The notes under the pieces: generated by a model | What the model was told of the DNA's origin: nothing | Databases searched by the model: none | The model's input: the letters and a program-made list of their open reading frames with translations, nothing else | In this document: one piece after another, positions 1-44,509 of the stretch | How the letters are laid out: each line of letters opens with the position of its first letter | How positions within the stretch are numbered: the stretch's first letter is position 1 | DNA from: Deltaproteobacteria bacterium | Lineage (GTDB): Bacteria; Desulfobacterota; Dissulfuribacteria; Dissulfuribacterales; QOAL01 | Direction of reading: 5' to 3' | Length of the DNA stretch: 44,509 bases | Assembly (NCBI GenBank): GCA_015494395.1 | Contig: WGBG01000177.1 | Coordinates: forward strand, 1-44,509 | Program-made: the position numbers and the translations under genes

Positions 1-175
1 CCGCGAAAGAGGAATTCCCATAATAGTCGGCTATATGGGGATTCCTCTGACAAAGGAGATGCAGTAAATACGGCAATCCAGAAGGGTTTCAAAATCTGGA
101 AAGCTATAATCGACATAACTCCTTTTAATTCCATTAAAAAAATAATTTTCCGGATTTTGAAACGCTCAATCTAGG
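1..175 (+). repeat. Family 1 palindromic element, copy A (left end cut by window edge)
   Basis: Long form of a dispersed non-coding element, missing its left terminal repeat because the window begins inside it. It holds the central hairpin (GAATTCCCATA pairing with TATGGGGATTC, one mismatch). A second module follows whose arms, GTTTCAAAATCTGGAAA and TTTCCGGATTTTGAAAC, form another hairpin. It ends in CGCTCAATCTAGG, the right terminal inverted repeat. Compared by eye with the copies at 14218, 29392 and 35182. Confidence 0.85.
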
Positions 176-183
176 TTATATTA

Positions 184-305
184 TCTGGTTGAGTGATATC
201 CAGGTTTTCTGCATATCCCCTGAAGGGGGATTCCCACTGTAGTGGGCTATGTGGGAAGTACGATAACAAAAGATATGCGGTGAAGCTGGCAATACCTTAA
301 TCTGG
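184..305 (+). repeat. Family 1 palindromic element, copy B (diverged short form)
   Basis: Directly follows copy A. The left end (CTGGTTGAGTG) and the order of blocks match family 1, but the sequence has drifted and the right terminal repeat is hard to recognise. The central hairpin is of the TTCCCAC/GTGGGAA subtype, shared with the copy at 29392 and different from that of neighbouring copy A. No second hairpin module is seen. It lies just downstream of the stop of the hybrid kinase on the minus strand. Confidence 0.7.
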
Positions 306-342
306 GAATTTATATGGGGTTCATGAAGTTACTCCCCGTGGT

Positions 343-3300
343 TCACATAAATTCCTGGAACAAGGGGTCGTTTTTGAGCTTTTGGAACTCGTTATGGACT
401 CGTTTGATGTCAGATTTTATCTTCTCAATTTTTTCAGCACGGGCGGTCTTTTCAAGTTCCTTCAGAAGTGATGCCAGGCGCATTGCACTGACATTCCCTG
501 CAGAGCCCTTAAGAGTATGGGATATTCTGACAGCGGCTTCCATGTCATTATCGTCCAGTGACTGCTCAAACTGTTCAAGTAGCTCATTTGTATTTTTAAG
601 GAAGAGTGATACCACTTTGGAGGTCAACTCCCTGTCCCCCATGGTTCTGTTAAGTAAGTCCTCTTTATCAAAGACCGGGATAGTTTCAGCTTCCTCCTTA
701 TCTTCAATCTTGGCCACATCACTTTTGATGGTACTCTTTTCATGTTTTTCTTGTTCCTTAAGCCATTTTTTCAGCACCGATACCAGCCTGTAGCTGTCCA
801 CCGGCTTGGTAAGATAGTCATCCATACCGGCCTCCAGACACCGTGTAAGTTCCTCTGAGAAGGCATGGGCAGTAAGGGCGATCACCGGTATTTTGGGATT
901 GATGACTCCTGAATCATCCCGGCGGATTGCCTTCACTGCCTTAATGCCGTCCATAACCGGCATCTGGATATCCATGAGCACCAGGTCATATGGTATTTCC
1001 CTGAGCACATGTATTGCTTCCAAACCGTTGTTAACAGCCTCTGCCTGGATTCCTAATGACCTCAGGATTCCCAGTATGACCTGCTGATTAACATGGTTAT
1101 CCTCAACAACCAGTATCCTGCCCTGAAGATGGGTGGACTTCAGCACGTTTCCATTTAATGAGTGCGAATCCTGGCCTTCCTTTAGGCTTTGACAACCTGG
1201 GGCATTGGGATTACCACGCATTAAGTGCACAGAGAACCAGAATATGCAGCCCTTCTCCGGGCTGGTATCTACCCCAATGGTACCATTCATCATTTCAACG
1301 AGGTTTTTGCATATCGCAAGCCCCAGGCCAGTACCACCAAATTCCCTGGAAATGGACGTATCAAGTTGTGAAAATTTGTTGAAAAGTTTCTCTGCCCTGT
1401 CCGGCGGGATACCAATACCCGTGTCTTTTACAAAAAATTTAATCTCAATGTCTGATGGTGTGGCCTTTACCAGTTCCGTCCTTACGGATATGCTGCCCTC
1501 ACGGGTAAACTTTAAGGCGTTGCCAATAAGGTTAATGAGTATCTGGCGGAGTCTGCCCGGATCACCCCTGAGGCAGCAGGGAAGGTTTTCGTCAACCGAA
1601 ACGTTGAATTCAAGCCCTTTTTCCCTGGCCTCAAGCCTGAAGCCTTTGGCAATGTCTTCCATAAGTTTATTTAGGTGAAAATCGGTTGAATCAAGTTCCA
1701 GTTTGCCAGCCTCGATCTTTGATATATCCAGGATATCATTAATTAAAAACAGGAGGGCTTCTGCGCTTGAGTGAGCAGTTGCTATGTACTTGCGCTGCTC
1801 CTGGTCAAGCCGGGTGTTGGAAAGGAGTGAGAGCATGCCAATGACACCATTCAGTGGGGTGCGTATTTCATGGCTCATGTTTGCAAGGAACGCGCTTTTT
1901 GCCTTGTTTGCCTCCTCTGCCTTTCTCGTCGCCTCTTCAAGTTCAATCTGAAGTGTTTTCAGATCGGTAATGTCGCTTGCTACCCAGACAACCAGCATAT
2001 CCTCGATTGAGCCTGGATTAACAGGTGTTGCTGTGATATGAAGCCATCGTTTCTGGCCATTCTTCATTATCCGTTCAATTTCATAGGTAACGGATTCCCC
2101 TGACATTAATTTGGGATAGTACATTTTACCAAACATTTCATACTCTTCCTCTGAGTTGAAGAGTATCCTGCTATCTGCACCTTTTAAAAATTCCGGAGAT
2201 GTACCTGCCATTAGGGACACAGTGCTGTTGAAGGAGATTAGCTTACGATTCTTGGTAAGTGCAATCCCAACGCCTGCATGTTCCATGATGCCTTCAAGCT
2301 CGTTGAGTTTCTGGTTAAGTTTCTCCTCTAGCCGGACAAGCGGTGTTACATCATGCTTGATGGCTATGAAGTGGGCAATCTTTCCCCTTTCGTCACGGAC
2401 AGGAGCAATTGTGGCGTCTTCCCAGTAAAATGTTCCGTCTTTTCGCCGATTACAAAACCTTCCGCGCCAAATTTTTCCGGACATTATAGTATTCCATAGC
2501 TGCTTGTAGAATGCCCTGTCATGTCTGCCTGATTTGAGCATTGAGGGATCCTTGCCGGTTACTTCCGTATATGAGTACCCGGAGATCCTGGTAAAAGCAG
2601 GATTTACATATTCAATTATACCTTTCCTGTCAGTTAAGACTATGCTGCTGCCGCTCTGTTCAACGGCGGTTTCAAGGATCTTGATCTTTTGCGCATCGCG
2701 TATGCCCTTTCGAATATCCTGAACGAAGGCGTAGCAGAAAATGTCTTTTGCCGCCTCGTTATTATGCCGGTTAAAATCTATAATTACAGGGATGCTTTCC
2801 CCCTTTGGAGAAATTATTTCAGTACGCACGGTTATTGCAAGGGTCGTTTCCGTTCCTGATATTTTATCGCGAAACAGCTTTCTGTCTTCAGGGCTAACCA
2901 GTTCTGTCAGACGCACACCTATTATTTCATTGTCATCCGGTTCAACACCGAGCATTTCCTTAAATTTCTGGTTGCATTCCTCTATCTCAAGGTTTGATGC
3001 GTTCATCACAAGAAATCCGTCCTTGTTGCCCTGCAGTATAGAATTATACCGTGTTTCACTCCTGTTTTTTGCAGTGCGTTCCTTTTGGAGCTGGGAATAA
3101 CCTCGATTAAGCATGAAAATACCCCATATAAGAGGGATCAGGGCGCATAAAAACGCAGCATTCGTGTGGATAAAGGCATTGCGCAGGAGTGCCATTCCCG
3201 GTGGCATAAAATTTTCGGAATACATTATTAGTATGCCAAAGGAATCTGGCAGGACATTTGTATAGCGGAAGTTGTACATGGCGTTGCGGTATCTTTTCCG

Positions 3301-4074
3301 CAACTGGTGACGTGACTGCAGTTCATCCCATATCCCAGGCCCAAGCCCCAGGCTTTTGAATTGGGTATTTTCAAACTGGCGGTATTTTTTTATTAACTCC
3401 AGTTGTCCCTGGGATTCGTCAAGCAGGAAAAAACCTGTCTGCCTAGGACTGAACATTACGCCGGTGTTGGTCATGCCCCAGACATACATTCCGTCCATAT
3501 CAGATGGGGTTATATCCCTGAGAAAGGTATATGGATCAATCTTTCCAACCAGTACACCATAACGTGCGATGTGCGAGGTGACCCTCTGGGAAAGATATAG
3601 GCCAAGGGTGCCAGAGGTTACCCCCTTGGCAATATATGAGCCTGTGCCGGTCTTAAGTGCTTCGGTAAAATAGGGTCTGAAACTGTAATTCTTGCCCTCA
3701 AACCTATCGTCTGTAGAGAGGATGCACTGCCCCTGGTCATCCAGCAGGAATATGGCTGTGAAATGGCTTTTGATAGCAATGTCTTTGAGATAGTTAGTGA
3801 TTCTCTGTTTTACAGCAGGGTTGTCCCCCCCGGAAAGTGAATCCACTATATAGGGATTCATGGACAGCAGGGACAGGTCCAGCAGCTTCTGATGGACCCT
3901 TTCAGAGATTATCCTTTCCTTGGTACGTATGCCCTTTATTATTTCTTCTTTTTTGTACCCACGGAAGTTTTCATAGTTGACAAATGTTAAGGCTGCACCA
4001 ACAGAAAATATCACAATAGCCACGGCAATAACGAGGCATGTTGACTTTTTTCTTTTTACTTTTGGGTAAGCCAT
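343..4074 (-). CDS. Membrane hybrid sensor histidine kinase (Cache-PAS3-HisKA-HATPase-REC-HPt)
   Basis: A 1243-residue tripartite phosphorelay kinase. Membrane helices at about 12-32 and 301-323 enclose a periplasmic Cache-like sensor (about 35-295). Three PAS domains follow (about 345-455, 470-580, 590-700). The HisKA motif SHEIRTP has the phospho-accepting H735. The ATPase has the N-box near 845-857, DTGIGIPP at 884-891 and GGTGLGLA at 913-920. The receiver domain (from about 986) has phospho-Asp D1035 and K1090, and the C-terminal HPt has H1186 in SHTLKGSAG. All catalytic residues look intact, so it should autophosphorylate and relay His-Asp-His. Its start overlaps the end of the upstream REC-GGDEF-EAL gene by 19 bases, which suggests translational coupling and makes that protein's receiver the likely target of the HPt (inference). 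The ligand is unknown. Confidence 0.93.
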   Translation of the reverse strand: MAYPKVKRKKSTCLVIAVAIVIFSVGAALTFVNYENFRGYKKEEIIKGIRTKERIISERVHQKLLDLSLLSMNPYIVDSLSGGDNPAVKQRITNYLKDIAIKSHFTAIFLLDDQGQCILSTDDRFEGKNYSFRPYFTEALKTGTGSYIAKGVTSGTLGLYLSQRVTSHIARYGVLVGKIDPYTFLRDITPSDMDGMYVWGMTNTGVMFSPRQTGFFLLDESQGQLELIKKYRQFENTQFKSLGLGPGIWDELQSRHQLRKRYRNAMYNFRYTNVLPDSFGILIMYSENFMPPGMALLRNAFIHTNAAFLCALIPLIWGIFMLNRGYSQLQKERTAKNRSETRYNSILQGNKDGFLVMNASNLEIEECNQKFKEMLGVEPDDNEIIGVRLTELVSPEDRKLFRDKISGTETTLAITVRTEIISPKGESIPVIIDFNRHNNEAAKDIFCYAFVQDIRKGIRDAQKIKILETAVEQSGSSIVLTDRKGIIEYVNPAFTRISGYSYTEVTGKDPSMLKSGRHDRAFYKQLWNTIMSGKIWRGRFCNRRKDGTFYWEDATIAPVRDERGKIAHFIAIKHDVTPLVRLEEKLNQKLNELEGIMEHAGVGIALTKNRKLISFNSTVSLMAGTSPEFLKGADSRILFNSEEEYEMFGKMYYPKLMSGESVTYEIERIMKNGQKRWLHITATPVNPGSIEDMLVVWVASDITDLKTLQIELEEATRKAEEANKAKSAFLANMSHEIRTPLNGVIGMLSLLSNTRLDQEQRKYIATAHSSAEALLFLINDILDISKIEAGKLELDSTDFHLNKLMEDIAKGFRLEAREKGLEFNVSVDENLPCCLRGDPGRLRQILINLIGNALKFTREGSISVRTELVKATPSDIEIKFFVKDTGIGIPPDRAEKLFNKFSQLDTSISREFGGTGLGLAICKNLVEMMNGTIGVDTSPEKGCIFWFSVHLMRGNPNAPGCQSLKEGQDSHSLNGNVLKSTHLQGRILVVEDNHVNQQVILGILRSLGIQAEAVNNGLEAIHVLREIPYDLVLMDIQMPVMDGIKAVKAIRRDDSGVINPKIPVIALTAHAFSEELTRCLEAGMDDYLTKPVDSYRLVSVLKKWLKEQEKHEKSTIKSDVAKIEDKEEAETIPVFDKEDLLNRTMGDRELTSKVVSLFLKNTNELLEQFEQSLDDNDMEAAVRISHTLKGSAGNVSAMRLASLLKELEKTARAEKIEKIKSDIKRVHNEFQKLKNDPLFQEFM

Positions 4075-5789
4075 GTCTTTAATATTTGATCTGCAGGACC
4101 TGGTTTGCAGAAATAATAACCCTGATGCAGGATCGTCCCGACCCGGTTAAGATAATCTGCCTGTTCAAGCGTCTCAACACCTTCTGCAACAACCGACAGG
4201 CCAAGGGCTGTGGCCATGTGAAAGACAGCTTTCACTATAGCGCAGTCATTTTCATCGTCAGGGATACCCAGTACAAACTGCCGGTCAATTTTTATTTCAG
4301 CAATGGGTAATCGTTTTATATATGCCAGTGATGAGTAACCTGTGCCAAAATCATCTATTGAAAATCGAATTCCCAGCTCAGCAAGTTGCCTCATCTTGTT
4401 GGCGATATCATCCACGTTGGCTATCAGGAGCCCTTCTGTGACTTCCAGCACTAGCCTGTTGCCTGGTATTCCCCACAATTTAATAAAGTGTGTTACCTGG
4501 GAGGCAAAATCAGGCGTGCAGAAATGCCGGGGACTGATATTAACCGAAATGGTAAAATCAGAGTCTGGATATTGGGAAATGAGTTTGCAGACCTCGTTAA
4601 GGACCCAGTTACCAATTTTAAAGACGAGATTAGTCTCTTCGGCTACGGGTATGAAAATCATGGGAGGCACAATCCCCCGTTTGGGACTGTACCATCGAAC
4701 CAGTGCCTCCGCACCTGTAAAATTGCCATGGGCATCTACCTGTGCCTGGAGATAGAGCCTCAGCTCATGGTTTTCTATGCCGTGCATGAGCTCATTTTCA
4801 ATTGCAAATTTTTCCCTGATTTCTTGTTCTAGTCCTTCATCATATATGACAGAACAATTTCCACCCAGGTGTTTTGCTTTGCGGAGGGCTGTATCCGCCT
4901 TTCTGATCACATCATCAGGCCCCTCCCCTGCCAGGCATTGGACAGGAGCAGCCCCAATGCTCACGGTGAGCTTTATGCCATCATCAATTGTGAATTCCTC
5001 TTCCATGGCAATGTGAATTTTTTGGGCTATACTGTCCAGGGAGTCAGTGATCTCAGCGGGCGGGTTGTTATTATCCAGAGGAGTCGGCGTAAGTATACCG
5101 AATTCATCAGCGGCAAAGCGAGCGATGATACTTTCATCTGCAAAACATGAGTGCAATCTGACGCCAACGTAATTTAACAAAAGGTCTCCTGTCTCAATTC
5201 CTCTTGCCTGATTTACTATCTTGAAGCGGTCTATGTTTATTAAAAACAGGGCTGCCATGTTCCCAGAAGATATGGCCTCTTCGAGACGGGATCTTAAAAA
5301 GACCCTATTGGGCAGCCCGGTGGTCTGGTCATAGTGAGCAATAAAATCCGCCAGCCGTTTGGCATCGTTAACAGCCTTGGTAAGTGCTAGATGCAGAGAG
5401 ACAAAGCGTGTTCCGACTGTAATGTGTGCCTTAAGTTCATCCGGATCAAAGGGTTTTGAGATGAAGTTGTCCGCTCCGGCTTCGAGAGCTGAGATAATAT
5501 CGTTTTTTTCACTACGAGAGGTGAGCATTATGACATAGTGTGGTACCTCAGGACGTTCCTCTCTTAAAGTCTTCAGTACCTCAATTCCGTTAATTCCCGG
5601 CATGTGCCAGTCCAGCAGGAGTACAAGTGGAGTGTCAATTTCCAGTAGAATTTTTTGTGCATCAACGCCGTTGTCAGCTTTTAGGATTTCGAAGCCCCAT
5701 TTATTCAACGTGGATTCAAGCAAAAGAGATATTACTGGATCATCATCCGCAATGAAGATTTTTTGTGATTGATCGGTATTTAAAGTCAT
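4056..5789 (-). CDS. Response regulator with REC, degenerate GGDEF and EAL domains (c-di-GMP phosphodiesterase)
   Basis: A 577-residue cytoplasmic protein. The receiver domain (about 8-125) has the acidic pocket IADDD and phospho-acceptor D60. The GGDEF domain (about 150-315) has FAADEF at 225-230 where an active cyclase has GGDEF, so it is probably not a diguanylate cyclase and may only bind GTP. The EAL domain (about 335-570) keeps E361-A-L, LEVTEG, the metal-binding IDDFGTGYSSL and EGVET, so it should hydrolyse c-di-GMP. It is the first gene of a two-gene minus-strand operon; the hybrid kinase downstream overlaps it by 19 bases. The kinase would therefore control c-di-GMP turnover through this receiver (inference from context). 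Confidence 0.92.
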   Translation of the reverse strand: MTLNTDQSQKIFIADDDPVISLLLESTLNKWGFEILKADNGVDAQKILLEIDTPLVLLLDWHMPGINGIEVLKTLREERPEVPHYVIMLTSRSEKNDIISALEAGADNFISKPFDPDELKAHITVGTRFVSLHLALTKAVNDAKRLADFIAHYDQTTGLPNRVFLRSRLEEAISSGNMAALFLINIDRFKIVNQARGIETGDLLLNYVGVRLHSCFADESIIARFAADEFGILTPTPLDNNNPPAEITDSLDSIAQKIHIAMEEEFTIDDGIKLTVSIGAAPVQCLAGEGPDDVIRKADTALRKAKHLGGNCSVIYDEGLEQEIREKFAIENELMHGIENHELRLYLQAQVDAHGNFTGAEALVRWYSPKRGIVPPMIFIPVAEETNLVFKIGNWVLNEVCKLISQYPDSDFTISVNISPRHFCTPDFASQVTHFIKLWGIPGNRLVLEVTEGLLIANVDDIANKMRQLAELGIRFSIDDFGTGYSSLAYIKRLPIAEIKIDRQFVLGIPDDENDCAIVKAVFHMATALGLSVVAEGVETLEQADYLNRVGTILHQGYYFCKPGPADQILKTWLTQK

Positions 5790-6208
5790 AGTCAGAATTT
5801 CAGATTTGATTCATTGCCCGGTACCGAAGTGCACTAGACAGGATTATTTTTGGGTGGCAGTGAATGTGGCCATGCCCACGATTTTCAAATTCCACGCGTA
5901 ATGTTTGGACATCATATCCATCAGATGCACGGAGTAATCAAACAGGGGGTTTCACGTTTGATTAGGTTAAGTTACCGTCCTTTAATTCATCGGCATACTG
6001 ATGCCTAATATTTATTTTTTTGAAATTAATTTTGTCCCCCAGCTATTTTCTTTTACATGCCTAATTCCCCAAATCCCTTTTCATCATCCCAAATTGACAC
6101 AGGATTCCCATAATGTTAGCCTCATCAATTGTTCTGAATGAATCCGATCTCGTTTTTCCAGGCATCCGGGGTTTGTGGTGCAAATATTCTGAATTTAAGG
6201 ATCATTTT
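5790..6208. promoter_or_regulatory. Divergent intergenic region with an inverted repeat
   Basis: A 419-base gap between divergently transcribed genes, so it must hold promoters for both. The clearest structure is a perfect inverted repeat, TAATCAAAC at 5935-5943 and GTTTGATTA at 5956-5964, with a 12-base centre, which suits a dimeric regulator or a hairpin. A smaller repeat, GGCAT/ATGCC, lies near 5992-6005. I see no convincing -35/-10 pair and no coding potential upstream of 6209. Confidence 0.4.
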
Positions 6209-7921
6209 ATGTCAATCAAACGCGGTATTTTCTTGTTTTTTCTAGTTCTTACCCTTTTATCACCATGTCTTTTCTTATCCGTTTCCTGTGCCACAGCAGT
6301 GAAAAATTACAAAGCTGCTGCCACAGCTACTGTGCAGGACGATAATGCAGCAAGCGAAACCGGGGTTATTGACAACACTCTTCCCACTCTTAAATCCATC
6401 CTTGAGCTTCGGGCCCACCTGGAAAAGCAGCTTAAAGAGAAAAAAAAGCTTCTTAAATATGCCTCGTCCCAGAGTGAAAAGAATCAGCTTCAACGCGATA
6501 TTCAGCGGATAAATCAACAACTGACAGAATCCCGTGAGGATTTTGACAGGATTGCAGCAGGGATAGATATATCAAGCTTCCAGGATAAAAAAGAAAAAAA
6601 ATTTGATTGGAAAGAAGAGATCATATCACTGGTAAGGCCTGCTCTTGATGAGATGAAGCGCGTGACTGCAAAAGTGCGCCAGAAATCCGAGTTGAATATG
6701 GAGATTGAGCGGGTAGGCAAGTTGCTTCCCATTGCCAGAGATGCTGTAAAAAATATAACGATGCTTATTTCAGAGACCAATGACAGGACATTGAAGCGGG
6801 CATTGCAAAAAGAGCTTAAGAGGTGGAATAATACGGTTACCCAGCTTGAAAACCAGTACAAGATTGCCAAAATGCAGCTTGAGCAGCTCGAGAGTGAAGA
6901 AAAGTCGCTGATTGAAGCCTCCAGATCGTCAGTTGCCCATTTTTTCAAGACGCGGGGCCTGTATCTCATTCTCTCTGTCCTGGTATTTGTGGGCATAATT
7001 ATCTTCTGGGTGGCTGTTTACAGATTGATTGTAAAGGTTGTACCTGGTTACCGTGAAGAGCATATTTCCCTCAAACTGAGAATTTTTGACCTGACAGTCA
7101 GGATCATTGCCGCAGTTATGGCAATTTGCGGCATATTTGTTGTGCTTTACCTAGCACAGGACTGGATGCTCCTCAGCCTTGCAATCGTGGTTATGCTTGG
7201 TGTTGCATGGACAGCCAGGCTTGCCATTCCCCGCATGTGGAACCAGGTCAGGTTGATGCTTAATATCGGGCCTGTGCGTGAGGGAGAACGGGTGGTGATT
7301 GATGGTATCCCTTGGCTTGTCAAAAAAATTAATGTCTATTCTGACTTTTACAATCCTGAACTCGGGGTAACTCTTCGTTTTTCTATTGATAAACTTCTTG
7401 CTATGGCATCCCGCCCCTTTGAACATTACGAGCGGTGGTTCCCGTGCCGCAAGGGGGATTGGGTGATTCTCTCTGATGGCACCCGTGGCAAGGTGATCTC
7501 CCAGACACATGAGATGGTGGACCTTGTAATGCGCGGCGGGGCAAGGAAGAGTTATCGCACCGCTGATTTCCTCAGCCTGAATCCATTAAATTTGTCCAGT
7601 AACTTCAGGATAAAGGTACCGTTTGGCATAAGTTATGACCTTCAGGAACATGCAACCTCGTTGATTCCCCAGGCATTGTCAGAGTATATTGAGGAAAAGG
7701 TGCAAGAGGAAGGATATGCAGAGCACCTGAAGAATCTGCGTGTTGAATTCAAGGAAGCCGGGGCCTCTTCCCTTGACCTGGTTGTTATAGCAGATTTTGA
7801 CGGGGAAATGGCGCCGTTATATAATCGTCTGAAAAGGGCTGTTCAGCGTTGGTGCGTGGAGGCATGCACAATAAACAACTGGGATATACCATTCCCTCAG
7901 CTTACTGTTCACAAGGCTTAG
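6209..7921 (+). CDS. MscS-family mechanosensitive channel-like membrane protein with N-terminal coiled coil
   Basis: I choose the ATG at 6209 (570 residues). A TAAGG motif lies about 9 bases upstream and the protein then begins with a good signal peptide (MSIKRGIFLFFLVLTLL, cleavage near residue 28). An in-frame ATG at 6113 would bury this signal behind 32 residues. Residues about 55-240 are highly charged and predicted coiled coil. Hydrophobic segments follow at about 251-276, 295-315 and 320-335. The C-terminal part is a soluble alpha/beta region resembling MscS, with a beta domain around GDWVILSDGTRGKV and the motif IKVPFGISYD. The pore helix is not a textbook Gly/Ala-rich MscS helix, so 'MscS-like' is a family-level call. 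It probably acts in the inner membrane. The stop codon lies inside a small palindrome. Confidence 0.7.
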   Translation: MSIKRGIFLFFLVLTLLSPCLFLSVSCATAVKNYKAAATATVQDDNAASETGVIDNTLPTLKSILELRAHLEKQLKEKKKLLKYASSQSEKNQLQRDIQRINQQLTESREDFDRIAAGIDISSFQDKKEKKFDWKEEIISLVRPALDEMKRVTAKVRQKSELNMEIERVGKLLPIARDAVKNITMLISETNDRTLKRALQKELKRWNNTVTQLENQYKIAKMQLEQLESEEKSLIEASRSSVAHFFKTRGLYLILSVLVFVGIIIFWVAVYRLIVKVVPGYREEHISLKLRIFDLTVRIIAAVMAICGIFVVLYLAQDWMLLSLAIVVMLGVAWTARLAIPRMWNQVRLMLNIGPVREGERVVIDGIPWLVKKINVYSDFYNPELGVTLRFSIDKLLAMASRPFEHYERWFPCRKGDWVILSDGTRGKVISQTHEMVDLVMRGGARKSYRTADFLSLNPLNLSSNFRIKVPFGISYDLQEHATSLIPQALSEYIEEKVQEEGYAEHLKNLRVEFKEAGASSLDLVVIADFDGEMAPLYNRLKRAVQRWCVEACTINNWDIPFPQLTVHKA

Positions 7922-7933
7922 GGACAGTCCCTA
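7919..7933. repeat. 15-bp perfect palindrome overlapping a stop codon
   Basis: TAGGGAC at 7919-7925 and GTCCCTA at 7927-7933 flank a single A. The TAG stop of the MscS-like gene is the first three bases. The motif resembles short REP-like palindromes but occurs once here, so membership of a family is a guess. Confidence 0.5.
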
Positions 7934-7985
7934 TGTGCCTTAATGCCGTTCAGGTTTGTTCAGGCGAACAAAAAGGAGAATACAA

Positions 7986-8513
7986 ATGTCCGGATCAAAA
8001 AAAGAGTATTCCTCTGGTATCAGGCCTGCCTGTGTTTGCAGGGCGTTGCTGCTTGCTTTATCCTTTCTGGTCATGGCTTCCTCTGTTTATGCGTGGGGTC
8101 CGGGTGCAGGTGGCCCGTCTGCGAATGCACCGTGGAAGAATGCACAGAAATTCAAACAGAACCTGGTAAAGAAGCTTAACCTTACAGAGGAACAGTCTGC
8201 ACTCCATGACAAGATGCATGCAGCCCGCAGGGCATTTATGGAAAAGGCATGCAGTGAGGATAATGCCGAAGGATGCAGGCAGAGCAAGCTACGCAAGCGT
8301 ATGTTTCACCTGTTCAGGGCTGAGCTTGCGGCTGAAAACCCTGATTTTGCCGGTGCAGCAGCAAAGCTCAAGGCTGAGTATCATGGAAAGTACAAGACAG
8401 AGTTTGATGCAATGGTAGATTCCAGGGCGGAATTTATGGGCAGTTTGACCCGGGAGCAGAGGGACAAGCTTCTTGAGCTTCGTCCGCGCAGGGCAATGCA
8501 GGGTATGAAGTAA
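7986..8513 (+). CDS. Spy/CpxP-like periplasmic LTxxQ-motif protein
   Basis: A 175-residue secreted helical protein. The ATG at 7986 is chosen because AAGGAG sits 7 bases upstream; an earlier in-frame ATG at 7956 has no such site. The N-terminus is a long signal peptide (hydrophobic RALLLALSFLVMASSVYA, cleavage after about residue 36). The mature part has two copies of the family signature, LNLTEEQ and LTREQRDKL, at either end of an all-helical region. Spy/CpxP-type proteins are periplasmic chaperones or modulators of envelope-stress signalling. The pairing with an upstream MscS-like channel suggests an envelope-stress role (inference). The tail RPRRAMQGMK is basic. Confidence 0.8.
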   Translation: MSGSKKEYSSGIRPACVCRALLLALSFLVMASSVYAWGPGAGGPSANAPWKNAQKFKQNLVKKLNLTEEQSALHDKMHAARRAFMEKACSEDNAEGCRQSKLRKRMFHLFRAELAAENPDFAGAAAKLKAEYHGKYKTEFDAMVDSRAEFMGSLTREQRDKLLELRPRRAMQGMK

Positions 8514-8519
8514 ATCAAA

Positions 8520-8534
8520 ACTGGATTGAGCGTT
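8520..8534 (-). repeat. Solo terminal repeat of family 1
   Basis: ACTGGATTGAGCGTT matches a family 1 terminus but no element body follows. It is probably the remnant of a degraded copy in the gap between the Spy-like gene and the antitoxin gene. ATGCTGCAG downstream, near 8549, may be a second scrap. Orientation is assigned from the resemblance to the reverse complement of a right end. Confidence 0.5.
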
Positions 8535-8579
8535 TTAATTTCGCTTATATGCTGCAGAATTGAATAGAGGGGGCGTCCC

Positions 8580-8807
8580 ATGTCTATATCCGTGCAGTTA
8601 ACACCAGATATAGAGAAACGATTAACAATCTTGGCAGAGTCAACTGGTAAGCCCAAAGATTTTTACATTCGCCAGGCCATTCAGGAATACCTTGATGACC
8701 TGGAAGATATTTATCTTGCTGAAAAACGGTTAGAGGATCTGCAGAAGGGCTTGAGCAGAACATATTCACTTGCAGAAGTGGAGCGTGAACTTGGCCTGGA
8801 AAATTGA
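8580..8807 (+). CDS. RelB/CopG-like ribbon-helix-helix antitoxin
   Basis: A 75-residue protein beginning MSISVQLTPDIEKRL, a typical ribbon-helix-helix start: the beta strand SISVQL, then helices with TGKPKDFYIRQAIQEYL. The C-terminal acidic tail (DDLEDIYLAEKRLEDL, then LAEVERELG) would wrap the toxin. An AGAGGGGG motif precedes the start. Family members bind their own promoter and neutralise a RelE-type ribonuclease. The toxin reading frame begins inside the last codons of this gene, as is usual for relBE, but the toxin is frameshifted (8785-9055). This antitoxin may therefore be an orphan or act on other toxins. Confidence 0.85.
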   Translation: MSISVQLTPDIEKRLTILAESTGKPKDFYIRQAIQEYLDDLEDIYLAEKRLEDLQKGLSRTYSLAEVERELGLEN

Positions 8808-9055
8808 ATTTGAAAAAAATGCCAAAAAAGAGTTAAAAAAAATTGATCGCCATGCCCAAAGAGTGATCTTACGTTTCCTTCGGGAAAAAATCGCTACCAA
8901 TGAGAACCCTCGCAGATTTGGAGGGCCATTAACTCGTAGGACTTTGGAAGTATCGTATTGGCGATTATCGTTTGATATGTGACATCCAGGAAGAGAAAGT
9001 GGTTGTATTAGTCTTGCGGGTGGGGCACAGAAGAAAAATTTACGGCGGCCACTGA
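8785..9055 (+). pseudogene. RelE-family mRNA interferase toxin, frameshifted
   Basis: The frame from the GTG at 8785 (or TTG at 8791) encodes a normal RelE start (LAWKIEFEKNAKKELKKID, then [21 protein letters not shown]) and hits a stop at 8980-8982. From about 8940 the next frame encodes the missing half, [16 protein letters not shown], then [15 protein letters not shown], ending at 9053-9055. In intact relatives about four residues separate the PLT and GLW motifs; here only four bases do. This is consistent with an 8-base deletion. The RelE core arginine and tyrosine motifs are all present but split, so the toxin should be inactive unless frameshifting rescues it. A sequencing error cannot be excluded. 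Confidence 0.85.
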
Positions 9056-9162
9056 AAGAAGTGGCTGAGCTTTTTGCAGGAAAAAATTTATGTATGCACC
9101 AAATCCGACAATTGCTCGATCTTGGTATCACATAATTTTATTTGAATTCGGAGGAGAAGCTA

Positions 9163-9771
9163 ATGGCAAAGATAGAACGTGCAATATTAAGTGTTACTGA
9201 CAAGACAGGAATTGCAGAGCTTGCAGCAGCCCTTCATGAGATGGGCGTTGAGGTGCTCTCCACAGGGGGGACTGCAAAGGTCATCAGGGATGCAGGGGTG
9301 CCAGTAAAGGATGTTTCCGAGCTTACCGGTTTTCCTGAGATGATGGGGGGCAGGGTCAAAACGCTTCATCCCAAGGTTCATGGCGGAATCCTGGCAATAA
9401 GGGACGATGCAGAACACAGAAAGGCAATGGAGGATAACGGAATACTACCCATTGACATGGTAGTGGTTAACCTCTACGCATTTGAGAAGACCGTTGCAAA
9501 GGAGGGGGTTACACTTGCCGAAGCCATTGAAAATATCGACATTGGGGGACCCACCATGTTGCGGTCATCAGCAAAGAATTTCCGTTACGTTACCGTTGTG
9601 GTTGACCCTGCTGATTATGCAAAGGTCCTTGAGGAGATGAAAAACAACAATGGCGAGACCACCCTTGCAACCCGTTTTGAGCTTGCCCGCAAGGTGTTTG
9701 CAACAACTGCTGCCTATGATACCGCCATTACACAATATCTGAAGGGTATTGATCCGGCTTCGGTCTCCTAG
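9163..9771 (+). CDS. purH: Stand-alone IMP cyclohydrolase (PurH N-terminal domain)
   Basis: A 202-residue MGS-like domain that closes the purine ring, converting FAICAR to IMP in the last step of de novo purine synthesis. The ATG at 9163 follows GGAGGAG by about 6 bases. Recognisable motifs are [17 protein letters not shown], the highly conserved [29 protein letters not shown] and [18 protein letters not shown]. Ordinary PurH is about 510-530 residues because an AICAR transformylase domain follows. Here the protein ends after [13 protein letters not shown] and aroD begins 15 bases later, so there is no room for a broken second domain. The transformylase step must be encoded elsewhere. The two-gene arrangement with aroD suggests co-transcription. 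Confidence 0.92.
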
Positions 9772-9786
9772 GTTAAAGCTCATCCT

Positions 9787-10482
9787 ATGATCTGCGTACC
9801 AATAGCAGAAGCCACCTTTTCTGAAGTACGCCACTGTCTTGAGGAATGCATGAGCAGGGCGGACATGGCAGAAATCCGGCTGGATTCCTTGAATGAGGAG
9901 TGTACAAGATCTGGATGCGGCGAGCTTATTTCACAAAGCTCCATACCGCTCATCTTCACCTGCAGAAAGCCTGATGAAGGCGGTGCATTCAAGGGAACAG
10001 AAAAGGAGCGTGTCCAGTGCCTGAAGAATGCAGTTGATGTCGGTGCTGAATTTATAGATATTGAGCTTGAGTCAGAAAAAGGGCTTCGTGACGAAATTGT
10101 TGCCCATGCACATAATCGGTCGTGCAGTGTTATAATCTCGTGGCACAATTTCAATGAAACGCCGGCATTGCCAGTGCTTGAAAGGGTGCTAGACAGACAG
10201 GTCAAAGCAGGTGCAGACATTGCAAAGATAGTTACAATGGGCCGGGAGAGTGTAGACATTCCCCGGCTTTTTTCTCTCTATTACAGGGCAGGTGAGGCAG
10301 GGATTCCGCTTGTCGCCTTCTGTATGGGAGATGCAGGCAGGATCAGCCGGGTTGCATGTCTTGCAATGGGGGCATTTCTCTCGTTTGCAAGCCAGGATAC
10401 AGGTGCCAAAACCGCTCCTGGCCAGATTCCATTAAGCCGGTTCCGGATGGTTATGGATTTGATAGAAAAATCTGAATCCTGA
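9787..10482 (+). CDS. aroD: Type I 3-dehydroquinate dehydratase
   Basis: A 231-residue class I dehydroquinase, which removes water from 3-dehydroquinate in the shikimate pathway through a Schiff base. The signature residues are present: the substrate-binding EIR motif (29-31), the catalytic histidine H120 in SWHNF, and the Schiff-base lysine K147 in ADIAKIVTM. The C-terminal substrate loop contains KTAPGQIPLSRF. The length is normal for the family. It starts 15 bases after the IMP cyclohydrolase and is probably in the same transcript. No other aro genes are near. Confidence 0.93.
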   Translation: MICVPIAEATFSEVRHCLEECMSRADMAEIRLDSLNEECTRSGCGELISQSSIPLIFTCRKPDEGGAFKGTEKERVQCLKNAVDVGAEFIDIELESEKGLRDEIVAHAHNRSCSVIISWHNFNETPALPVLERVLDRQVKAGADIAKIVTMGRESVDIPRLFSLYYRAGEAGIPLVAFCMGDAGRISRVACLAMGAFLSFASQDTGAKTAPGQIPLSRFRMVMDLIEKSES

Positions 10483-10551
10483 TTTGCACAAGGTTTCCGA
10501 AGTTTTCTGGTCTCCCTCCTGATCCCCCGATATTGCATGAAATCATTTTTT

Positions 10552-10587
10552 TGCGGATATGCAGCCAATCTGACAAACGCTCAACAA
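10552..10587 (-). repeat. Family 1 fragment (left end, inverted)
   Basis: Bases 10552-10587 are close to the reverse complement of the left 35 bases of the family 1 copy at 29392. Shared blocks are GCGGATATGCAG, AATCTGACAA and CGCTCAAC. No central hairpin or right end is present, so this is a truncated remnant in the gap between aroD and hicB. Confidence 0.65.
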
Positions 10588-10613
10588 AGGAATAAAAAGT
10601 TGGAGGCAATGTC

Positions 10614-10814
10614 ATGAAGTACAGGGTTAATTTAAAAAAAACCGATGAGGGTTATGCTGTATGGGTGCCAGGTCTGCCGGGTTGCTGGTCACAGGGCGCA
10701 ACAGAGGAAGAGGCGATTGATAATATCAAGGACGCAATAGAAGGTTATCTGGCTGCGGTGCAGGAACTTACAGCAGATGCCGAATGTAGATATGTTGAAG
10801 TAATCAATGCCTAA
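10614..10814 (+). CDS. hicB: HicB-family antitoxin
   Basis: A 66-residue protein with the HicB/UPF0150 fold: MKYRVNLKKTDEGYAVWVPG, GCWSQGATEEEAIDNIKDAI and EGYLAAV. It is a short form without a separate DNA-binding domain. It overlaps the HicA toxin gene by 8 bases, so the two are translationally coupled. HicB blocks the HicA ribonuclease. A GGAG motif precedes the ATG. Confidence 0.9.
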   Translation: MKYRVNLKKTDEGYAVWVPGLPGCWSQGATEEEAIDNIKDAIEGYLAAVQELTADAECRYVEVINA

Positions 10815-11019
10815 GTTGCGGGGTATAAATCATCAACGGGCTGTAAATGCTCTGAAAAAGGCCGGCTTCTGGATTGTTCGAGAAGGGAAACATATTATCA
10901 TGACTAACGGTGAGCGGATTGTTACCATTCCGCGTGCCAATCCTGTTAATGCATTCTCCATGGCCGGAATAGTGAAGGATGCCGGTCTTGACAGTGTAGA
11001 ATTCAAGAAACTCTTGTAG
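10807..11019 (+). CDS. hicA: HicA-family mRNA interferase toxin
   Basis: A 70-residue protein of the YcfA/HicA family, with a double-stranded RNA-binding-like fold. It shows the usual start (LRGINHQRAVNALKKAGF) and the active-site histidine region REGKHIIM, followed by RIVTIPRANPVNAFSMAGIVKDAGL. It would cleave mRNA in a ribosome-independent way when freed from HicB. The gene order hicB then hicA is the reverse of the E. coli locus but common elsewhere. It appears intact, unlike the relBE pair 1.7 kb upstream. Confidence 0.9.
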   Translation: MPKLRGINHQRAVNALKKAGFWIVREGKHIIMTNGERIVTIPRANPVNAFSMAGIVKDAGLDSVEFKKLL

Positions 11020-11178
11020 GCCCCTATGTTACGGTGAAACAATTACTGTTTTGCAAGCTGACTTCTGGAAAAGTTAAAGGTGCTGTTAGATGACCTGTTC
11101 CCTTGATTTTGAGTTCAATCCTGCCAATCCGAGACCTATGCTCCGAATTTATGGATGATATGAAATAAAGAGTTAATC

Positions 11179-11214
11179 AGGGGCTATCAGTACAGGAAGT
11201 ACTTCTTAGCCCCT
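11179..11214. terminator. Stem-loop between convergent genes (possible bidirectional terminator)
   Basis: AGGGGCTA at 11179-11186 pairs with TAGCCCCT at 11207-11214. Inside, AGTAC and GTACT form a second short stem. It lies between convergent hicA and the aminotransferase gene, where a shared terminator is expected. The T-tracts on either side are weak. Confidence 0.45.
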
Positions 11215-11279
11215 TATGCCTTGATTTTCAAACATCCCTTGGGCAGAAATGATGTGTCTGGACCTTCCGCTATGACATC

Positions 11280-12479
11280 TTACCCGTAATTCTTCTTCAT
11301 AAACTCTTCAATCCGGTCATAGGCCTCATTCAAGACCTCCTCTTCAGGCAAAAAGACCACTCTGAAATGGGGGCTTTTGGGAAGTGAGCCAAAACCGCTT
11401 CCATGAACCACCACAACGCCGGTATCCCGTATAAGTTTCTTAACGAAGTCAACATCACCGACATCCACCTCTATTTTGGGAAACGCATAGAACGCCCCTG
11501 CAGGCTCCTGGCATGAAATACCGGGTATTTCATTAAGGCGCTTTACCGTAAGGTCCCGGCGTGCCCGGAGTTTTTTTCTTGTGTCCTTTATGTGGCTCTG
11601 GTCTCCTTCAAGGGCAGCAGGTATGGCAAATTGCTTGGGGTGTGAAGCACAAAGCCTTGCCCGGGCAAGTTTTCTCATTGCCTCTGTGTAATCTTCCACA
11701 AGCTCAGGCTCGCCACTTATTATTGACCAGCCGATTCTGAACCCGGGTGCAAGATAGCCCTTTGAAAGACCATTGAAGGTAACCATTGGAAGCTCTTTGT
11801 CCAGAGAGGCTATGCTTATGTGCTTTTTACCGTTCAATATCAGTTTGTCATATATCTCGTCACTGAAAATTACCAGGTTATGTTTGCGCGCAAGTTCGAT
11901 GATTTCCCTGAGCGCTTCTTCACTGTAAACTGCACCGGTAGGGTTATTGGGGTTGATTATGACTATGGCCTTTGTATTCTCATCAATCTGACTTGCCATG
12001 TGGTCAATGTCAGGCTCCCAGTTTTTTAATTCATCAAGCTGGTACGGCCTTGCCTCGCCAATAAGCCTGCTTAAGAGCGCGTCATAAAGCGGGTAGCCCG
12101 GAGAGGGAACAAGGACATTTTCCCCCTTGTTCACCAGGGCTGATAGTGCAAAATCAATTGCCTCGCTTGCCCCTGTGGTTATCAAAATTTCGTGAGGAGT
12201 GATTCCATTTGCCTGGGCCTCTTTCCTGATGGCAGCAACTGCCTCAGGCACGCCCTCTGATGCAGAGTAGCCTGTGTGGTTTTCAAGCATTGCCTGGTAT
12301 GCGGCATCCTTCAGATGCCTGGGGGTTTCAAAGCCAAAGAGGACCGGGTCACCGATGTTCAGGTAGAGCAGATCGCCCCCTGCAGATTCACGCTGGTGAG
12401 CCACTGCAAGGATATCCCTGATAGCGTAAGTGATGTGTTCTGTCCTTCTGGATGGACAGATCTTTTTCAGTTCGTTCAT
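11280..12479 (-). CDS. Class I/II pyridoxal-phosphate aminotransferase (alanine/aspartate type)
   Basis: A 399-residue fold-type I aminotransferase. Motifs are YLNIGDP, YSASEGVPE, TTGASEAIDFAL, the substrate/PLP segment INPNNPTGAVYSEEAL, SDEIYDKL, and the PLP-lysine region FNGLSKGYLAPGFRIGW. A conserved arginine in FRVVFLP near the C-terminus should bind the substrate carboxylate. The GYLAPGFRIGW stretch resembles alanine aminotransferases (AlaA-like) more than HisC. It probably moves an amino group between alanine or a similar amino acid and 2-oxoglutarate; substrate specificity cannot be fixed from sequence. It lies downstream of metF-metV on the same strand with a 132-base gap. Confidence 0.85.
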   Translation of the reverse strand: MNELKKICPSRRTEHITYAIRDILAVAHQRESAGGDLLYLNIGDPVLFGFETPRHLKDAAYQAMLENHTGYSASEGVPEAVAAIRKEAQANGITPHEILITTGASEAIDFALSALVNKGENVLVPSPGYPLYDALLSRLIGEARPYQLDELKNWEPDIDHMASQIDENTKAIVIINPNNPTGAVYSEEALREIIELARKHNLVIFSDEIYDKLILNGKKHISIASLDKELPMVTFNGLSKGYLAPGFRIGWSIISGEPELVEDYTEAMRKLARARLCASHPKQFAIPAALEGDQSHIKDTRKKLRARRDLTVKRLNEIPGISCQEPAGAFYAFPKIEVDVGDVDFVKKLIRDTGVVVVHGSGFGSLPKSPHFRVVFLPEEEVLNEAYDRIEEFMKKNYG

Positions 12480-12611
12480 TTTAATGTTCCTGAATATAAA
12501 AATATAAAATTGTGCCTTCCATGCGGCTCCATGAATTCACCCACAGGCGCAAGTTGTCAACCCATTTTTTAAATTTTTATCCGCTTAAAAACTAAACACC
12601 GGACAGGTATA

Positions 12612-14198
12612 TTATGTATCGTGATGATCCCTTCCAAGGAAAAAATTGAGCCAGGAAGAGGATCGGAAAAGCGCCCAGTTTCGGGGAGGGATATAGGGCC
12701 TTTCAAGGAGTTTTTCCAGGTCAGGCATGGCGGCCTTTTCATACAGCCGTACATAGATACATTTCTTTTTTTCAGGCCACACCTCGCACCAGCCGTCACT
12801 GCTCCCGCCGCACGGTCCATTAAGCATGTATTTGGCACACTGGGACTGGGGACAGATAAACTCAAGCTGATCAAGGGTGCAGTCTCCGCAGTGCTGACAA
12901 CTGTACATCAGGCCCTTGATAAGATACTCCAGGTATGTAAAAACCGGCTCAAACCTGCTCCCGCTTATCCTTCTGGATGCTGCCCTGGCGTAAGGATAAA
13001 ATGCCCTGCCAGGAGTAAAAAAGAGATTATGCATAATATGTTCCAGCTTGCCGGCCAGTGCTGACAGGATGCTGGAGTCGTGTTTTCCCCTGGCATCAGG
13101 ACCTGCCGGGGCCCTGCAAATCTTGTTAAGCCCCGTATCAGGGTCCTTCTCATAAAGGCCAGACTTCCATTCTTCTGGATACAGAAAGTCCTTAACATGG
13201 CTCTGCCAGTCAGGCAGAATCGCAACTGCCCGTTCGATAACACCTGCAATCTGTGCGTAGCCAAGTCCGGGCCCGCTGATGTGAACGCCCTCATAGCCCA
13301 TGCCCACCAGGACGGCAATCTGCCGTGAAGCCCTTTCAAGACGTGCAGAAATCCCGCCGTCCGGCTCCTTTGCCTCATCTTCAATCTGCTGCATGAGGCG
13401 AACAGGCATGATGCAGCCAGGTACGATTCCCTTTGCAAGTATGCGTGCAAGGCGCACGTCAGGGATAAGGACCGTGCCAAGAAGGGGGACATCAAGTCTC
13501 ATTTCGTCAATAAACTGACGTAGCTCATGCTGTCTGCAGGCGTCAAAACCCATCTGGCTTACAACATAGGATGCCCCAGCCCTTATCTTCTGGACGAGCT
13601 TTGCATACTGGAACAGGAGCTCAGGTTCCTGCCTCTTGAACGGTGATACAACGCAGCCTGTGAAAAACGGGAGAGGTTCAAGGCAGAGCGCCCTGTGGGT
13701 GTACTGAAGCCCCTGGCCCAGCTCGGTTATGAACTTCAGCGCCTGAACCGAGTCCAGGTCAAATACCGGCTTGGCAACACCTGAAAATCCATGGCGGGGG
13801 TAGTCACCGCTTAACACAAGGAGATTCCTTAAGCCCGTGCGGTCAAGTTCAAAAAGCTGGCTCTCCATTGTGTTGCGGTTCTTGTCCTTGCAGGAGAAGT
13901 GAATGACAGGCTCAATGCCAAGGTCCATGATCTCCCGGCTGAGGGAAACAGGATTCAGTGCAGGGTGACCACCGGCATTGTCTGTTACCGAAAGGGCGCT
14001 AAGCAGGTTGTCAGAGGCTGCATCCCTGACAAAATTCATGATCTGGGCAAGTTCACGGCCCCGGGATGCCCGTGCAGGCACAAGCTCAAAGGTTGAAACC
14101 GGCTCTCCTGCCCTCACAAAGGTTCCAGGGCCTGTATCCTGAATTGCCCTGTTCCTTGAAGACATTGCCTGTTTTATTTTTCGTGCAAACGGATTCAC
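12612..14198 (-). CDS. Fused methylenetetrahydrofolate reductase (MetF) and MetV-type cysteine-rich domain
   Basis: A 528-residue protein. The N-terminal part (about 30-330) is a MetF TIM barrel: the active-site glutamate segment VSTFELVPAR, the FAD/folate region, and YVVSQMGFDACR. After a linker, the C-terminal part (about 400-490) has eight cysteines (C434, 437, 440, 449, 454, 463, 471, 480) in the pattern CQHCGDC, CPQSQC, NGPCGGSSDGWC, as in the separate MetV subunit or MTHFR C-terminal domain of acetogens and sulfate reducers. That domain is expected to bind metal or Fe-S clusters and to link the reductase to an electron donor other than NADH. The reaction is methylene- to methyl-tetrahydrofolate, for methionine or the Wood-Ljungdahl methyl branch. 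Whether this organism has that pathway cannot be seen here. Confidence 0.88.
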   Translation of the reverse strand: MNPFARKIKQAMSSRNRAIQDTGPGTFVRAGEPVSTFELVPARASRGRELAQIMNFVRDAASDNLLSALSVTDNAGGHPALNPVSLSREIMDLGIEPVIHFSCKDKNRNTMESQLFELDRTGLRNLLVLSGDYPRHGFSGVAKPVFDLDSVQALKFITELGQGLQYTHRALCLEPLPFFTGCVVSPFKRQEPELLFQYAKLVQKIRAGASYVVSQMGFDACRQHELRQFIDEMRLDVPLLGTVLIPDVRLARILAKGIVPGCIMPVRLMQQIEDEAKEPDGGISARLERASRQIAVLVGMGYEGVHISGPGLGYAQIAGVIERAVAILPDWQSHVKDFLYPEEWKSGLYEKDPDTGLNKICRAPAGPDARGKHDSSILSALAGKLEHIMHNLFFTPGRAFYPYARAASRRISGSRFEPVFTYLEYLIKGLMYSCQHCGDCTLDQLEFICPQSQCAKYMLNGPCGGSSDGWCEVWPEKKKCIYVRLYEKAAMPDLEKLLERPYIPPRNWALFRSSSWLNFFLGRDHHDT

Positions 14199-14217
14199 CT
14201 GGTAGGATTTATTTCAT

Positions 14218-14341
14218 CCTGGATTGAGCGATTGTCCGATTTGCTGCAGATCCGCGAAAGAGGAATTTCCATAATAGTCGGCTATATGGAAATTCTTCTG
14301 ACAAAGGAGATGCGGTGAATCCGGCAATCGTTCAATTCAGG
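14218..14341 (+). repeat. Family 1 palindromic element, copy C (short form, complete)
   Basis: A 124-bp single long imperfect palindrome. The left end CCTGGATTGAGCGATTG is matched by a right end whose reverse complement is CCTGAATTGAACGATTG. The central stem is GAATTTCCATA/TATGGAAATTC, perfectly paired but different from the copies at 1 and 35182. It lacks the second hairpin module of the long form: GGCAATC joins the terminal repeat directly. Its last 10 bases lie inside selB and include that gene's stop codon. Confidence 0.9.
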
Positions 14342-16308
14342 TTCTTTCCTCTGAGTTTACGTTTCTCTCCCACCCTGAGGGTAAGTTTCTGGCTGTCCAT
14401 GTGTTCCAGCAGGGGGATCATGTACTTTCTTGAGATGCCACCTGAAAGTTTCCGAAAATCGTCAATTCCAAGCTCTTCATTCTTTTCAAAGAACTTCAGA
14501 ACCTTGTTGATTATATCGGAAAGTGCATCCGGGTGGTAAAAGAGTTTATCCCTGAGGCGTATCAGTGTGCCGTCCCGGACCATGAGGTCAAATATCTCAC
14601 CTGCAGCCTCTATCTCATCCGGCTTTGCAGCCTGCTCCAGCGCCTCCTGTCTTGAGGGGGTGGCAAGGCCGGCTTTCCTGTAAATCTCTTCAAGGGCCTT
14701 CCTGATCTCTGCCTCCCGCTGGCCCAGGGCTACTTTGTGGGTGGAAAGCCTGATTTCGTCCTGTTCCTGTATGATGCTGCCCTGTTTTACAAGGTGTGAG
14801 ATAAGGCGGTTTAATATCTTCTGGGCTGCTGCCTGGGCTGATGCCCTTGCCTGCAGGGATGCAGGGAAGATGCGGCTCTTAAGTTCCTCCTTTGAGATGC
14901 CTGAAACAAGGGGATTCTCCTGGTGATATTTTTCAAGGAACTGCAGCGCCTTCTGGCAAAGTTCTTCAAAGGCAGAAATGTGAATAATGCGCTCTTCCCC
15001 TTCCAGGCGGATAATCTTCCTGGAGCCTGAAAGCCTGTCAAGGAGCTTTGTAAGGGCCTTTCCGTACATGCCGCTTCGGATGGATATTTCAACCGGGGCA
15101 AGGCCCCTGAGCCCTGCCTGCTTTATGTGAATCTCAACAAGCTCATGAGGCTCGCCTTTGGCAAGGAGCTCCAGCTCCTTCCACATCTCCGGCTTGGTGC
15201 GCTTGCGTTTTCTTGGAAGGGGGTTAAGAATCCTGCCGCCTCCAATGGTGCGTATGGGAGAGTAGCTTCTTATGACGTAATGGTCCCCTGGAAGTACGGC
15301 AACAGGCTCTTCAAGGTGTATCTGGATGCATGTCTTGGTGCCTGGCTCTATCTCGTCTCCAGGCATGAGCACCCGGCCTATGATCTCTGTGGTGCCGGCG
15401 TGGAATCTTACAGGTGCACGGTATTTCAGCGGTTTTTCTGCGCTTGAAAGGTAGAAGAATTCAAGATCAACCAGGTATGACGGGCGAAGCGAGCCAGATG
15501 TTGCCACACAGTCCCCCCGGCGGATCTCAGAGGTGCCTACGCCCTGGATGTTAAGGGCGGTTCGCATGCCTGGATGAGCCTCATTGCTCTCTGCCCCGTG
15601 TGTCTGTATGCCCCTGATCCTTGTCTCAATGCCCCTGGGATAGATTGTCACCTCCTGTCCAACGCTGATCTGGCCTGAAAGGGTGGTGCCTGTGACAACG
15701 GTTCCAAACCCCTTTATGGAAAATACCCGGTCAACAGGGAGGCGGTAGGGACCTGCAGGTGCCTTTGGCACAATATTCACAACCAGGGAGTCCAGGGTAT
15801 CTCTCAGCCTGTCAATCCCCTCGCCTGTGGTGGAGGAGACCGGGATGATAGGGGCCTCTTCCAGGAACGTCCCCTGCACAAACTCCCTCACATCATCCTG
15901 CACAAGTTCAAGCCACTCTTCATCCACCATGTCCAACTTGGTAAGCACTACAAGACCCTGCTGAACACCAAGAAGCTGGCATATCTCCAGATGCTCCCTG
16001 GTCTGGGGCATCACCCCTTCATCAGCGGCTATTACAAGGGCAACCAGGTCCATACCTACGGCCCCGGCCACCATGTTTTTTACAAAACGCTCATGGCCAG
16101 GCACATCAACCACGCCTACCTTTCGGCCTGACGGAAGCTCAAGGCTTGCAAAGCCAAGCTCAATGGTTATTCCCCGTGCCTTTTCCTCCTTGAGCCGGTC
16201 ACAGTCAGTGCCGGTAAGGGCCTTTACCAGGGTGGTCTTGCCGTGATCAATATGGCCTGCAGTGCCAAGGATTACAGTTGAGGTATCTTTGTCAGGCTTG
16301 GATGTCAT
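14332..16308 (-). CDS. selB: Selenocysteine-specific translation elongation factor
   Basis: A 658-residue SelB. The N-terminal EF-Tu-like GTPase has GTAGHIDHGKTT (15-26), then RGITIELGF, DVPGHERFVKNM and the specificity motif TKLDMVD. Beta-barrel domains follow, and then C-terminal winged helices that bind the SECIS stem-loop. SelB carries selenocysteyl-tRNA to recoded UGA codons, so the organism should make selenoproteins. No selA, selD or tRNA-Sec is in the window. It lies 4 bases downstream of metG and is surely co-transcribed. The final codons (Leu-Asn-stop) lie within the end of the repeat at 14218-14341, so the C-terminus was probably reshaped by that insertion. Confidence 0.95.
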   Translation of the reverse strand: MTSKPDKDTSTVILGTAGHIDHGKTTLVKALTGTDCDRLKEEKARGITIELGFASLELPSGRKVGVVDVPGHERFVKNMVAGAVGMDLVALVIAADEGVMPQTREHLEICQLLGVQQGLVVLTKLDMVDEEWLELVQDDVREFVQGTFLEEAPIIPVSSTTGEGIDRLRDTLDSLVVNIVPKAPAGPYRLPVDRVFSIKGFGTVVTGTTLSGQISVGQEVTIYPRGIETRIRGIQTHGAESNEAHPGMRTALNIQGVGTSEIRRGDCVATSGSLRPSYLVDLEFFYLSSAEKPLKYRAPVRFHAGTTEIIGRVLMPGDEIEPGTKTCIQIHLEEPVAVLPGDHYVIRSYSPIRTIGGGRILNPLPRKRKRTKPEMWKELELLAKGEPHELVEIHIKQAGLRGLAPVEISIRSGMYGKALTKLLDRLSGSRKIIRLEGEERIIHISAFEELCQKALQFLEKYHQENPLVSGISKEELKSRIFPASLQARASAQAAAQKILNRLISHLVKQGSIIQEQDEIRLSTHKVALGQREAEIRKALEEIYRKAGLATPSRQEALEQAAKPDEIEAAGEIFDLMVRDGTLIRLRDKLFYHPDALSDIINKVLKFFEKNEELGIDDFRKLSGGISRKYMIPLLEHMDSQKLTLRVGEKRKLRGKNLN

Positions 16309-16312
16309 GTTC

Positions 16313-18277
16313 TTAACTTATTTTTGACCCAGGCTCACCAGGGGTTGCAACAGTGGTAAGGTGCAGGCCATCCTTGTCCTTTGCCACAAGCAGCATGCCG
16401 TTTGATTCAACCCCTCTGAGTTTTACTGGCTTGAGATTTGCCACCACTATTACCTGTTTGCCGATAAGCTCCTCAGGCTTGAAATGCTCGGCAATGCCTG
16501 CCACAATCTGGCGCTCCTCAGGGCATTTTACAACAAGTCTGAGCAGCCTGTCTGCCTTTGGAACAGGCTCTGCCTCAACTATCTCAGCCAGGCGAAGGTC
16601 AACCTTCATAAAATCATCAAATGTTATGAGGCCGTCACCTGCTCCTTTGGCTTCCTTTGTATCTGCCATCTTCTTTCCTTTCTCCTTTTTAGCCTTTTTC
16701 TGTTTTTTCTGCGTCTGCCCGGTTTCGCTGTCTTTCTTTATGTCAAGCCGAGGGAACAGGGATGGAATGCGTTTTGTCTCAGTGCCTGCAACAAGCCCTC
16801 CCCATTTGGCTGACTCAAGCATAAGCCTGGACTCTGATGCCACACCCAGGGCATCCTGAATCTTTTTTGCTGTTTCAGGCATTACAGGTGCGATGAGGAT
16901 TGAGAATATCCGCTGTGCCTCAAGAAGCGTGTATAGGAGATGGTCAAGCTCACCCTTTTTCTCAGGCTCCTTTGCCATCTGCCACGGGGCAGCCTTGTCA
17001 ATCACCCTGTTTGCCACGTTGATAACCCGCCACACCTCCTCAAGTGCCCTGTGCACCTCAAATGCCTCCATGTGCTGTTTCCAGAGCGGAATCATCTCAG
17101 GCACGGACCTTTCCAGTTCATAGGCAGGGGCAGAGCTGTCCTCGGGCGGATTGTCCCGAGCCGGCACTGCGCCGCCAGCATATTTTTTCACCATTGTCAG
17201 GGTCCGGCTCAGTAGGTTGCCCAGATCATTTGCAAGGTCTGCGTTTATCCTGGTTACAAATGATTCATCACTGAAACCTGCATCAAGACCAAATGCCATC
17301 TCACGCATCAGGCAGTACCTGGTTGCATCAGTTCCGAATGCATTAACCAGGTCCTGGGGCTTTCTTACATTCCCGAGGCTCTTTGACATCTTCTGGTCTT
17401 TCATCTGCCAGTAGCCGTGGACATGGAGCTTCTTAAATGGCTCAACGCCCATTGCCCTGAGCATGGTGGGCCAGTAAATACCGTGGGGCTTGAGTATGTC
17501 CTTTGCGATGACATGCTCGGCAAAGGGCCAGAATTTGCGGTAGTTTTCCCCGTCCGGGTAATCCAGACCGGAGAGGTAGTTGATCAGGGCATCAAACCAG
17601 ACGTAGGTGACAAAATTTTCGTCAAATGGCAGGGTGACTCCCCAGGTAAGCCTGCTCTTTGGCCTTGAAATGCACAGGTCCTCAAGGGGTTCCTTGAGGA
17701 ATGAGAGCACCTCGTTCCTGTAACGCTCAGGGGTGATAAAGTCCGGGTTGTTTTTGATGTAATCAATCAGCCAGTCCTGGTAACGGCTCATTAGGAAGAA
17801 GTAGTTCTTCTCCCTGATTTTTTCAGGCTCTGTGCCGTGGTCAGGGCACTTGCCGTCCACCAGCTCACGCTCTATGTAAAAGCGCTCACAGCCAAAACAG
17901 TAAAGCCCCTCATACTCCCTGAATTCGATGTCTCCCTTGTCATAAACATCCTGGAGAATCCTCTGGACAGTGGCAATGTGGTGCTTGTCAGTGGTCCGTA
18001 TGAAGTTGTCAGGCTGCACATTCAGGATGGGCCATGTGTTTCTGAACATCCCGCTTATAAGGTCGGTGTATTCAGCCGGAGACATGCCGCGATTCTGGGC
18101 TGCCTGAACTATCTTGTCCCCATGTTCGTCGGTTCCGGTCTGGAAGCGGGTCTCCTGGCCGCACATCCTGTGAAACCTGTTCTGCACATCTGCAACAACA
18201 GTGGAGTATGCGTGCCCCAGGTGGGGTTCTGCGTTTACGTAGTAAATGGGTGTGGTTATGTAAAATTTCTTATCCAT
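16313..18277 (-). CDS. metG: Methionyl-tRNA synthetase
   Basis: A 654-residue class I aminoacyl-tRNA synthetase that charges tRNA-Met. It has the HIGH-type motif PHLGHAY (18-24), a zinc-binding insertion with CFGC and CPDHG, a WFDALINYLSGL motif and KMSKS at 296-300. An anticodon-binding helical domain follows. After a lysine-rich linker (around TQKKQKKAKKEKGKK), residues about 550-654 form the C-terminal tRNA-binding OB domain (KVDLRLAEI, VANLKPVKLRGVESNGM) that mediates dimerisation. The holB-ricT-metG order is common in bacteria, and selB follows by 4 bases. Confidence 0.96.
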   Translation of the reverse strand: MDKKFYITTPIYYVNAEPHLGHAYSTVVADVQNRFHRMCGQETRFQTGTDEHGDKIVQAAQNRGMSPAEYTDLISGMFRNTWPILNVQPDNFIRTTDKHHIATVQRILQDVYDKGDIEFREYEGLYCFGCERFYIERELVDGKCPDHGTEPEKIREKNYFFLMSRYQDWLIDYIKNNPDFITPERYRNEVLSFLKEPLEDLCISRPKSRLTWGVTLPFDENFVTYVWFDALINYLSGLDYPDGENYRKFWPFAEHVIAKDILKPHGIYWPTMLRAMGVEPFKKLHVHGYWQMKDQKMSKSLGNVRKPQDLVNAFGTDATRYCLMREMAFGLDAGFSDESFVTRINADLANDLGNLLSRTLTMVKKYAGGAVPARDNPPEDSSAPAYELERSVPEMIPLWKQHMEAFEVHRALEEVWRVINVANRVIDKAAPWQMAKEPEKKGELDHLLYTLLEAQRIFSILIAPVMPETAKKIQDALGVASESRLMLESAKWGGLVAGTETKRIPSLFPRLDIKKDSETGQTQKKQKKAKKEKGKKMADTKEAKGAGDGLITFDDFMKVDLRLAEIVEAEPVPKADRLLRLVVKCPEERQIVAGIAEHFKPEELIGKQVIVVANLKPVKLRGVESNGMLLVAKDKDGLHLTTVATPGEPGSKIS

Positions 18278-18293
18278 TGTTATATGGTTCCTT

Positions 18294-18475
18294 TAAACTT
18301 TCATGCCAGGGATTTGCCCCTGGCATGAAAGTCAGCTGAAAGCTCAAAGCCGTAAGCTGACAGTAAAGTAACTGTTCAGTGCATTTAACTTTGCGTTCTT
18401 GGCGTCCTTAGCGGTTCAGTTTTTGTCGTAAGTCTTGAGCTTTGAGCTATTTGCACTGCAAATTAGATAAAATGC
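18294..18475 (+). repeat. Family 2 composite repeat, copy 1
   Basis: Fills the 200-base gap between ricT and metG. It begins with a perfect 15-bp hairpin, ACTTTCATGCCAGGG (18297-18311) and CCCTGGCATGAAAGT (18318-18332). Then come AGCTCAAAGC (18341-18350), a CTTTGCGTTCTTGGCGTCC-type stretch and the closing AGCTTTGAGCTA (18438-18449), the inverse of the first end. The same blocks in the same order occur at 32751-33000. As the metG promoter must lie here, the repeat may be part of its leader. Confidence 0.75.
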
Positions 18476-18477
18476 CA

Positions 18478-19698
18478 TCATGCCTTTGACTCATTACCCC
18501 GTTTGCCCTTTCCCTTTTTCCTGCTTCGGCGTTTTTTCTTTGATGGCCCTGCGGTTTTGCGGCCCCTTCGTTTTTGCGGAGGCTGTTTTTTGCGACCATG
18601 TTTTTCACCATTCTTCTCCCTGGAGGGCTTTGCCTGCTTTTGTGTCTGCCTTGAGCCGGTCTTTTTTTCCTGTTGGTCACCGCCCTCTTCTGGGGATTCT
18701 GAGCCTTTGGAATCATCATCCAGGGCTTTTTGCCTGTCTGCAGGTGCATCAGCCCCTTTTACCTCATGCTTCTGGAGCTTGAAGTCCTCAAGCTCCTTGT
18801 TGGAAAACTCCACAATCCCATGCTCATCAGTGGCAATGGAGACGGTCTTTTTAAGGATGTTTCTTCGAACAACCTTGCCCTCCCCTGATGGAGAATTACA
18901 GATATTACCCATTGAGGGAAGGTTTTTGGCGTACTCCTTGTAAGTCTCGTATTCAAAGGTGAGACAGCAGAGCAGCCTTCCGCAGAAACCTGAAATTTTG
19001 TTCGGGTTAAGGGGCAGGTTCTGGACCTTTGCCATCTTGATTGAGACAGGATCAAAGCTTTTAAGAAAGCTGGTGCAGCAAAGCACCCTTCCGCAGCTTC
19101 CAATGCCCCCGGTCATCTTTGCCTCATGGCGAATGCCTATCTGACACATCTCCACCCTGGTTCTAAGGGTGCGTACAAGGTCTTTCACCAGTTCCCTGAA
19201 ATCAACCCTGCCATCTGCAGAGTAGTAGAAGATGATCTTGCTGCCGTCAAACAGGCTCTCCACCCTGACCAGTTTCATCTCAAGCCCCAGGGCCTCGATA
19301 CGTTCCTGGCACACTGCCCTGGCATTTTTTTCCGCCTCTAGATTCTGGTAGTAAAGCTCAATTTCCCTGGTGGTTGCAAGGCGTTCTATGCGGGGAATGT
19401 CGCAGCCCTCCGGGATTCTGATGCGCAGGGGACTTCCTGAAACCTGGCCTACCTCATTGCACTGTTCGCAGGGCACAACAACCCACTCGCCTTCATCAAC
19501 CTTGAGGCCTCCTGCATCACAGTGTACAGAGGGGCGGTCGCTTCTGAAACGCACAGGGATCAGGGTTATCTCTTCAGTTCCCCTTGGCCCTGCCTTTTCA
19601 GCATAAGTTTCCTCTGCCGTCTGCCCGGTTTCAGGCTCCCGGGGCTCAGTATCTTGCTGTACCTCTAGTTTATCACTCATGGGTACAGTAGTTATCAT
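18478..19698 (-). CDS. ricT: RicT/YaaT-type PSP1-domain protein with long basic tail
   Basis: A 406-residue protein. The PSP1 core (about 45-310) has the conserved GGIGSCGRVLCCTSFL segment (C202, C207, C208), then NKISGFCGRLLCCLTFE (C239, C244, C245). In Bacillus, RicT with RicA and RicF forms a cluster-bearing complex that steers RNase Y cleavage and sporulation. In Gram-negative anaerobes the role is less clear. Residues about 315-406 are low complexity and strongly basic (KKKRRSRKKGKGKRG), suggesting nucleic-acid or ribosome binding. Another in-frame ATG at residue 7 could be the start; neither has a clear Shine-Dalgarno. It sits between holB and metG, its usual neighbours. Confidence 0.9.
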   Translation of the reverse strand: MITTVPMSDKLEVQQDTEPREPETGQTAEETYAEKAGPRGTEEITLIPVRFRSDRPSVHCDAGGLKVDEGEWVVVPCEQCNEVGQVSGSPLRIRIPEGCDIPRIERLATTREIELYYQNLEAEKNARAVCQERIEALGLEMKLVRVESLFDGSKIIFYYSADGRVDFRELVKDLVRTLRTRVEMCQIGIRHEAKMTGGIGSCGRVLCCTSFLKSFDPVSIKMAKVQNLPLNPNKISGFCGRLLCCLTFEYETYKEYAKNLPSMGNICNSPSGEGKVVRRNILKKTVSIATDEHGIVEFSNKELEDFKLQKHEVKGADAPADRQKALDDDSKGSESPEEGGDQQEKKTGSRQTQKQAKPSREKNGEKHGRKKQPPQKRRGRKTAGPSKKKRRSRKKGKGKRGNESKA

Positions 19699-19730
19699 TT
19701 TTTAAGGGTAACGTAAACAGACGTATCTCT

Positions 19731-19950
19731 TCAGCGTGGTAAATGGTCTTGTTTTGGAGTGATTATGAAGAATTTCGTAGTTTTTCTTGGCGAAGCGCAG
19801 CCGCAAAAATCGCGTCTGTTTGAGCGAGGGACGAGCGAGTTTCGCGATTTTGGCGGAGCAAGCCTTAGAAAAACAAGAAATTGTTCACCGGAACGGAAAA
19901 ACAAGACCATTTACCAACCTTCATTAACATACAATACGCTGAACAGTTAC
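19731..19950 (+). repeat. Family 3 MITE-like element, copy 1
   Basis: The core at 19738-19915 (178 bp) has perfect 18-bp terminal inverted repeats, GGTAAATGGTCTTGTTTT and its complement. Inside are nested inverted repeats: GTTTTTCT/AGAAAAAC, and AAAATCGCG/CGCGATTTT around an AGCGAGGGACGAGCGAG centre. Similarity to the copy at 36866-37080 (in reverse orientation) extends past the core on one side, through CCTTCATTAA to CTGAACAGTT. It lies between ricT and holB and splits an otherwise tight gene cluster. Short reading frames within it are not convincing genes. Confidence 0.88.
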
Positions 19951-19970
19951 AAACAGACAGGGGGTATGGA

Positions 19971-20963
19971 TCATTCAGCCCAGAAGACAAGAAGGGAATT
20001 TGCAAGCATTTCCCGGTTGACATTCCGCGCAGCAAGCCTCTCCATATCCTCAAGACGGGAGGCATACTCTGAAAGCTCATCCTCTGAAAACCGTGCAGCC
20101 GCTGCTTTTATGGCAGGCAGCAGGTCCTGGTTAATAAACAGAGAAATGTTACCGGAGGTCTTTACAAGAAGCATGTCCCTGGTGACAGACTGGATGACAG
20201 TGATGGCAGTCATGAAACGGTCCGCATCCTTTGACATCATGGAGGAGAGATCAAAGAACAGGCTGAAACGCCTGGCTGGGGGAAGGACGATAAATTTAAA
20301 GAAGATGTCCCTGAATTCAAGCCCTGATTCAATCATCTCCCGTGCCCGTGCAAGGCTTCCGTCAGATAGCCTTGCTGCCACGTCTGCAGTTGCAGGCTCC
20401 AGCCCGTCTTGCCGAACCAGTATGTCAGTTATGTCTTCATGTAGTAATCCTGAACAGGAGACCACCTGACATCTGGAGATAATTGTTGGAAGCAGAGAGC
20501 TTGTCCCCTTGGCAGTAAGGATCAGAAAGGTGTTGTCCGGCGGCTCCTCCAGGGTCTTTAGCAGGGCATTTGATGCCTCCCGGTTCATCCTGTGGGCGTG
20601 CAGGATCAGGACAGCCCGGTTTTCTGCCTCAAGCGGAGGGTAGGAGATGTTTTTCTGCAGGGCGTGTATCTGGGCTACTTTAATAAATGCCCCGTCAGGC
20701 TCTGTGATGTGGATGTCAGGATGGGTATTCCTGGAGAGCTTTCCGCAGTGGCTGCATGTTCCGCATGTCCTGGGAAGTTCGCCGTCAAGGTGTGGAGCCT
20801 GGCACAGGAGCAGGCCTGCCATAATCCGGGCAAGCTGTTCCTTTCCTGTGCCCTCCTGACCGGTGATAAGCCAGGCGTGTGCCAGGTTTCCGTTACGAAA
20901 TATCCGTCCTGTAACCTTGAGTGCGTGCTGTTGAAGGATTTTTTCCGGAAATCCAGTGTCCAA
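19971..20963 (-). CDS. holB: DNA polymerase III delta-prime subunit
   Basis: A 330-residue clamp-loader AAA+ protein. It has a Walker A-like GQEGTGKEQL (35-44), the zinc-binding cysteines C54, C67, C70 and C73 (CGTCSHC), and the conserved segment REASNALLKTLEEPP followed by the sensor region PTIISRCQVV. The delta-prime subunit opens and loads the beta sliding clamp with gamma/tau and delta. The start is directly adjacent to the stop of the YhaM-like gene, so they are co-transcribed. The gap to ricT downstream is filled by a family 3 repeat. Confidence 0.93.
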   Translation of the reverse strand: MDTGFPEKILQQHALKVTGRIFRNGNLAHAWLITGQEGTGKEQLARIMAGLLLCQAPHLDGELPRTCGTCSHCGKLSRNTHPDIHITEPDGAFIKVAQIHALQKNISYPPLEAENRAVLILHAHRMNREASNALLKTLEEPPDNTFLILTAKGTSSLLPTIISRCQVVSCSGLLHEDITDILVRQDGLEPATADVAARLSDGSLARAREMIESGLEFRDIFFKFIVLPPARRFSLFFDLSSMMSKDADRFMTAITVIQSVTRDMLLVKTSGNISLFINQDLLPAIKAAAARFSEDELSEYASRLEDMERLAARNVNREMLANSLLVFWAE

Positions 20964-22007
20964 TCAAAACTCCCCGCTGAATATTCCCGGCTGTTTGGGC
21001 ATGTTTTCGGCTTCTGCATCCCTTGGCTCCTGCTCCTGGTTGTCCAGGTTCCTGAGATAAAAAAAACGCTCAAACAGCCTCTGGTAAGGGCTCCATGAGG
21101 GGCCCTGCTCCTGGATTTCTTCTGCAAGGCCCTGGAGGAAGCTCATCTTTGCATCAATATCATCAATAAGGTGCAGTATAAGTGCCTCCGGGGTCATGGG
21201 AAGCACAGAGGCACCGAATTCACGCTGCCCGTGGTGGGACAGAACCATGTGTTTAAGGGCCATTATGTCAGGATGGTTGTTGTCAAGCCCGGTCTCTGAT
21301 GCGCACTGGTCAATTATCTCAATACCAAGGGCAGAATGTCCAAGGAGCCTTCCCCTGTCTGTATAATCAATGGGCGGGGCGTTAAACTGAAATTCCTCTA
21401 TCTTCCCTATATCATGCACCAGGGCTCCGGCAATAAGCATCTCCCTGTCAAGGTAGGGGTAGAGCCCTGAGATTTTCTCTGCAAGGCAGGCAACTGCCAC
21501 AGAGTGTTCAAGCAAGCCCCCTATGTATGCCTGGTGCATCTTCTTTGCAGCAGGTGCCTGGATAAAGGCGCTTCTTGTGGTGCTGCCCTTTCTGAAAAGT
21601 GCTTTGAGAAATGGTCCAAGAGGGTCCCTTTTTACCTTTTTGATAAAACCGTCAAGCTGTTTCTGGCACTGCTCAAGGTCTATGGGGGCAACGGGAATGA
21701 AGTCCCGGGGGGTAACAGAGCCGGAATCAACAGGGACAGCACTGGTTATGTTTAACTGCACCTCATTCCGGAATGTTTTTGCATCAGCAGTCAGTTTTGC
21801 AAACTCACCTGCCTCAAGTTTCCTGTCTGTGTCAACCGCGTTGTTCCAGACCCGTGCCTCCATCTGGCCTGTCCTGTCCATTACTGTGAGTGCAAGGTAC
21901 GGAGCGCCGTTTTTTGTCTCAAGAAGGTTTTTTGAGACAATGCAGAAGATGCCCTCAACAGGCATGTCCGCCTTTATATCCTTTATGAAGATGCCTTTTT
22001 CGCTCAT
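20964..22007 (-). CDS. YhaM-like OB-fold/HD-domain 3'-5' exoribonuclease
   Basis: The start is placed at the ATG at 22007 (347 residues; MSEKGIFIKD), which leaves 4 bases after nadE. A longer frame would overlap nadE by 56 bases. The N-terminal OB fold (about 10-100) contains ALTVMDRTGQMEARVW. The C-terminal HD phosphohydrolase domain (about 150-320) has H168 in LLEHS, the H198-D199 pair in GALVHDIGKIEEF, H258-H259 in VLSHHG and D282-D283 in HLIDDIDAK. The order OB then HD matches YhaM/CbfA 3'-5' exoribonucleases. It is part of the nadE-yhaM-holB cluster. Confidence 0.85.
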   Translation of the reverse strand: MSEKGIFIKDIKADMPVEGIFCIVSKNLLETKNGAPYLALTVMDRTGQMEARVWNNAVDTDRKLEAGEFAKLTADAKTFRNEVQLNITSAVPVDSGSVTPRDFIPVAPIDLEQCQKQLDGFIKKVKRDPLGPFLKALFRKGSTTRSAFIQAPAAKKMHQAYIGGLLEHSVAVACLAEKISGLYPYLDREMLIAGALVHDIGKIEEFQFNAPPIDYTDRGRLLGHSALGIEIIDQCASETGLDNNHPDIMALKHMVLSHHGQREFGASVLPMTPEALILHLIDDIDAKMSFLQGLAEEIQEQGPSWSPYQRLFERFFYLRNLDNQEQEPRDAEAENMPKQPGIFSGEF

Positions 22008-22011
22008 GGGT

Positions 22012-23679
22012 TCATGCCCTTTGGGTACTGAATCTGTGGGCAATTGGGTAGCGGCGTCCCGGACCAAATGCCTTTGAGGTTATCTTTGGGCCAGGGGGGG
22101 CCTGCTGCCGCTTGTACTCATTGCGGTCCACCATGCCGGTAATTTTAATGACAGTGTCCATTTCAAAACCACGGGATGCAATCTCTTCAGGCGGAAGGGC
22201 CTTTTCCAGGTAAAGCTCCAGTATGGCGTCAAGGATATCATAGGGTGGGAGATCATCCTGGTCGGTCTGTCCGGGCCTGAGCTCTGCTGAGGGGGGTTTT
22301 TCAAGCACGCGCCGGGGGATTACCTCTCCCCTGGTGTTCAGCCATTCTGATACCCTGTACACCAGGGTTTTGGGCAGGTCGGAAATAAGTGCGTATCCGC
22401 CGCTCATGTCGCCGTAAAGCGTGCAGTAACCCACGGCAAGCTCGCTCTTGTTCCCTGTGGTAAGCACCATGTGCCCCAGCTTGTTTGATATTGCCATGAG
22501 GATATTGCCCCTGATCCGGGCCTGGATATTCTCCTCTGTGACATCTGTAGGAAGTCCTGAAAAGACAGGCTTGAGTGTGGTGAGATACTGCTTGAAAAGC
22601 TCCCCGATGGGCACTGTAACGTGCTGTATTTCAAGGTTTTGTGCAAGGGCTTCGGCATCTTCAATGCTCTCCCTGGAAGTGTAGGGAGAGGGCATTATTA
22701 CACCCAGGACATTTTCTTTTCCAAGGGCCCTGCAGGCAATGGCAGCGGTAAGCGATGAGTCTATTCCCCCGCTTAACCCAAGGGTTACCCTGTTTATGCC
22801 ACATCTTGCCGTATAGTCCCGCAATCCCAGCTCAAGCGCCTTTGCAACCTCTTCCTCATCACATTCAGGCCACGGATTAATGGGGCCTGACAGGGTGCAG
22901 GCGCCATTTTTCTTCTGGACATCCAGACAGACAAGCTCTTCGCAGAATGCCGATGCCCTGGCAGCAACCTTACCTGGAGGGTTCACGGCAAGGCTTGCAC
23001 CGTCAAAGATAAGGCTGTCCTGCCCGCCTGTGGCATTACAGTAGATAAAGGGAAGCTTATGTTTTGAGCTGTGGGATTCAAGAAGGCACTGCCTGGTTTT
23101 TGCCTTTCCCATGGTGTAGGGGGATGCAGAGATATTTATGACAAGCTCTGCCCCCTGGTCAGCAAGTTCCTGTACCGGGTTTTCAGAGTAGGCAGGAAGC
23201 GTGCTGCACTCTCCGGCATTGTGCCAGATATCTTCACAAATGGTTATGCCAATACGGATGCCGTTAAAATTTATACACCTGGAATCTTTGGCAGGGATGA
23301 AGTAGCGGGTTTCGTCAAAGACATCATAAACAGGCAGCAGGCGTTTATGAATGCGTGCTGTCTCCTGCCCGTTTTCAAAAAGCACTGCGGAGTTGTGCAG
23401 CGAAGCGCCGCAGCAGGACTCCGCAGGTGTTATGGTGCCGCACAGGACTGCAGTGCCCTGTACGTCTGAGATCAGCTTTTTTTCAGTTTTTATGCATTCT
23501 GCCACGAAATCCTGCCGTTCAAGCAGGTCCCGGGGCGGATAGCCGCAGATTGCCATTTCCGGAAAGATAACAAGCCCGCACCCAAGCTCTCTTGCCTCAG
23601 AGACCCTTTCTCTGATAATGCGCGCATTACTCCTGAAGTCTCCGATGGTGGGGTTTATCTGGGCAATGGCAATTTTCAT
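22012..23679 (-). CDS. nadE: Glutamine-dependent NAD+ synthetase
   Basis: A 555-residue two-domain enzyme making NAD from deamido-NAD, ATP and glutamine. The N-terminal nitrilase-type glutaminase (about 1-260) has the Glu-Lys-Cys triad E41 (FPEMAICGYPP), K112 (HKRLLPVYDVFDE) and C148 (GITICEDIW). The C-terminal ammonia-dependent synthetase has the PP-loop GLSGGIDSSL (about 301-310), then NIQARIRGNILMAISNK, TGNKSELAVGYCTLYGDM and the C-terminal ADLRPGQTDQDDLPPYD-like segment. All catalytic residues are present. It lies 21 bases downstream of sufB and 4 bases upstream of the YhaM-like gene. Confidence 0.95.
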   Translation of the reverse strand: MKIAIAQINPTIGDFRSNARIIRERVSEARELGCGLVIFPEMAICGYPPRDLLERQDFVAECIKTEKKLISDVQGTAVLCGTITPAESCCGASLHNSAVLFENGQETARIHKRLLPVYDVFDETRYFIPAKDSRCINFNGIRIGITICEDIWHNAGECSTLPAYSENPVQELADQGAELVINISASPYTMGKAKTRQCLLESHSSKHKLPFIYCNATGGQDSLIFDGASLAVNPPGKVAARASAFCEELVCLDVQKKNGACTLSGPINPWPECDEEEVAKALELGLRDYTARCGINRVTLGLSGGIDSSLTAAIACRALGKENVLGVIMPSPYTSRESIEDAEALAQNLEIQHVTVPIGELFKQYLTTLKPVFSGLPTDVTEENIQARIRGNILMAISNKLGHMVLTTGNKSELAVGYCTLYGDMSGGYALISDLPKTLVYRVSEWLNTRGEVIPRRVLEKPPSAELRPGQTDQDDLPPYDILDAILELYLEKALPPEEIASRGFEMDTVIKITGMVDRNEYKRQQAPPGPKITSKAFGPGRRYPIAHRFSTQRA

Positions 23680-23700
23680 CTGCTGACCGCCGGTAGATGC

Positions 23701-24885
23701 CTACATGCCCTTCTGACATTCGGCAACAGCCTTCTGGATCTCGTCATCAAGCTCCTTGGGAAGCCCGTCTATCTTTACGTTCAGGAAGCCTCTTACTATG
23801 GTTGAGGTGGCTTCCTCTTCATCAAGGCCGCGCGCCATGAGATACTCAATCTCATCCTTTGCAATCCGGCCAACAGCCGCCTCGTGCGACATGTCAACGT
23901 CTGCAACATGGGCTTCAAGCTCGGGAATGGCGTGTATTACGCCTGTTTCCGTAAGCATTAGCCCCTGGCATTCAAGGTGTGCCTTGATGTTCTTTGCCTT
24001 GCCAACAAGGTGGCCCCTTGCCACCACCCTGCCTCCATAGGAGATGGTTCGGGAAATTATCTCTGCCTTTGAGCCCTCACCTTCAAGTATTACCCTTGAG
24101 CCGGTATCAATGTCCGAGCCTTCAGGTGCCACTATCACTGAGTTGAACCTGGCAGTAGAGTTTTTGCCTGCAAGTGTGGCGGTTGGAAACGCCTGTACGG
24201 ATTTTACGCCCTTGAGGCTCACATAATTTGATACAAATACGCCTTCATCTTCGACCCTTATGCCGGTTCTGGGGCGTACATAGACGTTTTCCCCCCAGTT
24301 GTGTACCATTGTGAATATCAGGGTAGCCCCCTTCTTTATGTAAAACTCGGAGACTCCGATGTGCAGGCCGGATGTAAGGTTAGGATGTGTGGCGCAGCCG
24401 GTGATGATGTGCAGCTCCGAGCCTTCTTCGGCCACAACAATGTTGTGTACCCTCTGGGCAACGTCGTCACTCCTTATGTACAGGCAGGCCTGTACCGGAT
24501 ATACCACCTTTTCGCCTGGAAGTGCCCTGATGAAATACCCGTTATCAAGGTGTTCTGCAGTCTCTCTGGTGAACTCGTCCTTGTTGGGGTCAACCAGTTT
24601 CCAGCGGTACTCCTCAAGGCCATTGTATTTTTTCATGGCCTCGGTTATTGGAAGGAGCTCCACACCCTTGATAGAACAGTCACACTTTGACACGCCGCAG
24701 TTTGTCTGAAGAAATGTGCCTATCCTGTTGGCGCTTTCCAGGTCAACTCCGCTCTGCTTGAGCCTGAGTTTGTCTTCCTCGTCAAGCTGGTTAACATCCA
24801 CTGCCTCAGCCTCAGATGCCGGCTTGAATTGCTGCAGCAGTTCCTTGTCGCTTAAATTGGCACTGTTAGTATCTATAGACGGCAT
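23701..24885 (-). CDS. SufB-like Fe-S scaffold subunit (SufBD family, minimal SUF type)
   Basis: A 394-residue SufBD-family protein that with the SufC ATPase assembles Fe-S clusters. The ATG at 24885 follows AGGAG by 8 bases and is preferred to a GTG nine bases earlier. Typical beta-helix features are GSELHIITGCATH, the repeated strand motifs through GSDIDTGSRVILEGEGSKAEIISR, GHLVGKAKNIKAHLECQGLML, then IHAIPELEAHVADVDMSHEAAVGRI and the EIEYLMARGLDEEEA tail. An N-terminal cysteine group (CGVSKCDC) is unusual. It overlaps sufC by 13 bases. No sufD, sufS, sufE or sufU accompanies the pair, as in the two-gene SUF-like minimal systems of anaerobes. Confidence 0.87.
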   Translation of the reverse strand: MPSIDTNSANLSDKELLQQFKPASEAEAVDVNQLDEEDKLRLKQSGVDLESANRIGTFLQTNCGVSKCDCSIKGVELLPITEAMKKYNGLEEYRWKLVDPNKDEFTRETAEHLDNGYFIRALPGEKVVYPVQACLYIRSDDVAQRVHNIVVAEEGSELHIITGCATHPNLTSGLHIGVSEFYIKKGATLIFTMVHNWGENVYVRPRTGIRVEDEGVFVSNYVSLKGVKSVQAFPTATLAGKNSTARFNSVIVAPEGSDIDTGSRVILEGEGSKAEIISRTISYGGRVVARGHLVGKAKNIKAHLECQGLMLTETGVIHAIPELEAHVADVDMSHEAAVGRIAKDEIEYLMARGLDEEEATSTIVRGFLNVKIDGLPKELDDEIQKAVAECQKGM

Positions 24886-25595
24886 TTTGCACACTCCTGA
24901 TAACCATATTTCTGTATTCCTTCAAAGATCTCCAGGGGATTGCCTGAACAGTATATCTGGCCATTGAGCATCACATGCCCCTTGTCCGCGGTGACATAGT
25001 TCAGGATAAAACCTGTATGGGTGATGATCAGGCCGGATTTTTTTCTGCCCCTATGAATGTCCTTTTGCAGAAGTTTTCTGATCATATCACCAATGACATT
25101 GAGATTCTCTATGTCAACACCTGATTCAGGCTCGTCAAGCAGGGTGAGATCAGGATCCTGGGCAAGCAGCTGCAGAAGCTCTGATTTTTTGATCTCACCG
25201 CCGGAGAAACCGTAGTTAACCTCACGGTCAAGGAACCTTTCAAAGCCGTAAAATGCAGCGAGCTGCCCACCGGTGTCATCATTTCCAGAGGCAACAGCCA
25301 ACATGTTGCGCAGCTTGACGCCCCTAAGTGTAGGTGGGCGCTGAAAGGCCATGCCAATTCCAAGCTTTGCCCTTTCATGTACCGGCATGTTGGTAATGTC
25401 TTCGCCCTTGAAGGTAATCTTGCCGTGTTTGACCCTGTATCCATCAAAACCCATGAGGGTCATGAGCAATGTTGTTTTACCAGAGCCGTTTTTTCCAAAC
25501 AGGCAGTGGGTTTCCCCCTGACCTATTTCCATATTGATGCCTCTAAGCACTTCCTTGCCGTGGACATCAACCCACAGATCTTCAATTTTTAACAT
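24873..25595 (-). CDS. sufC: SufC-like Fe-S assembly ATPase
   Basis: A 240-residue ABC-type ATPase without membrane segments. Walker A is LFGKNGSGKTTLL (about 34-46), the signature FSGGEIKKSELLQLL is the SufC-specific version, and Walker B is LTLLDEPESGVD. The family energises Fe-S assembly on SufB/SufD. It is the first gene of a minus-strand run sufC-sufB-nadE-yhaM-holB. A possible leader hairpin lies 58-107 bases upstream. Confidence 0.93.
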   Translation of the reverse strand: MLKIEDLWVDVHGKEVLRGINMEIGQGETHCLFGKNGSGKTTLLMTLMGFDGYRVKHGKITFKGEDITNMPVHERAKLGIGMAFQRPPTLRGVKLRNMLAVASGNDDTGGQLAAFYGFERFLDREVNYGFSGGEIKKSELLQLLAQDPDLTLLDEPESGVDIENLNVIGDMIRKLLQKDIHRGRKKSGLIITHTGFILNYVTADKGHVMLNGQIYCSGNPLEIFEGIQKYGYQECAKCRL

Positions 25596-25652
25596 GACAG
25601 ATAATATCTCCTACTAGTGTGATTCCGACCTGTTATTGACACGTATCTGTAG

Positions 25653-25702
25653 TCTGGACAGGGAGAAAAGATATGTTTATCGTAGTTCGACCCCAGTCCA
25701 GA
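25653..25702 (-). promoter_or_regulatory. Inverted repeat in the sufC leader
   Basis: TCTGGACAGGG (25653-25663) and CCCAGTCCAGA (25692-25702) pair over 11 positions with one mismatch and a 28-base loop. It lies between the fmdB terminator and sufC, where an operator or leader structure of the suf operon would be. Function not identifiable. Confidence 0.4.
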
Positions 25703-25740
25703 GCTGCTGAAATGGTATCTCTCAAGCAGAAACGTTCCTA

Positions 25741-25784
25741 AATAAAAATCCCGGCGCTGATGTCTCTGGCAAGACATGGCCGGG
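25741..25784 (-). terminator. Rho-independent terminator downstream of the FmdB-type gene
   Basis: On the minus strand GCCCGGC opens a stem with an inner ATGTCT/AGACAT pairing and closes with GCCGGG. It is followed by ATTTTTATTT. It separates the zinc-ribbon gene from sufC. Confidence 0.75.
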
Positions 25785-25802
25785 CAAATGTCCCTTTAGC
25801 TG

Positions 25803-25821
25803 TGCCTTCAGACTGAAGGCA
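25803..25821. repeat. 19-bp near-continuous palindrome
   Basis: TGCCTTCAG (25803-25811) and CTGAAGGCA (25813-25821) are separated by one base. It is 12 bases downstream of the zinc-ribbon stop codon, before the terminator. It could be an operator-like site or part of a 3' structure. Confidence 0.45.
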
Positions 25822-25832
25822 TGAGCTTATGC

Positions 25833-26063
25833 TCAGCTGAAACCTCCTGATGATCCGCAGCCACCGGAGGGGGAACCCAGCCCGCCGCCTCCGGAGAGGC
25901 CGAAGCTTGAAAAGCCCGAGCCGCATGAAAAGCTGGACATCATCTTCTGGACATCCCTGGAGCCGCATTTGGGGCACTTGACGTCACTGAATGAACGGCT
26001 TGAAAGAACAAATCGTTCAAAGGGTGTTCTGCATTTCTTGCATGAAAATTCATATATAGGCAT
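25833..26063 (-). CDS. FmdB-family zinc-ribbon protein
   Basis: A 76-residue protein beginning MPIYEFSCKKC, the hallmark of the FmdB family, with a second pair in VKCPKCGS, so four cysteines bind one zinc. The C-terminal half is a glycine/serine-rich tail (FGLSGGGGLGSPSGGCG), as often seen in these proteins. FmdB-type proteins are called regulatory after one member near formamidase genes; the actual role is not established. The ATG at 26063 is used because the family starts at MPIYEF. Monocistronic, with its own terminator. Confidence 0.88.
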   Translation of the reverse strand: MPIYEFSCKKCRTPFERFVLSSRSFSDVKCPKCGSRDVQKMMSSFSCGSGFSSFGLSGGGGLGSPSGGCGSSGGFS

Positions 26064-26293
26064 AAAAATCACCTCTTTTGCTGTTTTTTAGTGAATTTTG
26101 CCAGCAAACTGATATTGTGGGCCTGGTTTTGGCAAGGAACCGGACGTTCAATAGGGGTTGCCGGTTTGTTACTGTTACAATAAGTTAATCTTATGTGCTG
26201 TTCTGTCAAGATCAAACACGGAATTATAGGTTAAATAAGGCATAATTAATCTCAATTATGAGGTCTTGATGCTTCTACGGAGTTGGCAACATT

Positions 26294-26854
26294 ATGAAAT
26301 ACAAAGATGAACTGGTTGAGGTGCTTTCACCCGGTGCCATTCAGGACAGAATAAAGGAACTTGGTCAGGAGATAACCCGGGATTATCAGGGAAAACCCTT
26401 GGTTGTTATAGGGATACTCAATGGAGCCTTCATATTTATGGCCGATCTTGTAAGGGCAATAGACCTGCAGGTACAGACAGATTTTGTACGCCTTGCAAGT
26501 TACAGGGGAACAGATTCCACCGGCCAGGTGACAATTACCAAGGATGTTGAGCTGATTTTGAAGGATAAGGATGTGCTGGTAGTTGAAGACATTGTGGATA
26601 CCGGCTACACGCTTCAGTACCTGAAGGAGGTGCTGAAGCTTCACAATGCTGCATCTGTCAGGATCTGCTGCCTTATAGACAAGAAGGAGCGCAGGCAGGT
26701 GCCAATAGATGTGGATTACGTTGGATTTGATATTGCCCGAGGATTCCTTGTGGGCTATGGCCTTGATTACGAAGAGGATTACCGCAACCTTCCAGGTGTT
26801 TACCACCTTAATCCGGTGTATGAGCCTGAGGCGTTTCACCCATCTGAGCGATAG
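26294..26854 (+). CDS. hpt: Hypoxanthine phosphoribosyltransferase
   Basis: A 186-residue purine-salvage enzyme that makes IMP or GMP from hypoxanthine or guanine and PRPP. Motifs are IGILNGAFIFMADLVRAI, the PRPP-binding VLVVEDIVDTGYTL, and the base-binding DYVGFDIARGFLVGYGLDYEEDYRNLPGVY. The length and order match HPRT1-type bacterial enzymes. It is divergent from the zinc-ribbon gene (230-base gap with a short ATAATT/AATTAT repeat near 26240) and is followed 15 bases later by cobU. Confidence 0.94.
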   Translation: MKYKDELVEVLSPGAIQDRIKELGQEITRDYQGKPLVVIGILNGAFIFMADLVRAIDLQVQTDFVRLASYRGTDSTGQVTITKDVELILKDKDVLVVEDIVDTGYTLQYLKEVLKLHNAASVRICCLIDKKERRQVPIDVDYVGFDIARGFLVGYGLDYEEDYRNLPGVYHLNPVYEPEAFHPSER

Positions 26855-26869
26855 GGTTACTGCAGCATT

Positions 26870-27421
26870 ATGCATGTTTTAATCCTGGGAGGGGCAAAAA
26901 GCGGCAAGAGTTCCAATGCCCTCAGGCTGGGAGAAGATATAATCAGGGAGGCTTCCCAGGGGCAGACCAGAGGCGCCGGGCTTTTTGTGGCTACTGCTCA
27001 GGCGCATGATGCCGAGATGGAGGAGCGCATAAGGCTGCATCGTCTTGAGCGTGGTGATATGTGGCATACGGAAGAAGAGCCTCTTAATGTGCCATCACTG
27101 ATCAGGCGTGAGGGTCCACAATATCAGGTGGTGCTTGTTGACTGCCTCACCCTGTGGCTTTCAAACCTGATGCACAGTTGTCCGGATGATATCCCCGAGC
27201 ACATGGAAGAACTGTGCACAGTGCTTTCTGAATTGAGTGTGCCAGTAATAATGGTTTCAAACGAGGTGGGGCTGGGGATAGTTCCGGCATCTCCTGAGGC
27301 AAGGAGGTTTCGTGACCTTGCTGGCCGCCTTCACCAGGATGTTGCGGCGGTGTGCAAGCATGTGCTCTTTGTTGTGGCAGGAATCCCAATGTTGGTAAAA
27401 GGAGGAATAAGCTTTGCCTGA
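26870..27421 (+). CDS. cobU: Adenosylcobinamide kinase / adenosylcobinamide-phosphate guanylyltransferase
   Basis: A 183-residue CobU/CobP. It has the P-loop GGAKSGKSS (about 7-15), VATAQAHDAEMEERIRLHR carrying the guanylylated histidine region, and VLVDCLTLWLSNL. It phosphorylates adenosylcobinamide and adds GMP to give adenosyl-GDP-cobinamide in nucleotide-loop assembly. It overlaps cobT by 8 bases. Confidence 0.93.
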   Translation: MHVLILGGAKSGKSSNALRLGEDIIREASQGQTRGAGLFVATAQAHDAEMEERIRLHRLERGDMWHTEEEPLNVPSLIRREGPQYQVVLVDCLTLWLSNLMHSCPDDIPEHMEELCTVLSELSVPVIMVSNEVGLGIVPASPEARRFRDLAGRLHQDVAAVCKHVLFVVAGIPMLVKGGISFA

Positions 27422-28484
27422 AAAGCAGCTTTCAGAGCTACTGGACAAAATATTGCCAGTTGATACATCTTCAAAGGATACTATTCAGGCCCATCTTGAC
27501 AACCTTACCAAACCCAGGGGCAGTCTTGGTCGCCTGGAGGAGTTTGCAGCACGCTTCTGTATGATTACCGGGAGCTTAAGGCCGTCAATTCCCGAAAAGG
27601 CTGTGCTTGTCTTTGCCGGTGATCACGGTGTAACAGAGGAGGGCATCAGTGCATTTCCAAAGGAGGTTACCTTCCAGATGGTCCATAACTTCCTGGTGGG
27701 AGGTGCTGGTATCAATGTGCTCGCAAGGCATGTGGGGGCAGATGTAAAGGTGCTTGATATAGGTGTTGATCACGATTTTGAGCCTGTAGAGGGGCTTGTT
27801 GATATAAAGGTCGCCCACGGTACGGACAACTTTACAAAGGGGCCTGCCATGACCAGGGAGCAGGCAGTTTCTGCCATACTTGCCGGTGCTGTCCAGGCAA
27901 AGGCGGTTATTGATAAAGGTGCAGGCATGCTTGCAACCGGGGAGATGGGAATAGGAAATACAACGCCGGCAAGCGCCATTACAGCGGTCATGTGTGAGCG
28001 GGACCCAGAGGATGTAACAGGCAGGGGAACTGGAATCGACGAGTCTGCATGGCGGCACAAGGTTGATGTGATAAGGCGCGGTATTGAGTGTAACAGGCCT
28101 GATCCCGGGGATCCCCTTGACGTGCTTTCAAAGGTTGGGGGCTATGAGATAGCCGGTATATGCGGGCTTGTGCTTGCGTGTGCAGCGGAGAATGTTCCAG
28201 TTGTGACAGACGGCTTTATCTCTACTGCCGGTGCCCTGGTTGCCACGGCACTTAAGCCAGAGGCGAGGGGCTATATCTTTGCCGCACACCAGTCAGTGGA
28301 GCAGGGACACATGGCACAGCTTGAATACCTGAAGCAGAGGCCAATTCTTGATCTTGACATGCGCCTTGGCGAGGGTACAGGTGCAGTGCTTGCCATGAAC
28401 CTTATTGAAGCAGGGCTTAAAATATACCTTGAGATGGCAACCTTTGACGGGGCGCAGGTTACGCCGGGAAGCGAGGCAGTTTGA
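27414..28484 (+). CDS. cobT: Nicotinate-nucleotide:dimethylbenzimidazole phosphoribosyltransferase
   Basis: A 356-residue CobT that activates the cobalamin lower-ligand base to its alpha-ribotide. Signature segments are LTKPRGSLGRLEEFA, VFAGDHGVTEEGISAFP, VTFQMVHNFLVGGAGINVLA, GMLATGEMGIGNTTPASAI and LDMRLGEGTGAVLAM. The catalytic glutamate is expected in that last region. The start is TTG at 27414, inside the last codons of cobU, preceded by AAGGAGG; that site is in a good position. With cobU it handles the end of cobamide synthesis; cobS and cobC are not in the window. Confidence 0.94.
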   Translation: MPEKQLSELLDKILPVDTSSKDTIQAHLDNLTKPRGSLGRLEEFAARFCMITGSLRPSIPEKAVLVFAGDHGVTEEGISAFPKEVTFQMVHNFLVGGAGINVLARHVGADVKVLDIGVDHDFEPVEGLVDIKVAHGTDNFTKGPAMTREQAVSAILAGAVQAKAVIDKGAGMLATGEMGIGNTTPASAITAVMCERDPEDVTGRGTGIDESAWRHKVDVIRRGIECNRPDPGDPLDVLSKVGGYEIAGICGLVLACAAENVPVVTDGFISTAGALVATALKPEARGYIFAAHQSVEQGHMAQLEYLKQRPILDLDMRLGEGTGAVLAMNLIEAGLKIYLEMATFDGAQVTPGSEAV

Positions 28485-28535
28485 GGCAATTATCTGAATC
28501 CGTCACTGATAGGAAGCCCATTTGCTGAAACTTGC

Positions 28536-29219
28536 ATGGGGCCCTATGTAGTCTATGAAGACAATCACCTGCTGGTCCTTTTCAAGCCTGCGGGGTTGCC
28601 TGTTGTACCTGATTCAAGTGGTGATCCAAGCCTCCTTGACTGGGGCAAGGCATACATTAAACAGACCAGGAACAAGCCTGGCAACGTGTTTCTTGGCGTG
28701 GTGCACCGTCTTGACAGGCCGGTATCAGGAATCGTCTGCTTTGCCACTACCTCAAAGGCAGCAGGCAGGCTCTCTGATCAGATGAGAAGACACCTCATCA
28801 AAAAGACCTATCTTGGAATCAGCCGTTTCAAACCAGGTGAAAAGAGTGGTATTGTCGAGAATTATCTGGTTAAGCAGAGGAGGCGAAACACTGTTTCCAT
28901 TGTTCCCGGTTCAGACGGGGCGGGCAGGGCACTTTTTGCAATGACCCGTTGGGAGTACCTTGGAGAGTCAGGCGGTTTTCACCTTTTGCGCCTTATGCCT
29001 GAAACCGGAAGGCCGCATCAGCTCCGGGTACACTGTGCGTCCATTGGTTGTGTGCTTGCCGGGGATATAAAGTATGGTGATGCAAAACCCCTGGAGGACC
29101 GTTCCGTGGGCCTTCATGCCCGGGAGCTTGAGTTTGAGCATCCGGTCAGAAAGGAAAAGATGAAATTCAGGGCGAAGCCCCCGGATATTTTTCCCTGGAG
29201 GCTTTTTGCACCGTTTTGA
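28536..29219 (+). CDS. RluA-family pseudouridine synthase
   Basis: A 227-residue pseudouridine synthase. The catalytic aspartate is in VVHRLDRPVSGIV, preceded by the N-terminal VVYEDNHLLVLFKPAGLPV and followed by KTYLGI and ETGRPHQLRVHCASIGCVLAGDIKYG, all family motifs. There is no N-terminal S4 domain, so it resembles the short RluA/RluC-like branch acting on rRNA or tRNA; the target uridine cannot be told from sequence. It begins 51 bases after cobT. Confidence 0.9.
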   Translation: MGPYVVYEDNHLLVLFKPAGLPVVPDSSGDPSLLDWGKAYIKQTRNKPGNVFLGVVHRLDRPVSGIVCFATTSKAAGRLSDQMRRHLIKKTYLGISRFKPGEKSGIVENYLVKQRRRNTVSIVPGSDGAGRALFAMTRWEYLGESGGFHLLRLMPETGRPHQLRVHCASIGCVLAGDIKYGDAKPLEDRSVGLHARELEFEHPVRKEKMKFRAKPPDIFPWRLFAPF

Positions 29220-29263
29220 CCGTAATAATTTCAAAATTTTTGATGTAAAATCTAACGGTGTCG

Positions 29264-29302
29264 TCCTTGAAAATTTGGAGTTGAAATCCAAATTTTCAAG
29301 GA
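29264..29302. repeat. 16-bp perfect hairpin, no T-tract
   Basis: TCCTTGAAAATTTGGA (29264-29279) and TCCAAATTTTCAAGGA (29287-29302) are separated by GTTGAAA. It lies 45 bases after the pseudouridine synthase stop and before the family 1 copy. Neither strand has a proper T-tract, so it is not a standard terminator. A single copy is seen. Confidence 0.7.
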
Positions 29303-29391
29303 AAAGCAGTTCTGCATACGCTTCTTGTGATGTATTTTTCTTGCAAACTCCATTTCATGCGTAGCAGGCTAAGTGGTTTTTTAAAATTAAA

Positions 29392-29599
29392 CCTAAGTTG
29401 AGCGATTGTCAGATTTGCTGCATATCCGCGAAAGAGGGCTTCCCACTATAGTATGCTATGTGGGAAGACCGATGACAAAGGAGATGCAGTGAAGCTGGCA
29501 ATCCCGAAGGGTTTCAAAATTGGAAAGCTATAATCAATATAACTCCTTTCAACTTCATTGGAAAAATGATTTTCCACATTTTGAAACGCTCAATCCAGC
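29392..29599 (+). repeat. Family 1 palindromic element, copy D (long form)
   Basis: A 208-bp long form. Left end CCTAAGTTGAGCGATTG, right end CGCTCAATCCAG. The central stem is CTTCCCAC/GTGGGAAG with an inner ATAG/CTAT, a subtype different from copies A, C and E but still fully paired. A second module carries GTTTCAAAAT and ATTTTGAAAC arms and a TATAAT sequence near 29529. It ends 15 bases before the GH57 gene, so it forms that gene's immediate upstream region. Confidence 0.88.
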
Positions 29600-29614
29600 A
29601 TAAGGTAATTAAAA

Positions 29615-32600
29615 ATGTCCAAAGAGCCGATTTTTCAGTCACGGATTATTTGCAACACCTATACAGCTCCGGCAGTGCTAATCAAGACATCCGGCAACCT
29701 GGTTCGCCTGGTCTGGGGTGATGATATTAACCGGCAGGTAAATGCTGCCGAGGAGGTGCTCTCTGTTCAGGTGCTGAAAGAGGGTTCAGACAGTCCTGTT
29801 CTGGAAAAGCCGGTAACTTTCCTTAACTCAACAGAGTTTTATGTCACCCGGAGCGGGCCTGCCACTGTGAGGCTTGTGAAAAAGGAGAGGTTCAAACTTC
29901 ACCTTTCCACAGGCTTCAGTTATACACCCAAGGTTTCTCTTGTCTCAGAAAACGAGGGCAGGCACCATTTGAGCTGGAGTGATATTGACTGGACAGACAT
30001 ACGGAGACGGCTTGAGAACTCGGTTGGTATAAACTGGGATCAGGACATTGAAATCTGCCTTCATGTTATCAGGTGGCCACAGGAGGGCTCGGACCTTACT
30101 GAGGAGGAGTGGATTCCAACCGGGCTTTCTGACAATGTCCAGGTCCTTGGGGCATTAAAAAGGCTTTCTCTTGAGGTTGTGAGAAAGGGGCAGTGGCTTT
30201 CAGAGACAGACCATGAAAAGAGGGCCCGGGCACTTGCAGACTCAAGACTTGCATCTCTGTTCAGCCTTGATTTTTACGTGCCTGAAATTACCGGGGTGCT
30301 CTTTTCAGAGAAAGTTGATATTCCGGCAGATCAGCCGTATATGGAGCTTAAACGCGAGGTCTGGGAGGAAGATTCTGTTCAGCTTAGGGCATGGTGGCAT
30401 CTGACACCGGCATCAGTTGATGAAATTGTTGAAAAATACCTTGAGCCAAAGGGCATTTCCAGGGAGGAGATGGAGTTTTTTATTTCCCTTCATGTGTACG
30501 GCGCTGACGGTATATCTGAAAAGCCGGTGCAGGGGCCTGTTCCAGTGGGCCTTGCCTCTGACTGGCTGTTTACCGGCATCAGGGACAATGCTGCATATCA
30601 GGCAGTTCTTGATGTACGCACCAGGTCAGACAGCGAAAAATCCCTGGGCCGTGTTATCTGCTCCAACATCTCCCCCATTCCTGCCAGGGAAGACCATGTT
30701 GTGCTGCTTCCAATAGACCATGAACGTGCCTTTGCCTACTGGCATCTTGACCAGGATCGCCTTGCAAAACGGATGCAGGAGCTTTCAAGGGGAGAGACAG
30801 TGGGTGTGCGCACCATCATTCGGGTCTTTAATCTCTGGGGTGGAGAGCTGTTTCATCACATGGACAAGGATGCAGAGATCCATCCCGGCTTTACAGACAA
30901 TTACTACCTGACCCTTGAGCCGGACAAGGTGTATCAGGTCCAGCTTGCAGCAGTAAACGATGAGGGAAAGCTTGAGGAGCTTACCCCATTTTCAAACCCT
31001 ATCCAGACTGCCAGGCTGTATCACGGCACCAACCCCATTCAGTACCGTGAGGTTCCCCCTCTTACAGGTCATCCTTCCCACAGGAGGCTTGAATCAGTTA
31101 TGAACATCCCTGAAAATTCCAAAGGGCTGCTGGTCCTGCATCTCCACGCACACCTGCCCTACATCAGGCAGCGGGTTGAGTACGGGACATCCGGGGTGTG
31201 GGAGCCACGGGGATTTCCGCCTGAGTGGTTCCACGAGGCAGTGCTTGATACCTACGGGCCGCTTATCCTTGTGCTTGAAAAACTCAGGGCAGAGGGCGTG
31301 GATTTTCGCCTGTCTCTGGATATTTCCCCTACACTGTCCAACATGATGCGTTGCCCCCTGCTTCAGGAGGAGTTCCTTAAATATATCGAGGCCCATATCA
31401 GCCTTGCACGGGCAGAGGTTGACCGTACCCGCCGTGAGGCGCCACACTTTCATGATACCGCCTGGATGCATCTTAACCGTTTTGTTGATATCCGTGACTG
31501 TTTCCTGCGTTACAGGTGTGATCTTACCCAGGCTTTCCGCGCATTCCAGGATCAGGGCTATCTTGAGATATCCACATGCGGCGCAACCCACGGATTCCTG
31601 CCCCTTTATACCGCCTATCCCGAATCAGTAAGGGCACAGATTCAGACAGCGGTCAGGGACTACAGGCAGACCTTTGGAAGGGACCCCATTGGTATATGGC
31701 TGCCTGAGTGTGCGTATGTGCCTGGAATTGAGGAGTTTGTGCAGGAGGCGGGTCTGAGGTACTTCTTTACGGAGACCCACGCGGTTCTTAATGCTGATGC
31801 ACCACCTGAATTTGGTACAAACGCGCCGGTATATCTCAAGGGCAGCGATGTTGCCGCATTTGCAAGGGATCAGGAGACCGGAAAGCAGGTGTGGAGCGGC
31901 GAGGAGGGTTATCCGGGCGATCCCGACTACCTTGACTTCCACATAAAGGGTGGACCGCTTAGGTATAACCGCATCACCAGCAGGGAAAGCGGCTGGGAAA
32001 AGGCACCCTACAACCGGGCATGGGCACTTGAGAAGGTTGCAATGCATGCGCAGCATTTCATGGAGGCAAGAAACTTCAAATTCAACCATATTAAAAACTG
32101 GTACTGGAAAAAGCCCCTGGCGGTTGCCATGTATGATGCAGAACTTTTTGGCCACCACTGGTATGAGGGTGTTGATTTCATATACTACCTGCTGAAAAAG
32201 TTATACTATAACCAGAACGAGACAGAGCTCATCACCCCCAGCGCCTACCTTGCCAGGTATCCAAAGAACCAGGAGGTGTTTATCACACCCTCATCATGGG
32301 GCGACAAAGGCTCCTTTGACAAATGGATGTACGGCTCTGTCTCATGGATGTACCGTCATTCCCACGCTGCAATCAGGGAACTGGTGGCAATGTCAACCGA
32401 CCTGCGTGACAGGAGGTCTGACAGTGAACTTCACAGGAGAATTGTTGCCCAGGCTTGCAGGGAGGTGCTTCAGTCCATGAACAGCGATGTGCCCTTTGTC
32501 ATATCAAATGGCCACTTTGTTGACAGGATGAAAGAGCTCTTTCTGAAAGACGTTGAAAACTTCTGGATACTGGCCGGGCTGTACTGGCATGGCGGTGAAA

Positions 32601-32689
32601 ATGAGCAGACGCTTTGCAGGCTTGAACGCCTTGAGATGGAAAATCCCATATTCCCTGATGTTGACCCTTATGTTTTCGCACTGAAATGA
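29615..32689 (+). CDS. GH57 family glycoside hydrolase (branching-enzyme-like) with DUF4912 and unassigned N-terminal region
   Basis: A 1024-residue protein without a signal peptide. Residues about 505-980 form a family 57 glycoside hydrolase: HLHAHLPYIR, the nucleophile-type E698 in WLPECAY, FFTETHA, and the acid/base D841 in YDAELFGHHW. A DUF4912 domain (about 350-465; VVLLPIDHERAFAYWHL, IRVFNLWGG) precedes it, a pairing known in GH57 1,4-alpha-glucan branching enzymes. The first 330 residues are beta-rich (RLVWGDDINRQ, HHLSWSDIDWTDI) and I do not recognise them; they may be carbohydrate-binding. The probable role is forming alpha-1,6 branches in glycogen-like storage glucan; a hydrolase is possible. 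No other glycogen gene is nearby. Confidence 0.86.
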   Translation: MSKEPIFQSRIICNTYTAPAVLIKTSGNLVRLVWGDDINRQVNAAEEVLSVQVLKEGSDSPVLEKPVTFLNSTEFYVTRSGPATVRLVKKERFKLHLSTGFSYTPKVSLVSENEGRHHLSWSDIDWTDIRRRLENSVGINWDQDIEICLHVIRWPQEGSDLTEEEWIPTGLSDNVQVLGALKRLSLEVVRKGQWLSETDHEKRARALADSRLASLFSLDFYVPEITGVLFSEKVDIPADQPYMELKREVWEEDSVQLRAWWHLTPASVDEIVEKYLEPKGISREEMEFFISLHVYGADGISEKPVQGPVPVGLASDWLFTGIRDNAAYQAVLDVRTRSDSEKSLGRVICSNISPIPAREDHVVLLPIDHERAFAYWHLDQDRLAKRMQELSRGETVGVRTIIRVFNLWGGELFHHMDKDAEIHPGFTDNYYLTLEPDKVYQVQLAAVNDEGKLEELTPFSNPIQTARLYHGTNPIQYREVPPLTGHPSHRRLESVMNIPENSKGLLVLHLHAHLPYIRQRVEYGTSGVWEPRGFPPEWFHEAVLDTYGPLILVLEKLRAEGVDFRLSLDISPTLSNMMRCPLLQEEFLKYIEAHISLARAEVDRTRREAPHFHDTAWMHLNRFVDIRDCFLRYRCDLTQAFRAFQDQGYLEISTCGATHGFLPLYTAYPESVRAQIQTAVRDYRQTFGRDPIGIWLPECAYVPGIEEFVQEAGLRYFFTETHAVLNADAPPEFGTNAPVYLKGSDVAAFARDQETGKQVWSGEEGYPGDPDYLDFHIKGGPLRYNRITSRESGWEKAPYNRAWALEKVAMHAQHFMEARNFKFNHIKNWYWKKPLAVAMYDAELFGHHWYEGVDFIYYLLKKLYYNQNETELITPSAYLARYPKNQEVFITPSSWGDKGSFDKWMYGSVSWMYRHSHAAIRELVAMSTDLRDRRSDSELHRRIVAQACREVLQSMNSDVPFVISNGHFVDRMKELFLKDVENFWILAGLYWHGGENEQTLCRLERLEMENPIFPDVDPYVFALK

Positions 32690-32750
32690 TGGGCTGTCCT
32701 GTTAAGCTGGCCACTTTCTCATGGTTGCGGACAATCATTGCCTGTGTATC

Positions 32751-33000
32751 TAAACTTTCATGACATGGGGTTTGTCACCCCCTGACATGAAAGTTAGCTC
32801 AAAGCTCAAAGTCGGAAGCTGAAAGCAAACATGACTCCTTCACCGCCCGCTTCGCTCAAGGACGCCAAGAACGCAAAGAACAACGCCAAGGAAATTATTT
32901 CTTCCCTGTCGGTCACCCCGACAGGGAAAAATTAAAAAACCTTTGCGTCCTTAGCGTCCTTTGCGGTTCAGCTTTGAGCTATTTTCACGGCAAGCAGCAC
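32751..33000 (+). repeat. Family 2 composite repeat, copy 2
   Basis: Fills most of the 409-base gap between the GH57 gene and hisC. A hairpin CATGAAAGTT-type repeat (32753-32795) is followed by a 187-bp unit with perfect 12-bp ends, TAGCTCAAAGCT (32795-32806) and AGCTTTGAGCTA (32970-32981). Within it a strong hairpin, TTCCCTGTCGG/CCGACAGGGAA (32902-32928), is absent from copy 1 at 18294. The CTTTGCGTCCTTAGCGTCC motif is shared. The remaining bases to 33098 show nothing notable and probably hold the hisC promoter. Confidence 0.75.
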
Positions 33001-33098
33001 GCTTCCCATAATGACCATTTACTTTATATTTATTTGACATCTACTGAATTGAGTTGTTAGATTGTATCTATGTTTTGTGAACAGGACCATAAACAGAT

Positions 33099-34184
33099 AT
33101 GCCTCAAGTACCTGAATATATAAAAACACTGGTGCCCTACCCGCCTGGCAAGCCTATTGAGGAGCTTGAGAGGGAGTACGGCGTTAAAAATCCCATAAAA
33201 CTTGCCTCTAATGAAAATGCACTTGGTCCCTCGCCAAAGGCTGTGGAGGCAGTCAGGGCAATTCTTCCAATCCTGCATCGGTATCCGGATGGAAGCGGAT
33301 ATTACCTGAAGCAGAAACTCTCTGAAAAACTGGGAGTAACTCCGCAGCACCTGGTGCTTGGAAATGGCTCAAACGACCTAATTGATTTCCTTATACGCAC
33401 CTATGTAAGGCCAGGGGTGCAGGTGATAAGCAGTGAACCAAGCTTTCTGGTTTACAGGAAGATGGTGCAGGTGGCAGGTGGCGAAAATGTGGTTGTACCG
33501 CTTCGTGACATGCGGCACGATCTTGATGCCATTACACATGCGGTCACCTCCAAAACTGCCATTATCTTCATGGATAATCCCAACAATCCCACGGCTACTG
33601 TGATTAACCGCGCTGATTTTGACAGTTTTTTAAAGCGGCTGCCTGAAGATGTACTGGTTGTTCTGGATGGTGCATACGAAGAGTTTGTGCGGGATACGGA
33701 GTGTCCGTTAGGGTATGAGTATGCGTTGAAGGACTCAAGAGTTGTTGGTCTGAGGACATTTTCAAAGGCGTATGGACTTGCAGGCCTGCGGGTGGGTTAT
33801 GGAGTCATGGACCCTGAGGTGGCATCCATGCTTGACCGTGTAAGGCAGCCCTTTAATGTAAATGCGGCAGCCCTGGCTGCTGCAGAGGCAGCGCTTGATG
33901 ACCAGGAACATCTTGAGAAAACCCTGCAGCTTACATGGGACGGACTTGATTTTCTCTCGCAGGAGCTTGAAAAACTGGGCTGCGCCACAATGCCTGGCCA
34001 TACCAACTTCATGCTTGTTGATACCGGGCGTGATGCCCGTGAGGTTTATGAGGCAATGTTAAGGAAGGGCGTAATTGTAAGGGCAATGGCTTCATATGGT
34101 TTTCCACACCATATCAGGATTACCATTGGACTGCCGGAGGAAAATGAACGTTTTCTCAATGCCTTTTCTGAGGTTATGAAATAA
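33099..34184 (+). CDS. hisC: Histidinol-phosphate aminotransferase
   Basis: A 361-residue PLP enzyme converting imidazole-acetol phosphate to histidinol phosphate in histidine synthesis. Motifs are KLASNENALGPSPKAVEAV, HRYPDGSGYYLKQKL, LGNGSNDLIDFLIRTY, MDNPNNPTATVI, VVLDGAYEEFV and the PLP-lysine region RTFSKAYGLAGLRVGYG. The ending segment GVIVRAMASYGFPHHIRITIG carries the substrate-binding arginine. This family also includes aromatic aminotransferases, so the specificity is likely but not proven. No other his genes are adjacent. Confidence 0.9.
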   Translation: MPQVPEYIKTLVPYPPGKPIEELEREYGVKNPIKLASNENALGPSPKAVEAVRAILPILHRYPDGSGYYLKQKLSEKLGVTPQHLVLGNGSNDLIDFLIRTYVRPGVQVISSEPSFLVYRKMVQVAGGENVVVPLRDMRHDLDAITHAVTSKTAIIFMDNPNNPTATVINRADFDSFLKRLPEDVLVVLDGAYEEFVRDTECPLGYEYALKDSRVVGLRTFSKAYGLAGLRVGYGVMDPEVASMLDRVRQPFNVNAAALAAAEAALDDQEHLEKTLQLTWDGLDFLSQELEKLGCATMPGHTNFMLVDTGRDAREVYEAMLRKGVIVRAMASYGFPHHIRITIGLPEENERFLNAFSEVMK

Positions 34185-34224
34185 AAACTAAATTGTAACT
34201 TTTTACCGGGAGGTAAAATTTATC

Positions 34225-34545
34225 ATGGCAAGACCACCCAAATGTCGTATAGTTGATCAGGAGCCTTCTGTAACATACTTTAAGCCCCGGGGAATTCCCC
34301 TGCGCAAACTTGAGGAGATAACTCTGACTGTTGAGGGGCTTGAAGCAATTAGGTTGTCAGACGTAAATGGGCTGGACCAGGATGCTGCTGCAAAGAGAAT
34401 GGGCATATCCCGCCAGACCTTTGGCCGCATCCTGTCCAAGGCAAGAAATACCGTTGCCCGTTCAATAGTAGAGGGCCTGGGCCTCAAGATAGAAGGTGGG
34501 CATTACAAGCTTGCAGATGAAATTAATGAGGCGGATGGGAAATGA
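34225..34545 (+). CDS. DUF134-family small DNA-binding protein
   Basis: A 106-residue protein of the DUF134 family, which begins MARPPKCR. The middle has a sigma-region-4-like helix-turn-helix, [32 protein letters not shown]134 proteins are small predicted regulators common in anaerobes, with unknown targets. The stop overlaps the start of the cyclophilin gene (ATGA), so the pair is translationally coupled. Confidence 0.85.
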
Positions 34546-35144
34546 AGCTGAATACAGTAAAAATTTTTGCATTGCTCATCTCCATCGCATGTCTGCTGGT
34601 TTTTACGAAAGGAACAGCAATGTCAGATAACAAGAATCCTAAGGTACTTCTCAAGACCAGCATGGGTGATATTGTAATTGAGCTTTACAGCGACAAGGCA
34701 CCCATAACTGTAAAGAATTTTCTCAGATATGTGAAGGAGGGCAAGTATGACGGCACCATTTTTCACAGGGTCATAGACGGATTCATGATTCAGGGCGGCG
34801 GCATGACCCCTGACATGAAGGAGCGGGACACCCACGCCCCTATCAAAAACGAGGCAGCAAACGGGCTTCCCAACGACAAGGGCACCATTGCAATGGCACG
34901 CACCCAGGTAGTGGATAGCGCCACGTCCCAGTTTTTTATAAATCTAAAGGACAATGACTTTCTGAACCACCACGATGACTCTCCCCGCGGTTATGGATAT
35001 GCAGTATTTGGCAAGGTGGTCAAGGGCATGGATGTTGTTGAAAAGATAGGCCATGTAAAGACCGGAGCACGGGGTTTCCACAGGGATGTCCCGGTTGAGC
35101 CTATCATCATTGAAAAGGCTACCCTGTTGACGGAAAAAGAATAA
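34542..35144 (+). CDS. Cyclophilin-type peptidyl-prolyl isomerase with signal peptide
   Basis: A 200-residue PPIase that speeds proline cis-trans isomerisation in folding proteins. The catalytic segment [14 protein letters not shown] is followed by [19 protein letters not shown] and [15 protein letters not shown]. The full-length frame begins with a signal peptide ([15 protein letters not shown]), so the product should be periplasmic. A second in-frame ATG at 34620 (codon 27) follows AAAGGA by 7 bases and would make a 174-residue cytoplasmic form lacking the signal, so the gene may yield both. It overlaps the DUF134 gene by 4 bases. Confidence 0.92.
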
Positions 35145-35181
35145 GGGGTTATTTTAATCGCCTTGCTCAATTCAGGTAAAA

Positions 35182-35389
35182 CCTGGATTGAGCGATTGTC
35201 GGATTTGCAGCAGATCCGCGAAAGAGGAATTCCCATAATAGTCGGCTATATGGGAATTCCTCTGACAAAGGAGATGCAGTGAATCCGGCAATCCCGAAGG
35301 GTTTCAAAAGTAGACGAGTATGATAAATGTAACTCCTGTGAATATCGTATAAAATCATTTTTTCAAACTTTTGAAACGCTCAATTCAGG
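35182..35389 (+). repeat. Family 1 palindromic element, copy E (long form, best preserved)
   Basis: A 208-bp long form. The ends are CCTGGATTGAGCG and CGCTCAATTCAGG. The central stem is 15 perfect pairs: AGAGGAATTCCCATA (35223-35237) and TATGGGAATTCCTCT (35249-35263) around an 11-base loop. The second module has TTTCAAAAG/CTTTTGAAA arms. A detached terminal repeat, GCTCAATTCAGGT at 35165-35177, stands three bases before the left end and is the near-complement of it, as if another copy once abutted. The element ends 10 bases before the TPP riboswitch. Confidence 0.92.
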
Positions 35390-35399
35390 TAAGATTTGA

Positions 35400-35509
35400 A
35401 TCGTTAGGGGAGTCCGGGGAGCCGGGCTGAGATACCGTCTATGATCTCCATGTCACCGACGGTGACCCTTACTGACCTGAACTGGATAATGCCAGCGCAG
35501 GGAAACGAT
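35400..35509 (+). promoter_or_regulatory. TPP riboswitch (THI element) upstream of thiC
   Basis: Conserved THI-box blocks are present: GGGGAG near 35407, GGGCTGAGATACC near 35424-35436, ACCTGAACTGGATAATGCC at 35475-35493 and GCGCAGGGAA at 35494-35503. ATCGTT (35400-35405) and AACGAT (35504-35509) close the P1 helix. A terminator follows, so binding of thiamine pyrophosphate should stop transcription before thiC. Confidence 0.95.
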
Positions 35510-35534
35510 GTTTGCATATTGAAAATTGCAGATA

Positions 35535-35560
35535 CCGCCCCTAAGCAGGGCGGTTTTTTT
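35535..35560 (+). terminator. Intrinsic terminator of the TPP riboswitch
   Basis: CCGCCC (35535-35540) and GGGCGG (35548-35553) form a stem with a CTAAGCA loop, followed by seven T. It sits between the riboswitch and the thiC ribosome site and is the expected off-switch. Confidence 0.9.
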
Positions 35561-35581
35561 GTTTGATGCGGAGGAAATGCA

Positions 35582-36847
35582 GTGGAAATGACATTGCTAC
35601 AGGAACTTAGGGCAGGCAAAACCCCTGAAAAACTGGTAAGTCTTGCTGAAAGTGAAAATATTGATATTGAGGAACTGAAGAAGAACATCCTCTCTGGTGA
35701 GGCCGTGGCGCTTGGTTACAGAACAGGCCGTGGCCCAATGATAGTAGGTAAGGGGGTTACCACCAAGGTCAATGCCAATATCGGCGCAAGCACCCTCTGT
35801 TCCTCCATTGATGAGGAGCGTGACAAGCTCATGGCAGCCCTCGGCGCCAGGGCTGATGCTGTTATGGACCTCTCCCTTGCTGACAATATTGTTGAAATCA
35901 GGGAGATGATCCTCGAAAAATCCACTGTTCCCGTGGGCACTGTGCCTATCTACGAGGCTGCGACCCTTGCGAGGATAAGAAGGGGCGCTGTAATCAAGCT
36001 GGATGATGAAGAGTTTTTTGATGTGCTTGAAAGGCAGATGGCCGAAGGGGTTGATTTTGTTACTGTTCATGCCGGTGTTGTAAAGAAGCTTGTTGACCGG
36101 TTTGATGAAGATGCGCGGCTTGAGGGAATAGTCTCCCGTGGCGGAGCAATAACTGCCGCCTATATCAAAAAAACCGGCAGGGAAAATCCCCTTTATGAAT
36201 ATTATGACAGGCTCCTTGACCTTGCAGAAAAGTATGACTGCGTTTTAAGCCTTGGAGACGGAATGCGTCCAGGGGCAATCAAGGACGCATCGGATTTCTT
36301 TGAAGTTGGAGAACAGGAAATACTTGGAGAGCTTCAGGAGCGTGCATTCAAGCGGGGTGTAATGGCAATGATTGAAGGCCCGGGGCACGTGCCCCTGCAC
36401 CTGGTGGAAAAATCCGTTAAGCGCATTAAAAAACTTACAAATAACGCCCCGCTCTACCTGCTTGGCCCAATAGTTACTGATGTTGCACCTGGATATGACC
36501 ACATAACCAGTGCAATTGGCGCAGCCCATGCCGGTATGGCAGGCGCAGACTTCATCTGCTATGTAACTCCGTCCGAGCATCTGGGTCTTCCAAAGGCAGA
36601 GGATGTGCACCAGGGGGTAATTGCAGCGCGCATAGCAGCCCATGCCGCAGATATTGCAAAGGGGCTTCCTGGCGCCGAAGAGTGGGACAGACAGATTTCA
36701 GTTGCGCGAAAGGCCCTTGACTGGGACAGGCAGATAGAGCTTTCCATTGATCCTGAACGCTCTGCCAGGGTTCGGCAGGAACGCTCCGGAGGCGGTGCAT
36801 GCACCATGTGTGCAGAGTACTGCGTATTCCTGGTGCTTAAAGACTGA
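35582..36847 (+). CDS. thiC: Phosphomethylpyrimidine synthase
   Basis: A 421-residue radical-SAM enzyme that rearranges 5-aminoimidazole ribotide into hydroxymethylpyrimidine phosphate for thiamine. The GTG at 35582 follows GGAGG by 7 bases. Motifs are VNANIGAS, AVMDLSLADNI, VGTVPIYEA, DFVTVHAGV, SLGDGMRPGAIKDASD, EGPGHVPL, YLLGPIVTDVAPGYDHI, and the C-terminal cluster cysteines C407, C410 and C414. It is the short form lacking the N-terminal extension of E. coli ThiC. The cysteine spacing is CX2CX3C, one residue shorter than the classic CX2CX4C. The related 5-hydroxybenzimidazole synthase BzaF is similar, but the TPP riboswitch supports ThiC. Confidence 0.93.
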   Translation: MEMTLLQELRAGKTPEKLVSLAESENIDIEELKKNILSGEAVALGYRTGRGPMIVGKGVTTKVNANIGASTLCSSIDEERDKLMAALGARADAVMDLSLADNIVEIREMILEKSTVPVGTVPIYEAATLARIRRGAVIKLDDEEFFDVLERQMAEGVDFVTVHAGVVKKLVDRFDEDARLEGIVSRGGAITAAYIKKTGRENPLYEYYDRLLDLAEKYDCVLSLGDGMRPGAIKDASDFFEVGEQEILGELQERAFKRGVMAMIEGPGHVPLHLVEKSVKRIKKLTNNAPLYLLGPIVTDVAPGYDHITSAIGAAHAGMAGADFICYVTPSEHLGLPKAEDVHQGVIAARIAAHAADIAKGLPGAEEWDRQISVARKALDWDRQIELSIDPERSARVRQERSGGGACTMCAEYCVFLVLKD

Positions 36848-36865
36848 TTGAATCACGTCTTGGAA

Positions 36866-37080
36866 CTGTTCAGTATTAATGTAATTTAATGAAGGTCGGT
36901 AATTGGTCTTCTTTTTCCGTTCCGGTGAATAACTTCTTGTTTTCTAAGGCTCGCTCTGCCAAAATCGCGAAACTCGCTGGTCCCTGGCTCAGACAGACGC
37001 GATTTTTATGGCTGCACTTCGCCAAGAAAAACTACGAAATTATTCAGAGTCACTCCAAAACAAAACCAATTACCACGCTG
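36866..37080 (-). repeat. Family 3 MITE-like element, copy 2 (inverted relative to copy 1)
   Basis: The core at 36898-37074 (177 bp) has ends GGTAATTGG and CCAATTACC continuing into imperfect T/A-rich arms. It is the reverse complement of the copy at 19731-19950, with shared blocks AAATCGCGAAACTCGCT, GACGCGATTTTTATGGCTG and CCAAGAAAAACTACGAAAT. Similarity extends left through TTAATGAAGG to CTGTTCAG. It fills the gap between thiC and kdsB, ending 18 bases before the kdsB start. Confidence 0.88.
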
Positions 37081-37097
37081 GGTACATACCACGTCTT

Positions 37098-37844
37098 ATG
37101 GTAAAGAAGGTGGCAATAATTCCTGCCCGTTACGGCTCCTCCCGGCTTCCGGGAAAGCCTCTGCTGGACATTAACGGACTGCCCATGATCTGTCATGTTT
37201 ACGTGCGGGCTGTATCCTTGTCTTTTTTGGATAGTGTTGCCGTTGCAACAGATGATGAGCGTATTGCAGAGTGCATCAGGGGCGTGGGAGGGAAGGTTTT
37301 CCTGACTGACCCTGAACATGAATCCGGCACTGACCGCATAGCCCAGGTAGCCAGAGAGATGGGACTCTCACCTGATACCATTGTTGTAAACATACAGGGA
37401 GACCAGCCTCTCATTTCTGCGGAGCCGGTGCTTAGAATGGTTGAGCTTATTGAGCAGGGCGGTAATCTCGACATGGCTACTGCCGCATGCCCCATGCACC
37501 CCGACGAGGTTGATGATCCAAACCGAGTCAAGGTGGTGCTTGATTCGTCTTCCAGGGCACTATACTTCTCCCGTTCCAGAATACCCTTTGACAGGGACGG
37601 CTCTGCCCCTGCCGGTCAGGGCTATCTGCGGCATATAGGGATTTACGCCTATTCAAACAGGTTTCTTCAAAAGTTCGTGGATCTTCCTCCCTCATGGCTT
37701 GAAAACATGGAAAAACTGGAACAGTTGCGTGCCCTTGAAAATGGTTTCAACATAGGCGTGGCTGTTGTGGACCAGGCACCGCTTGACGTGGATACCGAGG
37801 ATGATCTGGAAAAGGTGCGCGTTCTGTTGGCTCAGGGGAGTTGA
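37098..37844 (+). CDS. kdsB: 3-deoxy-manno-octulosonate cytidylyltransferase
   Basis: A 248-residue CMP-Kdo synthetase that activates Kdo for LPS inner core, so the cell has a Gram-negative envelope. Starting at the ATG at 37098 gives the family-typical MVKKVAIIPARYGSSRLPGKPL. Other motifs are VAVATDDERIAECI, VVNIQGDQPLI, YFSRSRIPFDRD, YLRHIGIYAYSN and LEQLRALENGFNI. An upstream in-frame ATG at 37008 lies inside the repeat and would add 30 unrelated residues. Confidence 0.94.
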   Translation: MVKKVAIIPARYGSSRLPGKPLLDINGLPMICHVYVRAVSLSFLDSVAVATDDERIAECIRGVGGKVFLTDPEHESGTDRIAQVAREMGLSPDTIVVNIQGDQPLISAEPVLRMVELIEQGGNLDMATAACPMHPDEVDDPNRVKVVLDSSSRALYFSRSRIPFDRDGSAPAGQGYLRHIGIYAYSNRFLQKFVDLPPSWLENMEKLEQLRALENGFNIGVAVVDQAPLDVDTEDDLEKVRVLLAQGS

Positions 37845-37865
37845 CTCCAGGGCTGTGATCTTTAG

Positions 37866-38723
37866 ATGAAAAGGAGCGCCCTTTTTGCATCATTGATTGT
37901 TTCTGGTGTGTTGATTCTGCTTGGTTACGGGGTCCTCGTTGAACCTTACAGTATTACTGTAAAGCACGTGGTAATTAACGATTCTTCCCTTGCCAGGGCC
38001 TGGGGCAATATAAAGATTGCCCAGCTTTCAGATCTTCATATTACTGATTCAGACAGAAGGCAAGACAGGGTACGGGCACTTCTGGCAGGTCTCAGACCGG
38101 ATATTATCATTATAACCGGGGATATTGCCCAGTGGAACACGGATCCTTCAGGTGCAATATCATTCATAGAGAGCCTTGATGCCCCGCTTGGGGTTTTCAG
38201 CGTTATGGGGGATGCGGATTTTTCAAGCCGCAGGAAGCATTGTCTGTTCTGCCATCCTGGTGGAAATGTCCATGTTCTGCGCACACATCCGGTTCTGTTG
38301 AGGGATGAGACCAGGCGGATAAGGCTTGGCCGGGGGAAAGAGATGATTGTTGCCGGGGTTGCGCCCCAGGGTGACTGGGCAGGGGAGCATGATTTCCCGC
38401 AAAGGCTCCTTGAGACTCCGGGAGAGCCGGTTCTGGTTCTCTCTCACTTTTCTGGCCGTTTTAATGAGATACAGCCTGCCCGTCCGGTGTTCTGGCTCTC
38501 TGGTGATACCCACGGAGGCCAGATATTGATGCCGGATTTGTTCTGGAAATTTGTCCACAAGAAACCTGATCCCAGACACATGGCCGGCCTGTTCCATGAA
38601 GGGGTCCATAAGTGGCTCTACGTGAACCAGGGTATTGGTACAACCGAACATGTGCCAGTTAGAATCGGCGTTCCTCCTGAAATTACAATCTTTACCTTCG
38701 GTTCAGACAGCTCAGAGACGTGA
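37866..38723 (+). CDS. Membrane-anchored metallophosphoesterase, possibly degenerate
   Basis: A 285-residue YkuE-like calcineurin-fold phosphoesterase. An N-terminal hydrophobic segment (about 7-25) anchors it or acts as a signal. The first motifs are intact (QLSDLHIT, IIITGDIAQW) and VLSHFSGR follows. Two usual metal-site motifs are altered: GNHE appears as GDAD, and GHTHGGQ appears as GDTHGGQ. It may still bind a metal but with changed activity. The GTGA overlap with the following lipoprotein gene couples them, suggesting an envelope role. The substrate is unknown. Confidence 0.82.
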   Translation: MKRSALFASLIVSGVLILLGYGVLVEPYSITVKHVVINDSSLARAWGNIKIAQLSDLHITDSDRRQDRVRALLAGLRPDIIIITGDIAQWNTDPSGAISFIESLDAPLGVFSVMGDADFSSRRKHCLFCHPGGNVHVLRTHPVLLRDETRRIRLGRGKEMIVAGVAPQGDWAGEHDFPQRLLETPGEPVLVLSHFSGRFNEIQPARPVFWLSGDTHGGQILMPDLFWKFVHKKPDPRHMAGLFHEGVHKWLYVNQGIGTTEHVPVRIGVPPEITIFTFGSDSSET

Positions 38724-39292
38724 ATTGTTTTTTTGTTAAAATCAGAACCTTTCTCCTGACAAGTTCCTTGATAGCAGCTTTTGGCATCATATTATTGCCT
38801 CCCGGTTGTTCTTCGCAGGATAGAGATGCAAAGGTCCTTTTTGACTTTGAGCATGACTCTGATCTTGATAGGCTTAGCTGGAAGTGCGGTTCCCTTTATT
38901 CCAGGAGCAGGGAGTATCAGTCATCAGGTGAGTTTGCCCTTAAGGTGGAGATGTACCCTTCAGCCCAATGGCCAGGTTTCGGATTTGGTGTAAGGGACGG
39001 ATGGGAAGGGTACAGGCAGCTTTCCCTGGCGGTGTTCAATCCCTCCGACTCTGAGATAACCATGACCTGCCGTATTGATGATTCAAGGCATAATCCTCCT
39101 TATGAAGACCGGGTAAATCACAAAGTTACCCTGGAACCCGGTACAAACTTCCTGCGTTTTGACCTGGAACAGCTTAGAACCAGTGGCACAAAACGTGCCT
39201 TGCGCCTTGAAGATATCTGCTGTTTCCTGATGTTTGTGCACAGTCCGCCGGAGAGACTTGCCATATTTGTGGATGATATTATTCTGGAGTAG
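38720..39292 (+). CDS. Predicted lipoprotein with CIA30/carbohydrate-binding-like fold
   Basis: A 190-residue protein starting at GTG 38720, overlapping the previous stop by 4 bases. The N-terminal hydrophobic stretch ends at a lipobox, LLPPGCSSQ, so it should be lipidated. The mature part is beta-rich (VLFDFEHDSDLDRLSW, FALKVEMYPSAQWPGFGFG, LAIFVDDIILE) and resembles CIA30- or galactose-binding-like domains with a final strand typical of carbohydrate-binding modules. I cannot give a function; it probably binds a glycan or acts with the upstream phosphoesterase. Confidence 0.7.
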   Translation: MNCFFVKIRTFLLTSSLIAAFGIILLPPGCSSQDRDAKVLFDFEHDSDLDRLSWKCGSLYSRSREYQSSGEFALKVEMYPSAQWPGFGFGVRDGWEGYRQLSLAVFNPSDSEITMTCRIDDSRHNPPYEDRVNHKVTLEPGTNFLRFDLEQLRTSGTKRALRLEDICCFLMFVHSPPERLAIFVDDIILE

Positions 39293-39319
39293 TTCTTGTG
39301 CCTGGATTCCGCAATCATG

Positions 39320-41920
39320 TTATTTTTCATTATGCCCTGACAGCACTGTCTTTATGGCATCTGAAAGGCTCTTCATGGTAAAGGGTTTGTGAATCAGATT
39401 CACTCCCTCTTTGATAATGCCCTTGTCTACGATTGTATCTGCCGTATAACCGGACATATACAGTACCTTGAGGTCAGAGCGAATCTTACGCAGCCGTTGG
39501 GCAAGTTCCGGGCCGTTCATGCCAGGCATTATTACATCAGTAAGCAGAAGGTCCACCTCTTCCCTGATATCGTGGAACATATCCAGGGCCTTTGCCGGGA
39601 GGTCAGCCTCAACAACCCTGTATCCAATATTGGTTAACATCGTATTGGTAAGGCTCCGTACCCCCGGATCGTCTTCCACTAGCAGTATTGTACCGCTTCC
39701 CACCTCTGGCTGTTCCGTCCATTCCTCCTCCCGGGCCTCGTTGGTGTTCTCGTTTTCGGCTGCGGGAAGTATAATCTTGAACGTGGTGCCGTGCCCAAGC
39801 TCACTGTAAACTATTATTGCACCGTTGTTCTGTTTGACAATGCCGTACACAGTGGCAAGCCCCAGTCCTGTCCCCTTGCTCTGGCCTTTTGTGGTGAAGA
39901 AGGGTTCAAAGATTCGTTCTTTTACTTGGTCTGACATGCCCTCCCCGGTATCAGAAACCTCGATTTTCACATATTTCCCAGGTGGCAGGCCGTAAAGTGA
40001 ATGTGATGTTATTTCGTCAACATTAAAATTTGAGGCCTCAATGGTGAGTTTCCCTCCTGAAGGCATTGCATCATGTGCATTCACGGCCAGATTCATTATT
40101 ATCTGTTCAAGCTGTGATCTATCAGCAAAGATAGGGAGGAGCCCCGGCTCAATTTTTGTTTTTATTTCAATATGTTCCCCAAGAATTCGGTCCAGCATTT
40201 TTTCAATGTCACGCAGCAGACTGTTAAAATCAACCGCTTCCTGTTTGATTACCTGTTTTCTGCTGAAAGCCAGTAACTGCTGGGTGAGTTCGGCTGCCCG
40301 TCTGCCTGCCTTGAGTATGCCCATAAGCTTGTCATGGAGCGGGTGTCCCGGTTTGGCTTCAAGGAGCCCAAGCTCAGCGTATCCGTTTATGACGTTAAGT
40401 ATGTTGTTAAAGTCGTGGGCTACTCCACCAGCCAGCCTCCCGATGGATTCAAGTTTCGAGGCCTGCCTGAGCTGGGCTTCAATGGCGGCCTTCTCCTGTT
40501 CTATCTGCTGGATTTCTGAAAGGTCCCGGAGTATTCCTAACATACCCACAGGTTTACCCTGAAAGTCATGGATTATACTGGCAGAAAGGAGACATGTTAT
40601 TTTTGTGCCGTCTCTTTTCTGGCAGGTAACATTGCCGGTCCATCGTCCGAACTTTTTTATCTGGTCCAGCATACTGTCTGCTGACTCCCTGCTATCGCTG
40701 GCAAAAAAGATTTTTACGCTTTGTCCCACAAGTTCTGAAAGTTCAAAGCCAAAGAGTCTGCAGCAGGCCCTGTTGGGGTGGATTATCACTCCTTCAAGGC
40801 CGGTGAATACGAAGGCGTCAATAGAGTTCTGTACAGCATGGGCAACCATCTCGTATTCTGCTGCCTTAAGGGCCAGCTCTTTGGTGCGCTCCTTTACACG
40901 CTGCTGCAGCTTTTCTTTTTCCGCAGCAAGTTTTTCGTTCAGTGTGACTATGTTTTGAAGCAAATTTTCAAAACTGAAGTTAAGTACAATGAATGAGAGG
41001 AGAAGTACCGTTACGGCAATGAACAATGCCCATTTGATAGTCTGGCTTTCAGCTTTGCGCATGGCTGTAAAGTCAAGGGCAGTAACTACATGGCTGATAT
41101 TTCTTCCCTTGAAATCCTTTATGGCAAGGACATTCTTTATAACATAGTGTCTCCCCTTCCAGTTGATCTGTTTTGTATCCGCTGGGCCGCATATCTCGTC
41201 GCCCACCTGCTTGAAAAGCTCAGTATTTGAGGCCTGGATGGCACAGGAATCGTGCCTGATGGCGGGCATTAACGGCCTTGTTATGAACTTGAAATAATCA
41301 TTACCAATAACCAGTCCGGCCTCTGCTCCAAGTTCCGTTTTAAGGGCATCCAGGATCTCCCTTGCGTCAATACCAAACTGCACTACGCCTAGATATTGAT
41401 CCTGGTAAAATACCGGCTGTACTATGCGAAGCTGCAATCCCACATATCCAACGGCGTATCCTGAGAGTGGCTTGTGAGTCCGGTTGACCTCGGCAATATC
41501 CTTTCTCATTTTTCCTACATTGTCGCCATATAAGTGGGGTTTATGCACCCGGAGGAATACTGTGTTATCTGGCAGCACCCAGGCAAGTGAGGCAAAATAG
41601 GGACATTCCCTCTGAAAGACTTTCAGAAAGGGTTCACTGTATTGCAGGAGTTTTTCCCTGTCCCTGTCCCTGAAAGCCAGTACGAGAATTTTTCGTGACT
41701 GAGAGAGATTGTAATTTACGAAATTTTCAATGCGGTCCCTGAATCGCTTGATTTCATTTTTGTCAATGAAGTCGGCAAGGTTTTCAGCTGAACGGGCTTG
41801 GATGTCCAGGTAGTTTTTTAAAGCCTTGTTGGAGTAATTAAAGAAAAAGAAGAGGTAGCCTGCACATATACTGCAAATAAGCAGCATGACCCCTATTATT
41901 GCCTTCCATTTCAACTGCAT
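39320..41920 (-). CDS. Hybrid histidine kinase with dCache_3-like sensor, PAS, HisKA, HATPase and REC
   Basis: An 866-residue membrane kinase. TM helices are at about 8-28 and 297-315, with a periplasmic sensor between them whose LRVHKPHLYGDNV and GLQLRIVQPVFYQDQYLGVVQFGI segments match the dCache_3 type. A coiled coil leads to a PAS domain (about 355-470). The HisKA motif GGVAHDFNNIL has phospho-acceptor H502. The ATPase has MNLAVNAHDAM, DTGEGM and GTGLGLATV. The receiver (about 745-860) has phospho-Asp D795 and K845. It has no HPt and no DNA-binding output, so a separate partner is needed. It starts 9 bases after the ThiF-like gene, so it is probably in the aldehyde oxidoreductase operon and may sense the state of that pathway (inference). 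Confidence 0.9.
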   Translation of the reverse strand: MQLKWKAIIGVMLLICSICAGYLFFFFNYSNKALKNYLDIQARSAENLADFIDKNEIKRFRDRIENFVNYNLSQSRKILVLAFRDRDREKLLQYSEPFLKVFQRECPYFASLAWVLPDNTVFLRVHKPHLYGDNVGKMRKDIAEVNRTHKPLSGYAVGYVGLQLRIVQPVFYQDQYLGVVQFGIDAREILDALKTELGAEAGLVIGNDYFKFITRPLMPAIRHDSCAIQASNTELFKQVGDEICGPADTKQINWKGRHYVIKNVLAIKDFKGRNISHVVTALDFTAMRKAESQTIKWALFIAVTVLLLSFIVLNFSFENLLQNIVTLNEKLAAEKEKLQQRVKERTKELALKAAEYEMVAHAVQNSIDAFVFTGLEGVIIHPNRACCRLFGFELSELVGQSVKIFFASDSRESADSMLDQIKKFGRWTGNVTCQKRDGTKITCLLSASIIHDFQGKPVGMLGILRDLSEIQQIEQEKAAIEAQLRQASKLESIGRLAGGVAHDFNNILNVINGYAELGLLEAKPGHPLHDKLMGILKAGRRAAELTQQLLAFSRKQVIKQEAVDFNSLLRDIEKMLDRILGEHIEIKTKIEPGLLPIFADRSQLEQIIMNLAVNAHDAMPSGGKLTIEASNFNVDEITSHSLYGLPPGKYVKIEVSDTGEGMSDQVKERIFEPFFTTKGQSKGTGLGLATVYGIVKQNNGAIIVYSELGHGTTFKIILPAAENENTNEAREEEWTEQPEVGSGTILLVEDDPGVRSLTNTMLTNIGYRVVEADLPAKALDMFHDIREEVDLLLTDVIMPGMNGPELAQRLRKIRSDLKVLYMSGYTADTIVDKGIIKEGVNLIHKPFTMKSLSDAIKTVLSGHNEK

Positions 41921-41929
41921 GTCAAGCTG

Positions 41930-42727
41930 TTATCCTTGATCAAAACAAAAATCATCTATTTCCCAGAATATTCTGCTTCCTGATGGAAGGGCTTTTCGGC
42001 CAGTAAGTATCTTCCATACCTCAGCGCACTGAAGAGCTGCCACTGCTCCTGCGGAAAAACCAGGAACAGCTGGGGGACGCTGCCTCGCTGCCGGGTTTGG
42101 GTAGAGACGTTCCATAACGGTTTTGGCGCCGGGCATCTCCACGGCTATCTCACCAGCAAGGCCGCTTACTGCTCCGTGAATAAGTGGGACTCCTGCCCTG
42201 CGGCTCATATCAGCAAGGGTCAGCCTGGACGGAATATTATCAAGACAGTCGATTACAGTACTGGCTCTATTAATAGCGTTTCGGGTATTTTCCACCGTGT
42301 CATTAATTGCCGTGACCGATACAGCAGGGTTTATTTCGCCAATTTTTCTGGCTGCCACCTCTGCCTTGAACATTCCAATGGTTTTTACAGTGCAGAATAG
42401 CTGCCTGTTCAAGTTCGACTCCTCAAACCGGTCAGGATCAACCAGAATGAGCCTGCCTGTACCAAGCCTTGCAAGGAGCATGGCCACAATGCCCCCAAGA
42501 CCTCCACACCCTGCAACAACCACCGTTGATTCCAGCAGTTTTATCTGCTCAGTGGGGCTTAAAAGTGGGCTGTTCCGCAAGTAGCGAAGGGGCCATATCT
42601 CAATTGAAAGCGCCCTTTTCTCCACTTCCGCCAGGGGCAGTCCGTATTCAGCAGCCAGTTTTCCGGCATGCTTTAAGGAAATGGTCCCTTCTGTTGCAAT
42701 ACGTTGGATGGCTGAGACAACACTCAT
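41930..42727 (-). CDS. ThiF/MoeB-like adenylyltransferase for a MoaD-like carrier (no zinc knuckle)
   Basis: A 265-residue E1-like enzyme. The nucleotide-binding motif is VVVAGCGGLGG, then LVDPDRFEESNLNRQLF with the essential arginine, and VIDCLDNIPSR. Standard MoeB and ThiF carry two CxxC pairs binding zinc; they are absent here, and the protein ends where the second pair would lie. The N-terminal 65 residues form an extra helical part. It would adenylate the C-terminal glycine of the MoaD-like protein encoded 11 bases upstream, for tungstopterin sulfur transfer. The order AOR, MoaD-like, ThiF-like is typical of tungsten aldehyde oxidoreductase operons. Confidence 0.85.
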   Translation of the reverse strand: MSVVSAIQRIATEGTISLKHAGKLAAEYGLPLAEVEKRALSIEIWPLRYLRNSPLLSPTEQIKLLESTVVVAGCGGLGGIVAMLLARLGTGRLILVDPDRFEESNLNRQLFCTVKTIGMFKAEVAARKIGEINPAVSVTAINDTVENTRNAINRASTVIDCLDNIPSRLTLADMSRRAGVPLIHGAVSGLAGEIAVEMPGAKTVMERLYPNPAARQRPPAVPGFSAGAVAALQCAEVWKILTGRKALPSGSRIFWEIDDFCFDQG

Positions 42728-42738
42728 GCTTTATGTCT

Positions 42739-42963
42739 TTAGCCACCGCCGACCATGGGAAAAATTGCAACAACATCATCCTCATGGACTTCCTGGGTCA
42801 GGTTGCAGTGGCGGGAGTTGAGCATTGTAACACCCACCTCGTCCAGGTCTATTCCAAGGGCAGTGGCAATGTCCCGGACAGCAGTGCCCGGTTCAAGCTT
42901 AAGCTCCCGCTCCCTGAATCTTCCATCCCGCAGATGGGCAAACAGTTTAACCTTTACCGTCAT
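42739..42963 (-). CDS. MoaD/ThiS-like sulfur carrier
   Basis: A 74-residue beta-grasp protein, MTVKVKLFAHLRDGRFRE, then TALGIDLDEV and a C-terminus VAIFPMVGGG. The terminal glycines are the site of adenylation and thiocarboxylate formation. It should deliver sulfur for the dithiolene of the pterin cofactor of the adjacent oxidoreductase. It lies 10 bases after the AOR gene and 11 before the ThiF-like gene. Confidence 0.88.
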   Translation of the reverse strand: MTVKVKLFAHLRDGRFRERELKLEPGTAVRDIATALGIDLDEVGVTMLNSRHCNLTQEVHEDDVVAIFPMVGGG

Positions 42964-42973
42964 GGCGGCTTAA

Positions 42974-44509
42974 TCAGAAGTCCCAGAATTGGTCTATCTC
43001 CTCACCGGTAAAGTCCCACTTGACGTTGTGGGGCGGTACAGCCTCCTGTGAGAAGAATTCAGGCAGCCGGTCGTGGGCTGAGGTAAAGCCCGCCCTGATA
43101 TTAAAGTCCCTTTCGGTTTTCAGGATTCTCTTGCCAAGTGAAGTTACGTCATCTGCTGTAAGGCTTGTGCCAAACCTTGCATTTATCAGGTCAATAAGGG
43201 CAGGAAGGCATGTTTCATCATCAAGCAGGGCAAATGCCGTGAATATGCACATCCCTGTTGAGTCAACCGCAGCCGTTGCAATCTGCAAGTTCCTGGAAAG
43301 CTCCACCTGTCCCTCCTTGGACAGCGGGTCAACGTGGCCGCCACAGTTCAGCAGGTTTGTGGCAATGGTGTAGCCGATTGTGTGGTCTGCCCCCATTGTG
43401 GAGGTGGCATAGGTTATGCCAATGCCCTTTACAGCCCTTGGGTCATAGGCAGGAATGGCCTGGTTCTTCACAACAGGGACCCGGCTGACACCAAATGCCC
43501 TGCCGGTGGCCCCTGCGCCATTTCCTATAATCCTTCCAAGGGGCGTACCCTTGGCAATTTCCTCTTTGAGGATACGGAGGGCTTCCTTTCCATCACCAAA
43601 TTCAAGCACGCCTGCCTCCATTGCAACACCCATTGCAACTGAGGTCTCAATGGTATCAATACCAATGTCATCCATGACGTGGTCTGCCTGGGCGATGATG
43701 TCAAGGTCATCAACGCAGCAGTCCGCACCCATTGCCCAGATGGATTCATACTCAAAGCCGGAGGTCAGGTATTTTCCATCCTTGTCGTTATAGACCTGGG
43801 AGCACTGGAGTACGCATCCCTTGTGGCAGAAGTGTCTTGTCTTGCCGCCGCGTTTCTTTATCAGGGCATTCATGGTTTCACCGGAGATGCTGTCATGCCC
43901 TTCAAACTGTCCGGAGGTGAAATTCCTGGTGGGCAGCGCCCCAGCCTCATTTACAATATTTACCAGAATATCTGTGCCATACTCTCCAAGGCCCTCGGTG
44001 ATGGGATGATTGAGAAGAGCCTTTGCAAATGCACGGGATGCCTCCTGGAACTTTTCAGGGTTTGCCAGGGGGATTTTGCTGTCAACAGGGTCTATGGCTA
44101 TGAATTTTATGCGCTTGGAACCCATTACTGCCCCCAATCCACCGCGGCCGTGTGAGCGGAGTTTGCCTTCAGGGTCCTTTACCGATATGTTGGCTGAAGA
44201 CATGCACATCTCACCGCAGGGGCCAATGGTTATTACGCCGTGGGTGCTTCCCAGCCTCTTGTGCACCGCATCAACAACCTCAAAGTTGCCCTTTCCAACC
44301 AGCTCAGTCTCCTGGTTGATGGTTATTCCATCAGGGGTGAAGTGAAGGTAGTACCACTTGTCATCTGCAGGCTTTCCTTCAATGATAATTGCCTTGCAGC
44401 CAAGACGGGCAAGCATCTGTGCAGCAGTACCACCTGCATTTGATTCTTTTATGGTGCCTGTAAGCGGGCTTTTTGCACCGCAGGAAAGGCGTCCGGAATT
44501 TGCAGCAGG
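42974..44509 (-). CDS. Aldehyde ferredoxin oxidoreductase family tungstoenzyme (N-terminus cut by window edge)
   Basis: The gene runs off the right edge. The first visible codons read GRLSCGAKSPLTGTI, an AOR N-domain motif, so about 65-90 residues are missing. The 511 visible residues include GVITIGPCGEMCMSSANIS, the tungstopterin/Fe-S region HFCHKGCVLQCSQVY and the C-terminal cysteine in VDSTGMCIFTAF. The first three cysteines have CX3CX3C spacing rather than the CX2CX3C of Pyrococcus AOR, as in several bacterial AOR branches. It should oxidise an aldehyde to the acid with ferredoxin, but the substrate is unknown and non-aldehyde members exist. It heads an operon with MoaD-like, ThiF-like and kinase genes. 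Confidence 0.92.
   Translation of the reverse strand, partial: PAANSGRLSCGAKSPLTGTIKESNAGGTAAQMLARLGCKAIIIEGKPADDKWYYLHFTPDGITINQETELVGKGNFEVVDAVHKRLGSTHGVITIGPCGEMCMSSANISVKDPEGKLRSHGRGGLGAVMGSKRIKFIAIDPVDSKIPLANPEKFQEASRAFAKALLNHPITEGLGEYGTDILVNIVNEAGALPTRNFTSGQFEGHDSISGETMNALIKKRGGKTRHFCHKGCVLQCSQVYNDKDGKYLTSGFEYESIWAMGADCCVDDLDIIAQADHVMDDIGIDTIETSVAMGVAMEAGVLEFGDGKEALRILKEEIAKGTPLGRIIGNGAGATGRAFGVSRVPVVKNQAIPAYDPRAVKGIGITYATSTMGADHTIGYTIATNLLNCGGHVDPLSKEGQVELSRNLQIATAAVDSTGMCIFTAFALLDDETCLPALIDLINARFGTSLTADDVTSLGKRILKTERDFNIRAGFTSAHDRLPEFFSQEAVPPHNVKWDFTGEEIDQFWDF

Follow-up and report, generated by a model that had tools for sequence, protein, structure and literature searches.

In the window (the whole 44,509-nucleotide stretch of the Deltaproteobacteria bacterium genome that was analysed), the repeat adjoining the thiC TPP riboswitch, here called copy E, is a non-autonomous MITE of a new family of well-known bacterial type, and probably rides in the thiC transcript rather than supplying its promoter. 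On comparison with related leaders, E has likely inserted in the transcribed 5′ leader of thiC, with the start of transcription lying upstream and the element forming a folded spacer that leaves aptamer and terminator control intact. Features of the locus and family copies in the window are listed in Table 1.

Table 1. Coordinates of the thiC locus, of copy E and of further family copies in the window
Feature	Position	Strand	Remarks
Copy A	1-176	+	Same family as E, cut by window edge
Module-1-only copy	14218-14341	+	124 bp; target duplication 4/5 bases
Copy D	29392-29599	+	TATAAT subfamily
Cyclophilin-type peptidyl-prolyl isomerase gene	34542-35144	+	Upstream of thiC; PF00160, 168 bits
Candidate native thiC promoter	35127-35155	+	TTGACG-17-TATTTT; overlaps cyclophilin stop codon
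Detached TIR	35164-35176	+	TGCTCAATTCAGG; orthologous TGTTCAATCTAGG in G001
Left target-site duplication	35177-35181	+	TAAAA
MITE copy E	35182-35389	+	208 bp; ends CCTGGATTGAGCG...CGCTCAATTCAGG
Left TIR of E	35182-35194	+	CCTGGATTGAGCG; TIR pattern scan
Module 1	35194-35293	+	Long imperfect hairpin
Module 2	35299-35379	+	Second hairpin; holds TATGAT
Right TIR of E	35377-35389	-	CCTGAATTGAGCG read on minus strand
Right target-site duplication	35390-35394	+	TAAGA
TPP riboswitch aptamer	35396-35520	+	RF00059, 66.4 bits (gathering 54.3)
Intrinsic terminator	35534-35561	+	Riboswitch expression platform; 35534-35554 intact
thiC	35582-36847	+	PF01964, 553 bits

Copy E belongs to an abundant MITE family

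A sequence-only reading had taken the repeat for a mobile element, which was borne out by its TIRs, 5-bp target duplication, copy number and empty orthologous site, E being absent from thiC in the relatives G001 and G002. The two target duplications of E agree at 4/5 bases, with one mismatch, and no open reading frame of ≥90 aa lies inside 35182-35389, E thus being without a transposase gene. A genome-wide census, which is a lower bound, found at least 40 near-full-length copies across the 3.2-Mb, 206-contig draft genome, and the 13-bp TIR pattern gave 121 genome matches against 0 with a reversed-pattern control, so that the family cannot be put down to chance. Among the 53 candidate TIR pairs with readable flanks, which include a few spurious pairings, 37 had an exact 5-bp flanking duplication outside CCTG...CAGG and 44 had at most one mismatch there, compared with exact matches in only 0-3 of the 53 at lengths of 2-4 and 6-10. 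The target preference was TNNNA (T in 39/53, A in 39/53).

Element lengths cluster at 208 bp. Three elements of 101 bp, each with an exact 5-bp duplication, consist of module 2 only (in L025, a 101-bp copy aligned with the module 2 portion of the query), and because these and the 124-bp module-1-only copy occur as separate elements, the two hairpin modules appear to move separately. Contigs C9, C43, C44, C80, C176 and C200 of the same genome end within family copies, indicating that the repeat breaks the assembly and that the true copy number is probably above the census. At the edge of the window (1-310), two diverged copies stand in tandem, the second from about 183. Elsewhere in the window, at 8560-9060, a toxin-antitoxin-like small pair was recognized by eye, with a CopG-like frame followed by a RelE/ParE-like frame.

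Family members were present in both same-genus genomes and sparse elsewhere in the bacterial family, and TIR matches in relatives were few. No matching TIR pair was found around the PF01609 (IS1634-, IS1182- or IS4-like) or PF13701 (IS1380-like) transposase genes of this fragmented assembly, and derivation from the elements found there was rejected. In length (100-200 bp), TIRs, target duplications, high copy number and long-stem transcripts, the family is like the bacterial MITEs that have been reviewed, including Correia/NEMIS, ERIC and RU (PMC2229807), but it differs from them in its TIR (CCTGRATTGARCG), its TNNNA-preferring 5-bp duplication, its two separable hairpin modules and its lack of an Rfam match. 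It is apparently undescribed before.

Two elements entered the thiC leader downstream of a promoter-like site

The leader itself resembles known TPP (THI-box) riboswitches of thiC in its RF00059 aptamer and intrinsic terminator, relatives carrying an equivalent GC hairpin and T-run, but is unlike them in having a mobile element between a promoter-like site and the aptamer. By ThiC, the nearest named relatives of the genome are deltaproteobacterial MAGs (JALWJV010000192, 99% identity; JALVQQ010000302, 90%). Given a first predicted P1 pair of 35400-35509, the gap of about 10 bases noticed by the sequence-only reading between the end of E (35389) and the riboswitch is correct, and its argument that the thiC promoter must lie within E or upstream of it is supported.

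We compared 24 TPP-riboswitch leaders from 22 genomes, the genome of the window (G000) included. In 20 of the 24 leaders, a TTGAC -35 element precedes the aptamer by 34-47 nt, the four exceptions being G004, G020 and the invaded leaders of G000 and G001. The empty site is represented by G002, of the same genus, in which TTGACT-17-TATCAT lies about 40 nt from the aptamer and overlaps the cyclophilin stop. In the promoter region, G000 and G001 share CCCTGTTGACGGAAAAAGAATAAGGGGTTATTTTAATCGCCTTG without difference; next in both comes a TIR remnant (TGCTCAATTCAGG and TGTTCAATCTAGG, respectively), followed by E in G000 and by a second, 227-bp MITE in G001 with an exact 8-bp duplication, AATTTGAA. 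If the inserts are discounted, about 56 nt separate TTGAC from the aptamer in the invaded leaders, near the family range. The shared remnant and the different inserts together indicate that two different elements have inserted in the stretch that runs from the promoter-like site to the aptamer, the remnant predating E. The remnant in the window, one mismatch from the family 13-mer and 5 bp away from E, is probably what is left of an older copy. A detached terminal repeat near 35165 had already been pointed out as a sign of repeated insertion, which its presence in G001 beside a different MITE upholds. About 40 nt of promoter region are identical in G000 and G001, yet at 35164-35181 the remnant differs at 3/13 bases and the target bases beside it also differ. 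Gene conversion of the remnant with the right end of E is possible.

The G001 insert and E are both MITEs that landed in the same leader, but the former is unlike E in its TIR (GTAWCTGTTCAGCGTA), its 227-bp length and its 8-bp duplication. Its family, whose end sequence and duplication length resemble those of IS66, also occurs in the window as two copies inverted to each other, with CTGTTCAGCG-type ends (19723-19946 and 36877-37089). As a parent, the IS66 transposase locus L153 in the genome of the window was rejected, having no matching ends.

From these comparisons we infer the promoter activity of 35127-35155, the start site and the tolerance of E. The element would have inserted immediately before the TPP aptamer, about 20 bp past the point where transcription from the ancestral promoter is expected to begin, and beside the end that remains of an older copy. 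Transcripts would begin before E, at the conserved promoter near 35127-35155, as read-through from the cyclophilin operon, or both, and E would form a folded spacer in them ahead of the intact aptamer and terminator that exert control. E may be tolerated in the 5′ UTR since the riboswitch and terminator that follow it are undamaged. In THI-box attenuation, aptamer and terminator control transcription; with the terminator at 35534 intact and no intrinsic terminator found between the cyclophilin gene and the aptamer, transcripts from upstream of E should remain TPP-controlled.

That absence of a terminator, together with the mere 22 nt or so that separate aptamer from cyclophilin stop in G002, would also suit a thiC gene that lacks a dedicated promoter and depends entirely on read-through from the aminotransferase-DUF134-cyclophilin operon. 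We consider this unlikely, given that TTGAC recurs at the same aptamer distance in relatives with different upstream sequence. The TTGAC of the native site falls within cyclophilin codons, which may account for part of its conservation, and G002 has a stronger -10 (TATCAT) than the native TATTTT.

The element RNA folds strongly in all copies

The RNAalifold consensus of the family has 59 pairs, comprising a TIR closing stem, the long module 1 hairpin and the module 2 hairpin, with 96.7% of cells paired and compensatory (both-sided) changes in 11 pairs, more than in any of 500 shuffles or in the slid controls. E folds at about -90 kcal/mol. Plus-strand RNA was more stable than minus-strand RNA in 37/37 copies (mean -92.5 vs -73.5 kcal/mol), an advantage that comes mostly from four fixed GU pairs (ancestral mismatches, 4 GU and 0 AC). 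When the structure was derived without GU, derived GU columns numbered 31 against 26 for AC, which makes the evidence for strand-specific selection on the element RNA weak, and such selection was rejected.

The strength of the fold, its compensatory pairs and the plus-strand advantage would be expected if the RNA structure of E functioned in the thiC leader, altering how the mRNA is processed, its stability or the folding of the riboswitch, as ERIC and Neisseria MITE RNAs have been reported to affect mRNA (PMC2229807). This reading is improbable, however: copies throughout the family share the structure in varied surroundings, the GU excess over AC is slight, and the predicted fall in P1 pairing from 0.71 to 0.12 is the same when E is taken out (0.135, a value that 31% of shuffled leaders attain), so that disturbance of P1 folding by E was rejected as well. 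Less likely still is that selection acts on the folded plus-strand RNA as a functional module placed before riboswitch leaders and altering mRNA processing or riboswitch output; if it were, MITE hits would rewire thiamine regulation in this genus.

E is a poor candidate for the thiC promoter

Promoters were scored with an approximate sigma-70 matrix, and the scores concern sigma-70-like promoters only. The native site was the best in 35101-35399 (score 10.5), a score reached by 1.6% of shuffles within 35101-35181, and the best site inside E scored 7.8, which was reached in 41% of shuffles. The sequence-only reading had seen possible outward -10 motifs (TATAAT in copies A and D, TATGAT in E at 35319-35324) and no good -35; the motifs are present, and the lack of a good -35 agrees with the shuffle-level score. 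A sigma-70-like promoter sequence inside E was rejected on this ground, and E is an unlikely promoter-donating insertion element.

We therefore find it very improbable that E gives an outward promoter in module 2 (TATGAT, or TAAAAT at 35350) that now drives thiC, even though the best in-element pair, ATGTAA-17-TAAAAT, is also the best site in 12/37 copies, with a GTGTAA variant in 7, and putative promoters occur in some MITEs of Neisseria (PMC2229807). Apart from its chance-level score, the candidate motif (TATGAT/TATAAT) sits inside the module 2 hairpin, and the genes nearest the copies showed no preferred orientation (to the right of copies, 15 gene starts against 11 gene ends; to the left, 9 against 10), a balance expected of neutral intergenic insertions and not of portable promoters. 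The earlier suggestion that E had provided or replaced the thiC promoter was not supported by sequence comparison: TTGACG-17-TATTTT survives ahead of the insertion in both invaded genomes, and TTGACT-17-TATCAT occupies the same register in the same-genus empty site. A thiC start upstream of 35165 is instead predicted by this comparative evidence.

Implications

The literature that we searched contained nothing relevant on MITEs in riboswitch leaders. The genus offers a clean natural comparison, with an empty site, a TIR remnant followed by a second MITE, and a TIR remnant followed by E, and it cautions that adjacency alone is no basis for inferring promoter replacement. The arrangement of these leaders suggests that insertions are readily accepted between promoter and riboswitch because control sits downstream in the attenuator, making this stretch a permissive landing site. 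An abundant and apparently undescribed MITE family is also documented here in uncultured deltaproteobacteria.
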